From Oscillospiraceae bacterium (GTDB lineage: Bacteria; Bacillota; Clostridia; Oscillospirales; Oscillospiraceae): a stretch of 41,590 nt of DNA. How positions within the stretch are numbered: the stretch's first letter is position 1; every line of letters begins with the position of its first letter. The notes below the pieces were generated by a model. It did no database searches. It saw nothing but the letters and a program-made list of their open reading frames with translations, and was not told the DNA's origin. The stretch covers positions 1 to 41,590 of the forward strand of contig JAFTFT010000020.1 of NCBI GenBank assembly GCA_017458335.1, read 5' to 3'. The translations under genes and the position numbers were made by a program. Positions 1 to 41,590 of this stretch are shown in pieces.

Positions 1-2
1 TA

Positions 3-92
3 GAATTTGCCTGGTATGACCCCGAAAATGAGCAACGACTCAGGTTTATTCTGCTTGGAAGCATATGTTTTCGGAGTATCCTGCCATTTTAG
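3..92 (+). CDS. possible C-terminal end of a gene cut by the window edge
   Basis: An open frame runs in from the left edge and stops at TAG (90-92). The 29 residues (starting EFAWYDPENEQR) have a normal protein-like composition, and the other two plus-strand frames are less convincing. There is no family recognition. The stretch 93-157 that follows contains no clear terminator or gene. It could equally be untranslated sequence downstream of the convergent minus-strand gene. Confidence 0.3.
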   Translation, partial: EFAWYDPENEQRLRFILLGSICFRSILPF

Positions 93-157
93 ACCTGATT
101 CACACTGTTTCTATAGTACAGGAAATTGGGATTCTTTTATTTGAACTTTTTTTGAAA

Positions 158-1753
158 TCAGAGATCGACACCCAGAGACCTGATAACCGCCTCTGCACAG
201 CGCATCCCGTCAACGGCGGCTGATGTGATCCCGCCGGCATAGCCGGCGCCCTCTCCGCAGGGGTAGAGACCCGAAAACACAGAGGAAAAGTCGGCTCCGC
301 GCAGGATCCGGACAGGGGAGGAGGAACGGGTCTCCGGCCCTGTGAGAACGGCGTCGGGCGCATCGAAGCCCGCGAGTTTCTTGCCGAGTTCCGGGATTGC
401 GGTGCGGAGGGTATCACAGATGATATCCGGCAGAAGAAATTGCAGATCGGTCCAGACCACGCCGGGACGGTAGCTCGGCTGCACGGAGCCGGGACCCGTG
501 CTCTTCCGCCCGGCAAGAAAATCCTCGACCAGCTGCGACGGTGCTGCATAGGTCCCGCCGACGAGACGGAAGGCGAGCTGCTCAATCTCCCGCTGCCAGT
601 ACATCCCCGCAAGGACTCCTTCGCCGGGGAAGTCCTCCGGCTTCACCCCGACCAGAAGTGCCGAGTTGGCGTTCTCTCCGTCCCTGGCGGAAAAGCTCAT
701 TCCGTTTGTGACGACCACTCCGGCTTCCGAGGCGGCGGCAAATACCTGCCCCCCGGGACACATGCAGAAGGTGAAGGCGCTTCGGCCGTTCGGCAGATGA
801 ACGTGGAGCCCGTAGTCTGCGGCAGGGAGAATTCCGCGTTCCCGCCCATATTGGGCGATGTCAATTGCTTTCTGGCTGTGCTCGATCCGCACGCCCATGG
901 CAAAAGCCTTGCGTTCCATCGGGATGCCCTGATGATGGAGGGCTTCAAAGGTGTCGCGGGCCGAGTGGCCGATGGCCAGAATCGCGTGGCGGCAGGGGAG
1001 AGTATATGCCTGGCCGTCCGGGCCGAAGACTGTGAGCCCGGTCAGGGCACCGCCCTCTGTCTGCAGCGCGGTCATCTTGTGACCGAAACGGACTTCTCCG
1101 CCGAGGGAGATTACCTCCCGGCGGATCTCCTGTACAACATTGATGAGAATGTCGGTCCCGATGTGCGGCTTGGCATCATAGCGCACGGACGCCGGTGCTC
1201 CATGGAGCGCAAACTGGTCCAGGACCCATGAGATCCTCGGATCATGGGTTCCGGTGTTGAGCTTCCCGTCGGAGAAGGTCCCGGCGCCGCCTTCGCCGAA
1301 CTGGACATTGTTCTCCGGATCCAGCGGCCCGCCGGCCTGGAACCGGTCAATCGCCTGACGGCGGGAGAGGGCGTCCTGCCCGCGCTCCAGGACGATGGGG
1401 CGGAGCCCCGCTTTCGCAAGGACCAGCGAGGCGAACATCCCGGCCGGACCGAATCCGATGACTACTGGGCGTTCTTCGGAGGAACAGAGCGGGATAACAT
1501 AGGGGACCGAAGCATCCGGCGTGACATCCCGGTTCCTGCAGCGGCGAAGAAGCTTTTCCTCACTCCCTGCCACCGTGATCCCGACGGTGCAGACATAGCG
1601 GATGCGGTCTTTCTTCCTCGCGTCCAGCGAGCGTTTCCTGAGGACGCAGCTGCGGATCTGTTCCGGCGAAATGCGGAGTTTTTCCGCGGCTCTTTCACGG
1701 AGCCGGGTTTCATCTTCCTGCGGCTCGAGGCTGATGTTGCGTACCAGAATCAT
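158..1753 (-). CDS. FAD-dependent oxidoreductase of the COG2509 type (NAD(FAD)-utilising dehydrogenase)
   Basis: About 531 residues. The N-terminal ~95 residues form the basic pre-domain usual for this family. A dinucleotide-binding motif follows (VIGFGPAGM, near residue 98), then a GTFSDGKLNTG segment near the FAD site, and a C-terminal PCGEGAGYAGGITSAAVDG segment that closes the FAD fold. Family members are predicted flavoproteins of the cytoplasm; the substrate is not known and I do not assign one. I chose the ATG at 1751-1753 because it overlaps the stop of the upstream oxidoreductase as ATGA, implying translational coupling; a longer frame begins 14 codons earlier inside that gene. It is the last gene of a minus-strand unit (regulator, HI0933-like oxidoreductase, this gene). 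No strong terminator is seen downstream. Confidence 0.85.
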   Translation of the reverse strand: MILVRNISLEPQEDETRLRERAAEKLRISPEQIRSCVLRKRSLDARKKDRIRYVCTVGITVAGSEEKLLRRCRNRDVTPDASVPYVIPLCSSEERPVVIGFGPAGMFASLVLAKAGLRPIVLERGQDALSRRQAIDRFQAGGPLDPENNVQFGEGGAGTFSDGKLNTGTHDPRISWVLDQFALHGAPASVRYDAKPHIGTDILINVVQEIRREVISLGGEVRFGHKMTALQTEGGALTGLTVFGPDGQAYTLPCRHAILAIGHSARDTFEALHHQGIPMERKAFAMGVRIEHSQKAIDIAQYGRERGILPAADYGLHVHLPNGRSAFTFCMCPGGQVFAAASEAGVVVTNGMSFSARDGENANSALLVGVKPEDFPGEGVLAGMYWQREIEQLAFRLVGGTYAAPSQLVEDFLAGRKSTGPGSVQPSYRPGVVWTDLQFLLPDIICDTLRTAIPELGKKLAGFDAPDAVLTGPETRSSSPVRILRGADFSSVFSGLYPCGEGAGYAGGITSAAVDGMRCAEAVIRSLGVDL

Positions 1754-2970
1754 GCGCCAAGCCTCCCCGCAAGCCGTCCGCTGGCCCAGGCCCACTGCAG
1801 GTTGTAGCCGCCGCAGGGCCCGTCGATGTCCAGCACTTCCCCGCAGGCGAAGAGCCCGGGGTGGATTTTGCTCTGCATTGTCTCAGGATCAAAGCCTTCG
1901 GTCAGAAGGCCGCCGGCGGTCACCTGCGCCGCTTCGAAGCCGTCCACGCCGCGCACCGGCAGGCGGAAATCCGTGCACTGTCCGGCGGCGCTTCGCAGTT
2001 CCGTTTCGGAAAGGGAAGAAAGCGGCGCCGCGGCAGAAAGTCCGGCTGCTTTCACGACGACGCGGCCGAGGCGGTTGTGGAGCATGCCGGTGAAGAGTTC
2101 CGAGGTTTCAAGATCGGGGAACTGCTTCTGCCGCGCCTGCACCAGGCGGAAGACAGCTTCCTCATCAAACGGCAGCAGCTGAAGATGCAGCATCTGCCCC
2201 TCTCCGCCGAAGGAGACCGCCCGGGAGAGATCGAAGCCCGCGGGTCCGGAGATTCCGGTTTCGGTGAACTGAACCTCACCGCTGCTGCGCGCCAGAACAT
2301 GACCGTGGCGTGTCAGCGTCAGCGCGGCCTGAACCCGGATCCCTTTCAGCGAACGGGGATACTCGGGATCCGTGAGGATCCGGGTCAGAGAAGGATACAG
2401 AGAAGAGCGCCTGTGCCCGAGGGCTTTCCCGAGGCGGTATCCGTCGGTCACACCGCCGAGCTTCGCGCCGGCCGCGCCTCCGCAGGCAAGAATCATCGCC
2501 TCCGCATGCACCTGTTCCGTTCCGCTGCGCAGGGTATATCCACGTCTGTCGGCCTGTATTTCCTCCACGGGGAAGGAGCAGCGCAGCTCAACCCCCGCGC
2601 GGTCCAGCCCGAAGCGCAGAACATCGAGCACACTGTTGGAGGAATCCGACAGGGGATAGATCCTGCCGTCCGGCTCCGTGGTGGTCAGGAGGCCGAGATG
2701 GGCGAAAAAGCGCTGCGTATCGACAGAGCGGAAGTGAGTGAGCGCATAGGCGGCAAAAGAGGGATCCGTGCCGAAATAGTCAGCCGGACCCGCGTCCCGG
2801 TTGGTGAGATTGCAACGGCCGTTCCCGGTGGCGAGAAGCTTCCGGCCGATCCGCTGCTGCCGCTCCAGCAGAAGCACATGCCGGCCCGGGACTTCTGCCG
2901 CGGTCAGCGCGGCGATCATGCCGGATGCGCCGCCGCCGACGACAGCGACGGAAGAATAATGTTGACTCAT
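1750..2970 (-). CDS. NAD(P)/FAD-dependent oxidoreductase, HI0933/YhiN family
   Basis: 406 residues, the usual length of the HI0933 family. The N-terminus has an FAD-binding Rossmann motif (VVGGGASGMIA, residues ~10-20) and RKLLATGNGRCN. The C-terminus carries the family signature GEVLDIDGPCGGYNLQWAWASG. Family members are flavoproteins of uncertain physiological role. The ATG has a GGAGG site upstream at good distance. It lies 45 bp downstream of the MocR-type regulator and overlaps the next flavoprotein gene by 4 bp, so the three are probably cotranscribed. Two different flavoprotein families in one operon suggest a shared redox task, but nothing in the sequence names the substrate. Confidence 0.88.
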   Translation of the reverse strand: MSQHYSSVAVVGGGASGMIAALTAAEVPGRHVLLLERQQRIGRKLLATGNGRCNLTNRDAGPADYFGTDPSFAAYALTHFRSVDTQRFFAHLGLLTTTEPDGRIYPLSDSSNSVLDVLRFGLDRAGVELRCSFPVEEIQADRRGYTLRSGTEQVHAEAMILACGGAAGAKLGGVTDGYRLGKALGHRRSSLYPSLTRILTDPEYPRSLKGIRVQAALTLTRHGHVLARSSGEVQFTETGISGPAGFDLSRAVSFGGEGQMLHLQLLPFDEEAVFRLVQARQKQFPDLETSELFTGMLHNRLGRVVVKAAGLSAAAPLSSLSETELRSAAGQCTDFRLPVRGVDGFEAAQVTAGGLLTEGFDPETMQSKIHPGLFACGEVLDIDGPCGGYNLQWAWASGRLAGRLGA

Positions 2971-3015
2971 AGGTCATACCTCCATGACAGTCAGCAGGTT
3001 CAGAATATCAGAGTT

Positions 3016-4410
3016 TCAGATGCATTCCGCCAGAGCGGGGAGCGCCTGGTCCAGCACAGAAGAATCCAGCGAGGAATAGTTGAAAATGAAGGTGTGTTCC
3101 GGCGCGTTGTCCGGGTTCCGGTAATACGCCGAAATCGGGAGAAGATTGACCCCTTTGGAGGCCAGCAGCTCCCGGAGCTCCGGATCGGGGCGCCGGGTAT
3201 CCAGCTTCAGCAGAAAGTGCAGACCGGAATCTCTCTCCTGTACGTCGACCCGGCCGGCAAGAGGGGACTCGGCGATCTGCCGGAGAAGCTGCTTGCGAAG
3301 CCGGGCGTAGTAGAGACGCATCCGGTTCAGGTGCTTTTCAAAGTAGCCGTCCGAGATAAACCGCGCCAGGGTATACTGCTCGAAGGTGGAGACCGTACAG
3401 GAATAAAACGACAGCCGGCTGTAATACTCGTTTGCCAGCGCCGGCGGCAGAACCATATAGCTGATGCGGATGGTAGAGGCGATGCTTTTGGAGAAGGTAT
3501 TCATATAGATGACCCGCCCGTGTTCATCGATGCTCTGCAGAGAAGGGATCGGCCGCCCCGTGAGACGGAACTCACTGTCATAGTCATCTTCGATGATATA
3601 GCGCCCCGGGCGCTCGTCCGCCCAGGAGAGCAGCTCATACCGCCGTGTGATCGGCATGGTGATGCCGGTCGGAAAGTGATGGGTGGGACTGATATGGGCG
3701 ACGTCGGCGCCGGCGGAAATCAGCCCCGAGACCGTGATGCCGGACCCGTCCATCGGGGCCCAGCGGCAGGCGGCCCGGTATGAGGCATAGATCTGGGCGA
3801 TTTTCCGATATCCCGGATCTTCCAGACAGAACACCCGCTCCGCGCCCAGCAGCTGAATCAGAAGGCCGTACAGATATTCCGTTCCGGCGCCGACCACGAT
3901 CTGATCCGGGTCCACATTCATCCCGCGGAAAGACTTGAGGTGCCAGGCGATGGCCGACCGAAGTTCCCGGACGCCTCCGCAGGGAGAGGGAATCAGCAGC
4001 TCGGAGCTCCTGTCGTTGACCGTTTCCCGCAGCAGATGGGTCCATACCGAGAAGGGGAAGCGCTCGGGAGGAGTGCGATTTCCGGAGAGATCGAGAGAAA
4101 ACGCTTTCTCCTTCGGCGGAAGCCGGAGATCGGTCGGCCGGGAAGCCGGAGCGTGTGCGTCAGGATGGGTGAACGGCGCGACAAAGTATCCCCGCTTCGG
4201 CTCGGAGAAGACATATCCCTCGTCCATGAGCCGGCCGTAGGCAGCTTCGACCGTGATGGAGCTCACGCCGAGGTTTCCGGCGAAGCTTCGCTTGGAGGGA
4301 AGATGCGCCCCAGGCGGCAGCCGTCCCGAGAGAATATCCTCCCGCAGACAGGATACCAGCTGTTCATACAACGGCACGGAATCCGCGGAGGACAGCGTAT
4401 AGGTCAGCAC
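3016..4410 (-). CDS. MocR/PdxR-type regulator: GntR helix-turn-helix fused to an aminotransferase-like domain
   Basis: 464 residues from a GTG start. Residues ~10-75 are a GntR-type winged helix (LYEQLVSCLREDILSGRL, then a segment with LGVSSITVEAAYGRL). Residues ~100-460 are a class I aminotransferase fold with the PLP lysine in NTFSKSIAST at about Lys308. Members bind PLP and regulate genes of vitamin B6, GABA or amino acid metabolism; the effector here is unknown. I prefer the GTG at 4408-4410: it has AAGGAGGTG at 4415-4424 at ideal distance, whereas the upstream ATG at 4431 would place that ribosome site inside the coding sequence and falls within an inverted repeat. It heads the unit with the two oxidoreductases, which it may control together with itself. 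Confidence 0.9.
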   Translation of the reverse strand: MLTYTLSSADSVPLYEQLVSCLREDILSGRLPPGAHLPSKRSFAGNLGVSSITVEAAYGRLMDEGYVFSEPKRGYFVAPFTHPDAHAPASRPTDLRLPPKEKAFSLDLSGNRTPPERFPFSVWTHLLRETVNDRSSELLIPSPCGGVRELRSAIAWHLKSFRGMNVDPDQIVVGAGTEYLYGLLIQLLGAERVFCLEDPGYRKIAQIYASYRAACRWAPMDGSGITVSGLISAGADVAHISPTHHFPTGITMPITRRYELLSWADERPGRYIIEDDYDSEFRLTGRPIPSLQSIDEHGRVIYMNTFSKSIASTIRISYMVLPPALANEYYSRLSFYSCTVSTFEQYTLARFISDGYFEKHLNRMRLYYARLRKQLLRQIAESPLAGRVDVQERDSGLHFLLKLDTRRPDPELRELLASKGVNLLPISAYYRNPDNAPEHTFIFNYSSLDSSVLDQALPALAECI

Positions 4411-4422
4411 GTCCACACCTCC

Positions 4423-4472
4423 TTCTGGCATGACGGATTGACGAAAATCAGAAATAGTTTTTATGCCAGAAG
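4423..4472. promoter_or_regulatory. inverted repeat in the leader of the MocR-type gene, probable autoregulatory operator
   Basis: CTTCTGGCAT at 4423-4432 and ATGCCAGAAG at 4463-4472 are perfect 10-base inverted repeats separated by 30 bp. They sit between the -10 element and the ribosome site of the regulator gene. The distal arm adjoins the -10 box and the proximal arm adjoins the ribosome site. MocR proteins are dimers that bind two spaced half sites, so an operator is the simplest reading; a leader RNA hairpin is the alternative. Confidence 0.55.
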
Positions 4473-4473
4473 C

Positions 4474-4502
4474 ATCATACCATTTCCGGGGAAAAAGGGC
4501 AA
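4474..4502 (-). promoter_or_regulatory. promoter of the MocR-type regulator unit
   Basis: On the minus strand TTGCCC (4497-4502) and TATGAT (4474-4479) are separated by exactly 17 bp. Transcription would start near 4467, within or just before the distal arm of the inverted repeat. Confidence 0.6.
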
Positions 4503-4530
4503 GCGGGAAAAGAAAAAAGATTCTTTAGCG

Positions 4531-4604
4531 AAATGCATTGGCTCTATATCTCCCCGCCTGCGGCGGGGAGATATAGCTCACACGGCAAACAATACTGTTA
4601 AGCA
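4531..4604. repeat. palindromic intergenic repeat, copy 1
   Basis: A 15-bp perfect stem (4544-4558 with 4562-4576) closes a 3-nt loop. Flanks conserved with the copy at 20034-20107 include AAAT.CATTG on the left and AAACAATACT.TTAAGCA on the right. The two copies align without gaps over 74 nt with about 59 identities. It lies in the gap between the MocR-type gene and the dehydratase operon. No run of T follows the hairpin, so it is not a standard terminator. Confidence 0.75.
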
Positions 4605-4710
4605 AAAAAGATGTCATGACAGATGAAAAACCGTGTCAAAAGATGCTTGTCAATTTCTCACAAAATGCGAAGATTATTTTCTACATTTGTCATAAAAATA
4701 AGGATTGTGA

Positions 4711-4739
4711 TTGAAAAAACAAGTGAAAATCGGTAAAAT
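4711..4739 (+). promoter_or_regulatory. promoter of the 2-hydroxyacyl-CoA dehydratase operon
   Basis: TTGAAA (4711-4716) and TAAAAT (4734-4739) with a 17-bp spacer. The first gene starts 47 bp downstream with a GAGGGGGG ribosome site. Confidence 0.65.
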
Positions 4740-4786
4740 AAAAACGGTATATTCCACATTATGATGAGGGGGGAATTGTCACACCA

Positions 4787-5989
4787 ATGAGAGACCTGAA
4801 ACATCTGCAATACTTTGAAGATCTCCTTCAGGTGGCCAACAATGCGCTGATCACGCAGGCCAGAGAAGAAGGGAAGGTCTGCGTTGCCTACACCTGTGAA
4901 AACGTTCCGGAGCCGCTGCTGAATCTGGACCGCGCGTTTTCCATCCGTCTGCATGCCCCGCACACCGGGTCGATGGATATCGCGACCTACTACATGACAA
5001 ACCTCTTGTGCGAACCGAGCCGTGCCCTGCTCGAGCGTGCCATTGAGGGCGGCTTCAACTTTGCCGACTGTGTGATTACGCCGGACGGCTGCACCATGAT
5101 GAACCGTGCGGTGGAAAATATGGAGCTGCTCAAGACCATGGGGAAGGACAACCCGAACTTCTTCCATGAGTATATGGAGATCGCCTTCAAAAACACGGAC
5201 AACGACGTGAATCTGGCGGTCCTGCAGTGCAAAAACCATATCCTGACTCCGCTGCATGAAAAGTACGGCATCGACATTTCCGATGAGGCCATCCGCAAGG
5301 CTGTCGCGGAGCACAATGAGATCTGCCGTCTGATCCGGGCCATCGGCGACTTCCGCAAGGAAGACAGACCCCGCATCACCGGATATGAGTATCACGTGAT
5401 CACGCTGGCCAGCTACGTCTGTCCCAAGCACCTGATCAAGGCGAAGCTGGAAGAGACGCTGGAAGAGCTGAAGACCCGTGAGCCGGATGAGAAGCAGCCA
5501 TGGCGCGCACGCATTCTGCTGGTGGGCTCTGAGGTGGACGACAGCGATCTGATCAAGCTCATTGAGGAGCAGGGGGCGTTCGTCTGCTGCGACCGTTTCT
5601 GCTTCGGCTCCTATCCCGGACGCAATGAAATCGTCCTGAACGACGACGAGGACGCCCTGACGCAGGTCTGCCGTCACTATATTCAGAATTGCCAGTGTCC
5701 GCGTATGATGAACATGGAAAAGGTCTACGGGCGCAAGCAGTATGTGGCGGATCTGGCAAGGGAATACAAGGCGGACGGCATCATCTATGAACAGGTGAAG
5801 TTCTGCGATCCCTGGGCCTATGAGAGAACGCTCGGCTCGGCCATGCTGAAGGACGATTACGGCTATCCGGTTCTGTCGGTGGACCGCCCGTACAGCATCG
5901 CATCTTCCGCCGGCCAGATGAGAACCCGTGTTCAGGCCTTTGTGGAAAGCATTGAGATCAAGTCCATTCAGAGAGGTGGGAAAGCATGA
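4787..5989 (+). CDS. 2-hydroxyacyl-CoA dehydratase family protein, smaller subunit
   Basis: 400 residues. The family (HgdB/FldC/BcrC type) carries a [4Fe-4S] cluster and removes water from 2-hydroxyacyl-CoA, or reduces aromatic acyl-CoA, after one-electron activation by an ATP-dependent activator. Visible family features are an N-terminal YTCENVPE segment, DCVITPDGC (cysteines ~95 and ~102), a CCDRFCFGS segment and KFCDPW (Cys ~340), the last being a usual cluster ligand region. It overlaps the next gene by 4 bp (ATGA). No activator ATPase and no CoA-transferase gene lies in the window, so substrate and even the reaction cannot be named. Lactoyl-, phenyllactyl- or 2-hydroxyglutaryl-CoA dehydration are possibilities only. 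Confidence 0.85.
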   Translation: MRDLKHLQYFEDLLQVANNALITQAREEGKVCVAYTCENVPEPLLNLDRAFSIRLHAPHTGSMDIATYYMTNLLCEPSRALLERAIEGGFNFADCVITPDGCTMMNRAVENMELLKTMGKDNPNFFHEYMEIAFKNTDNDVNLAVLQCKNHILTPLHEKYGIDISDEAIRKAVAEHNEICRLIRAIGDFRKEDRPRITGYEYHVITLASYVCPKHLIKAKLEETLEELKTREPDEKQPWRARILLVGSEVDDSDLIKLIEEQGAFVCCDRFCFGSYPGRNEIVLNDDEDALTQVCRHYIQNCQCPRMMNMEKVYGRKQYVADLAREYKADGIIYEQVKFCDPWAYERTLGSAMLKDDYGYPVLSVDRPYSIASSAGQMRTRVQAFVESIEIKSIQRGGKA

Positions 5990-7584
5990 AGACCGTTCAA
6001 AAAGTCGTCAACCCTGTCAGGCGCGCCGGCGAACAGTCGCCCGGCAAGATCTATGATCCGAAACTGAAGGTGCGTGCCCGCCGTGAGTGGCGCGGCGTGA
6101 AGGATACCTTCTACGACTATACCCGCTGGCTCTATCTGATGTCCGTCCTCGGCCGATTCATCATTGTCCCGCGCAATGTCAAGGGCTTTTTCCGCTATCG
6201 CTGGATGATGAGCTACCTGTTTGTCCCCCACGGAATGGACAAGTTCACGGTCGGCCTGCGTGATGAGGCGCTGCGCCTTGCCCATACCTCCTTCAACTTC
6301 GTCATCGCCGACGTGACCCAGGCGATTGCCAACTGCTTCCGCGGTGACCGCCGTGTCGGCAACGACAAGGCCTACTCCGACGCCTGTGTCGTGACGGATG
6401 AAAACTCCATGGTCACCTTCATGATGGGCTTCGACACAAAGAAGGTCCATACCATCCTGCGTGAAGTTCCCACCATGTTTGCCTCGAATATCTTCCACCA
6501 GTTCAACGTCATGCACTATCTGGACATTGCCCAGCAGTATGGAATCAGCGGCGATGTCTGTCCCATGCCGGAGGCGGAGGCGGGCATCTCCATCGATGAC
6601 GACTTCTGCGTGCTGGGCTGCTGCGCCGTCCAGAACAACACCACCTGCGACGGATCGCTGATGGGCAACGGCATTATCGCCAAGCGCCTTGAGCGGGAGT
6701 ACGGGATCCCGACCTTCCAGCTTGCAACCCCGCTGCGGCATAAGGAGCCGGATGTCATGGACTATGCGGCACAGGAGATCAAAAACGCCATCGCCTTTGT
6801 CGAAGAGCACACCGGCGTGAAGTGGGACTGGGACGTCTACTTCCGGGCGGCCAAGCGCGTGAACGACGCGACCCGCTGCCGCATTGCCCAGCTGGAGATC
6901 AACTCCACCCCGTATCCGCAGTTCTTCGGCGCGGCCTTCAGCCTCTACAACGACACCAACTACATGGGTAACTCCGGCCGAAACGCCGACTTCGTGAAGA
7001 TCGACCACAAGCTTCTTGCCCTGGCGGAGAAAGGCTACCGGGAGAAGCGGATGTACGCGAAGGAATACCGTCACCGTGCCATCGTCTGGGGGGTTCAGCC
7101 GCAGTATGTCATCGACATGCTCTACTGGCTGGTCCAGTGCTGGGGCGTGATGCCGCTGACCGACATGCTCTCCGTCATCAACACCGACATGATCGCCGAG
7201 GAGGATACGCCGGAGAACCGGGAGCAGGCCTACCGCGACATGGCCATGCTGAACATGGAGATGATCATGCGCAACCATACCCACGGCGGCTACAAGGTGC
7301 TGCTGGACGACCTGTGGGAGCTCTGCGAGAAGATGAACGCCGACATGGTCATGATGTGGGAGCATATGAGCTGCAAGGCGCTGACTGGCATGCATGGCAT
7401 GTTTGAGGAACAGGCCCGCGAGCGCGGCATCCACATCATGTGGGTTTCCCACGACCTCTGCGACCCGCGCGTGTTCACCAGATCCGCCATCCGTGACCAG
7501 GTGAGCGCCTACATGCGCACGGTCATGAGGGAGGAACCGCTGGATCCGTCCCTGGAAAACATTCCCGACAACGAAGCGTATTAA
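5986..7584 (+). CDS. 2-hydroxyacyl-CoA dehydratase family protein, larger subunit
   Basis: 532 residues, longer than the ~400-480 typical for the family because of an N-terminal extension of about 80 residues rich in basic and aromatic residues (RRWREW-like pattern, DYTRWLYLMSVLGRF). The core has the GCCAVQNNTTCDGS segment, HMSCKALTGMHG and HDLCDPRVF, which match the cysteine-bearing segments of the alpha-type subunit. It partners with the upstream 400-residue protein as a predicted cytoplasmic heterodimer. The start ATG overlaps the upstream stop and has GAGAGGTGGG as ribosome site. A 55-residue membrane protein follows after 17 bp. Confidence 0.83.
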   Translation: MKTVQKVVNPVRRAGEQSPGKIYDPKLKVRARREWRGVKDTFYDYTRWLYLMSVLGRFIIVPRNVKGFFRYRWMMSYLFVPHGMDKFTVGLRDEALRLAHTSFNFVIADVTQAIANCFRGDRRVGNDKAYSDACVVTDENSMVTFMMGFDTKKVHTILREVPTMFASNIFHQFNVMHYLDIAQQYGISGDVCPMPEAEAGISIDDDFCVLGCCAVQNNTTCDGSLMGNGIIAKRLEREYGIPTFQLATPLRHKEPDVMDYAAQEIKNAIAFVEEHTGVKWDWDVYFRAAKRVNDATRCRIAQLEINSTPYPQFFGAAFSLYNDTNYMGNSGRNADFVKIDHKLLALAEKGYREKRMYAKEYRHRAIVWGVQPQYVIDMLYWLVQCWGVMPLTDMLSVINTDMIAEEDTPENREQAYRDMAMLNMEMIMRNHTHGGYKVLLDDLWELCEKMNADMVMMWEHMSCKALTGMHGMFEEQARERGIHIMWVSHDLCDPRVFTRSAIRDQVSAYMRTVMREEPLDPSLENIPDNEAY

Positions 7585-7601
7585 GAAGGGAGCTGGAAAC
7601 G

Positions 7602-7769
7602 ATGTCGAAGTTTGTCAAAATCCCGCTGGTTCTGCTGGGAACCGTGCTGGGCTTCTTTGTGGTCACCTTCACGGTGTATTTCTTCAACCTGGACATGAAG
7701 GCCACCTCGCTGCTGGCTCCGTTCCTGGAGAAGTGGTACGACCACCTGGAGCGCAAGCAGTATATCTGA
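7602..7769 (+). CDS. small single-span membrane protein following the dehydratase genes
   Basis: 55 residues: MSKFVKIPLVLLGTVLGFFV begins it, residues ~6-28 form one hydrophobic segment, and the C-terminal half is amphipathic and charged (LEKWYDHLERKQYI). The ATG has GAAGGGAGC as ribosome site and lies 17 bp after the dehydratase stop, and terminators follow, so it is the last gene of that operon. I do not recognise a family. A role tethering the dehydratase to the membrane or in transport of its substrate is only a guess from position. Confidence 0.7.
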   Translation: MSKFVKIPLVLLGTVLGFFVVTFTVYFFNLDMKATSLLAPFLEKWYDHLERKQYI

Positions 7770-7796
7770 ACCCGCGAAACCCTCTCCATAAGCCTG

Positions 7797-7830
7797 AAAA
7801 GCTCTCCGCCTCACCGCGGAGGGCTTTTTT
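7797..7830 (+). terminator. intrinsic terminator of the dehydratase operon
   Basis: Stem GCTCTCCGC (7801-7809) with GCGGAGGGC (7816-7824), one G-U pair, followed by six T. Four A precede it, so it may work in both directions. Confidence 0.75.
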
Positions 7831-7868
7831 GCCGCAAATCTGCCCCTGCGCTCCTGAACTGGTAAGAC

Positions 7869-7893
7869 CTCCGCCCCCGGCGGAGAGCTTTTT
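7869..7893 (+). terminator. second hairpin terminator, apparent duplicate of the first
   Basis: Stem CTCCGCC (7869-7875) with GGCGGAG (7879-7885), then AGCTTTTT. The downstream bases (ACCGCAAATTTGACC) closely match those after the first terminator (GCCGCAAATCTGCCC), which suggests local duplication. Confidence 0.55.
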
Positions 7894-7908
7894 ACCGCAA
7901 ATTTGACC

Positions 7909-7937
7909 TTGCACTTCATAGAAGAAAAGACTATAAT
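7909..7937 (+). promoter_or_regulatory. promoter of htpG
   Basis: TTGCAC (7909-7914), 17-bp spacer, TATAAT (7932-7937). The htpG start is 45 bp downstream. No CIRCE inverted repeat is visible in this leader, so classical HrcA control is not indicated. Confidence 0.7.
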
Positions 7938-7981
7938 ATATAAAGTTTGAATTCAATTACAAAGCGAGGCATGAATCAGAA

Positions 7982-9901
7982 ATGGCAAAAAAGCAATTCA
8001 AGGCAGAATCCAAGCGTCTTCTCGACCTGATGATCAATTCGATCTACACCAATAAAGAGATTTTCCTGCGTGAGATTATTTCCAACGCATCTGACGCAAT
8101 CGATAAGCTCTGCTATCTGTCGCTGACCGATGACACGGTAGGCCTGAACCGGGATGATTTCCGGATCGACATCATCCTGGACAAGGATGCCCGTACCATT
8201 ACCGTACGGGATAACGGCATCGGTATGACCATGGCGGAGGCGGAGACCAACCTCGGCGTCATCGCCAAGAGCGGCTCCTTCCAGTTCAAGGGCGAAATGG
8301 ACGGCGAAAAGGCGGAGAATGAGGATCTCTCCATCATCGGCCAGTTCGGCGTGGGCTTCTATTCCGCGTTCATGGTTGCCGATGAGGTGACCGTCATCTC
8401 CCGCAAGTTCGGTGAGACCGAGGGCGTGAAGTGGAACAGCAAGGGCGCAGACGGCTATACCGTCACGGCCTGTGACCGCGACACCGTCGGCACCGATGTC
8501 ATCATGCACATCAAGGAAGACACCGATGACGAGGTTTACGGCTCCTACCTGGAGGTCTGGAAGATCAAGGCCCTGGTGAAGAAATATTCCGATTATGTCC
8601 GCTGGCCGATCTGTATGGACATCGAGCACCAGGAGCGCTTTGAAACAGAAGAAAAGAACGACGACGGCTCTCCCAAGTACGAATACCGCATGGTGACGGA
8701 GAACGAGGTCGTGAACTCCCGCATCCCCATCTGGCAGCGGGCGAAGGCCGAGGTGACGGACGACGACTGCATCGCCTGGTACAAGGAGAAGAACCGCGAC
8801 CGCAAGGACCCGTGCGCGCTGGTTCGCATCAACGCGGAGGGCGCGGTGAGCTACAAGGCGATGCTCTTCGTCCCGGGGGAGCAGAATGAGAACATCTTCT
8901 CCGGCGACAACAAGGGCGCGATCACGCTCTACTCCAACGGCGTGATGATCATGGAGAAGTGCGACAAGCTGGTGCACGAGTATTTCGGCTTTGTGAAGGG
9001 CGTGGTGGACTCTCCGGACCTCTCGCTGAACATCTCGCGCGAGATTCTGCAGCATGACCGCCAGCTTCGCATCATGGGCCAGAACATCGAAAAGCGCATC
9101 AAGTCGGAGCTGGAGAAGCTCATGCGCGAGGACCGGCCGAAGTACGAGGAGTTTTTCAAGAACTTCGGCGTCGACATCAAGTGCGGCGTCTGCGACGAGT
9201 ACGGCCGGTATAAGGACTTCCTGCGCGACCTCCTGATCTTCTGGACGGCCGAGGATAAGCAGGTGACCCTGAAGGAATACGTCGAGGCAATGCCCGAGAG
9301 CCAGCAGAAGATCTACTACGCCTCCGCCGACACGCTCAAGCGCGCCGTCTCCCTGCCGCAGTGCGAGGAGGTGCGGAAACGCGGCTATGAGCTGCTCTAC
9401 CTCACGAGCCCCCTGGACGAGATGGTTCTGGAGAACCTGCGCGAGCAGGACGGCAAGCAGTTCTGCAACGTCGTGACGGACGACCTCGGCTTTGAGACCG
9501 AGGAGGAGAAGAAGGCCGCCGAGGAGCGCGATATTGAGAACAAGGAGCTGCTGGACTTCGTGAAGGAGGCCGCGGGCGACGCGATCTCGAAGGTCAAGCT
9601 CTCCAACCGCCTCTCCACCCGTCCCTGCGCCCTGACCACCGAAGGCGGCGTGACGCTGGAGATGGAGCGCTACTTCCGCGCCGGCCCCTCGGAGGAGATG
9701 CGGAAGGTCCGCGCCACCCGCGTGCTGGAGCTGAACCCGGAGCACCATGCCTTCCAGACCCTGCGCGACGCTTACGCCTCCGGTGATAAGGATCGCGCCG
9801 CCTCCCTCGCGAAGATCCTCTCCACCCTCGCCGCCCTCGCTGCCGGTGACGACATCGAGGACGCCGGTGAGTTCACCGATCTGGTCTCGGCTCTGTTCTG
9901 A
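7982..9901 (+). CDS. htpG: molecular chaperone HtpG (bacterial Hsp90)
   Basis: 639 residues, the usual length. It is an ATP-dependent cytoplasmic chaperone working as a dimer. The GHKL ATPase motifs are clear: NASDAIDK (~34), DNGIGM (~77), GQFGVGFYSAF (~120). The middle domain has the conserved NISREILQHDRQLRIM segment, and the C-terminal dimerisation domain ends without the eukaryotic EEVD tail, as expected in bacteria. Its ribosome site is weak (GCGAGG). The stop TGA overlaps the ATG of hemW by one base. Third-position G+C rises sharply within this gene, from about 8,700 onward. Confidence 0.97.
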   Translation: MAKKQFKAESKRLLDLMINSIYTNKEIFLREIISNASDAIDKLCYLSLTDDTVGLNRDDFRIDIILDKDARTITVRDNGIGMTMAEAETNLGVIAKSGSFQFKGEMDGEKAENEDLSIIGQFGVGFYSAFMVADEVTVISRKFGETEGVKWNSKGADGYTVTACDRDTVGTDVIMHIKEDTDDEVYGSYLEVWKIKALVKKYSDYVRWPICMDIEHQERFETEEKNDDGSPKYEYRMVTENEVVNSRIPIWQRAKAEVTDDDCIAWYKEKNRDRKDPCALVRINAEGAVSYKAMLFVPGEQNENIFSGDNKGAITLYSNGVMIMEKCDKLVHEYFGFVKGVVDSPDLSLNISREILQHDRQLRIMGQNIEKRIKSELEKLMREDRPKYEEFFKNFGVDIKCGVCDEYGRYKDFLRDLLIFWTAEDKQVTLKEYVEAMPESQQKIYYASADTLKRAVSLPQCEEVRKRGYELLYLTSPLDEMVLENLREQDGKQFCNVVTDDLGFETEEEKKAAEERDIENKELLDFVKEAAGDAISKVKLSNRLSTRPCALTTEGGVTLEMERYFRAGPSEEMRKVRATRVLELNPEHHAFQTLRDAYASGDKDRAASLAKILSTLAALAAGDDIEDAGEFTDLVSALF

Positions 9902-11169
9902 TGGCGAAACCCAGACTCGGCATTTATATCCACATCCCCTTCTGCGCCTCGAAGTGCGGCTACTGTGACTTCTACTCCCTGGCCGGCTGTGAGAAGCAGA
10001 TGCCCGTCTTCCACAAGGCCCTCATCGACCACCTGGTGGAGTCGGCGCCGTCGATCCGCAACTACGAGGTGGACAGCATCTACTTCGGCGGCGGCACGCC
10101 GAGCTACTACGGGGCCGAGCGCCTTCTGGAGCTCTTCGACGTCCTGAAATTAAACGGCAACGTCCGCGTCGACACCGAGGTGACGGTGGAGTGCAACCCC
10201 GACTCCATGGACTTGAAAGAGCTGCGCGAACTCCGCGAGGAGGGTGTCAACCGGCTCTCCATCGGGGTCCAGGCGATGCAGGACGACCTTCTGAAGATGA
10301 TCGGCCGCCGCCACAACTGGGCCCAGGCGAAGGAGGCCTACATTGCCGCCCGCCGCGCCGGGTTTGACAACATCTCCCTGGACCTGATGTACGGCCTGCC
10401 GAGCCAGAACAAGCGCGACTGGGCGGAGAGCCTGGCCCGCGTGGTGGAGCTGCACCCGGAGCACATCTCCTGCTACGCCCTGAAGCTGGAGGAGGGGACG
10501 CCCATGTATGACGCGTACCGGAACTCCCCGATCCTCCCGGACGATGACGAGCAGGCGGACATGTACTCCTACGCGGCCCAGATGCTCGAGCGCTACGGCT
10601 ACCGCCAGTACGAGATCTCGAACTTCTGCGCCCCCGGCTTCGAGAGCCGCCACAACCTCAAGTACTGGGAGCTCTCGGACTACATGGGCTTCGGCCCCGG
10701 GGCCCACTCCTGCGTGGGGAACCTGCGCTACTCCTTCGTGCGCGACCTGAAGCAGTACGTCTACGGCGTCTCGCGCAAGGTCTCCATCATCGACGAGTAT
10801 GAGGAGATCTCGCCCCTGGAGCGCAGCGTGGAGTACCTGATGCTGGCCATGCGCACCAACCGCGGCGTGGAGGAGAAGGAGTACCGCCTCCGCACCCAGA
10901 GCGACTGGAAGCCGATTCTGCGCTGCCTGGAGGCCTTCCGGGAGAAGGGCTGGGCGGTCTGCGAGGAAGACGGCCGCTGGCACTTCACCGTGACGGGCTT
11001 CCTGCTGAGTAACCGCCTCATCGCGATCCTCCTGGACGCCCAGGCCGGCGCGCGGCTGGACACCACCCCGTGGATGTACCGCCCCGACCGGGAAGAGCGC
11101 CGCCTGAACCTCCCCAAGGGCGAGAGCGAGCTCTTCACCGAACTCTACGAACAGAAAGTACGAAAATAA
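9901..11169 (+). CDS. hemW: radical SAM protein HemW (coproporphyrinogen oxidase-like, heme chaperone family)
   Basis: 422 residues. The radical SAM cluster motif is C15-x3-C19-x2-C22 followed by DF; true HemN has a further cysteine after this motif, so HemW is the better name. GGGTPS follows near residue 64 and the HemN C-terminal domain occupies the last ~90 residues. HemW family proteins bind heme and are thought to insert it into respiratory enzymes. No heme synthesis gene lies nearby. It is translationally coupled to htpG by the TGATG overlap. Confidence 0.93.
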   Translation: MAKPRLGIYIHIPFCASKCGYCDFYSLAGCEKQMPVFHKALIDHLVESAPSIRNYEVDSIYFGGGTPSYYGAERLLELFDVLKLNGNVRVDTEVTVECNPDSMDLKELRELREEGVNRLSIGVQAMQDDLLKMIGRRHNWAQAKEAYIAARRAGFDNISLDLMYGLPSQNKRDWAESLARVVELHPEHISCYALKLEEGTPMYDAYRNSPILPDDDEQADMYSYAAQMLERYGYRQYEISNFCAPGFESRHNLKYWELSDYMGFGPGAHSCVGNLRYSFVRDLKQYVYGVSRKVSIIDEYEEISPLERSVEYLMLAMRTNRGVEEKEYRLRTQSDWKPILRCLEAFREKGWAVCEEDGRWHFTVTGFLLSNRLIAILLDAQAGARLDTTPWMYRPDREERRLNLPKGESELFTELYEQKVRK

Positions 11170-11173
11170 TGTT

Positions 11174-11248
11174 CAAAGTGCAAAGTGCAAAGATCAATCG
11201 TGCGGAGCACACCATAATTCCACTTTTCACATTCCACATTCCACATTG
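11174..11248. repeat. short heptamer repeats between hemW and the VanW gene
   Basis: CAAAGTG at 11174 and 11181 plus a partial third unit, then after 35 bp CACATTC at 11228 and 11235 and CACATTG at 11242. Both blocks have a 7-bp period, and the second block resembles a decayed reverse complement of the first (CACTTTG type). Confidence 0.6.
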
Positions 11249-11251
11249 TCT

Positions 11252-12811
11252 ATGTCCTATCGTAAACGAAAACGCCTCTCCCACTTCGGCCAGCGTCTCC
11301 TCCTGGTCCTGATCACCCTCGCCATCCTCCTGCTCCTGGGCCTTGCGGGCTGCGCCTACCTCGGCTGGCGCGTGACGAGCTCCGAGACGAGCTTCCCGAA
11401 CATGAGCCTGGACGGCATCCAGGTTGGCGGCCTGACGCGCGCGGAGCTGGCCTCGCGCCTCACGGAGCAGCGCTGGCCCGGGCTGGACGACTCCACCCTC
11501 ATGGTGGTCTTCCCCCTGAACCTCAGCTGCACCCTGTCGAGGAGCCAGGCCGGCGCCACGCGCTCCGCCGCCGCGGTGGCGGACGCCGTCTGCCGCTTCG
11601 GCCATGACGGCGACTGGTTCGAAAACCTCGGCACCTACCTGCGCGTCTGGCTGCAGCCAGGCTCCTACGCGGTGACCCTCCCGCCCCCGGACCTGAACGA
11701 GACCTACCTCCTCGCAAACATCCACTCCGTGACCGACCGCTTCGCCGCCCAGACCTCCGACCGGGAGACCACCCTGGACCGCGAGCACGCCTGCCTGACC
11801 CTCGTCAAGGGCGGCGGCAGCGTTAGCCTCGACCCCGACGCGATCCTCTCGGCCGTCCGTGAGGCCCTCCTCAGCGGCGAGACCCAGCTCATCTGGACCG
11901 AGATCGCCGGCGATGTCCGCATGCCGGACTTTGAGCAGGTCTACCGCGACGTGAACGTCGAGCCGCAGGACGCCCGCTTTGACGAGGCCTGGAACGTGGT
12001 GCCGGAGGTGGTGGGCTGCAGCTTCGACACCGCGGAGGCCGAGCGTCTCTGGCGCGAAGCCCGCCCGGGCACGCGGATCGAAATCCCCCTGACCCTCTTC
12101 GAGCCGGAGGTGAAGGCCGCAGACCTCGCGGGGCTTCTCTACCGCGACCGGCTCTGCTTCATGACGACGAACTACTGGGACTCCGACGCCGACCGCATCG
12201 GCAACATCCACCTCGCGGCCGACAGCCTCAACGGCATCGTGATCCTCCCCGGCGAGGTCTTCTCCTACAACGACGCCGTGGGCGAGCGCACCGAGGAGCG
12301 CGGCTACCGCTGGGCCGGGGCCTACGCCGACGGCGAGGTGACGACCGAGATCGGCGGCGGCATCTGCCAGGTGAGCTCCACGCTCTACTGCGCGGCCATG
12401 TACGCCCAGATGAAGACCACCATGCGCCAGAACCACTGGTTCCCGGTGAGCTACCTCTCCATGGGCTATGACGCCACGGTGAGCTGGGGCGGCCCGGACT
12501 ACCGCTTCAAGAACACGCGGGACTACCCGGTGAAGCTGAACGTCTACTACGACGACCACTCCGTGACCATCGAGTTCTGGGGCACGAACGTGGACGGCAG
12601 CCATGTCTCCCCCTGGACCACCTCCAACGAGGTCTATGACGAGCAGTGGGGCTGCCTCATCGGCTACTCCGTCACCGTCATCCGCAACATCCTCGACGCC
12701 GATGACAACCTGATCACCCAGATCCAGGAGCCAACGGGCATCTACCATCTCCACGACCACGAGATCGACTGGCCCGAAGCCAAGCTCCGCCAGGACGCCG
12801 CGGCGCAATGA
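11252..12811 (+). CDS. VanW-domain cell-wall protein with an N-terminal membrane anchor
   Basis: 519 residues. Residues ~13-40 are a membrane segment (LLLVLITLAILLLLGLAGC). Residues ~45-270 resemble the YoaR-type peptidoglycan-binding-like region found before VanW domains. Residues ~295-490 are the VanW domain with GEVFSYNDAVGERTEERGY and GGGICQVSSTLY. The name comes from vancomycin clusters, but the domain is common in Firmicutes cell-envelope proteins and its activity is unknown; resistance should not be inferred. The ATG at 11252 lacks a clear ribosome site because heptamer repeats fill the region; TTG at 11246 in the same frame is an alternative. Confidence 0.85.
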   Translation: MSYRKRKRLSHFGQRLLLVLITLAILLLLGLAGCAYLGWRVTSSETSFPNMSLDGIQVGGLTRAELASRLTEQRWPGLDDSTLMVVFPLNLSCTLSRSQAGATRSAAAVADAVCRFGHDGDWFENLGTYLRVWLQPGSYAVTLPPPDLNETYLLANIHSVTDRFAAQTSDRETTLDREHACLTLVKGGGSVSLDPDAILSAVREALLSGETQLIWTEIAGDVRMPDFEQVYRDVNVEPQDARFDEAWNVVPEVVGCSFDTAEAERLWREARPGTRIEIPLTLFEPEVKAADLAGLLYRDRLCFMTTNYWDSDADRIGNIHLAADSLNGIVILPGEVFSYNDAVGERTEERGYRWAGAYADGEVTTEIGGGICQVSSTLYCAAMYAQMKTTMRQNHWFPVSYLSMGYDATVSWGGPDYRFKNTRDYPVKLNVYYDDHSVTIEFWGTNVDGSHVSPWTTSNEVYDEQWGCLIGYSVTVIRNILDADDNLITQIQEPTGIYHLHDHEIDWPEAKLRQDAAAQ

Positions 12812-12838
12812 GAACCATTATCCGAAAGGAGTAAACAT

Positions 12839-14800
12839 ATGTCGAAAGAAACCTTCTTCATCACCACGCCGATCTACTACCCCTCGGACAAGCTCCACAT
12901 CGGCCACACCTACTGCACCGTCGCCACCGACGCCATCGCCCGCTACAAGCGCCTGCGCGGCTTCGACGTCATGTTCCTCACCGGCACGGACGAGCACGGC
13001 CAGAAGATCGAGGAGAAAGCGAAGGAAGCCGGCGTCACGCCCCAGGCCTTCGTGGATAAGATCGTCGAGGGTCCCGGCGGCATCCTGGACCTGTGGAAGC
13101 TGATGAACATCTCCAACGACCGCTTCATCCGCACCACCTACGACTACCACGTCGCGGCGATCCAGCGCATCTTCCGCAAGATGTACGACAACGGCGACAT
13201 CTACAAGGGCGCCTACAAGGGCAAGTACTGCACGCCCTGTGAGAGCTTCTGGACCGAGAGCCAGCTGGTCAACGGCTGCTGCCCGGACTGCGGCCGCCCC
13301 GTCCATGACGCCGAGGAGGAGGCCTATTTCTTCCGTCTTTCCAAATACGCCAAACCCGTGCAGGAGCTCCTGGAGTCCGGCACCTTCCTCGAGCCTGCCT
13401 CCCGCGTCAACGAGATGATCAACAACTTCATCAAACCCGGCCTCGAGGACCTCTGCGTCTCCCGCACCAGCTTCAAGTGGGGCGTCCCTGTGGACTTCGA
13501 CCCGGGCCACGTGGTCTACGTCTGGGTGGACGCGCTATTCAACTACGCCACCGCCCTGGGCTACATGAACGACCGCTACCACGACTACGAGAAGTACTGG
13601 CCCCCGGTGAACATCGTCGGCAAGGAGATCGTCCGCTTCCACTCCATCATCTGGCCCGCCATGCTCATGAGCGTGGGTGAGCCGATTCCGAAGAAGGTCT
13701 ACGGCCACGGCTGGCTCGTCATCGACGGCGGCAAGATGTCCAAGTCCAAGGGCAACGTCGTCGATCCCTACCTCCTGGCGGAAAAGTTCGGCGTCGACGC
13801 CCTGCGCTTCTTCCTGCTGCGCACCTTCCCCTTCGGCTCGGACGGCAACTTCTCCAACGAGCTCCTGATCAACACCATCAACTCCGACCTCGCCAACGCC
13901 TTCGGCAACCTGGTCTCCCGCACCGTCGCCATGGTGGAGAAGTACTTCGGCGGCACCGTGCCCGCCGAGAGGGAAGCCGGCGCCCCGGATGACGAGCTCC
14001 TGAGCCTCATCCGCGAGACCCCCGAGCGTTATGCGAAGCAGATGGATGCCTTCCAGCTACACCTCGGCCTCGAGGAAGTCTTCCGCCTCATCGCCCGCGC
14101 CAACAAGTACATCGACGAGACCACCCCCTGGATCCTCGCCAAGGACGAGACGAAGAAAGCCCGCCTCGCCGCCGTCATGGCCAATCTCCTCGAAGCCATC
14201 CGCGTGACCCTGATCCTCCTGACCCCGTTTATCCCGGATACCTGCGCCAAGGCCTTTGAGCAGATCGGCGCCGCGGAATCCGAGCGCACCTGGGACAGTC
14301 TCCCTGTCGCTTCCGGCAACACCGTGTCCGCGTACGGCGGACACGAGATCACGGTCCACCGGGGCGAGACCCTCTTCCCGCGCATCGACACGGCGAAGAT
14401 GCTCGAGGAGCTCGAGGCCCTTCATAAACCCGCGACGCCCCCGGCCAAGCCCGTCCTGCCCGACGTGACGATCGACGAGTTCGCTAAATGCGACATGCGC
14501 GTCGTGAAGATCCTGAGCTGCGAAGCTGTGAAGAAGTCCGAGAAGCTCCTGAAGTTCACCCTGGACGACGGCTCCGGCGCCGAGCGTACCATCCTCTCGG
14601 GCATCCATAAGTTCTATGAGCCTGAGCAGCTGGTAGGGAAGAAGGCCGTGGCCATCCTGAACCTCCCTCCGCGCAAGATGATGGGGCAGGAAAGTAACGG
14701 CATGCTCCTCTCCGCCGTAAAGGAAGACACTAAGGGGAACGAGGAGCTTCACCTCATGATCGTCTCGGACGATGTCCCGGTCGGCGCCCAGCTCTGCTGA
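12839..14800 (+). CDS. metG: methionine--tRNA ligase
   Basis: 653 residues, the Bacillus-type form with a fused C-terminal tRNA-binding domain. It charges tRNA(Met) and initiator tRNA in the cytoplasm. The class I signatures are HIGH at 20-23 and KMSKS at ~299-303. A four-cysteine zinc knuckle lies at ~125-158 (CTPC and CPDC). The C-terminal domain (~545-653) contains DFAKCDMRVVKI and ends in SAVKEDTKGNEELHLMIV. A GAAAGGAG ribosome site precedes the ATG, 27 bp after the VanW stop. Codon third positions are nearly all G or C. Confidence 0.97.
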   Translation: MSKETFFITTPIYYPSDKLHIGHTYCTVATDAIARYKRLRGFDVMFLTGTDEHGQKIEEKAKEAGVTPQAFVDKIVEGPGGILDLWKLMNISNDRFIRTTYDYHVAAIQRIFRKMYDNGDIYKGAYKGKYCTPCESFWTESQLVNGCCPDCGRPVHDAEEEAYFFRLSKYAKPVQELLESGTFLEPASRVNEMINNFIKPGLEDLCVSRTSFKWGVPVDFDPGHVVYVWVDALFNYATALGYMNDRYHDYEKYWPPVNIVGKEIVRFHSIIWPAMLMSVGEPIPKKVYGHGWLVIDGGKMSKSKGNVVDPYLLAEKFGVDALRFFLLRTFPFGSDGNFSNELLINTINSDLANAFGNLVSRTVAMVEKYFGGTVPAEREAGAPDDELLSLIRETPERYAKQMDAFQLHLGLEEVFRLIARANKYIDETTPWILAKDETKKARLAAVMANLLEAIRVTLILLTPFIPDTCAKAFEQIGAAESERTWDSLPVASGNTVSAYGGHEITVHRGETLFPRIDTAKMLEELEALHKPATPPAKPVLPDVTIDEFAKCDMRVVKILSCEAVKKSEKLLKFTLDDGSGAERTILSGIHKFYEPEQLVGKKAVAILNLPPRKMMGQESNGMLLSAVKEDTKGNEELHLMIVSDDVPVGAQLC

Positions 14801-14816
14801 CCTCCCCTGTATTTCC

Positions 14817-14851
14817 CATTTCTCATTTAACATTTAACATTGACCATTTTC
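14817..14851. repeat. five heptamer repeats CATTNNN after metG
   Basis: Units at 14817, 14824, 14831, 14838 and 14845 read CATTTCT, CATTTAA, CATTTAA, CATTGAC and CATTTTC. The exact 7-bp period and CATT core resemble the blocks at 11174-11248. Confidence 0.65.
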
Positions 14852-14868
14852 TCCGGGGGTGACCTGAC

Positions 14869-15363
14869 ATGAAGAAGAAACAGCCGGGTGTCGTGCCCTT
14901 CCTGATCTCGCTCTTTCTCATCGGTGGCCTGTACGAACCGGCGCTGCGTTTCCTGAGGTACCTGTCCCGTCGGCCCTTCATGGGGCTTGACACCTTCCGG
15001 CGCCTCCCCATGGATCAGCTCCTGACGCTGGCGGTCTTCCTGCTCGGCTGCGTTCTCTTCGTCGTCTCGATCGTGCGGATGATCCGCTCGGCCCCCGCCG
15101 CGAAAGCCGCATCCGGGGGAGCCGCCCGTCCCGCGGCAAACCGGAAATCTCCTGCGGGGGTGAAGCCTCATCCTTCGATCCGGCTCCACGCCCCTGACCA
15201 AACAGAGGCAGAGGAGGCGATCCACTGCGCCCATCTGACGGGCCGTGCGAAGTACATGGAGCAGCTGGACAGCTTCCTGAGAACCGGACTGATCGACAGA
15301 GAAGAGTACCGTGTCCTGAAGGAGCGCTACATGCGCCTGGACATCCCGGACGATTATCATTGA
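14869..15363 (+). CDS. small membrane protein with a SHOCT-like C-terminus
   Basis: 164 residues. Two hydrophobic segments are visible (~residues 6-20 and ~46-66), then a basic, proline-rich linker, then a C-terminal helix pair (MEQLDSFLRTGLIDREEYRV) that resembles the short SHOCT motif often found at protein ends in bacteria. Function is unknown. The ribosome site is a G-rich GGGGGTGA. It is the last gene before the hairpin terminator at 15371. Confidence 0.75.
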   Translation: MKKKQPGVVPFLISLFLIGGLYEPALRFLRYLSRRPFMGLDTFRRLPMDQLLTLAVFLLGCVLFVVSIVRMIRSAPAAKAASGGAARPAANRKSPAGVKPHPSIRLHAPDQTEAEEAIHCAHLTGRAKYMEQLDSFLRTGLIDREEYRVLKERYMRLDIPDDYH

Positions 15364-15370
15364 TTCAAAG

Positions 15371-15398
15371 CCGACGGGGAGAAATCTCCGCCGGTTTT
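15371..15398 (+). terminator. probable intrinsic terminator
   Basis: Imperfect stem CCGACGGGGAG (15371-15381) with CTCCGCCGG (15386-15394), followed by TTTT. Confidence 0.5.
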
Positions 15399-15452
15399 CT
15401 TCTTCCCGCACCCTTCAAAAGAAAAATAATTTCTTAATTTTGAAAACGGTTA

Positions 15453-15481
15453 TTGCAATTTGTTCCGAAATGTAATAGAAT
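15453..15481 (+). promoter_or_regulatory. promoter of the LysM protein gene
   Basis: TTGCAA (15453-15458), 17-bp spacer, TAGAAT (15476-15481), in an AT-rich upstream stretch. Confidence 0.65.
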
Positions 15482-15534
15482 TGTAACCAAACGAGAAAAG
15501 TTTTTTCATTTTTGAAATCCCGGAGGGTATGGAT

Positions 15535-17115
15535 ATGAAGAATACGAAGAGAGTTCTCTTGAGCCTCCTTGCTGCGATCCTGCTGCTTGGCTGCTTTGGC
15601 GCGATGGCCGGGGCGGACAACAGCAGCGACTATATTACATATACGGTAAAAGGCGGAGATACAGCCCTGGGAATCTGCGCGGGACTGAAGATCGACTTTT
15701 TCGCAAACCAGGCATGGATCAGCGAAGTGAATAACATCGGCAGCTACAACAACATCAAGGTCAATCAGGTCCTGTATCTGCCGACCTTTGACACCTCAAA
15801 GGATCCCACCCGTGCCAATAAGGCAAAAGAAGAGATCAAGAAAGCCGCCGCTGCCGCCCAGACAACGGCCGCCGCTTCTGCTGCACCTGCCGCTGTCGGC
15901 ACAACCTCAATCGGGGACAGCGTCGTCAGTTACCTCATCAACTACAAGCTGCAGCCGGGTGAGACGGTAGGTTCCGTCTGCGCCAAGCTGGGCGTGGACT
16001 TTGACGCGAACGCGGATAAGATCAAGAAGCTTTCCGGCTTTGCCAATTATTATCATGTTCCTGCGGGGCAGATCGTTGTGATTCCGAGTCTGACGGCTCC
16101 CGAGGGAAGCAGCTACACCCAGATCGTGGCCCATCAGGTCAAGGGCGGCGAGACCGCCGCAACGATCTGCGGACTCTACAAGCTGGACTTCGCCAAGGTT
16201 CAGGGCCAGCTGAAAGCGCTGAACAATACGGAGAATCTGAACCGCATCAGTGTCGGCCAGACCTTCTATCTGCCGGTTCCTGTCGGAACAGCGGGCGGAA
16301 CGGTGAGCGCCCCGAGCGGCACTGCGGCCACCACGGCAAACACGACGAATAACACCGCCGCAGGTGCGGCGGCAACGGGCAGCGTGGTTACGGCCGGCGA
16401 TACCATTGTAAGTTACCTCATCAACTATAAGCTGCAGGCGGGTGAGACGGTGGGTTCCGTCTGCGCCAAACTGGGTGTGGACTTTGACGCGAATGCGGAT
16501 AAGATCAAGAAGCTTTCCGGATTCTCCAACTACTATCATGTTCCGGCGGGCCAGATGATCGTGATCCCCAGCATGTCGGTTCCTCAGGGATACAGCTACA
16601 CCGCGATTGTCGCACACCAGGTCAGGGGCGGCGAGACTGCCGCAACCATCTGCGGCCAGTATAAGCTGGACTTCGCAAAGGTCGAGGGACAGCTGAAGAC
16701 CCTGAACAACACCGACAACCTCAGCCGTATCAGCGTCGGCCAGACCTTCTATCTGCCGGTTCCCGGCGGCACGGCCGGAGCGGGAGGCGCAGCGGGCGGA
16801 ACGACCGCGGCAGCGAACAATGCCGTGTCCGGCAACGCCGCAGCACCTGCGGCCGTTACGGGACAGACCTATAGAATCACCGGGCAGAGCTCTGCCCACG
16901 GCGCTTTTGTGACCCAGGTCGGCGGACAGAATGTGACGGCCGCCCCGGCCGGCAGCGATGTCAAGATTGTCGCTGAACCGGAGACCGGCTATAAGGTCTA
17001 TTCGATCACGGTCACGAAGACCGGAACCAATCAGGCCTTCCCGGTGGGACCCTCGAACTTCACCATGCCGAACTGTGACGTCACGGTCACGGTCACCTTC
17101 AAGACGGCCCAGTGA
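15535..17115 (+). CDS. secreted protein with five LysM-type domains
   Basis: 526 residues. A signal peptide is clear (MKNTKRVLLSLLAAILLLGC, cleavage probably after AMAGA); the cysteine in it does not give a convincing lipobox. LysM-like units lie at ~25-80, ~130-185, ~195-250, ~290-345 and ~355-410, joined by Ala/Thr/Gly-rich linkers. Residues ~440-526 form a beta-rich end domain of the InlB-repeat-like kind (GYKVYSITVTKTG). LysM domains bind peptidoglycan or chitin-like glycans, so a wall-bound surface protein is likely; no enzymatic domain is seen. ATG at 15535 has GGAGGG at 15522-15527 at correct distance; the ATG at 15529 is only 1 bp from it. Confidence 0.85.
   Translation: MKNTKRVLLSLLAAILLLGCFGAMAGADNSSDYITYTVKGGDTALGICAGLKIDFFANQAWISEVNNIGSYNNIKVNQVLYLPTFDTSKDPTRANKAKEEIKKAAAAAQTTAAASAAPAAVGTTSIGDSVVSYLINYKLQPGETVGSVCAKLGVDFDANADKIKKLSGFANYYHVPAGQIVVIPSLTAPEGSSYTQIVAHQVKGGETAATICGLYKLDFAKVQGQLKALNNTENLNRISVGQTFYLPVPVGTAGGTVSAPSGTAATTANTTNNTAAGAAATGSVVTAGDTIVSYLINYKLQAGETVGSVCAKLGVDFDANADKIKKLSGFSNYYHVPAGQMIVIPSMSVPQGYSYTAIVAHQVRGGETAATICGQYKLDFAKVEGQLKTLNNTDNLSRISVGQTFYLPVPGGTAGAGGAAGGTTAAANNAVSGNAAAPAAVTGQTYRITGQSSAHGAFVTQVGGQNVTAAPAGSDVKIVAEPETGYKVYSITVTKTGTNQAFPVGPSNFTMPNCDVTVTVTFKTAQ
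15928..16280 (+). repeat. internal direct repeat of the LysM gene, unit 1
   Basis: 353 nt encoding two LysM units, repeated at 16411-16763 with a fixed offset of 483 nt and high nucleotide identity. Confidence 0.85.
16411..16763 (+). repeat. internal direct repeat of the LysM gene, unit 2
   Basis: Second copy of 15928-16280. The linkers between copies differ more than the LysM parts, so selection or gene conversion acts on the domains. Confidence 0.85.
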
Positions 17116-17164
17116 GCTCAATTTGACGGCCGGAAAACCGTAGTCCTGAATTTACGAAGCTTTA

Positions 17165-17198
17165 CGCCCGCCGGCGAGAAAAACCGGCGGGCGTTTTT
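17165..17198 (+). terminator. intrinsic terminator of the LysM gene
   Basis: Perfect 10-bp stem CGCCCGCCGG (17165-17174) with CCGGCGGGCG (17184-17193), then five T. Confidence 0.85.
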
Positions 17199-17203
17199 GC
17201 GAC

Positions 17204-17232
17204 TTGCTTTTCATAGATGGGTATGGTATTTT
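17204..17232 (+). promoter_or_regulatory. promoter of the nfeD-SPFH-hexokinase run
   Basis: TTGCTT (17204-17209), 17-bp spacer, TATTTT (17227-17232). The leader has a 7-bp hairpin GCGGGAG/CTCCCGC (17245-17272). Confidence 0.5.
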
Positions 17233-17293
17233 ATAGAGAGAACGGCGGGAGATGAATTGTGGGTTCTCCCGCAGCAGAGGAGGGAGATGTAAT

Positions 17294-17746
17294 ATGGTCA
17301 TCGGCGGAATGATGCAGATGTCTGTTTTCTGGCTTATCGCCATGGTTGTGCTGCTGATCATTGAGGCCGTCGTACCGGGACTGATTTCAATCTGGTTCGC
17401 ACTGGGCGCGCTGGCTGCCCTGATTTCCGCGCTGTTCCACGCACCGGTCTGGCTGCAGATCGTCTGGTTTGTTGCGGTGTCGGTGCTGACATTGATCCTG
17501 ACGAGACCCCTGGTCCGGAAGTACGTCAACAACCGTGTGACACCGACCAACGCGGACATGGTGATCGGGAAGGACGCCGTTGTTACGGAAGGGATTGACA
17601 ATCTCCATGCAAAAGGTGCGGTGCTGCTGGACGGAAAAACCTGGACGGCCCGCATGGATCAGGAGAGCGAAAAGGCAGAACCGGGCGAGACGGTTCGTGT
17701 CCTTCGGATCGAAGGCGTGAAGCTGATCGTTGAGAGGCGAAGCTGA
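17294..17746 (+). CDS. NfeD-family membrane protein
   Basis: 150 residues. Three hydrophobic segments fill residues ~8-75, and the C-terminal ~70 residues form the OB-fold of NfeD (KGAVLLDGKTWTARMD...GETVRVLRIEGVKLIV). The protease domain of long NfeD proteins is absent, so this is the short form. NfeD proteins work with SPFH proteins in membrane domains, and the SPFH gene follows after 94 bp, as in many genomes. The ATG at 17294 has GGAGGGA 8 bp upstream; an earlier in-frame ATG at 17252 lacks a site. Confidence 0.85.
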   Translation: MVIGGMMQMSVFWLIAMVVLLIIEAVVPGLISIWFALGALAALISALFHAPVWLQIVWFVAVSVLTLILTRPLVRKYVNNRVTPTNADMVIGKDAVVTEGIDNLHAKGAVLLDGKTWTARMDQESEKAEPGETVRVLRIEGVKLIVERRS

Positions 17747-17840
17747 GCCGAGGGCTGCGGAACCGGTCGGGCAGACGGGTTCTGCTGAATGAGTTCATCA
17801 AACCGAAAGAGAATTTAAAATACAAATGGGAGGTTATGTT

Positions 17841-18731
17841 ATGGGACCTGTAGTACTGGTACTGATTCTGCTGCTTATCATCATTCTGGTGCGGAACATC
17901 CGCATTGTGCAGCAGGCGAAAGCTTATGTGGTAGAGCGTCTGGGCGCCTATAAGACGACCTGGAACGTCGGCATTCATTTCAAAGTGCCGTTCATTGAGC
18001 GCGTGGCCAAGATCGTCACGCTGAAGGAACAGGTGGCGGATTTCCCGCCCCAGCCTGTGATCACGAAGGATAATGTCACGATGCAGATCGATACGGTCGT
18101 GTATTTTCAGATCACGGATCCGAAGCTCTATACCTACGGCATTGAGCAGCCGATGGTCGCGATTGAAAACCTCGCCGCGACGACCCTGCGTAACATCATC
18201 GGCGATCTGGAACTGGACCAGTGCCTGACCAGCCGTGATATCATCAACACCCAGATGCGTTCGATCCTCGACGAAGCGACAGACCCCTGGGGCATCAAGG
18301 TCAACCGCGTCGAGCTGAAGAACATTCTCCCGCCGAAGGAAATTCAGAACGCGATGGAGAAGCAGATGAAGGCGGAGCGTGAACGCCGTGAAGCGATCCT
18401 GAAGGCCGAAGGCGAAAAGCGCGCGGCGATTCTGGAAGCGGAAGGCGAGAAGGAATCCGCAATCCTCCGAGCGGACGCCAAGAAGCAGCAGCAGATTCTG
18501 GAGGCCGAAGGCCAGGCGGAAGCAATCCTGAAGGTGCAGACCGCTACCGCCGAAGGAATCCGGCTCATCAATGAAGCTGCCCCCTCTGAGGCCGTCCTGA
18601 AGATCAAGGCGCTGGAAGCCTTTTCTACCGCGGCGAACGGCCAGGCGACCAAGATCATCATTCCCAGTGAGATCCAGGGACTGGCCGGACTGGCCGCAGG
18701 CGTCATAGAAAGTGTAAAAGAGGAAAAGTAA
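17841..18731 (+). CDS. SPFH (stomatin/prohibitin, band 7) membrane protein
   Basis: 296 residues. One N-terminal membrane segment (VVLVLILLLIIILV) is followed by the SPFH domain (~residues 25-180), then a long alanine/glutamate coiled coil with repeated ILEAEGEK-type units (~185-235), and a C-terminal hydrophobic patch. It fits the paraslipin/QmcA branch. Such proteins oligomerise on the inner membrane face, scaffold microdomains and may regulate proteolysis. The true ATG is 17841 because GGGAGG at 17828-17833 precedes it at 7 bp; the ATG at 17826 overlaps that site. A hexokinase gene follows after only 5 bp. Confidence 0.92.
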   Translation: MGPVVLVLILLLIIILVRNIRIVQQAKAYVVERLGAYKTTWNVGIHFKVPFIERVAKIVTLKEQVADFPPQPVITKDNVTMQIDTVVYFQITDPKLYTYGIEQPMVAIENLAATTLRNIIGDLELDQCLTSRDIINTQMRSILDEATDPWGIKVNRVELKNILPPKEIQNAMEKQMKAERERREAILKAEGEKRAAILEAEGEKESAILRADAKKQQQILEAEGQAEAILKVQTATAEGIRLINEAAPSEAVLKIKALEAFSTAANGQATKIIIPSEIQGLAGLAAGVIESVKEEK

Positions 18732-18736
18732 GGAAA

Positions 18737-20008
18737 ATGACCGAACAAGTCAAGGCATTTCTGACCAGATACGAAATGCTGGACCCGAAGCTCGACATCC
18801 GGGCCCTGGCGGATCAGATGAAACAGGAGATGGAGGAAGGACTCCGCGGTGAGCAGAGCTCTTATCCGATGATTCCAACCTACCTGAAAACCACTGGCAA
18901 AATCCCGGAGGGACAGTATGTCGCGGTGATCGATGCGGGCGGCACGAACTTCCGCAGCGCTCTGGCGCACTTTGAAAACGGACGCTGCATCGAAGAACGG
19001 GTCAGGAAAACCGGTATGCCCGGAATCGGACAGCCGGCATCATGGACGGAGTTTATTTCGTTTGTCGCCGACGCCATCGAGGACCTGATGCCGATGACGG
19101 ATCGAATCGGGTTCTGCTTCTCCTATTCTGCCGAGATCACCCCGGAGGTCGACGGAAAGGTCGTCTGCATCGACAAGGAAGTGACCATCACAGGCTGTGA
19201 GGGACAGCTGGTCGGGGAGAGCCTGTGCGCGGAACTGGCCCGGAGAGGCTATGCCGGAAAGCGGGCTGTGATTCTCAACGACACCGCCGCCGTACAGCTC
19301 GGCGGCATGGCAAAGCACCTGAACGACGGGTATGTCGACTGTTTCGGTCAGGTCAGCGGTACTGGAACCAATACCTGCTGCACGGTACCCGGAGAGAAGA
19401 TTGCAAAGCTCGGGGACGCCGCCCATGACATGATTGTCAATCTCGAATGCGGCATGTACGATGGTCTGCCGCAGGGCGTCTTTGACCGGCAGCTGGATCT
19501 TGAAAGCCACAACCCCGGACAGAAGCGCTTTGAAAAGATGACGGCAGGCGTGTATCTGGGCGAGGTATGCCATCTTGCCCTGCGTCAGGCGGCAGAAGAC
19601 GGCCTGTTCAGCGCCGAATGCGCCGGAAAGATCAGGGCGCTGCCGCATGTAGACTCCGCCTCAGCGGACGCCTGGGCCTGCGGCAAAGGCATGGAGGCGC
19701 TGTCGGCAAATGAGCAGGACGCGGAGATTATCTCAGAGATCGCGGCCTTTCTGTTTGAACGTTCCGCAAAATTGATGTGTGCCAACCTCGCCGCCATGGC
19801 GGAGCTCACCAATGCCGGAAAGCACGGAAAGACAGCCATCTTTGCGGAAGGCTCGCTCGTCCAGCGCAACCATATCTACCGCCCCGCACTGAACACGCTG
19901 GTGGAAGAACAGATTCGGCACGGCCTCGGAAGAGATGTGGAGCTGGTTGTGGAAGAGGACACGACGCTTCCGGGCGCCGCGGCCGCGGCGCTGCTTAATC
20001 TTCACTGA
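18737..20008 (+). CDS. hexokinase of the eukaryotic-type family
   Basis: 423 residues. It phosphorylates hexoses with ATP. Motifs match the eukaryotic-type hexokinase family rather than bacterial GlcK or ROK kinases: DAGGTNFR (phosphate 1, Asp66), LNDTAA (catalytic Asp near 182), GQVSGTGTN (phosphate 2), NLECGMYDG, and NPGQKRFEKMTAGVYLGE, which is the family's signature near the sugar site. The length matches one hexokinase unit. The AAGGAAA ribosome site and 5-bp gap show cotranslation with the SPFH gene. The substrate (glucose or another hexose) cannot be read from sequence. Confidence 0.88.
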   Translation: MTEQVKAFLTRYEMLDPKLDIRALADQMKQEMEEGLRGEQSSYPMIPTYLKTTGKIPEGQYVAVIDAGGTNFRSALAHFENGRCIEERVRKTGMPGIGQPASWTEFISFVADAIEDLMPMTDRIGFCFSYSAEITPEVDGKVVCIDKEVTITGCEGQLVGESLCAELARRGYAGKRAVILNDTAAVQLGGMAKHLNDGYVDCFGQVSGTGTNTCCTVPGEKIAKLGDAAHDMIVNLECGMYDGLPQGVFDRQLDLESHNPGQKRFEKMTAGVYLGEVCHLALRQAAEDGLFSAECAGKIRALPHVDSASADAWACGKGMEALSANEQDAEIISEIAAFLFERSAKLMCANLAAMAELTNAGKHGKTAIFAEGSLVQRNHIYRPALNTLVEEQIRHGLGRDVELVVEEDTTLPGAAAAALLNLH

Positions 20009-20033
20009 TCTGACAGATATATGATCCTTCACA

Positions 20034-20107
20034 AAATACATTGACTGTAGATCTCCCCGCCGTCGGCGGGGAGATCTACTTCTCGGTGGAAACAATACTT
20101 TTAAGCA
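20034..20107. repeat. palindromic intergenic repeat, copy 2
   Basis: A 15-bp perfect stem (20047-20061 with 20065-20079) and 3-nt loop, aligned without gaps to 4531-4604. Two stem pairs differ between copies and both changes are compensated (C-G to G-C, T-A to G-C). The right end overlaps the start of a terminator. Confidence 0.75.
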
Positions 20108-20152
20108 GGAAAAAAAGGAACGCCCGGATCAATCCCGGGCGTCCTGCTTTTT
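20103..20152. terminator. bidirectional terminator between hexokinase and gtrA
   Basis: AAGCAGGA (20103-20110) pairs with TCCTGCTT (20142-20149), and inside it CGCCCGG pairs with CCGGGCG; TTTTT follows on the plus strand. On the minus strand the inner stem is followed by a T run (20111-20117 complement) and the hairpin overlaps the last codons of gtrA. Confidence 0.7.
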
Positions 20153-20560
20153 GGCAAGGCTGTTGGTGTCGATGCTGTCGCGGAAGACAAAAAAACGGTC
20201 ATACAGGAATTCCAACACAAAGTTCAGAACCATATTGATTCCTGTGACAAGGTACTCATTCCAATGCAGGCCTTCTGCCAGCCAGTTGCCGAAAATCGTG
20301 CTGGCCGGGGTGAAGATCAGATAGAACAGGAACACCTTCGCCATGGCTACCGGCACATTATTTGCCGAGCGGAAGGTATAGCGGCGGTTCAGCGTGAAGT
20401 TCCAGAGTACGGACAGAACCAGCGCGATCAGGTAGCAGGGCCAGTAGGGCCAGCCCAGCGTCTCGTTCAGCAGGGCAAAGGAAACAAGCTCAATGATGCC
20501 GGCCGAAACGGAGAACAGGAGAAATTTCAGGGAGCGGAGCAGCTCGGCTCTTTTATCCAT
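20129..20560 (-). CDS. GtrA-family membrane protein
   Basis: 143 residues with four hydrophobic segments (~residues 10-30, 35-55, 75-95, 105-125) and the motif NFTLNRRYTFRS after the second, typical of GtrA. The family is thought to flip undecaprenyl-linked sugars for cell-surface glycans. No glycosyltransferase partner is adjacent. The start at 20560 has AGGAGG at 20567-20572 (6-bp spacing). An upstream in-frame ATG at 20593 lies inside the promoter spacer and cannot be the start if that promoter is used. Confidence 0.88.
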   Translation of the reverse strand: MDKRAELLRSLKFLLFSVSAGIIELVSFALLNETLGWPYWPCYLIALVLSVLWNFTLNRRYTFRSANNVPVAMAKVFLFYLIFTPASTIFGNWLAEGLHWNEYLVTGINMVLNFVLEFLYDRFFVFRDSIDTNSLAKKQDARD

Positions 20561-20584
20561 GGGAGCCTCCTCGATTTTTTTTGT

Positions 20585-20613
20585 ATTATCCATCGCATCC
20601 GAAAAAATGTCAA
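20585..20613 (-). promoter_or_regulatory. promoter of gtrA
   Basis: On the minus strand TTGACA (20608-20613), 17-bp spacer, GATAAT (20585-20590). The expected transcript begins near 20578, leaving a short leader with the ribosome site. Confidence 0.7.
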
Positions 20614-20714
20614 GTTTTTTGAAGCAATTTCAGTTCTGTTTTTGCAAGGAACGGCGATTTCGGCAAAACGCAATAAAATATTTTTGAACGAAATATGAAT
20701 ATTGGAGAAAATGC

Positions 20715-20743
20715 TTGACAGAGTTCACATAATGTGGTATTTT
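20715..20743 (+). promoter_or_regulatory. promoter of the structured RNA
   Basis: Consensus TTGACA (20715-20720), 17-bp spacer, TATTTT (20738-20743). No protein gene follows on this strand before the terminator at 20954. Confidence 0.75.
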
Positions 20744-20749
20744 AATTCA

Positions 20750-20985
20750 TGCGATGAGGGGCGTCACCCCTTGATGAGTCGGCATCTTAACCCGCTTTTG
20801 CATGGAAGATTTACTTGCAGGCCGCCGGGGCCAAATTCCGGCATGCTGTACGGGCAGCGACAGTCTGATAGCAATTCCCACTTTTGCGACATGACTAAAA
20901 ACCGACAACTTCACAGATAGCGATGTCCGGGACGTCGCTGCTCTGAACAAATTACCCGCTTCTTTCAGAAGCGGGTGTTTTCTTT
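20750..20985 (+). ncRNA. free-standing structured RNA of about 235 nt, class not assigned
   Basis: The stretch has its own promoter and a strong terminator, no convincing reading frame, and several nested pairings: CCCG (20791) and GCATG (20800) with CATGC (20842) and CGGG (20851); AGTC (20862) and GCAA (20871) with TTGC (20884) and GACT (20893); GTCGG (20778) with CCGAC (20902). GCGATG occurs at 20751 and 20920 and both can pair with CGTCGC (20933), so the closing helix and a local hairpin exclude each other. It sits between gtrA (divergent) and the 3' end of rodA, so it is not a leader of either. Size and phylum would suit the clostridial raiA-motif RNA, but I could not verify its consensus. 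6S, tmRNA, SRP and RNase P hallmarks were not seen. Confidence 0.72.
20954..20985 (+). terminator. intrinsic terminator of the structured RNA
   Basis: Perfect 9-bp stem ACCCGCTTC (20954-20962) with GAAGCGGGT (20968-20976), then GTTTTCTTT. Confidence 0.88.
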
Positions 20986-21014
20986 GCCCGGACTTTTTCC
21001 TGCCTGAGATGGCA

Positions 21015-21050
21015 GAAAAAACCTGCTTTCCGGGGAAAGGAAAGCAGGTT
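21015..21050 (-). terminator. terminator of the rodA-family gene
   Basis: Perfect 12-bp stem AACCTGCTTTCC (21020-21031) with GGAAAGCAGGTT (21039-21050); on the minus strand the stem is followed by TTTTTT. Confidence 0.85.
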
Positions 21051-21081
21051 CATTGAAACCCTGAAGCGGAGAGGCCTTCTC

Positions 21082-22203
21082 TCAGTAAATGGAGAAGAGC
21101 TGGGGCTTCAGTTTGAACTTTACGCCGGAAACAAGTCCCATGGCGGCAAACATACTCACCATGGATGAGCCCCCGTAACTGAAGAAGGGGAGCGTGATGC
21201 CGATGACCGGGGTGATGCCGATGCACATGCCGATGTTGATGAAGGTCTGGAATGCGACCGCAGAGCCGACGCCGATGCAGAGAAGCATATCGAAGGTACG
21301 CCCGGCCTTGAGGCCGACCCGGATGATATGGACCATCACGATCAGCAGAAGGGTGATCACCGCAATACAGCCGATCATGCCCAGCTCTTCTCCCACGCAG
21401 GAGAAAATAAAGTCGGTGTGCTTTCCGGTGAAGACCGTGGCGCGGTGCTCTGCGTCCACGCCGGTGAGCCGCCCGGAAGCGAGCGTCAGCTTGCTCTGGG
21501 TGGTCTGCCAGGTGATGCCCCATCCGTCCGGATCGATGGAGGGATCATACGGAGCGATCAGACGCTTCTTCTGATAATCCTTTAAAAAGTAGGTCCAGAG
21601 CAGGGGGATGGCCGCTGCCACCGCCGCTCCGCCCAGTGCGAACCAGTACAGCCGGACACCCAGCACAAAGAACATGGTCAGGAAGATCAGCAGCAGGATA
21701 GAGGCGCTTCCCAAGTCAGAGGAGACCACAACGATCAGACCGAACAGAATGACAAAGTGGCCGGCCATCTGTACAACCGACATAAAGGAATTGATATCAT
21801 GGTATTCCTTCAGCCAGGTCATTTGTTTCGCGGAGACGACAATGTAGATAACCTTGATGATCTCGGAAGGCTGAATACCGATACCGGCGAAACGGATCCA
21901 GCTGTTGTTGCCTGTGCCGCTGTCCGAACCGAAGAGAACCAAAGCGACCAGCAGAACGAGATTGATGCCGCAGAGCAGTTTCCACTGTTCTGCCAGCAGG
22001 TCTGCGTCGATAAACGTCAGCAGAACAAATGCACCCAGGCCGAGAAACAGGGAGAAGACCTGAACAATGACGCACTTGACCGAGCTGTCCACCCAGCCGG
22101 AAGCCTCCATGGCGATCGTGGCGATCCGGACCATGTAGATCCCGAACAGGGAACAGATCAGGCACATGATCAGCAGGAAAATATCTGCCCGCTCAAAAAA
22201 CAT
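21082..22203 (-). CDS. RodA/FtsW/SpoVE-family cell-wall polymerase
   Basis: 373 residues from the preferred start. About ten membrane segments. Family landmarks: SWIRFAGIGIQPSEIIKV, then GKHTDFIFSCVGEELGMIG (the HTDFIF...EELG signature) and GITLPFFSYGGSSM near the C-terminus. These proteins polymerise lipid II glycan chains with a partner class B penicillin-binding protein; no such partner is in the window. RodA rather than FtsW is favoured by the sequence between the landmarks, with moderate confidence. A longer frame begins at 22305, but that ATG lies at the expected transcription start of the upstream promoter and its extra 34 residues are built from two 20-bp DNA repeats, so ATG 22203 (MFFERADIFLL) is preferred. 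Neither start has a clear ribosome site. Confidence 0.85.
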   Translation of the reverse strand: MFFERADIFLLIMCLICSLFGIYMVRIATIAMEASGWVDSSVKCVIVQVFSLFLGLGAFVLLTFIDADLLAEQWKLLCGINLVLLVALVLFGSDSGTGNNSWIRFAGIGIQPSEIIKVIYIVVSAKQMTWLKEYHDINSFMSVVQMAGHFVILFGLIVVVSSDLGSASILLLIFLTMFFVLGVRLYWFALGGAAVAAAIPLLWTYFLKDYQKKRLIAPYDPSIDPDGWGITWQTTQSKLTLASGRLTGVDAEHRATVFTGKHTDFIFSCVGEELGMIGCIAVITLLLIVMVHIIRVGLKAGRTFDMLLCIGVGSAVAFQTFINIGMCIGITPVIGITLPFFSYGGSSMVSMFAAMGLVSGVKFKLKPQLFSIY

Positions 22204-22270
22204 GTGAGCATATACTTTGAACTTTTTGATTTTGCTGCACCGCCTTCCGGTGAATTGACATATCAAATCT

Positions 22271-22305
22271 GATAAGTTGAAACATAATCCGATAAGTTGA
22301 AACAT
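22271..22305. repeat. two direct repeats in the leader of the rodA-family gene
   Basis: GATAAGTTGAAACAT occurs at 22271-22285 and 22291-22305, exactly 20 bp apart, just downstream of the promoter of the minus-strand gene. This spacing places both copies on nearly the same DNA face, as for a regulator site. Confidence 0.6.
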
Positions 22306-22308
22306 GTT

Positions 22309-22337
22309 ATTTTATCATGGAAGAGGAAAATTTACAA
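22309..22337 (-). promoter_or_regulatory. promoter of the rodA-family gene
   Basis: On the minus strand TTGTAA (22332-22337), 17-bp spacer, TAAAAT (22309-22314). Confidence 0.55.
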
Positions 22338-22379
22338 GTCATCCGCCGGAACGTTCACAAATTGTGCAAAACAAAAGAA

Positions 22380-22408
22380 TTGTATTTCCGGCACGGATGT
22401 GCTATTTT
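22380..22408 (+). promoter_or_regulatory. promoter of murF
   Basis: TTGTAT (22380-22385), 17-bp spacer, TATTTT (22403-22408). The leader carries a 7-bp hairpin ATAAAGA/TCTTTAT near 22461-22483. Confidence 0.5.
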
Positions 22409-22533
22409 TATGCTGTTCATTTCAAGGAACCGAGCACAAAAGCACGGCTTCAGGACAGATATAAAGAATCCGAATCTTTATAGAGACCCTGTAAAGACCT
22501 TACAGAAGTAATGCGAAAAACAGAGGAACACAT

Positions 22534-23901
22534 ATGGAATATATGAGCATCAGACGTGCGGCTGCCCTATGCGGCGGTCAGCTTTGCGGAGCCTGCGACC
22601 CGGAGACCGGGATCGGCAAGATCGTGATCGACACCCGTGCGGTTGAAAACGGTGACCTGTTCGCTGCATTCCGTGGAGAGCGGGTGGATGGACACGACTT
22701 TATCCGGACCGCCTTTGAAAATGGCGCGGCATGCTGTATCGGCGAACGGGTACCCGAAGGCGAGACCCGTCCGGTGATTGTCGTTCCCGACGTGCTGACG
22801 GCCCTGGAACAGATCACTGCAGGCTATCGCAGCGACTTTGACCTGCCGGTGGTCGGCATCACCGGAAGTGTGGGCAAGACCACGGCCAAGGAAATGATCT
22901 CGGCGGTCCTGGAGCAACATTTCCGCACCCTGAAGACAGAAGGAAATCTGAACAACCGTTACGGCGTTCCCATGATGCTCTCCCAGCTGAACAGCAGCCA
23001 TGAGGCTGCTGTCATCGAGATGGGAATTTCGGAATTCGGTGAGATGACCCGTTTGGCCCGTATGGTACGGCCGACCATCGCCGTCTATACAACCATCGGG
23101 CATGCGCATCTCGAGTTCCTCCACGACCTGGACGGCGTGCTGCGGGCGAAGACAGAGATGCTGGACCTGATGCCGGAGACGGCGCCCGTGATCGTCAACG
23201 GAGATGACGAGAAATTGCTTGGCCTTCAGTGTTCACAGAGAAAAATCACCTATGGCTTCGGCGCACATTGTGATGTGAGGGCGGAAAACCTGGAGACAGG
23301 CGAGACGCAGACCTGTGAGATCGTCTGCGGCCTGAGGCGGATCCCGGTACGGATTCCCGCCTTCGGCCAGCATTATGTCTATGCGGCCCTGGCGGCGGCC
23401 GCGGTGGGAATGCTGCTCGGGCTCAGCGACCGCGAGATCGCGGACGGCATCGCTGCGTTCCATAATGTGGGGAGAAGAGGCGAAACTTTCTCCTCTGCCG
23501 GGATCACAGTGGTGGATGACAGTTATAATGCCAATCCGGATTCGGTCTGCAACGGGATTGATAATCTGGTGAAAATGCCCGGTGTGCGTCATGTCTGCAT
23601 CCTGGGAGACATGCTGGAGCTCGGGGAAAACACCCTGAAAATGCATTATGACGTCGGAAGCTACGCCCGGGAGAAGGGAATTGATCTCGTCCTCACAAGC
23701 GGGAACTGTGCCAGCGAGATGAGCCGTGCTGCCGGGGATCGGGGACGGAACTTCGAGAGCCGGGAAGCGCTGGTCACCGCCCTGCCGGAGCTTCTGAAGG
23801 AAGGGGACTGCGTTCTGGTGAAGGCCTCCAAGGGCTCGCATTTTGAGACGGTTTCCGCCGCCCTGCGGGGAATCAGGCTTACAAATAAAGAGATCGATTG
23901 A
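22534..23901 (+). CDS. murF: UDP-N-acetylmuramoyl-tripeptide--D-alanyl-D-alanine ligase
   Basis: 455 residues, the usual length. MurF adds D-Ala-D-Ala to the UDP-MurNAc-tripeptide, the last cytoplasmic step of muropeptide synthesis. The P-loop is GITGSVGKTTAKEM (~108-121), followed by the EGNLNNRYGVPMML segment and the C-terminal VVDDSYNANPDSV motif typical of MurF. AGAGGAA precedes the ATG. The gene is divergent from the rodA-family gene, so two wall-synthesis genes share a 225-bp control region. Its stop codon overlaps the -35 box of the next promoter. Confidence 0.95.
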   Translation: MEYMSIRRAAALCGGQLCGACDPETGIGKIVIDTRAVENGDLFAAFRGERVDGHDFIRTAFENGAACCIGERVPEGETRPVIVVPDVLTALEQITAGYRSDFDLPVVGITGSVGKTTAKEMISAVLEQHFRTLKTEGNLNNRYGVPMMLSQLNSSHEAAVIEMGISEFGEMTRLARMVRPTIAVYTTIGHAHLEFLHDLDGVLRAKTEMLDLMPETAPVIVNGDDEKLLGLQCSQRKITYGFGAHCDVRAENLETGETQTCEIVCGLRRIPVRIPAFGQHYVYAALAAAAVGMLLGLSDREIADGIAAFHNVGRRGETFSSAGITVVDDSYNANPDSVCNGIDNLVKMPGVRHVCILGDMLELGENTLKMHYDVGSYAREKGIDLVLTSGNCASEMSRAAGDRGRNFESREALVTALPELLKEGDCVLVKASKGSHFETVSAALRGIRLTNKEID

Positions 23902-23926
23902 CGCAGCGCGGGGAATATGATATGAT
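23898..23926 (+). promoter_or_regulatory. promoter of the tandem CNNM/CorC genes, overlapping the murF stop
   Basis: TTGACG (23898-23903), 17-bp spacer, TATGAT (23921-23926). The -35 box includes the TGA of murF. Confidence 0.65.
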
Positions 23927-23965
23927 ACACGTTAATTTATTCTGCGAAGGAGATGGATATCCGAA

Positions 23966-25249
23966 ATGGATGATGGCAGTCGATTGCCAATCATAATTTC
24001 TGTTCTGTTATTATTTGGCGCTTTTTATTTCGCCGTTGCCGAAACGGCGTTTGCCGCCTGTTCCCGCAACCGGATCAAAGCCGCTGTCGAGCGGAATGAA
24101 TCCGGAGCGAAGCAGGCCCTGTATATTCTCGACCACTTTGACCGGGCCATCAGCACGCTGCTGATCGGGACGAACCTGTGTCATCTGTTCCTTTCCGCGC
24201 TGGTCACGACGGTGGTGATCCGGACCTGGGGACTGTCGGTGGTCACACTCAGCACGATCATCACGACGCTGGCGGTCTTCTTCGTGGCTGAAATGCTGCC
24301 GAAGAGCATCGCCAAGAAATTCCCGGATCGCCTGGCCAAAGCCAGCTCCGGGAGCCTGCGCTTTTTTATGACGCTGTTTTATCCGCTTTCTGCGGTGCTG
24401 TCGTGGATCGGTGCGAAAGCTGCGAAACTGAGAAAGAGCGAGCCGGAACTCTCCGTCACGGAAGATGAACTGTATGATATCATCGAGGACATGACCGAAG
24501 AGGGAAGCCTGGATGAGGAGCAGGGCGAGCTGATCTCGTCCGCGCTGCAGTTCGGTGATCTGACGGTCGAGAGCGTGCTGACCCCGCGGATGGATGTGGC
24601 GGCCCTGAACGTGGAAGCTGACGGAGAAGAGATCCTCTCCCTGATCAAGGCACAGAATCACAGCCGGCTTCCCGTCTATGAGGGGAGCATCGACCACATT
24701 ATCGGGATCCTGCAGATTCGAAGGTATATCAAAGAATACCTCCGCACCGGGAAAACGCCGGAGCTGCGCTGCCTTCTGGACGACGCGTTTTTCGTTCACC
24801 AGAGCACAGAGCTGGCCGAGCTCCTGCCGATGCTCTCCAGACAGCGGATCAATATGGCGGTTGTGACCGACAACTTCGGCGGAACCCTCGGAATCGTCAC
24901 CGTTGAGGACATCGTCGAAGAGATCGTCGGTGAGATCTGGGATGAGGACGACGTGGTGGAGGAAGCCGTCACGGATCTCTCCGAGAACGCCTGCATCGCG
25001 GATGCGGATGAGACCGTGACGGATGTTTTTGAACATCTGGACTATGAAGATCCCGAAGACAATGACGAACTTGTGGATACCCGTCTGGGAGAATGGGCTT
25101 ATCAGATGTTCGATTCGATCCCGTCCCCGGGAGACAGTTTCCGTTATCATGAGCTGACCGTGACTGTGACCGAGATGGAGCATAACCGCATCCTGAAGCT
25201 GAAAGTCGTCCGAACTCCGGAAACAGCGGAAGGAGGCGGGCAGGCATGA
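23966..25249 (+). CDS. CNNM/CBS/CorC-domain membrane protein (hemolysin-C-like family), first copy
   Basis: 427 residues. An N-terminal CNNM membrane domain (~residues 1-135, with VAETAFAACSRNRIKAAVE and TTLAVFFVAEMLPKSIAK), two CBS domains (~200-325, TPRMDVAALN... and VTDNFGGTLGIVTVEDIVEEIVG), and a C-terminal CorC/HlyC domain (~340-420). Proteins of this type are linked to magnesium or cobalt efflux; the historical hemolysin label is misleading. AAGGAG lies 13 bp upstream, a little far. The stop overlaps the next start by 4 bp. Confidence 0.9.
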   Translation: MDDGSRLPIIISVLLLFGAFYFAVAETAFAACSRNRIKAAVERNESGAKQALYILDHFDRAISTLLIGTNLCHLFLSALVTTVVIRTWGLSVVTLSTIITTLAVFFVAEMLPKSIAKKFPDRLAKASSGSLRFFMTLFYPLSAVLSWIGAKAAKLRKSEPELSVTEDELYDIIEDMTEEGSLDEEQGELISSALQFGDLTVESVLTPRMDVAALNVEADGEEILSLIKAQNHSRLPVYEGSIDHIIGILQIRRYIKEYLRTGKTPELRCLLDDAFFVHQSTELAELLPMLSRQRINMAVVTDNFGGTLGIVTVEDIVEEIVGEIWDEDDVVEEAVTDLSENACIADADETVTDVFEHLDYEDPEDNDELVDTRLGEWAYQMFDSIPSPGDSFRYHELTVTVTEMEHNRILKLKVVRTPETAEGGGQA

Positions 25250-26508
25250 CAATCGCGCTTGTGATCGCGGGAATCTTGCTGTGCATTCTTCTTTCGAACT
25301 TCTTCTCGGCCTCGGAAATGGCCTATTCCTCCTGCAATGAGCTCCGCCTGGAAAACGCGGCGGAAGAAGGCTCCAGAGGCGCAAAGACCGCCCTTAGCAT
25401 CATTCACCATTTCGATGACGCGCTCAGCGCGATCCTGATCGGTAACAACCTTGTGAACATCGCGGCTTCCTCGCTGGCGTCCGTGCTGGTGATCCTGCTC
25501 ACGGGAAGCGACAGGATGACCTGGCTTGCCACGTTGATCCTGACGATCCTGATCATCATCTTCGGAGAAACCATCCCGAAGATTACGGCCAAGCAGAACG
25601 CAAACCGTGTTTCCGAGCGGCATGCTATCCCGGTCCGGGTGCTCATGATCTTGCTTAAGCCCCTGATCCTGCTGGTGGTCGGACTGGTTCACCTGCTGAC
25701 TTTCTGGATGAAACCGGAAGAGGCCGATGAAGACGAGGCGGTGGAGGAACTTCAGAGCCTGATCGAGACGGCGGAAGATGAGGAGGTTCTGGATGAGGAT
25801 CGTTCCGAACTGGTCCAGGCCGCAATAGACTTTTCTGAAATTTCGGCGTTTGAGGCGATGACCGCCCGCGTGGACGTGGAAGCGATCGACATTGATGACG
25901 ACTGGGACGAGATCCTGACCCAGGTGGAGCAGTCTTCTTTCTCACGCCTGCCGGTTTACGAGGACAGCATCGATCATGTGATCGGCGTTCTGTACCTTAA
26001 TCATTTCCTGAAGGCGGTGGCGGATGGACAGCGTGAGATCCGCCCCCTGCTGATGGAACCCTGCTACGTGTACAAGACCATGAAGCTGCCGGACGTGATG
26101 GCACAGTTTCGCCGTGCGAAGCAGCATCTGGCCATTGTCTGTGACGAATACGGCGGGACGCTGGGCGTTCTGACCATGGAAGACGTCATTGAGCAGATTG
26201 TCGGAGATATCTGGGATGAGACCGACACCGTCGAAGACGAGATCGTCCGACGCTCGGATGACGAGCTGGAACTGGACGGGGATATGCCGATCACGGAGTT
26301 CCTGGAACTGATGAAGCTTCCGGAGGACGAGTTTGATGCGGACAGCGACACCCTGGGCGGCTGGACCATCGAATCCTTCGGCGGAAGATTCCCGGAACCA
26401 GGCGAGTCATTCCGGTACGGAGATGTCGAAGTCACGGTACTTTCCATGGACGGCAGACGCGTGGAGCGTGTGCTGGTGAAACGCAAATCTGCCGGGGAAG
26501 AAACATAA
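25246..26508 (+). CDS. CNNM/CBS/CorC-domain membrane protein, second copy
   Basis: 420 residues with the same order as its neighbour: CNNM membrane part (FFSASEMAYSSCNELRLENA, IIIFGETIPKITAKQNA), CBS pair with VCDEYGGTLGVLTMEDVIEQIVG, and a CorC end domain. The two share architecture but are well diverged, so the duplication is old. The linker before the CBS pair is very acidic. Overlap ATGA with the upstream gene implies coupled translation and perhaps a heterodimer. Confidence 0.9.
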   Translation: MTIALVIAGILLCILLSNFFSASEMAYSSCNELRLENAAEEGSRGAKTALSIIHHFDDALSAILIGNNLVNIAASSLASVLVILLTGSDRMTWLATLILTILIIIFGETIPKITAKQNANRVSERHAIPVRVLMILLKPLILLVVGLVHLLTFWMKPEEADEDEAVEELQSLIETAEDEEVLDEDRSELVQAAIDFSEISAFEAMTARVDVEAIDIDDDWDEILTQVEQSSFSRLPVYEDSIDHVIGVLYLNHFLKAVADGQREIRPLLMEPCYVYKTMKLPDVMAQFRRAKQHLAIVCDEYGGTLGVLTMEDVIEQIVGDIWDETDTVEDEIVRRSDDELELDGDMPITEFLELMKLPEDEFDADSDTLGGWTIESFGGRFPEPGESFRYGDVEVTVLSMDGRRVERVLVKRKSAGEET

Positions 26509-26523
26509 GAACAACAGGAAACA

Positions 26524-26562
26524 TTTTCCCGGAATCGACTTTTCGATTCCGGGAAAAGTTTC
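26524..26562 (+). terminator. terminator of the CNNM/CorC operon
   Basis: Perfect 15-bp stem (26524-26538 with 26543-26557) and a 4-nt loop CTTT, then GTTTCTCTT. Confidence 0.8.
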
Positions 26563-26564
26563 TC

Positions 26565-26593
26565 TTGCAGAACAGAGGGTTCTGCGGTATAAT
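26565..26593 (+). promoter_or_regulatory. promoter of the tRNA-Pro gene
   Basis: TTGCAG (26565-26570), 17-bp spacer, TATAAT (26588-26593), 12 bp before the tRNA. Confidence 0.75.
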
Positions 26594-26605
26594 ATTCAGG
26601 CAAAT

Positions 26606-26681
26606 CCGGGTGTAGCGCAGCTGGTAGCGCGCGTGGTTTGGGACCATGAGGCCGCAGGTTCGATCCCTGTCACTCGGACCA
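26606..26681 (+). tRNA. tRNA-Pro, anticodon TGG
   Basis: 76 nt including encoded CCA (26679-26681). The acceptor CCGGGTG pairs with CACTCGG with one G-U pair, the D arm is GCGC/GCGC, the anticodon arm is CGTGG with loop TTTGGGA and CCATG, and the T arm contains GGTTCGATCC. The loop gives anticodon TGG, which reads CCA/CCG-type proline codons. Confidence 0.95.
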
Positions 26682-26687
26682 ATAGAA

Positions 26688-26716
26688 AACCGCTGAGAGC
26701 AATCTCAGCGGTTTTT
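26688..26716 (+). terminator. terminator after tRNA-Pro
   Basis: Stem AACCGCTGAGA (26688-26698) with TCTCAGCGGTT (26703-26713), loop GCAA, then T run. Confidence 0.85.
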
Positions 26717-26745
26717 TCTGCCTGCTGCCGGAAACAGAATTCCAA

Positions 26746-27543
26746 TTACATCGGAACGATCTTGCAGAGGACGACGTAGCGGGCGTCGTCATATTCATAG
26801 CTGCAGGTAGAGAGCGTCATGATATGATCGCTGCTGGTAACCTGGACGCCGGAATCGAAATTGGAACGGGAGTACATACGGTTGATGAACTCCTGGAACT
26901 GGTCTCTGGTCGCGAAGTTGAACGCATAGACGTCCGAGTCGCCGCCAGTGACAAAGCAGGCGAACACCTGCAGCATGTAGACCTGATCCGGTGTGTAATA
27001 ATACAGAACAGGGTGCTGCTCAAGATAGCCTTCCTGCTTGTAATTGGCGAGACTGGCGAACATGGAGCCATTGTTCATGTGATGACCGTACAGAATCGTG
27101 TTGTCGCCCGAGAGGTCCGGCTCGCAGACCGCATCCATGAAGATGCTGCCGCTGGCGTTTTCGGTTCCGTTCAGCGTATGATGGAGGTAATACTCGTTGT
27201 CCCCGCCCTTCAGAACCGGATAGCTGATGACGGTATCCGGGCTGTAGATCCAGCCGACGACCTGAGAATTCTGGGAGAGCAGCGAATTGAAGTCAACCGA
27301 GATCGGACCGGACACAACCGGAGGTGTCTCTTCCACGACTTCAACGGTCGGAGTGGGGGTGGCTTCCGGTGTCGGCTGTGCGCTGACAAACTGCTGGTTC
27401 AGATTATCGTATTCCTTGGCCGCCGCGTGATAGCCGTAGAAGGTGTTATATAGCTGATACCCGGCGAAGATGAATACGCCGAGGAACACGCCGCAAAGTA
27501 TGACGAGAAGACCGCGCCAGAGGGCACGCAAAAAGGTTTTCAT
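26746..27543 (-). CDS. class B sortase
   Basis: 265 residues. N-terminal membrane anchor (residues ~8-30), a Thr/Pro linker (~58-75), then the sortase domain. The catalytic residues are visible: His154 in LYGHHMNNGSMF, Cys247 in TLSTCSYEY and Arg255 in DARYVV, the order and spacing of class B. Sortases cut a sorting motif at the outer membrane face and join the protein to peptidoglycan. The divergent gene encodes a surface protein with an APKTG motif, which resembles the [SNP]PxTG motifs cut by clostridial SrtB enzymes. A GGAGAC ribosome site precedes the ATG. Confidence 0.93.
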   Translation of the reverse strand: MKTFLRALWRGLLVILCGVFLGVFIFAGYQLYNTFYGYHAAAKEYDNLNQQFVSAQPTPEATPTPTVEVVEETPPVVSGPISVDFNSLLSQNSQVVGWIYSPDTVISYPVLKGGDNEYYLHHTLNGTENASGSIFMDAVCEPDLSGDNTILYGHHMNNGSMFASLANYKQEGYLEQHPVLYYYTPDQVYMLQVFACFVTGGDSDVYAFNFATRDQFQEFINRMYSRSNFDSGVQVTSSDHIMTLSTCSYEYDDARYVVLCKIVPM

Positions 27544-27711
27544 AATTTGTCTCCAATCGTAACTGTATTGTAACTTCTTATAGTATACACCGTTTTTTTA
27601 AAATGTACAGAAAAATTTTTCTTAAAATTTTATAGGCGTCGATGGAATGCTGTTTTTGTCTAGAATCGGAGCATCTTTTGCTCTGTGAAAAGCGAATTCA
27701 GATTTCTTAAG

Positions 27712-27740
27712 TTGCCTCTGCATGAAAAGCAGTGTATGAT
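27712..27740 (+). promoter_or_regulatory. promoter of the large surface protein, with an overlapping inverted repeat
   Basis: TTGCCT (27712-27717), 17-bp spacer, TATGAT (27735-27740). CAGTGT (27730-27735) and ACACTG (27742-27747) form an inverted repeat across the -10 box, a position suited to a repressor. The rest of 27544-27711 shows no further feature. Confidence 0.6.
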
Positions 27741-27809
27741 AACACTGTAAAAAAGAGCGATTTATAACCGTCCTGCAAAACGGTTCAACTGTTATCAGAG
27801 GTGATTGTT

Positions 27810-30800
27810 TTGAAAACAAAGCATAAAATGATCAGCGCCCTGCTGGCTGTGCTCCTCGTCTTTTCCCTGACCGGAGCTGCTGCTTCTGCAGACCCGGTCC
27901 CGGTTCCCGGCGACGCTGTGCTGAATGTTTCGGTCACGGTAGACCGGGACGAGTATGTTCCAGGGTCATATATCGACGGGGAGGGGAATGAGATCCCCTT
28001 AGATCCGGACAAGGTGCTCTCAGACGGAGAACAGATCCCTGTGTGCAGCGTGAGCTATGTGAGCAGGGACAATCAGGAAATCGGTTATGAAGACAGTCTG
28101 ATCAATCTCCTGGACCGCGACCGGCAGATCGGCATCCGGCTGACCCCGCTGGATGGCTTCTATATCTATGATATCGCACTGGTCGGCGGAGATTATGCTC
28201 CGAGTTCAAAAAGCCTGCTCTCCGCAGCAAAGGCAAAGCTCGGCACCACGACCGTCACGCTGTTCCTTTCGGACGTGGCCGGCCCGGAGGGCGGGAGCAT
28301 TACCATCAACGGCGACTATGTTTCCTCCTGGGGCGTCGGCAGCGATTGCACACTGAACGTCTCATGCCGGAGAATCAATGAGAATGTGCAGACCTATGTC
28401 AGCTATGACAGCGGCGAGCATTACGCAGAAACCCCGTGGGGCGAGGCTGGAAACGGTGCATGGATCTGTTACGCGGCCGACATGCCTCAGACCCTGGTCA
28501 CCGACGAGAGCGGCACCTGGCAGTTCACCGGATACAAGCTGGTGTATGATACAGGCGCTTATCAGGACATCGATGCACAGGATGAGATCCTGGTCTATAC
28601 GAATGCCACCCTGGTTGCCCAGTGGGAGAACGTCTCGGAGCAGTATCAGGGCGGCGGCACCGAAGGCGGTGACGACGATTACACCGATTACACCGTGAAC
28701 ACGGATGATTTCAATTACTCCGAGGGCGGAGACCTCGGCCTGGATACCGTGATGACCGCGTCCGCGCCGCTCACGCCGCCTGCCGCAATCGTGCAGGCGC
28801 CCGGCGCTCAGAAAGAATTTGACGGTTACCCACTGGAGATGGCCAAAGGATCGGATGTCACGGTCATCACCGATGAGAACGGCAATAATTTCAAGGTCGT
28901 GATCGACTACGCCGGCAACAGCATCACCGGGATCGGCTCAGTAGAGAACGCGGTCACTTCTTATGCCATTTACGACATGAACGATACCCTGCTGTTTGAC
29001 CGGGAGGATCTCGACGCTTTCGGCGGCTTCCGCGCGCTGAACGGCAGCCTGACTGTGACCGAGCCAAGCTATAAGCAGTATCTCACCGTTCGCGGCGTAT
29101 CCGCGACCGTAGATGCCGTGAGCGAAGACCAGATGTTCTACGCTGCCGATCTGGGAGCAGAGCAGGGGTACACCGACGGCTATGCGGCCGAAGGCCTTCT
29201 GCCCGGACACTGGATCTCAGGGACGGACATCGTCACCGGTTCCGGCAGCACGGATTTTGACACCGTGGTGAATGCCGAGGCGGTCCATATCTACATGAAC
29301 AATGGGATTGAGAACGTGGATGTCACCGCGCTCTATGATGTGCATGCCGAAAACGGTCATGTCACGGTGAATGCTTTCGTCCCGGCTCCGACACCGGTGA
29401 TCCCGGCTGTGACCGTTGAGGCGCCCAGCGCCAGCAAGCCGTTTGACGGCACTCCGCTCACGATGGATCCGGGGACGGATGTGACCGTGGTCAACGATGA
29501 GCAGGGCCTTACCTACAGGATCGTGCTCAGTTATGCCGGCGGCAGCAGAACAGAGATCGGCTCCATTGACAATGAAGTCACTTCCTGCGTGATCAACGAC
29601 GGGAATGACGTGCCGCTGTTCAGCTGGGAAGAGCTTCAGGCTGCGCCGCAGTTCCGCGTACAGAACGGTACGCTGACCGTGGCTGATCCCGCTGAAAAGC
29701 AGACACTGGTTGTTACCGGCATCACTGCCAATGTGACAGTCAAGGCGGCGGATCAGACGGTCACGCTGGCTGACTGCAGCGCCGAAGGCTTTTCCGGCGG
29801 CTATCGGGTTACCGGCCTGTTCGACGGCCACCGCGTGGTGGGAGAGAACATCGTCAGCGGGCAGGGAACTGCCCCCGGATTCGACACCGTGGTGAACGCG
29901 GAGGCAATTTCGGTTTACAGTGGAGACACGGACGTAACTGCCCTCTATAACATTACGCCGGTCAACGGTTATGTTACCGTCACGGTCGAGACGCCCGAAC
30001 CCTCCACAGAGCCGACCACCTCTCCGGAGCCGAGCACGGAACCGACCACCTCACCGGAACCGGAAAAACCGACGGTGCCCAACCTCACGCTGCGCGGCCT
30101 CGACGCCAGCAAGGAATTCGACGGCACACCGCTGACCATGCAGGGAGATAAGGGATATCTGCTCTCCGGTACGATCGGCGAATACAGCATCGCCGTCACT
30201 TATAACTCGATTACGGAAATCGGCAGCATGCCTGCCATCAGTAGTTATGAACTCCGGGATGCCCAGGGCAATACCGTGTTCACCAAAGCCGAGCTGGATG
30301 CCAGCGACAACTTTACGGTGGAGAGCCTCGGCACGCTGACCATCACCAAGCCGGAACCCACGATCCCGAAGGCGCGCCTGACGGTTCAGCCGCTGACCAA
30401 GGAATATGACGGCACACCGCTGACCAGAGAGAACAACGGAAACGTCGAAGTTACCGACAATCTCGGCGAGTACAGGCTCCGTGTGGAATACAACTCCATC
30501 ACCGAGCCCGGCAAGGTAGAGGCCCTGTCGAACTATGAACTCGTTGACGGGAGCGGAAACGTTGTCTTCACCAAGGCACAGCTGGATGCCAGCCCGAACT
30601 TCACTGTCAACAACGGCCTTCTGACCGTCAACCCGCGCACCCTGAAACTGATCGCCATCTCCGGCATGCTGAACACCAAGGGTGAGAACATCACAGCCTC
30701 CAGCCTGAGCACGCCGGACGGCAGCTTCACCAACGGCTATCGTCAGATCGGCCTGCTGGAGGGCCACCAGCTCTCGGGCAGCTTTGTCCAGGGCAGCGGA

Positions 30801-33035
30801 AAAGAGAGCTTCAAGACCAGCATCGATCCGGAAGCGGTCCGCATTACGTCGGGCGGCTGGGATGTGACCAAGTATTATGACATCCAGACCCAGGACGGCT
30901 TTATCACGATCAACGCCCCTACCGCCTATGACCTGATTGTCAATCCGCGCTCCTACACCTGGACCTATGACGGAACCGCGCACTCGATGCGGGAGTATGA
31001 TTACAGTGGTCTGGTCAACGGCGACAAGCTCGTCAAGGTCAACTTCAGCAACGAAGCCACCATCACGAATGTCGGCACCCAGTCGAACCGCATTACCTCC
31101 GTCGAGGTGACCACGGCCACCGGCGGGGATGTGGACGTGAACAAGTATGTTCTCATCTCCACGCCGGGAACCCTGACGGTGGAGCAGCGTGACCTGACCG
31201 TGACGGCCATCTCCGGCTCGCTGACCACGAACGGAACCGAGGTGGTGGCATCCAGTCTGAGCACACCGGACGGAACCTTCAAGAGCGGCTTCAAAGCCGA
31301 AGGTCTGGTCCCCGGACACGCCCTCACCGGCAGCTTCGTTGCCGGCCGCGGCACCACCACCTTCAACACCAGCATTGACCTGAACAACCTGCGTGTTGTC
31401 GATGCTTACGGGAACGATGTGACACGCAACTACAGCATCCGCACCGTAAACGGCACCATCACCATCAACGCCGGTTCTTCGACCCAGCAGCGGAGCAGTG
31501 TCTCCCTGTCCATCACGGCCAAGTCCGGCACCTTCCCCTATGACGGAACGGAGCACAAGCTCAACGAGTACACCGCCAGCGGCCTGGTGGACGGCGATGT
31601 GATCGAGAAGGTTACCTTCAAGCCTTCTTCCGTGATCACCGATGTGGGAACCCGCGCCAACGAGATCCAGTCCGTGGTCATCAAGTCTTCCACCGGAGCG
31701 GCCGTGGACAACAGCAAGTACAACATCAACTATTACTCCGGCACGCTCACCGTAACAAAGTTCCCGCTGACGCTGACGGCTGTTTCGGACGAGAAGGTCT
31801 ATGACGGGAAAGCCCTGAACAACAAGAGCGTGAAGGCCACCGCTCTGGCAAATTCCAATCACACGCTCAGTGCGGACTACGAGGTCTTTGACAGCAACGG
31901 CAACTCCATCAAGAACGGCCCGGTCGATCCCGGCGTCTACACCAAGAAGGTCAGCAACGTCAAGATCACCTCCGGCAACACCGATGTCACGGCAAACTAC
32001 GACATCACGATGGTCGACGGCACGCTCAAGATCACCGGCTCCTCCGGCGAGAGCAGCCGTGCAACCACCACCACCGCTTACTACGGCAACACATTTACCA
32101 TCCGCTCAGACGCTCCATACTCCGAGTTCAAGTATCTGCTGATTGACGGACAGAAAGTCCCCACGGACAACTATACCGTCAAGGAAGGCAGCACCATTAT
32201 CACGCTGAAGTCCTCCTACATCCAGAGCCTGAAGGCGGGCGGACACAACTACACCATCGTCTCCACATCCAAGCAGGTCGACGGTAGCTTCAATGTTTCC
32301 AAGGCACCCAAGACCGGAGACGGCGCTTCGATGATTGTCTGGATCATCCTGCTCCTGCTGGCTGCCGTGGCCGTTGCCCTCGTGTTCTTCTTCCTGCAGC
32401 GCTCCGGCAGGCTGGGCGGCAAGCGCCAGTCCGGCAGAAAGAACGGAGGAAGCAACAGGAAAGAGACTCTCCGCTATCCCTCCGGAAAGGAATACACCCG
32501 CAAGCCGGCAACCCCGGTGATCCCTGATCTGGACTTTGAGCCCGAACCGGAACCGGTTCAGGACGACGATCCGACCATGGATCTGATGAAGGATTTCAAC
32601 CTCAATCTGGACGACTTCCGGAATCCGGAACCGCAGACGCCGCCAACTTACAACGGATACAGTGCTGACGGATACACAGGTAACACCGTGAGCGGCAGCG
32701 GCAAAACCGGTTTTGAAGCGCCGGACTTCGGCAGCTTCGATCAGCCGGCCGCAGCGCCGGAAGAAGAGCTCCCGGATCTCGAGGTAGAGGTCTATGAGGA
32801 GGAGCCGGAAGTACAGCCGACCGCTGAAGCGGAAGCACAGCCCATCGAAGAGCCTGCAGAGGTTCCAATCGAAGCGGCAGCGGAAGAGCCTGCTCCGGAA
32901 GTGGAACCCGAGCCGGTGAAAGCACCGGAACCGCCGCGCCGCCGCGGAAAGCATGAGGCGCCGGACCCCTCCGATCCGTTCACGGACAGCTGGTATCAGT
33001 CCGTCGGACTGGGCAAGAGGGATAAGAACAAGTAA
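27810..33035 (+). CDS. giant surface protein with MBG-type repeats, APKTG motif and a long cytoplasmic tail
   Basis: 1741 residues from a TTG start (GAGGTG at 27798-27803, 6-bp spacing). A signal peptide (residues 1-28) leads into ~300 residues of unique extracellular sequence. Then come repeated MBG-like beta domains marked by FDGTPLTM or YDGT: ~330, 537, 768, 864, 1050, 1240 and 1329, alternating with modules containing SLSTPDG (~950, ~1135). A TEPTTSPEPSTEPTTSPEP linker lies near 730. APKTGD begins at ~1499, a membrane segment spans ~1508-1530, and an acidic Pro/Glu-rich tail of about 212 residues ends in KRDKNK. Classical sortase substrates have tails of only a few residues. A strong terminator follows. 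Function is unknown; adhesion or surface sensing would fit. Confidence 0.88.
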   Translation: MKTKHKMISALLAVLLVFSLTGAAASADPVPVPGDAVLNVSVTVDRDEYVPGSYIDGEGNEIPLDPDKVLSDGEQIPVCSVSYVSRDNQEIGYEDSLINLLDRDRQIGIRLTPLDGFYIYDIALVGGDYAPSSKSLLSAAKAKLGTTTVTLFLSDVAGPEGGSITINGDYVSSWGVGSDCTLNVSCRRINENVQTYVSYDSGEHYAETPWGEAGNGAWICYAADMPQTLVTDESGTWQFTGYKLVYDTGAYQDIDAQDEILVYTNATLVAQWENVSEQYQGGGTEGGDDDYTDYTVNTDDFNYSEGGDLGLDTVMTASAPLTPPAAIVQAPGAQKEFDGYPLEMAKGSDVTVITDENGNNFKVVIDYAGNSITGIGSVENAVTSYAIYDMNDTLLFDREDLDAFGGFRALNGSLTVTEPSYKQYLTVRGVSATVDAVSEDQMFYAADLGAEQGYTDGYAAEGLLPGHWISGTDIVTGSGSTDFDTVVNAEAVHIYMNNGIENVDVTALYDVHAENGHVTVNAFVPAPTPVIPAVTVEAPSASKPFDGTPLTMDPGTDVTVVNDEQGLTYRIVLSYAGGSRTEIGSIDNEVTSCVINDGNDVPLFSWEELQAAPQFRVQNGTLTVADPAEKQTLVVTGITANVTVKAADQTVTLADCSAEGFSGGYRVTGLFDGHRVVGENIVSGQGTAPGFDTVVNAEAISVYSGDTDVTALYNITPVNGYVTVTVETPEPSTEPTTSPEPSTEPTTSPEPEKPTVPNLTLRGLDASKEFDGTPLTMQGDKGYLLSGTIGEYSIAVTYNSITEIGSMPAISSYELRDAQGNTVFTKAELDASDNFTVESLGTLTITKPEPTIPKARLTVQPLTKEYDGTPLTRENNGNVEVTDNLGEYRLRVEYNSITEPGKVEALSNYELVDGSGNVVFTKAQLDASPNFTVNNGLLTVNPRTLKLIAISGMLNTKGENITASSLSTPDGSFTNGYRQIGLLEGHQLSGSFVQGSGKESFKTSIDPEAVRITSGGWDVTKYYDIQTQDGFITINAPTAYDLIVNPRSYTWTYDGTAHSMREYDYSGLVNGDKLVKVNFSNEATITNVGTQSNRITSVEVTTATGGDVDVNKYVLISTPGTLTVEQRDLTVTAISGSLTTNGTEVVASSLSTPDGTFKSGFKAEGLVPGHALTGSFVAGRGTTTFNTSIDLNNLRVVDAYGNDVTRNYSIRTVNGTITINAGSSTQQRSSVSLSITAKSGTFPYDGTEHKLNEYTASGLVDGDVIEKVTFKPSSVITDVGTRANEIQSVVIKSSTGAAVDNSKYNINYYSGTLTVTKFPLTLTAVSDEKVYDGKALNNKSVKATALANSNHTLSADYEVFDSNGNSIKNGPVDPGVYTKKVSNVKITSGNTDVTANYDITMVDGTLKITGSSGESSRATTTTAYYGNTFTIRSDAPYSEFKYLLIDGQKVPTDNYTVKEGSTIITLKSSYIQSLKAGGHNYTIVSTSKQVDGSFNVSKAPKTGDGASMIVWIILLLLAAVAVALVFFFLQRSGRLGGKRQSGRKNGGSNRKETLRYPSGKEYTRKPATPVIPDLDFEPEPEPVQDDDPTMDLMKDFNLNLDDFRNPEPQTPPTYNGYSADGYTGNTVSGSGKTGFEAPDFGSFDQPAAAPEEELPDLEVEVYEEEPEVQPTAEAEAQPIEEPAEVPIEAAAEEPAPEVEPEPVKAPEPPRRRGKHEAPDPSDPFTDSWYQSVGLGKRDKNK

Positions 33036-33067
33036 TACCATCATATCCGGTTTATGACCGGTAAAAC

Positions 33068-33105
33068 AAAAACTCATGCACCATGAACCGTGCATGAGTT
33101 TTTGC
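33068..33105. terminator. bidirectional terminator after the surface protein
   Basis: 14-bp stem (33068-33081 with 33090-33103) beginning with a run of A and ending in TTTTT, 8-nt loop. Confidence 0.88.
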
Positions 33106-33127
33106 TATGATGCGGTTAATTCCCGTA

Positions 33128-33156
33128 TTGAAGCGGCTGAACTTTTCTGATATAGT
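33128..33156 (+). promoter_or_regulatory. promoter of the metallo-hydrolase gene
   Basis: TTGAAG (33128-33133), 17-bp spacer, TATAGT (33151-33156). Confidence 0.65.
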
Positions 33157-33196
33157 TGATAAAGGAAATCAATGAAAAAGGAAGGAGTATACGGAG

Positions 33197-33802
33197 ATGG
33201 AAATAATATGGAACGGCCATTCCTGCTTCACGGTCAGAACACGGGAGGGGAGTGTCGTCCTGGACCCATACGAGGACGGGAAAGTCCCCGGCTGCGGGCC
33301 GCTGCGCCTGGAAGCAGACGAGGTACTCTGCAGTCATGAGCACGGCGACCACAATTACCGCGCGGCAGTTCGCCTGAGCGGAAAGCCCTGCGGGGTACAG
33401 GTGGAAGCGATCCCGTCCTGGCACGACGACGTCTGCGGAAAGAAGCGGGGCCCCAACACCATCCATGTGCTTTCCGCGGAGGGGATGAAGCTTGTCCACC
33501 TGGGGGACCTGGGGACAGAACTGAACAACGGGCAGATCGAGGCTCTCTCCGAGCCGGATGTCCTTCTGATCCCCATCGGCGGATTCTATACCATTGACGC
33601 TGCGCAGGCACTGGAGATTGTGGAGCAGCTGCACCCGCGGATCACGGTACCGATGCACTTCCGGCGGGGCCGTATGGGCTTTGATGTGATCGACACACCG
33701 GACGAATTCCTGTCCCGCTGCACGAATGTTGTGGAATATGCCGGGAATACCCTGACGGTGGATCCGGATACACCTGCCCAGACGGCGGTGCTGCATCTCT
33801 GA
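33197..33802 (+). CDS. metallo-beta-lactamase-fold hydrolase (UlaG-like small form)
   Basis: 201 residues. The metal motif is SHEHGDHN (HxHxDH, residues ~48-54). A later GDLG gives the bridging aspartate and the C-terminal PMHFRRG gives the last histidine. This compact form is widespread and mostly uncharacterised; it is not an antibiotic beta-lactamase by any visible sign. The ATG follows AAGGAG at 9 bp. It converges with the DUF4250-like gene only 9 bp away. Confidence 0.85.
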   Translation: MEIIWNGHSCFTVRTREGSVVLDPYEDGKVPGCGPLRLEADEVLCSHEHGDHNYRAAVRLSGKPCGVQVEAIPSWHDDVCGKKRGPNTIHVLSAEGMKLVHLGDLGTELNNGQIEALSEPDVLLIPIGGFYTIDAAQALEIVEQLHPRITVPMHFRRGRMGFDVIDTPDEFLSRCTNVVEYAGNTLTVDPDTPAQTAVLHL

Positions 33803-33811
33803 CCCCGATCC

Positions 33812-33994
33812 TCAGCGAAACTGATTTCGTGCCGGGTCATAGTCGAATCCTGCCTCGTGCAGACGGCCGGTGAGCTCGGCTCTGTCCAGCTGCAGGTCGT
33901 CACAGAGCGCATCCAGCGAATCATACGCATCCCGCAGCTTCGTGTTGAGGACGCTCATCAGCATGACCGGATCGGAAGGAAGTCTGGCTGCCAC
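33812..33994 (-). CDS. DUF4250-like small protein
   Basis: 60 residues from a GTG start: residues 1-60 match the pattern LPSDPVMLMSVLNTKLRD...LDALCDDL...ARNQF of the clostridial DUF4250 family, whose members are about this long. GTG at 33992-33994 follows the purine run GGAGGGGGG. A longer frame that runs upstream to 34207 overlaps the hup terminator and hup itself and reads as arginine/serine-rich noise, so it is excluded. Function unknown. Confidence 0.75.
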   Translation of the reverse strand: MAARLPSDPVMLMSVLNTKLRDAYDSLDALCDDLQLDRAELTGRLHEAGFDYDPARNQFR

Positions 33995-34048
33995 GTTGTT
34001 CACCCCCCTCCGTTTGACAGACGTGACTTTATTATTGCCTGAATAATG

Positions 34049-34077
34049 AAAAGGAGCAGCTGATTGCAGCTGCTCCT
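34049..34077 (-). terminator. terminator of hup
   Basis: Perfect 11-bp stem AGGAGCAGCTG (34052-34062) with CAGCTGCTCCT (34067-34077), loop of 4; TTTT follows on the minus strand. Confidence 0.85.
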
Positions 34078-34094
34078 GTCCTGAACGGAGAAAA

Positions 34095-34370
34095 TTACTT
34101 GTTGACCTTCTCCTTGAACGCCTTGCCGGCCTTGAAGACGGGGGTGTTGCTCGCGGCAAACTCCATGGCCTCACCGGTGGCAGGATTGCGGCCCTGACGG
34201 GCATCACGATGCTTCACGGAGAAAGTACCGAAACCGAAGAGAGCGACGGCCTCGCCGGCGGCGACGGTGTCAACGACAGCATTCAGAACGCTGTCAACAA
34301 CAGCGGCGGCCTGCTTCTGGCTGAGTTCATTCTCAGCGGCGACTTTTTTTACAAGTTCAGTTTTATTCAT
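34095..34370 (-). CDS. hup: DNA-binding protein HU
   Basis: 91 residues, the normal length. HU is a dimeric nucleoid protein that bends DNA. The N-terminal MNKTELVKKVA, the GFGTFSVKHRDARQGRNP beta-arm segment and the KAGKAFKEKVNK end are canonical. An AAAGGAG site lies 9 bp upstream and a near-consensus promoter at 34406-34434. It marks the last clearly native gene before the acquired region. Confidence 0.96.
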   Translation of the reverse strand: MNKTELVKKVAAENELSQKQAAAVVDSVLNAVVDTVAAGEAVALFGFGTFSVKHRDARQGRNPATGEAMEFAASNTPVFKAGKAFKEKVNK

Positions 34371-34405
34371 GATTGAAAACTCCTTTGTAAAAGAATTACT
34401 TGGTG

Positions 34406-34434
34406 ATTATAGCAGTTTCAGCGCCGTTTGGCAA
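34406..34434 (-). promoter_or_regulatory. promoter of hup
   Basis: On the minus strand TTGCCA (34429-34434), 17-bp spacer, TATAAT (34406-34411). Confidence 0.75.
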
Positions 34435-34527
34435 TAGGAAAAAGCATAAAACAGGCAGAATTGTGCGCTGATTCAAGGAACCGATTCACGAGTTTCAAAA
34501 CAATTCACCAGAGACGGAATCGAAGTA

Positions 34528-34556
34528 TTGAGAAAAGAAGCCTGGTGTGATATAAT
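34528..34556 (+). promoter_or_regulatory. strong promoter with no intact gene behind it
   Basis: TTGAGA (34528-34533), 17-bp spacer, TATAAT (34551-34556). It faces a 130-nt leader and a coding start that is broken after 7 plausible codons. Confidence 0.75.
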
Positions 34557-34573
34557 CCTCCCGTTCTGATTGG

Positions 34574-34656
34574 ATGTTGTAAGCTTGCTTTCAAGACTGT
34601 CTGGATGTCAGAAACGGCATGATTTGATGGCAGGCAAACCGACTTCTTTACAACAT
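34574..34656 (+). other. structured leader RNA with long closing stem
   Basis: ATGTTGTAA (34574-34582) and TTACAACAT (34648-34656) are perfect 9-base complements that close an 83-nt domain. Inside, partial pairings such as CTG/CAG around GTCTGGATG are possible. It begins about 10 nt after the expected transcription start and ends 34 nt before the ATG at 34690. It may be a control element of the gene whose start remains at 34690; no known riboswitch was recognised. Confidence 0.45.
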
Positions 34657-34689
34657 AGTTATGATAATAATTGAAGGAAAAGTGACAAT

Positions 34690-34758
34690 ATGAAACTTGG
34701 CATCGTGGGAGATCGCCCGATTTCACGTATTTTCATGCATCTCAATAAAAGGCCATAA
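34690..34758 (+). pseudogene. remnant of a gene start, N-terminus like the GTPase YchF
   Basis: The frame reads MKLGIVGDRPISRIFMHLNK, two more residues (R, P) and a stop, 22 residues in all. GAAGGAAAA provides a ribosome site. The first seven residues are identical to the canonical start of YchF (MKLGIVGLPNVGKST); the rest has no resemblance. The preceding promoter and leader are intact, so the simplest reading is that an element integrated just after codon 7 and separated the start from the body of the gene. Confidence 0.45.
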
Positions 34759-34856
34759 AACCCTGTAATATCAAGCACTTCCGACTTTTTGAACTTCATG
34801 AAATCCTATGTATTTTCATAAAGCCAAATGCCAAAAGTGCGTAAAAGTGCGTAAAG
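34727..34856. repeat. short direct repeats resembling an integrase attachment region
   Basis: GTATTTTCAT occurs at 34727-34736 and 34810-34819. AAAAGTGCGT is repeated in tandem at 34833-34842 and 34843-34852 with AAAG after it. Tyrosine recombinases use core sites plus tandem arm sites of about this size. No integrase gene is in the window. The stretch 34759-34900 otherwise holds no gene that I can see. Confidence 0.45.
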
Positions 34857-34899
34857 ATTTCTGAGAAAAAAGACCTGCTGTAACGAGGTTGAAACGATA

Positions 34900-34949
34900 G
34901 CCGGAGCCTGCTTCAAGACAAAAGTCGAATGAGGCGGCTCCGGTTTTTT
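34900..34949 (+). terminator. intrinsic terminator without an assignable gene
   Basis: Stem GCCGGAGCC (34900-34908) with GGCTCCGG (34936-34943), inner TTC..GAC/GTC..GAA pairs, then six T. It ends whatever transcript crosses the junction region. Confidence 0.7.
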
Positions 34950-34968
34950 AGATAACTATAAGAAAGAC

Positions 34969-35000
34969 GCTCCCTGTTAGGCAATTCGCTTTAAGGGAGC
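34969..35000 (-). terminator. terminator of the DsbA-like/metallo-hydrolase pair
   Basis: GCTCCCT (34969-34975) pairs with AGGGAGC (34994-35000); on the minus strand TCTTTCTT follows. Confidence 0.5.
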
Positions 35001-35013
35001 GCCTTGTTATGCT

Positions 35014-35640
35014 CTAATAAAAATACCTTCTTCGCTCTGTACCAACAGTCGTTTCTTCGGAATGTCCTGAATACAGTACAGTGTTTTCCGGCAAGGTGAG
35101 GATCTTTGTGGTAATGCTTTCTATGATATCCTGCCGATTACCGCCCGGATACTGATAATTACCGATACTGCCCTTGAAAATCGTATCCCCTACAAAGGCA
35201 ATACTGTCCTTCTGGCAGTAATAGACAACGGAATCCGTTGTGTGACCGGGTGTATGAATGACTTGGAAAGTAGCACTGGAACCATTTCTAAGACAGACAG
35301 TATCACCATCATTGAGATATCTTACGTTCTTTACAATCTTCTCCCCAATACAGAACGCTGAAAGATTCATCTCACCATCCAACAGGTAGCGATCTGCATT
35401 GGCATGGGCAAGCACCGGAATATCCAATACTTTACGCAATTCATCAACTGCCCCTGTGTGATCAAAATGGCCGTGGGTAAGCAAAATAGCTTCAATGCTC
35501 CATTGTTCACGTTTGATAAGCGAAAGCAAGCGATTTGCCTCCGCCCCCGGATCGATCACAAACCCATGACTTGTTGCGTCATCGATATAGAAGAAGCAGT
35601 TTTCCGCAAAATAGCCCTTCACGGGCACACAACGCACCAT
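35014..35640 (-). CDS. metallo-beta-lactamase-fold hydrolase (glyoxalase II-like)
   Basis: 208 residues. The metal motif is THGHFDH (His56, His58, Asp60, His61), followed by HTPGHTTDS and FVGDTIFKGSIG, and a C-terminal YSGHSEETTVG. This layout is that of the glyoxalase II-like hydrolases found in Firmicutes, which act on thioesters such as S-lactoyl thiols; the natural substrate here is unknown. The gene begins 5 bp after the stop of the DsbA-like gene, so the two are cotranscribed. A thiol-linked detoxification role of the pair is an inference. Confidence 0.88.
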   Translation of the reverse strand: MVRCVPVKGYFAENCFFYIDDATSHGFVIDPGAEANRLLSLIKREQWSIEAILLTHGHFDHTGAVDELRKVLDIPVLAHANADRYLLDGEMNLSAFCIGEKIVKNVRYLNDGDTVCLRNGSSATFQVIHTPGHTTDSVVYYCQKDSIAFVGDTIFKGSIGNYQYPGGNRQDIIESITTKILTLPENTVLYSGHSEETTVGTERRRYFY

Positions 35641-35645
35641 GATAA

Positions 35646-36347
35646 TCAGTGAAGCTTGCAGCCCTCTGGGCCGCAGCTCATACCGGAAGATATCTGTTCC
35701 TCTGCTTCCTTCGCCATCAACTGCATGAGCGCCTCCCGCAAACCTTCGGTATCCGGCGCTCCGGAAATGCTGTATTTGCCGTCGATCACGAAAAACGGGA
35801 CAGCATGAATACCGTGATAGGCAGCTTCGCGTTCGTCCATGACAACATCGTCATGATAGCGATCCGAGTCCAGCACATCCCGTATCTCAGCTGCGTCCAG
35901 CCCACAGCGCTCGCCGATCTGCTGGAGCAGAGCATGATCTGCCAGCTCTTTGTTCTGTGTAAAGTAGGCGTCAAACAGCGCCTCAATCACGCGCTCTGTC
36001 AGCGCCGGATCGCCTTTACTCTGTGCCAGCTTGGTTAAGCGGTGGGCATCCATAGTGTTAGTGAAAAGCGTGGTAGCATATTTGAAATCAATACCCTCCG
36101 CACGTCCCATCTGCGAGATCGTTTCGATCTGCCTGCCAGCTGCATCCATGCTGATACCATACTTATGCGCAAAACGGGTTTGTGTATCGCCCGTAGCGTG
36201 TTCCCCAGCCGAAGGATCAAGCTGAAAGCTTTTCATTTCTATCTCGGTATCTTTCAGCTCCGGGATAGAGGACAGAGCCCGCTTTAGACGTGCTTCTCCA
36301 ATATAGCAGTAGGGGCAGGCATAATCCGACCAGCAAGTGATTTTCAT
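35646..36347 (-). CDS. DsbA-family oxidoreductase (FrnE-like)
   Basis: 233 residues with the thioredoxin-fold motif CPYC at Cys11-Cys14 (SDYACPYCYIGEARLK) and the cis-Pro loop HAVPFFVIDGKYSISGA near residues 180-200. No signal peptide, so it is cytoplasmic, as is usual for FrnE-like proteins. The C-terminus carries an extra MSCGPEGCKLH tail with two cysteines and a histidine, which could bind metal or act in thiol exchange. It is the first gene of the pair transcribed from the consensus promoter at 36390-36418, divergent from the TetR gene that probably controls it. Confidence 0.88.
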   Translation of the reverse strand: MKITCWSDYACPYCYIGEARLKRALSSIPELKDTEIEMKSFQLDPSAGEHATGDTQTRFAHKYGISMDAAGRQIETISQMGRAEGIDFKYATTLFTNTMDAHRLTKLAQSKGDPALTERVIEALFDAYFTQNKELADHALLQQIGERCGLDAAEIRDVLDSDRYHDDVVMDEREAAYHGIHAVPFFVIDGKYSISGAPDTEGLREALMQLMAKEAEEQISSGMSCGPEGCKLH

Positions 36348-36368
36348 GGTTTAACCTTCTTTCAAATA

Positions 36369-36439
36369 ATAAAACATGTTCTATTTGCAATTATAGCTGT
36401 GTTGTGGTATTCTGTCAATAGTTTTAGAACAAGTTTTAT
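36369..36439. promoter_or_regulatory. overlapping divergent promoters flanked by two TetR-type operators
   Basis: Plus strand: TTGCAA (36385-36390), 17 bp, TATTCT (36408-36413), for the TetR gene. Minus strand: full consensus TTGACA (36413-36418), 17 bp, TATAAT (36390-36395), for the dsbA-like gene. ATAAAACATGTTCTA (36369-36383) and TAGAACAAGTTTTAT (36425-36439) are inverted repeats matching at 14 of 15 bases and bracket both promoters symmetrically. Binding of one repressor at both sites would shut both genes. Confidence 0.75.
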
Positions 36440-36454
36440 TTTGAGGTGAAGCCT

Positions 36455-37066
36455 ATGCCGGATAAAAGAGGACGGCCGCCAAAGACTGCGGAATTGCAGG
36501 ATACGAAGCAGATGCTGATCGAAGCTACCATCAAGCTGGTAAAACAGTACGGAGCTGACAGCATCACGATAAGAAATGTCTGCGAAGAAGCGAGGCTTTC
36601 CATCGGTACATTTTACCATCACTTCCAGAACAAAGATGATCTGATGATGTATTTTGTACGGGAAGCATCCTTCGACAACTTCATTCTGAATACACCGCTC
36701 TCGGACATAGCTGGCAGAGTCTGCGAGTTGTATATGCACCTCATTAACCGATATCTCATGCTGGGTGATGAGTTTATGAAGAGCTTCTATACAACGGGCA
36801 ACAAAGCGCTGTCCGCCTATATGGGGCAAACGGACGACGGCTTTGCGGAAGGAACGGTCATGGCCCGTTGTGAACAGGAGTTGAGCGCCGCACAGTGGCA
36901 AGGCTACTGGAAGCAAGGGGCTGATCCCCATACTGCAAGTATGGATCTCTGCACGATCGTTAAAGGCTGTGTGTTTGAATGGGCGTTGGACGACGGAAGG
37001 ATAGATATTGAAAAAACTCTCCGGCGCATCGTCTATGCCTATTTTGCAGGGATATCTGAAAGGTGA
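36455..37066 (+). CDS. TetR/AcrR-family transcriptional regulator
   Basis: 203 residues. The N-terminal helix-turn-helix is clear (ITIRNVCEEARLSIGTFYHH, residues ~37-57), preceded by a basic KRGRPPK arm. The C-terminal ligand domain (~70-203) is unassigned. ATG 36455 has GAGGTG 6 bp upstream; an upstream GTG at 36446 overlaps that site. It is divergent from the DsbA-like gene and sits next to paired operators, so it most likely represses both directions until it binds an inducer, perhaps an electrophile or oxidant given the target genes. Confidence 0.9.
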   Translation: MPDKRGRPPKTAELQDTKQMLIEATIKLVKQYGADSITIRNVCEEARLSIGTFYHHFQNKDDLMMYFVREASFDNFILNTPLSDIAGRVCELYMHLINRYLMLGDEFMKSFYTTGNKALSAYMGQTDDGFAEGTVMARCEQELSAAQWQGYWKQGADPHTASMDLCTIVKGCVFEWALDDGRIDIEKTLRRIVYAYFAGISER

Positions 37067-37212
37067 GGCAGCAGCGATAGTGAAACGCTCTGGTCAGATA
37101 AATGCCATGTTTAAGGCAGTAAACAGCCACGCATAGGACAGTTTGCAGACCGGGATAAGGCAGAAACCTGTCCCCAAGTAATAAAATAAGAAATATATAA
37201 AGAAACAAGAAG

Positions 37213-37260
37213 AAAACGGTGTTTCCTTTGAAGCTGTCAGCTCAGAGGAACACCCTTTTT
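37213..37260. terminator. terminator between the TetR gene and the convergent small gene
   Basis: GGTGTTTCCT (37218-37227) pairs with AGGAACACC (37246-37254) with one unpaired base; TTTTT follows on the plus strand and GTTTTCTTCTT on the minus strand. The preceding 37067-37212 holds no supported gene. Confidence 0.65.
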
Positions 37261-37263
37261 GCT

Positions 37264-37578
37264 TTATGCACCCGGATAATACGCAGCCCATGAAACAAAA
37301 CATCCCTGCTCCGGCAGCACCAGTACGCCATCTGAGCGGCCTCGCTGTTGCACAAGTAGACATTCCCATACATCTCCGGCTTTACAGCGTTTCCCGTAGT
37401 CCTCTATGAATTGCCGATCCGCCAGCATGTCGGTGATGAAATTTCCATAGTCAATTGTCGGGAGCTGCACAGCGGTCACAATGTGATATGGCCGCTCTTT
37501 GTCTATCAGATGCGGGCGCTGTAGATCTTCCAACCTCCGGGGGCGTTCCACGAAATAAGCGTGGCCATGTATATTCAT
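37264..37578 (-). CDS. hypothetical protein of a type common in clostridial mobile elements
   Basis: 104 residues beginning MNIHGHAYFVERPRRLEDLQ, with PYHIVTAVQLPTIDYGNFIT in the middle and FVSWAAYYPGA at the end. No membrane segment or catalytic motif is visible. I recall similar proteins in conjugative elements of gut Clostridia, but no function. The ATG at 37576-37578 has GGGAGAG upstream; a longer frame from 37629 lacks a site. It is divergent from the ribbon-helix-helix gene and shares its operator region. Promoter on the minus strand: TTGAGT (37653-37658), 17 bp, TAGAAT (37630-37635). Confidence 0.7.
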   Translation of the reverse strand: MNIHGHAYFVERPRRLEDLQRPHLIDKERPYHIVTAVQLPTIDYGNFITDMLADRQFIEDYGKRCKAGDVWECLLVQQRGRSDGVLVLPEQGCFVSWAAYYPGA

Positions 37579-37602
37579 CTCTATCTCTCCCTGTAATTGT
37601 TC

Positions 37603-37678
37603 TGTACTTAAATCGAGTACACATTGCACATTCTAACATGTACTTGAAATAAACTCAAATTATCTTCTATCAAGTACA
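37603..37678. promoter_or_regulatory. four-half-site operator between divergent small genes
   Basis: TGTACTTAA (37603), TCGAGTACA (37613), TGTACTTGA (37639) and TCAAGTACA (37670) are one motif in alternating orientation. The third lies inside the spacer of the minus-strand promoter, and the last overlaps the likely -10 region of the plus-strand gene. Ribbon-helix-helix repressors bind such repeated short sites cooperatively. Confidence 0.65.
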
Positions 37679-37692
37679 AAGAGGTTAGATAT

Positions 37693-37875
37693 ATGGATAT
37701 AACGAAAAGAGAAAAGGACAAGCATCTTGGCCTGCGGATCGACAGCGAGCTGCATTACAAGCTGCATTATATATCGCAGTATGAAGGGCGCTCGGCTAAC
37801 GGGGAAGTGATTTATCTGATCCGAAAGGCCATTGAAGATTTTGAGAAGCAGCACGGAAAAATCGAAATGCCGTAA
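37693..37875 (+). CDS. small ribbon-helix-helix (Arc-like) DNA-binding protein
   Basis: 60 residues. The beta strand HLGLRIDSELHYKLHYI is followed by two helices (QYEGRSANGEVIYLIRKAIE), the Arc/CopG pattern. A probable autoregulator binding the TGTACTTGA sites just upstream. AAAGAGG serves as ribosome site. No toxin gene follows in the same operon; the downstream gene is on the other strand, so this is not a visible toxin-antitoxin pair. Confidence 0.8.
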   Translation: MDITKREKDKHLGLRIDSELHYKLHYISQYEGRSANGEVIYLIRKAIEDFEKQHGKIEMP

Positions 37876-37904
37876 AAAAGGCCATGCCCGGAAAGGACAT
37901 GGCC
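37874..37904 (-). terminator. terminator of the 141-residue gene
   Basis: GGCCATG (37880-37886) pairs with CATGGCC (37898-37904); the minus strand continues with TTTTTTA. Confidence 0.7.
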
Positions 37905-37951
37905 TCCGCTGATTTAACGGCCTGTGACCGTATCAGCGTAGAGAGGATTGC

Positions 37952-38377
37952 TTATTCTTCCGCTTCGCCGGGCATCTTCCGAAACTCGGAAACCTCAGCC
38001 TCCGTCATGACAAAATACATGGTCTTGCCGTCCGTGTCGTAGTGACCAGTCACCTTATACCGCTTTTTGCGGTCATAATCCGGGATCATTTTGCTGACCA
38101 CCTCTTTCAGATTCTTGTTGCCGGTGCTGTAGGTGGTAGTCTGCTCGGCGCGGGGCTTGCAGAAGGGCGTGGCCTTGGCCTCATTGCTCTTGCAGATGCG
38201 GATGGCGAAGACGGAATGCGCCGGATCGGTGCAGTACTGGACGTTCTGAGGGTAGTTCATATCCTCCAGAACACGCTTGCTGAACGTAAGACCGTTCTGG
38301 TTGACGTACAGATCGGGATCGGCGTTGGTGTTGATGTCGATGACCTCAAGGGTGATGGAAGAAAAATCGAATGCCAT
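37952..38377 (-). CDS. hypothetical protein, typical of mobile elements
   Basis: 141 residues, starting MAFDFSSITLEVIDINTNAD, with two cysteines in QYCTDPAHSVFAIRICKSNE and a C-terminal VTGHYDTDGKTMYFVMTEAE. No signal or membrane segment. Function unknown. The ATG lacks a good ribosome site, and the 5' side joins directly to a truncated permease gene: the codons of that permease read on into this gene in another frame. Its original upstream region therefore seems to have been lost. Confidence 0.65.
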   Translation of the reverse strand: MAFDFSSITLEVIDINTNADPDLYVNQNGLTFSKRVLEDMNYPQNVQYCTDPAHSVFAIRICKSNEAKATPFCKPRAEQTTTYSTGNKNLKEVVSKMIPDYDRKKRYKVTGHYDTDGKTMYFVMTEAEVSEFRKMPGEAEE

Positions 38378-38510
38378 CTATCCGCTTCATGCCCCAAAAC
38401 ATATAGGCAAGGTTGATTCCCAATAGGGCGAGGAACAAGAGCCATGTGCATTGTCTTCTGGCTTTCCGAAACTCAAGCCGACAGCTTTGAAATGAGTTAA
38501 TGGCACTCAC
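38346..38510 (-). pseudogene. truncated ABC-2-type permease, N-terminal ~44 codons only
   Basis: Starting with GTG at 38508-38510, which overlaps the ATPase stop as GTGA, the frame reads MSAINSFQSCRLEFRKARRQ, then a hydrophobic run TWLLFLALLGINLAYMFWGM, then R-I-D and at once the out-of-frame sequence of the 141-residue gene, with a stop at 38346-38348. The basic start plus first membrane span is how lantibiotic-protection permeases begin. The break lies at about 38377. Confidence 0.7.
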
Positions 38511-39232
38511 AGCGATTCACCTCCTCCCGTCATCAGCAGGAATACATCCTCAAGATTGCCGCCCTGCTTCTCCAACTCAGACAGCGGTCCCTGATATAGC
38601 ATCTCTCCGTGGTGGATGATGCCAACATGGGCTGCCATTTGTTCGACCTCGTTTAATAAATGGCTGGAAACGATGACCGTCATATCCCGCTCCTTCGGCA
38701 GGCTGCGAATCAGTTCACGAATTTCCTGAATGCCCGCAGGATCAAGCCCGTTTGTCGGTTCGTCGAGAATCAGGAGCTTCGGATCGCCGAGAAGCGCCAT
38801 AGCAAGTCCGAGCCTCTGGCGCATACCGAGTGAGTAGTTTTTGAGTTTCTTATCGCGCTGCTCGTACAGGCGGACAGTTTTCAGCGCTCGCACGATTTCG
38901 TCTTCAGAAACGCTCTTTAGTTTCTGGACAATCTGCATATTTTCCAGGCCGGTAAGATGTCCGTAGCCGCCGGGATTTTCAATCAGGCTTCCTGTCTGAC
39001 GCAGAACAGCCAGCCTGTTTGTCGCTGTTACCTTTTGCGCGAAAACAGATACCTCTCCCTCATCCGGCTTGATCAGGCCGAGGATAAGTTTGAGCGTGGT
39101 GGTTTTTCCCGCACCGTTCGGACCCAAAAATCCGTATACGGAATGTTCCGGCACGCGGAGATTCACGTCCTTTACCCGGTATGCGGCTCCATGTTTTTTG
39201 ACAAGATGGTTGGTTTCAAGAATATAGTTCAT
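38507..39232 (-). CDS. ABC transporter ATP-binding protein, lantibiotic/bacitracin protection type
   Basis: 241 residues. Walker A GPNGAGKTT (37-45), signature YSLGMRQRLGLAMAL, Walker B LLILDEPTNGLDPAG, switch His in VIVSSHLLNEVEQM. It resembles BcrA/SpaF-type ATPases that, with ABC-2 permeases, protect against cell-wall-active peptides. Its permease gene follows but is truncated, so the pump is probably not functional unless another permease serves. ATG 39232 has GGAGG at 39241-39245 (8-bp spacing); an earlier in-frame ATG at 39256 lies upstream of that site. Divergent from a two-component system that likely regulates it. Confidence 0.9.
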   Translation of the reverse strand: MNYILETNHLVKKHGAAYRVKDVNLRVPEHSVYGFLGPNGAGKTTTLKLILGLIKPDEGEVSVFAQKVTATNRLAVLRQTGSLIENPGGYGHLTGLENMQIVQKLKSVSEDEIVRALKTVRLYEQRDKKLKNYSLGMRQRLGLAMALLGDPKLLILDEPTNGLDPAGIQEIRELIRSLPKERDMTVIVSSHLLNEVEQMAAHVGIIHHGEMLYQGPLSELEKQGGNLEDVFLLMTGGGESL

Positions 39233-39291
39233 AGCGTCTGCCTCCTTATGACTCAAGAATAGAACCTTTCGCTTAAGGAGACCTTGTGCCT

Positions 39292-39310
39292 ACACTAAGG
39301 TTACATTAAG
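39292..39310. promoter_or_regulatory. direct repeats, probable response-regulator site
   Basis: ACACTAAG (39292-39299) and ACATTAAG (39303-39310) are repeated with an 11-bp period, as OmpR-type regulators require. A weak -10 (TATTCT, complement of 39256-39261) for the ABC gene places its -35 at 39279-39284, so the repeats lie just upstream of it, a position suited to activation. Confidence 0.6.
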
Positions 39311-39402
39311 AATGAGCCGATTCTATAGAAAACAGAGGTGCTTGGAATTATACTATAAAGTGCCTGAGTGCAATTTTACCGAAACTGAGGAGATGAAATC
39401 TC

Positions 39403-40107
39403 ATGGAAATACAAAACAGTAAAATACTCATAATCGATGATGAGCCGGAGCTTCTCACGCTCGTCAAGGAGCTTCTGTTCAGAGAGGGCTTTGCTTGTAC
39501 TGAAACCGCGGCAACCTGTCGCGAGGCCGAGAATCAGATCAGAGAGAAAACATGGCATCTGATACTGTTGGACGTTATGCTCCCTGACGGCAATGGCTTT
39601 GACCTTTATCAAAAGATGAAAGAAGGCTTTCTCTTTGATATCCCTGTAGTGTTCCTGTCTGCCCGTGACGAAGATTCCGCAAGGCTTCGCGGACTTGGAC
39701 TCGGTGCGGATGACTACATTACAAAGCCGTTCCTGCCTGAAGAACTACTCTTGCGAATCAAGGCCGTGCTGCGCAGGACATATCGCTTTCAGGAAAATGA
39801 GGAGGTATTGCGCCTGGGAGAAGCGGTCGTATCGTTTGATTCCGGCACAGTAGAAAATCATGGCAATGTTCAGACATTGACAGCCAAGGAATATGCCATC
39901 CTGCATAAACTTGCTGAAAATCGCGGGAAAATCGTAACGATAGACGCCCTCTGCGATGCCTTGTGGCCGGACGGGAGCTATGGCCTGGAAAGTTCCCTGA
40001 TCGTACACATCAGGCATCTCAGGGAGAAAATCGAGGCAGACCCGTCAAGTCCGAAGCAACTGGTTACCGTGCGTGGACTTGGCTATAAACTGGAGAAACG
40101 GCAATGA
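39403..40107 (+). CDS. OmpR-family response regulator
   Basis: 234 residues. Receiver domain with acidic pocket Asp12-Asp13, phosphorylation site Asp57 (LILLDVMLPDGNG), and Lys near 107 (YITKPF). The C-terminal winged helix (~135-234) has LTAKEYAILHKLAENRG and VHIRHLREKIEADP. It overlaps the kinase gene by 4 bp (ATGA). Its neighbour on the other side is a lantibiotic-type ABC ATPase, so it probably activates that gene in response to a wall-active peptide. GAGGAGATG serves as ribosome site. Confidence 0.93.
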   Translation: MEIQNSKILIIDDEPELLTLVKELLFREGFACTETAATCREAENQIREKTWHLILLDVMLPDGNGFDLYQKMKEGFLFDIPVVFLSARDEDSARLRGLGLGADDYITKPFLPEELLLRIKAVLRRTYRFQENEEVLRLGEAVVSFDSGTVENHGNVQTLTAKEYAILHKLAENRGKIVTIDALCDALWPDGSYGLESSLIVHIRHLREKIEADPSSPKQLVTVRGLGYKLEKRQ

Positions 40108-41330
40108 GAAGAAAAGAAAGAAACGCTGCTCATTTTATTTTATTGGTGATTGTTACCGCCTTTGTTCTTCTGATCGTAAATCTTCTCGTATTCACGGGAC
40201 TATTTGCGAAGCGGAAAGAGGACATTCCTTTTGGCTCCCAGACCATCATGGATAACCTGACCGAAGACCAAGGCAGTTACAGCCTTTCCGAAGATGGAAA
40301 GGCGGCACTCGTGCAGAACGATCTTTTTGCGATGCTCATATCTCAGGAAGGTCACATTCTGTGGCAGGAACGGCTCCCGGAGGAACTTGAGAAGGAATAT
40401 ACCCTGCAGGATGTGGCATCATTCACGAGATACTATCTGAATGACTATCCGGTGCATACTTATATCGTCCCGGAAGGTCTGTTTATTATCGGCAGCCAAA
40501 AGCATACGACGTGGAAATACACCCTGGAATATAACGAGGGAATGATTCGGCAGTTTATGCGTCAAATGCCGATTATCCTGCTAATCAATATCGCTCTCTT
40601 GATTTCGGTTCCGCTCTTCATCCAGCGGAAGTGGCTGCGGCGACGTGAAGAGGAACGCACAGAATGGATTGCAGGCGTTTCCCACGACATACGCACTCCG
40701 CTCACGCTGATATTAGGCAATGCTGATTATATCAGCCAGAATCCAAATAATCCTTCGGTGACTGGGAAGGCAGACACCATCCGCAGACAAGGACTGAGAA
40801 TCCGTGCCTTGGTTGCCAATCTGAACACCTCCAGCAAGCTGGATTTCGGGATGGGCGATTATAAGAAATCTCCGATAAATGTGGGCAGTTTGATTCGGAA
40901 AACTGTTACTGATTTTCTGAATCGTGATCCTGATGACAAGTTTGGCTTTACCTTGGACATCCCGGATGATTTACAGAATATAACGACCGTTGCAAATGAG
41001 GAGCTTTTCCAGCGAATGCTCGAAAACCTGATCAATAACTCCATTCGGCATAATCCTGACGGATGTGAGATCAGTATCGAGCTTGCTGCTGACAGAACAA
41101 GGTCAAACAGGTGTGTTCTTCAGATTTCTGATAACGGGCAGGGTACTTCGGCAGAAACATTGAAAACCCTTAACCGTAGATCTATTTACAAGGTCGGGAA
41201 ACTGAGTGAACACGGAATCGGCTTGCGTCTTGTAAAGCAGATTGCAAAATTTCACGCATGGAAGGTGTCGTTTTCTAATAATGAACCGCAAGGGTTTAGT
41301 ACCAAGGTAATATTAAAACTGCAACGCTAA
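40104..41330 (+). CDS. membrane sensor histidine kinase
   Basis: 408 residues. Two membrane segments (~residues 8-32 and ~150-170) bracket an extracellular region of about 120 residues. The H box is GVSHDIRTPLTLILG (His194). The ATPase domain has NNSIRHNPDG (N box), DNGQGTS (G1) and EHGIGLRLVKQIAKFH (G2). It phosphorylates the adjoining response regulator. The extracellular part has no recognised ligand fold. A weak hairpin (41369-41401) follows its stop. Confidence 0.92.
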   Translation: MRRKERNAAHFILLVIVTAFVLLIVNLLVFTGLFAKRKEDIPFGSQTIMDNLTEDQGSYSLSEDGKAALVQNDLFAMLISQEGHILWQERLPEELEKEYTLQDVASFTRYYLNDYPVHTYIVPEGLFIIGSQKHTTWKYTLEYNEGMIRQFMRQMPIILLINIALLISVPLFIQRKWLRRREEERTEWIAGVSHDIRTPLTLILGNADYISQNPNNPSVTGKADTIRRQGLRIRALVANLNTSSKLDFGMGDYKKSPINVGSLIRKTVTDFLNRDPDDKFGFTLDIPDDLQNITTVANEELFQRMLENLINNSIRHNPDGCEISIELAADRTRSNRCVLQISDNGQGTSAETLKTLNRRSIYKVGKLSEHGIGLRLVKQIAKFHAWKVSFSNNEPQGFSTKVILKLQR

Positions 41331-41422
41331 CCTATTTATTTTTCCGAATACATTTTTATTTTGACTTTGGAGCGGGTTCAAACGGTTCTCGCAGCCGCTC
41401 CGCCATATCGAGGCATAAAAAG

Positions 41423-41466
41423 AAGGCTTTCGGCAGACAGTCCAAATCTGCTGAAAGCCTTTATTT
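41423..41466. terminator. bidirectional terminator
   Basis: Perfect 15-bp stem (41423-41437 with 41447-41461), 9-nt loop, T-rich sequence on the plus side and TTTTTATG on the minus side. Its right arm reaches the stop codon of the minus-strand partial gene. Confidence 0.8.
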
Positions 41467-41590
41467 TAGCCACTTTTCTGTACTCCCATAGGCATGGTAT
41501 TGTATCAATCTTTGGTTATACATATCTACATAAAAAGCATAGGCAACCTTACCCATTTCCCTTGCGTATTTCTCAAGGATTGCTTTCTGA
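41461..41590 (-). CDS. C-terminal fragment of a gene cut by the right edge
   Basis: The last 42 codons and TAA of a minus-strand gene. The start QKAILEKYAREMG resembles the helix after the catalytic segment of large serine recombinases (QKAxLExYAxxxG), but what follows (FYVDMYNQRLIQYHAYGSTE) does not continue the recombinase pattern and the gene stops. It may be a truncated recombinase or an unrelated small protein. Confidence 0.4.
   Translation of the reverse strand, partial: QKAILEKYAREMGKVAYAFYVDMYNQRLIQYHAYGSTEKWLK

Follow-up and report, generated by a model that had tools for sequence, protein, structure and literature searches.

Stand-alone structured RNAs to which no function has been assigned are a standing puzzle in bacterial biology. 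A well-known RNA of comparable outline is 6S RNA, which is small and free-standing with a length of about 200 nt, is present as two paralogs in some bacteria, and consists of one long bulged hairpin. An example of a stand-alone structured RNA whose function is unsettled is raiA (RF03072), which the part of PMC11751092 that we draw on describes as free-standing, compact and about 200 nt long, with a P1 helix as part of its fold, two pseudoknots that both meet in one pk-loop, and a proposed but unsettled role as a ribozyme.

Here we analyzed a small RNA gene of a gut bacterium that probably encodes a new non-coding RNA. The gene lies in a stretch of 41,590 nt from an Oscillospiraceae bacterium (contig JAFTFT010000020.1), referred to below as the window. 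Its product is predicted to resemble 6S RNA in being free-standing, about 200 nt long and present as paralog pairs in some bacteria, but a row of short hairpins with pseudoknots takes the place of the single bulged hairpin, and no match to 6S was found at the RNA with Rfam, either at gathering scores or at E up to 10. The likeness to raiA, as described in that part of PMC11751092, extends to the free-standing gene, the length of about 200 nt, the compactness, the two pseudoknots and the unsettled function. However, in contrast to the shared pk-loop of raiA, each pseudoknot of the RNA described here would pair the loop of a hairpin with a separate strand of its own, and our predictions of nested secondary structure showed no end-to-end helix.

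The locus and known RNA families

The RNA gene is flanked by gtrA (20129-20593) and rodA (21082-22305), both of which were identified by Pfam. Since these genes are both on the minus strand, the RNA, on the plus strand, leads no gene. All RNA features below are on the plus strand. A sigma-70-type promoter with 10 of 12 consensus matches occupies 20715-20743 and comprises a -35 TTGACA (20715-20720), a spacer of 17, an extended TGTGG (20733-20737) and a -10 TATTTT (20738-20743). An intrinsic terminator follows at 20953-20985, made up of a stem-loop (20953-20977) with a stem of 11 pairs and a run of T residues. These features agree with a first-pass annotation of the window, which had read the region as a stretch of about 235 nt between gtrA and rodA with a promoter and a terminator of its own and no gene to lead. 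Based on these DNA signals, RNA polymerase would start at ~20750, as placed from the -10 position, and stop at ~20985, as placed from the terminator, to give a predicted RNA of about 236 nt (20750-20985). The predicted fold of this interval has an energy of -83.7 kcal/mol (z -2.85), and one of 200 shuffled sequences was equally stable. The first 159 nt or so form the conserved core (20750-20908), which is the portion matched by the covariance models R1 and R2 introduced below.

The same annotation held that the well-known RNAs do not fit, and Rfam searches bear this out in the copies that were searched. At gathering scores the only Rfam match in the window is a tRNA, located elsewhere than the RNA. 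With the limit relaxed to E 10 for positions 20600-21100, no family reached its cut-off. The best score was that of the suhB/mmgR sRNA (RF00519; 25.9 bits against a cut-off of 41), whose match at 20918-20991 takes in the 3′ hairpin and terminator only and lies outside the conserved core. Most of the other sub-threshold hits also overlap the 3′ hairpin and terminator, while sR55 (12.1 bits) falls in the core. Five further copies from the genus (L087, L095, L103, L112 and L137) had no Rfam 15 family at gathering score, and among the hits listed for three distant copies (L202, L209 and L210; E up to 5), none overlaps the RNA or attains its family's cut-off. Because Rfam 15 contains no matching model, Rfam annotation passes over this RNA. 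The main text of PMC11109978 has no mention of Oscillospir-, Ruminococc- or raiA. As far as Rfam 15 and the literature searched tell, the RNA looks like a family of its own.

A small protein gene was considered and rejected. The frame of a 72-aa ORF in the window is open through the core in three of the eight copies located between gtrA and rodA, the window's included. In 34 of 63 copies every frame is interrupted within the core, and the distances between conserved anchors are spread over all three frames. Conservation limited to a reading frame had been named in advance as the observation that would count against a non-coding RNA; what we found is that the frame is not kept and the helices are.

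Fold of the conserved core

The fold was assessed chiefly on a MAFFT alignment of 52 of the 63 cores from the genus, which was not fitted to the structure. It leaves out near-duplicates (L099, L100, L106, L117, L126, L132 and L133) and deviating copies (L134, L135, L136 and L139). Unless stated otherwise, the percentages below refer to this alignment. Two hand-picked sets of 16 and 17 sequences (A5 and A6) were also used, neither of which includes L210, which is nearly identical to L209. In the 52 copies the 37 named pairs are 96.0% paired, compared with 30-48% when the structure is slid by 1 to 3 columns. Covariation in related regions had been proposed as a check on the first-pass annotation, and it came out in favor of the helices: 18 of the 37 pairs have changed on both sides compared to 6.9 in shuffles, and none of 500 shuffles reached 18, with the caveat that double changes are counted as sequences rather than independent events and that the structure was written after the same sequences had been viewed. 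The helices are kept by the relatives through compensatory changes, more than expected by chance.

The core would fold into a row of hairpins that is locked by two loop-to-strand pseudoknots. Hairpin H1 (20756-20761 with 20767-20772, loop CGUCA) is 99.0% paired with four of its six pairs doubly changed, and it is followed directly by H2 (GAUG 20773-20776 with CAUC 20783-20786), which is 100% paired with two of four pairs doubly changed. H3 (GCAUG 20800-20804 with CUUGC 20814-20818; 89.6% paired) has a U-U mismatch in the window's copy. In H4 (GCCGG 20824-20828 with CCGGC 20838-20842; 92.2% paired), four of five pairs are doubly changed. A third pairing candidate (87.5% paired) links GGCC at 20820-20823 with GGCC at 20829-20832 and may form in place of H4. 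H5 (GCUG 20845-20848 with CAGC 20855-20858) is 100% paired and has three of four pairs doubly changed. The last hairpin, H6 (AGUC 20862-20865 with GACU 20893-20896), is variable and was 97.5% paired in 10 sequences; three short forms of 104-127 nt (L137, L138 and L140) are without it.

Pseudoknot 1 would pair GUCGG in the loop of H2 (20778-20782) with CCGAC at the 3′ end of the core (20902-20906), as seen in both the 52-copy alignment and A6. In the 17 hand-picked sequences of A6, which include the distant copies L202 and L209, all 85 cells are paired and four of the five pairs are doubly changed, the columns there having been chosen as the best-scoring of several offsets (85 cells paired, against 36 for the runner-up). 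The letters vary: most copies other than the window's have AUCGG with CCGAU or CCGGU, L140 and L202 have ACCGG/CCGGU, and L209 has UAACUGA/UCAGUUA, so that the pseudoknot is re-formed in the distant copies L202 and L209/L210. Pseudoknot 2 would join CCCG (20791-20794) of UUAACCCG, the AACCCG strand, to CGGG in the loop of H5 (20851-20854). It is 100% paired with one of four pairs doubly changed, a change made up of two cells from the close relatives L122 and L127 (CCUG/CAGG). In L202 and L209 a UCCG/CGGA counterpart was found by eye, and its letters were confirmed to be complementary. Overall, covariation supports pseudoknot 1 strongly and pseudoknot 2 more thinly.

The portion of the RNA around pseudoknot 2 forms a module (strand, hairpin, GUYG-loop-CRAC, AGAAAA) that, as read by eye, occurs twice in tandem in L202 and L209. 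In L202 (1499-1655), as read by eye, CAGG in the first module's loop fits CCUG in the second module's strand, and UCCG in the first strand fits CGGA in the second loop. It is as if the two modules exchange partners.

Occurrence, paralogs and descent

At the DNA level, a search of the genus (102 genomes) found seven clear relatives beside gtrA and rodA and a few distant ones elsewhere, and a DNA similarity search of 200 genomes of the family (E up to 1) returned, besides the window, only short matches of at most 37 bases. Covariance models extended this range. Model R1, built from 10 cores, matched 50 of the 102 genus genomes at E<=0.01, and R2, built from 52 cores, matched 49 at E<=0.001 with a total of 63 copies. 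The remaining 53 genomes were without a match to R2. Of the 34 genomes with a completeness of 90% or more, 20 are in this group, which indicates that the RNA is not needed by the whole genus. Three weak model hits (L141, L142 and L143) were not counted, as R2 was silent on them at E up to 1.

R1 had six matches among 400 genomes of the family, namely the window's own genome, three of the same genus and two weak ones that were not accepted. Among 394 genomes of the order, R2 found the own genome and a single genome from a different family (G657, copy L202; E 6e-6), which was also the sole match among 118 genomes of that family. Of 311 genomes of the class, five were matched by a third model that includes L202 (R3). 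One was the own genome, and two from a single genus of another order carry L209 and L210 (E about 5e-7). The remaining two matches, L211 and L212, were weak and were not counted, their per-genome E values being 0.001 and 0.0095 in a search of all 311. A sequence pattern tuned to the genus found 58 stretches in a collection of 84,980 species, all of them titled as Oscillospiraceae, Ruminococcaceae, Clostridiales, Eubacteriales or Clostridia bacteria; as this pattern misses forms like L202 or L209, it is no test of a wider range. Those isolate names among the 58 that bear a source point to ruminants.

A mobile or phage origin was also considered and rejected. Searches by blastn found no match to the window's RNA in phage or plasmid records and none to the copy of L243 in plasmids, and two exact patterns, one tuned to the genus and one to L209, had no match in viral contigs.

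The 63 copies from the genus fall into two groups. A midpoint-rooted tree has sides of 22 and 41 copies with printed supports of 0.88 and 0.97, and the types differ in anatomy: the terminator is mostly right behind the core in type II and mostly ~70-90 nt further on in type I. One copy of each type was present in 12 of 13 multi-copy genomes when L088 is counted as type II in keeping with the tree, or in 11 of 13 by our first labels. In one genome (G259, locus L090) the two types lie ~300 nt apart in the same direction. These are two paralogous versions that many genomes retain as a pair, perhaps each regulated differently. The window's copy is in the eight-member gtrA-rodA group on the type II side of the tree, where the inner nodes have low support (0.46-0.48). 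In the eight genomes with the RNA at that location gtrA adjoins rodA, compared to none of 22 other rodA loci (viewed over ~1.5 kb of flank, or as far as the contig reached).

To follow descent we mapped RNA presence onto a tree of RodA from 86 genomes. At E 1e-60, RodA was matched in 87 of the 102 genomes and not in the other 15, and of the 87 one fragment (G258) was left out. The mapping required 12 changes, whereas 500 label shuffles averaged 28.7 and never went below 21. The clustering of RNA presence on the RodA tree points to mostly vertical descent of the RNA. Incomplete genomes may inflate the loss counts.

Gene anatomy and candidate functions

We examined the surroundings of 66 copies, these being the 63 from the genus together with L202, L209 and L210, the last three read from L208, L243 and L244. 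A promoter (at least 9 of 12 matches, all with a spacer of 17) lies just 5′ of the core in 61 of the 66, compared to 5 of 264 control windows; the copies that the rule missed are L104, L137, L202, L209 and L210. Under a loose rule, a terminator-like site lies within ~125 nt 3′ of the core in 60 of the 66, compared to 73 of 264 control windows, and L096, L099, L100, L137, L209 and L210 were missed. A stricter first scan, in which the -10 had to end in T and bulges were disallowed, found promoters in 35 and terminators in 45 of the 66 copies, with 1.4% and 10.8% of 1320 control windows scoring. As the rules were changed after type II copies had been viewed, the second counts are partly post hoc, and the control windows were rescored by the same new rules. 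The relatives, then, keep a promoter and a terminator of their own, as is characteristic of a small RNA gene, and with the compensatory changes in the helices this sustains the initial description of the locus as a stand-alone structured RNA.

Many copies also have an AT-rich TTYACA box upstream of the -35. The box reads TTTACAAAAA..TTC in type II copies or TTYACAATTTGTTC in many type I copies and is located ~15-20 nt before the -35 TTGACA. It is perhaps an UP element or the site of a regulator.

The neighbors of the RNA differ between loci, and the most widely shared neighbor cluster, that of a 67-aa ORF, covers 12 of the 66 copies. These calls were made with a home-made gene caller, which replaced a cruder first choice of ORFs and which, having been trained on the genus, is poor for L202, L209 and L210. 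A conserved ORF of ~67 aa that ends in YRRYF was noted near 15 type II loci with otherwise different surroundings (L102, L103, L108, L109, L110, L114, L116, L117, L119, L121, L122, L123, L125, L126 and L127). Neither Pfam nor NCBIfam matched it below E 0.05, and it could be a partner of the RNA or a case of old synteny.

We hypothesize, with a probability of about one half, that the RNA represents a new family, that of a structured RNA which is free-standing, acts in trans and perhaps binds protein. Action in trans is suggested because no gene is kept beside the RNA. The most likely mode, judging from how compact and conserved the fold is and from the absence of a conserved neighbor, would be that of a compact protein-binding RNA which acts either within a ribonucleoprotein or by titrating a regulatory protein. 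More tentatively, and at somewhat less than even odds, the RNA may define a new pseudoknot-locked class that is older than its order, with a fixed 5′ domain (H1 and H2), a strand-plus-loop module that can be duplicated, two paralogs in ruminant-gut Oscillospiraceae, and a job that is that of no known RNA class, such as a new ribonucleoprotein or RNA catalyst. With a fold backed by covariation, two conserved paralogs and a fixed promoter, the RNA is a well-defined target for further study.

A regulatory small RNA that acts by base pairing is a less probable alternative. The folded core would then protect the molecule while an exposed loop (CGNCA of H1 or UUUAC of H3) pairs with mRNAs. The free-standing gene with its promoter and terminator is consistent with this, as is the conservation of unpaired loop letters, and some of the conserved unpaired stretches could indeed pair with other RNAs. 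However, the conserved loops of H2 and H5 would be occupied by the intramolecular pseudoknots, and it is the whole fold that is conserved rather than a short seed.

Slightly less probable again is a ribozyme, or an RNA that senses a metabolite without an attached gene, along the lines suggested for raiA (PMC11751092, in the part cited above). Such a role would suit a compact, pseudoknotted RNA with conserved unpaired letters and a module that appears by eye to be duplicated in L202 and L209. Against it, Rfam searches of the copies named above put no ribozyme or riboswitch family over its cut-off at the RNA, and since the terminator is outside the core no expression platform is visible.

We regard it as very unlikely that the RNA is a cis-acting leader or riboswitch that has lost its gene in this genome. 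The next downstream gene is on the same strand in 30 of the 66 copies, and one of two genes called downstream of the RNA at six loci is a gene that we take, from its sequence, to be DJ-1-like. Yet in 34 copies the downstream gene is on the opposite strand (it was not found in the other two), most cores have the terminator-like site noted above within ~125 nt, and the downstream genes themselves differ from locus to locus, which argues that the RNA is no leader.

A switch between two folds is, in our view, slightly more improbable still. The first-pass annotation had pointed out that GCGATG is present twice in the window (20751 and 20920), that both copies can pair with the CGTCGC at 20933, and that two alternative folds might result. 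The letters are as it described, and both copies are complementary to CGTCGC, but the two folds found no support. Among the aligned copies the 5′ GCGATG is restricted to the gtrA-rodA group, and one copy (L035) retains its letters while the 3′ match for them is gone, on which ground we rejected alternative folding through this motif. The 3′ GCGATG and CGTCGC instead form an extra local hairpin (GCGAUG/CGUCGC, 20920-20938) in the gtrA-rodA copies, the two sides of which change together in the eight copies as read by eye.

Least likely of all is a diverged raiA RNA, which had been put forward as a possible match in size and phylum only and which the similar size, free-standing gene, two pseudoknots and same broad bacterial group would favor: RF03072 was absent from the matches up to E 10 at 20600-21100, from the search of the own genome (in which control genomes gave no match either) and from the matches listed for L202, L209 and L210 (E up to 5), it was found in none of 147 genomes of the order (an absence only weakly shown, because the 14 control genomes gave none either), and the order of pairing appears to differ from that in the part of PMC11751092 cited above. 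As the raiA model had no match and the pseudoknots appear to be arranged otherwise, we did not file the RNA as raiA.

Other features of the window were noted in passing. A strong hairpin at 20118-20144, between a hexokinase gene and the convergent gtrA, scores as a terminator on both strands. Further along are a tRNA-Pro (26606-26681) and a sortase gene (26746-27543, minus strand), and beyond these an ORF of 1744 aa (27801-33035) without a Pfam match, which perhaps encodes a large surface protein.
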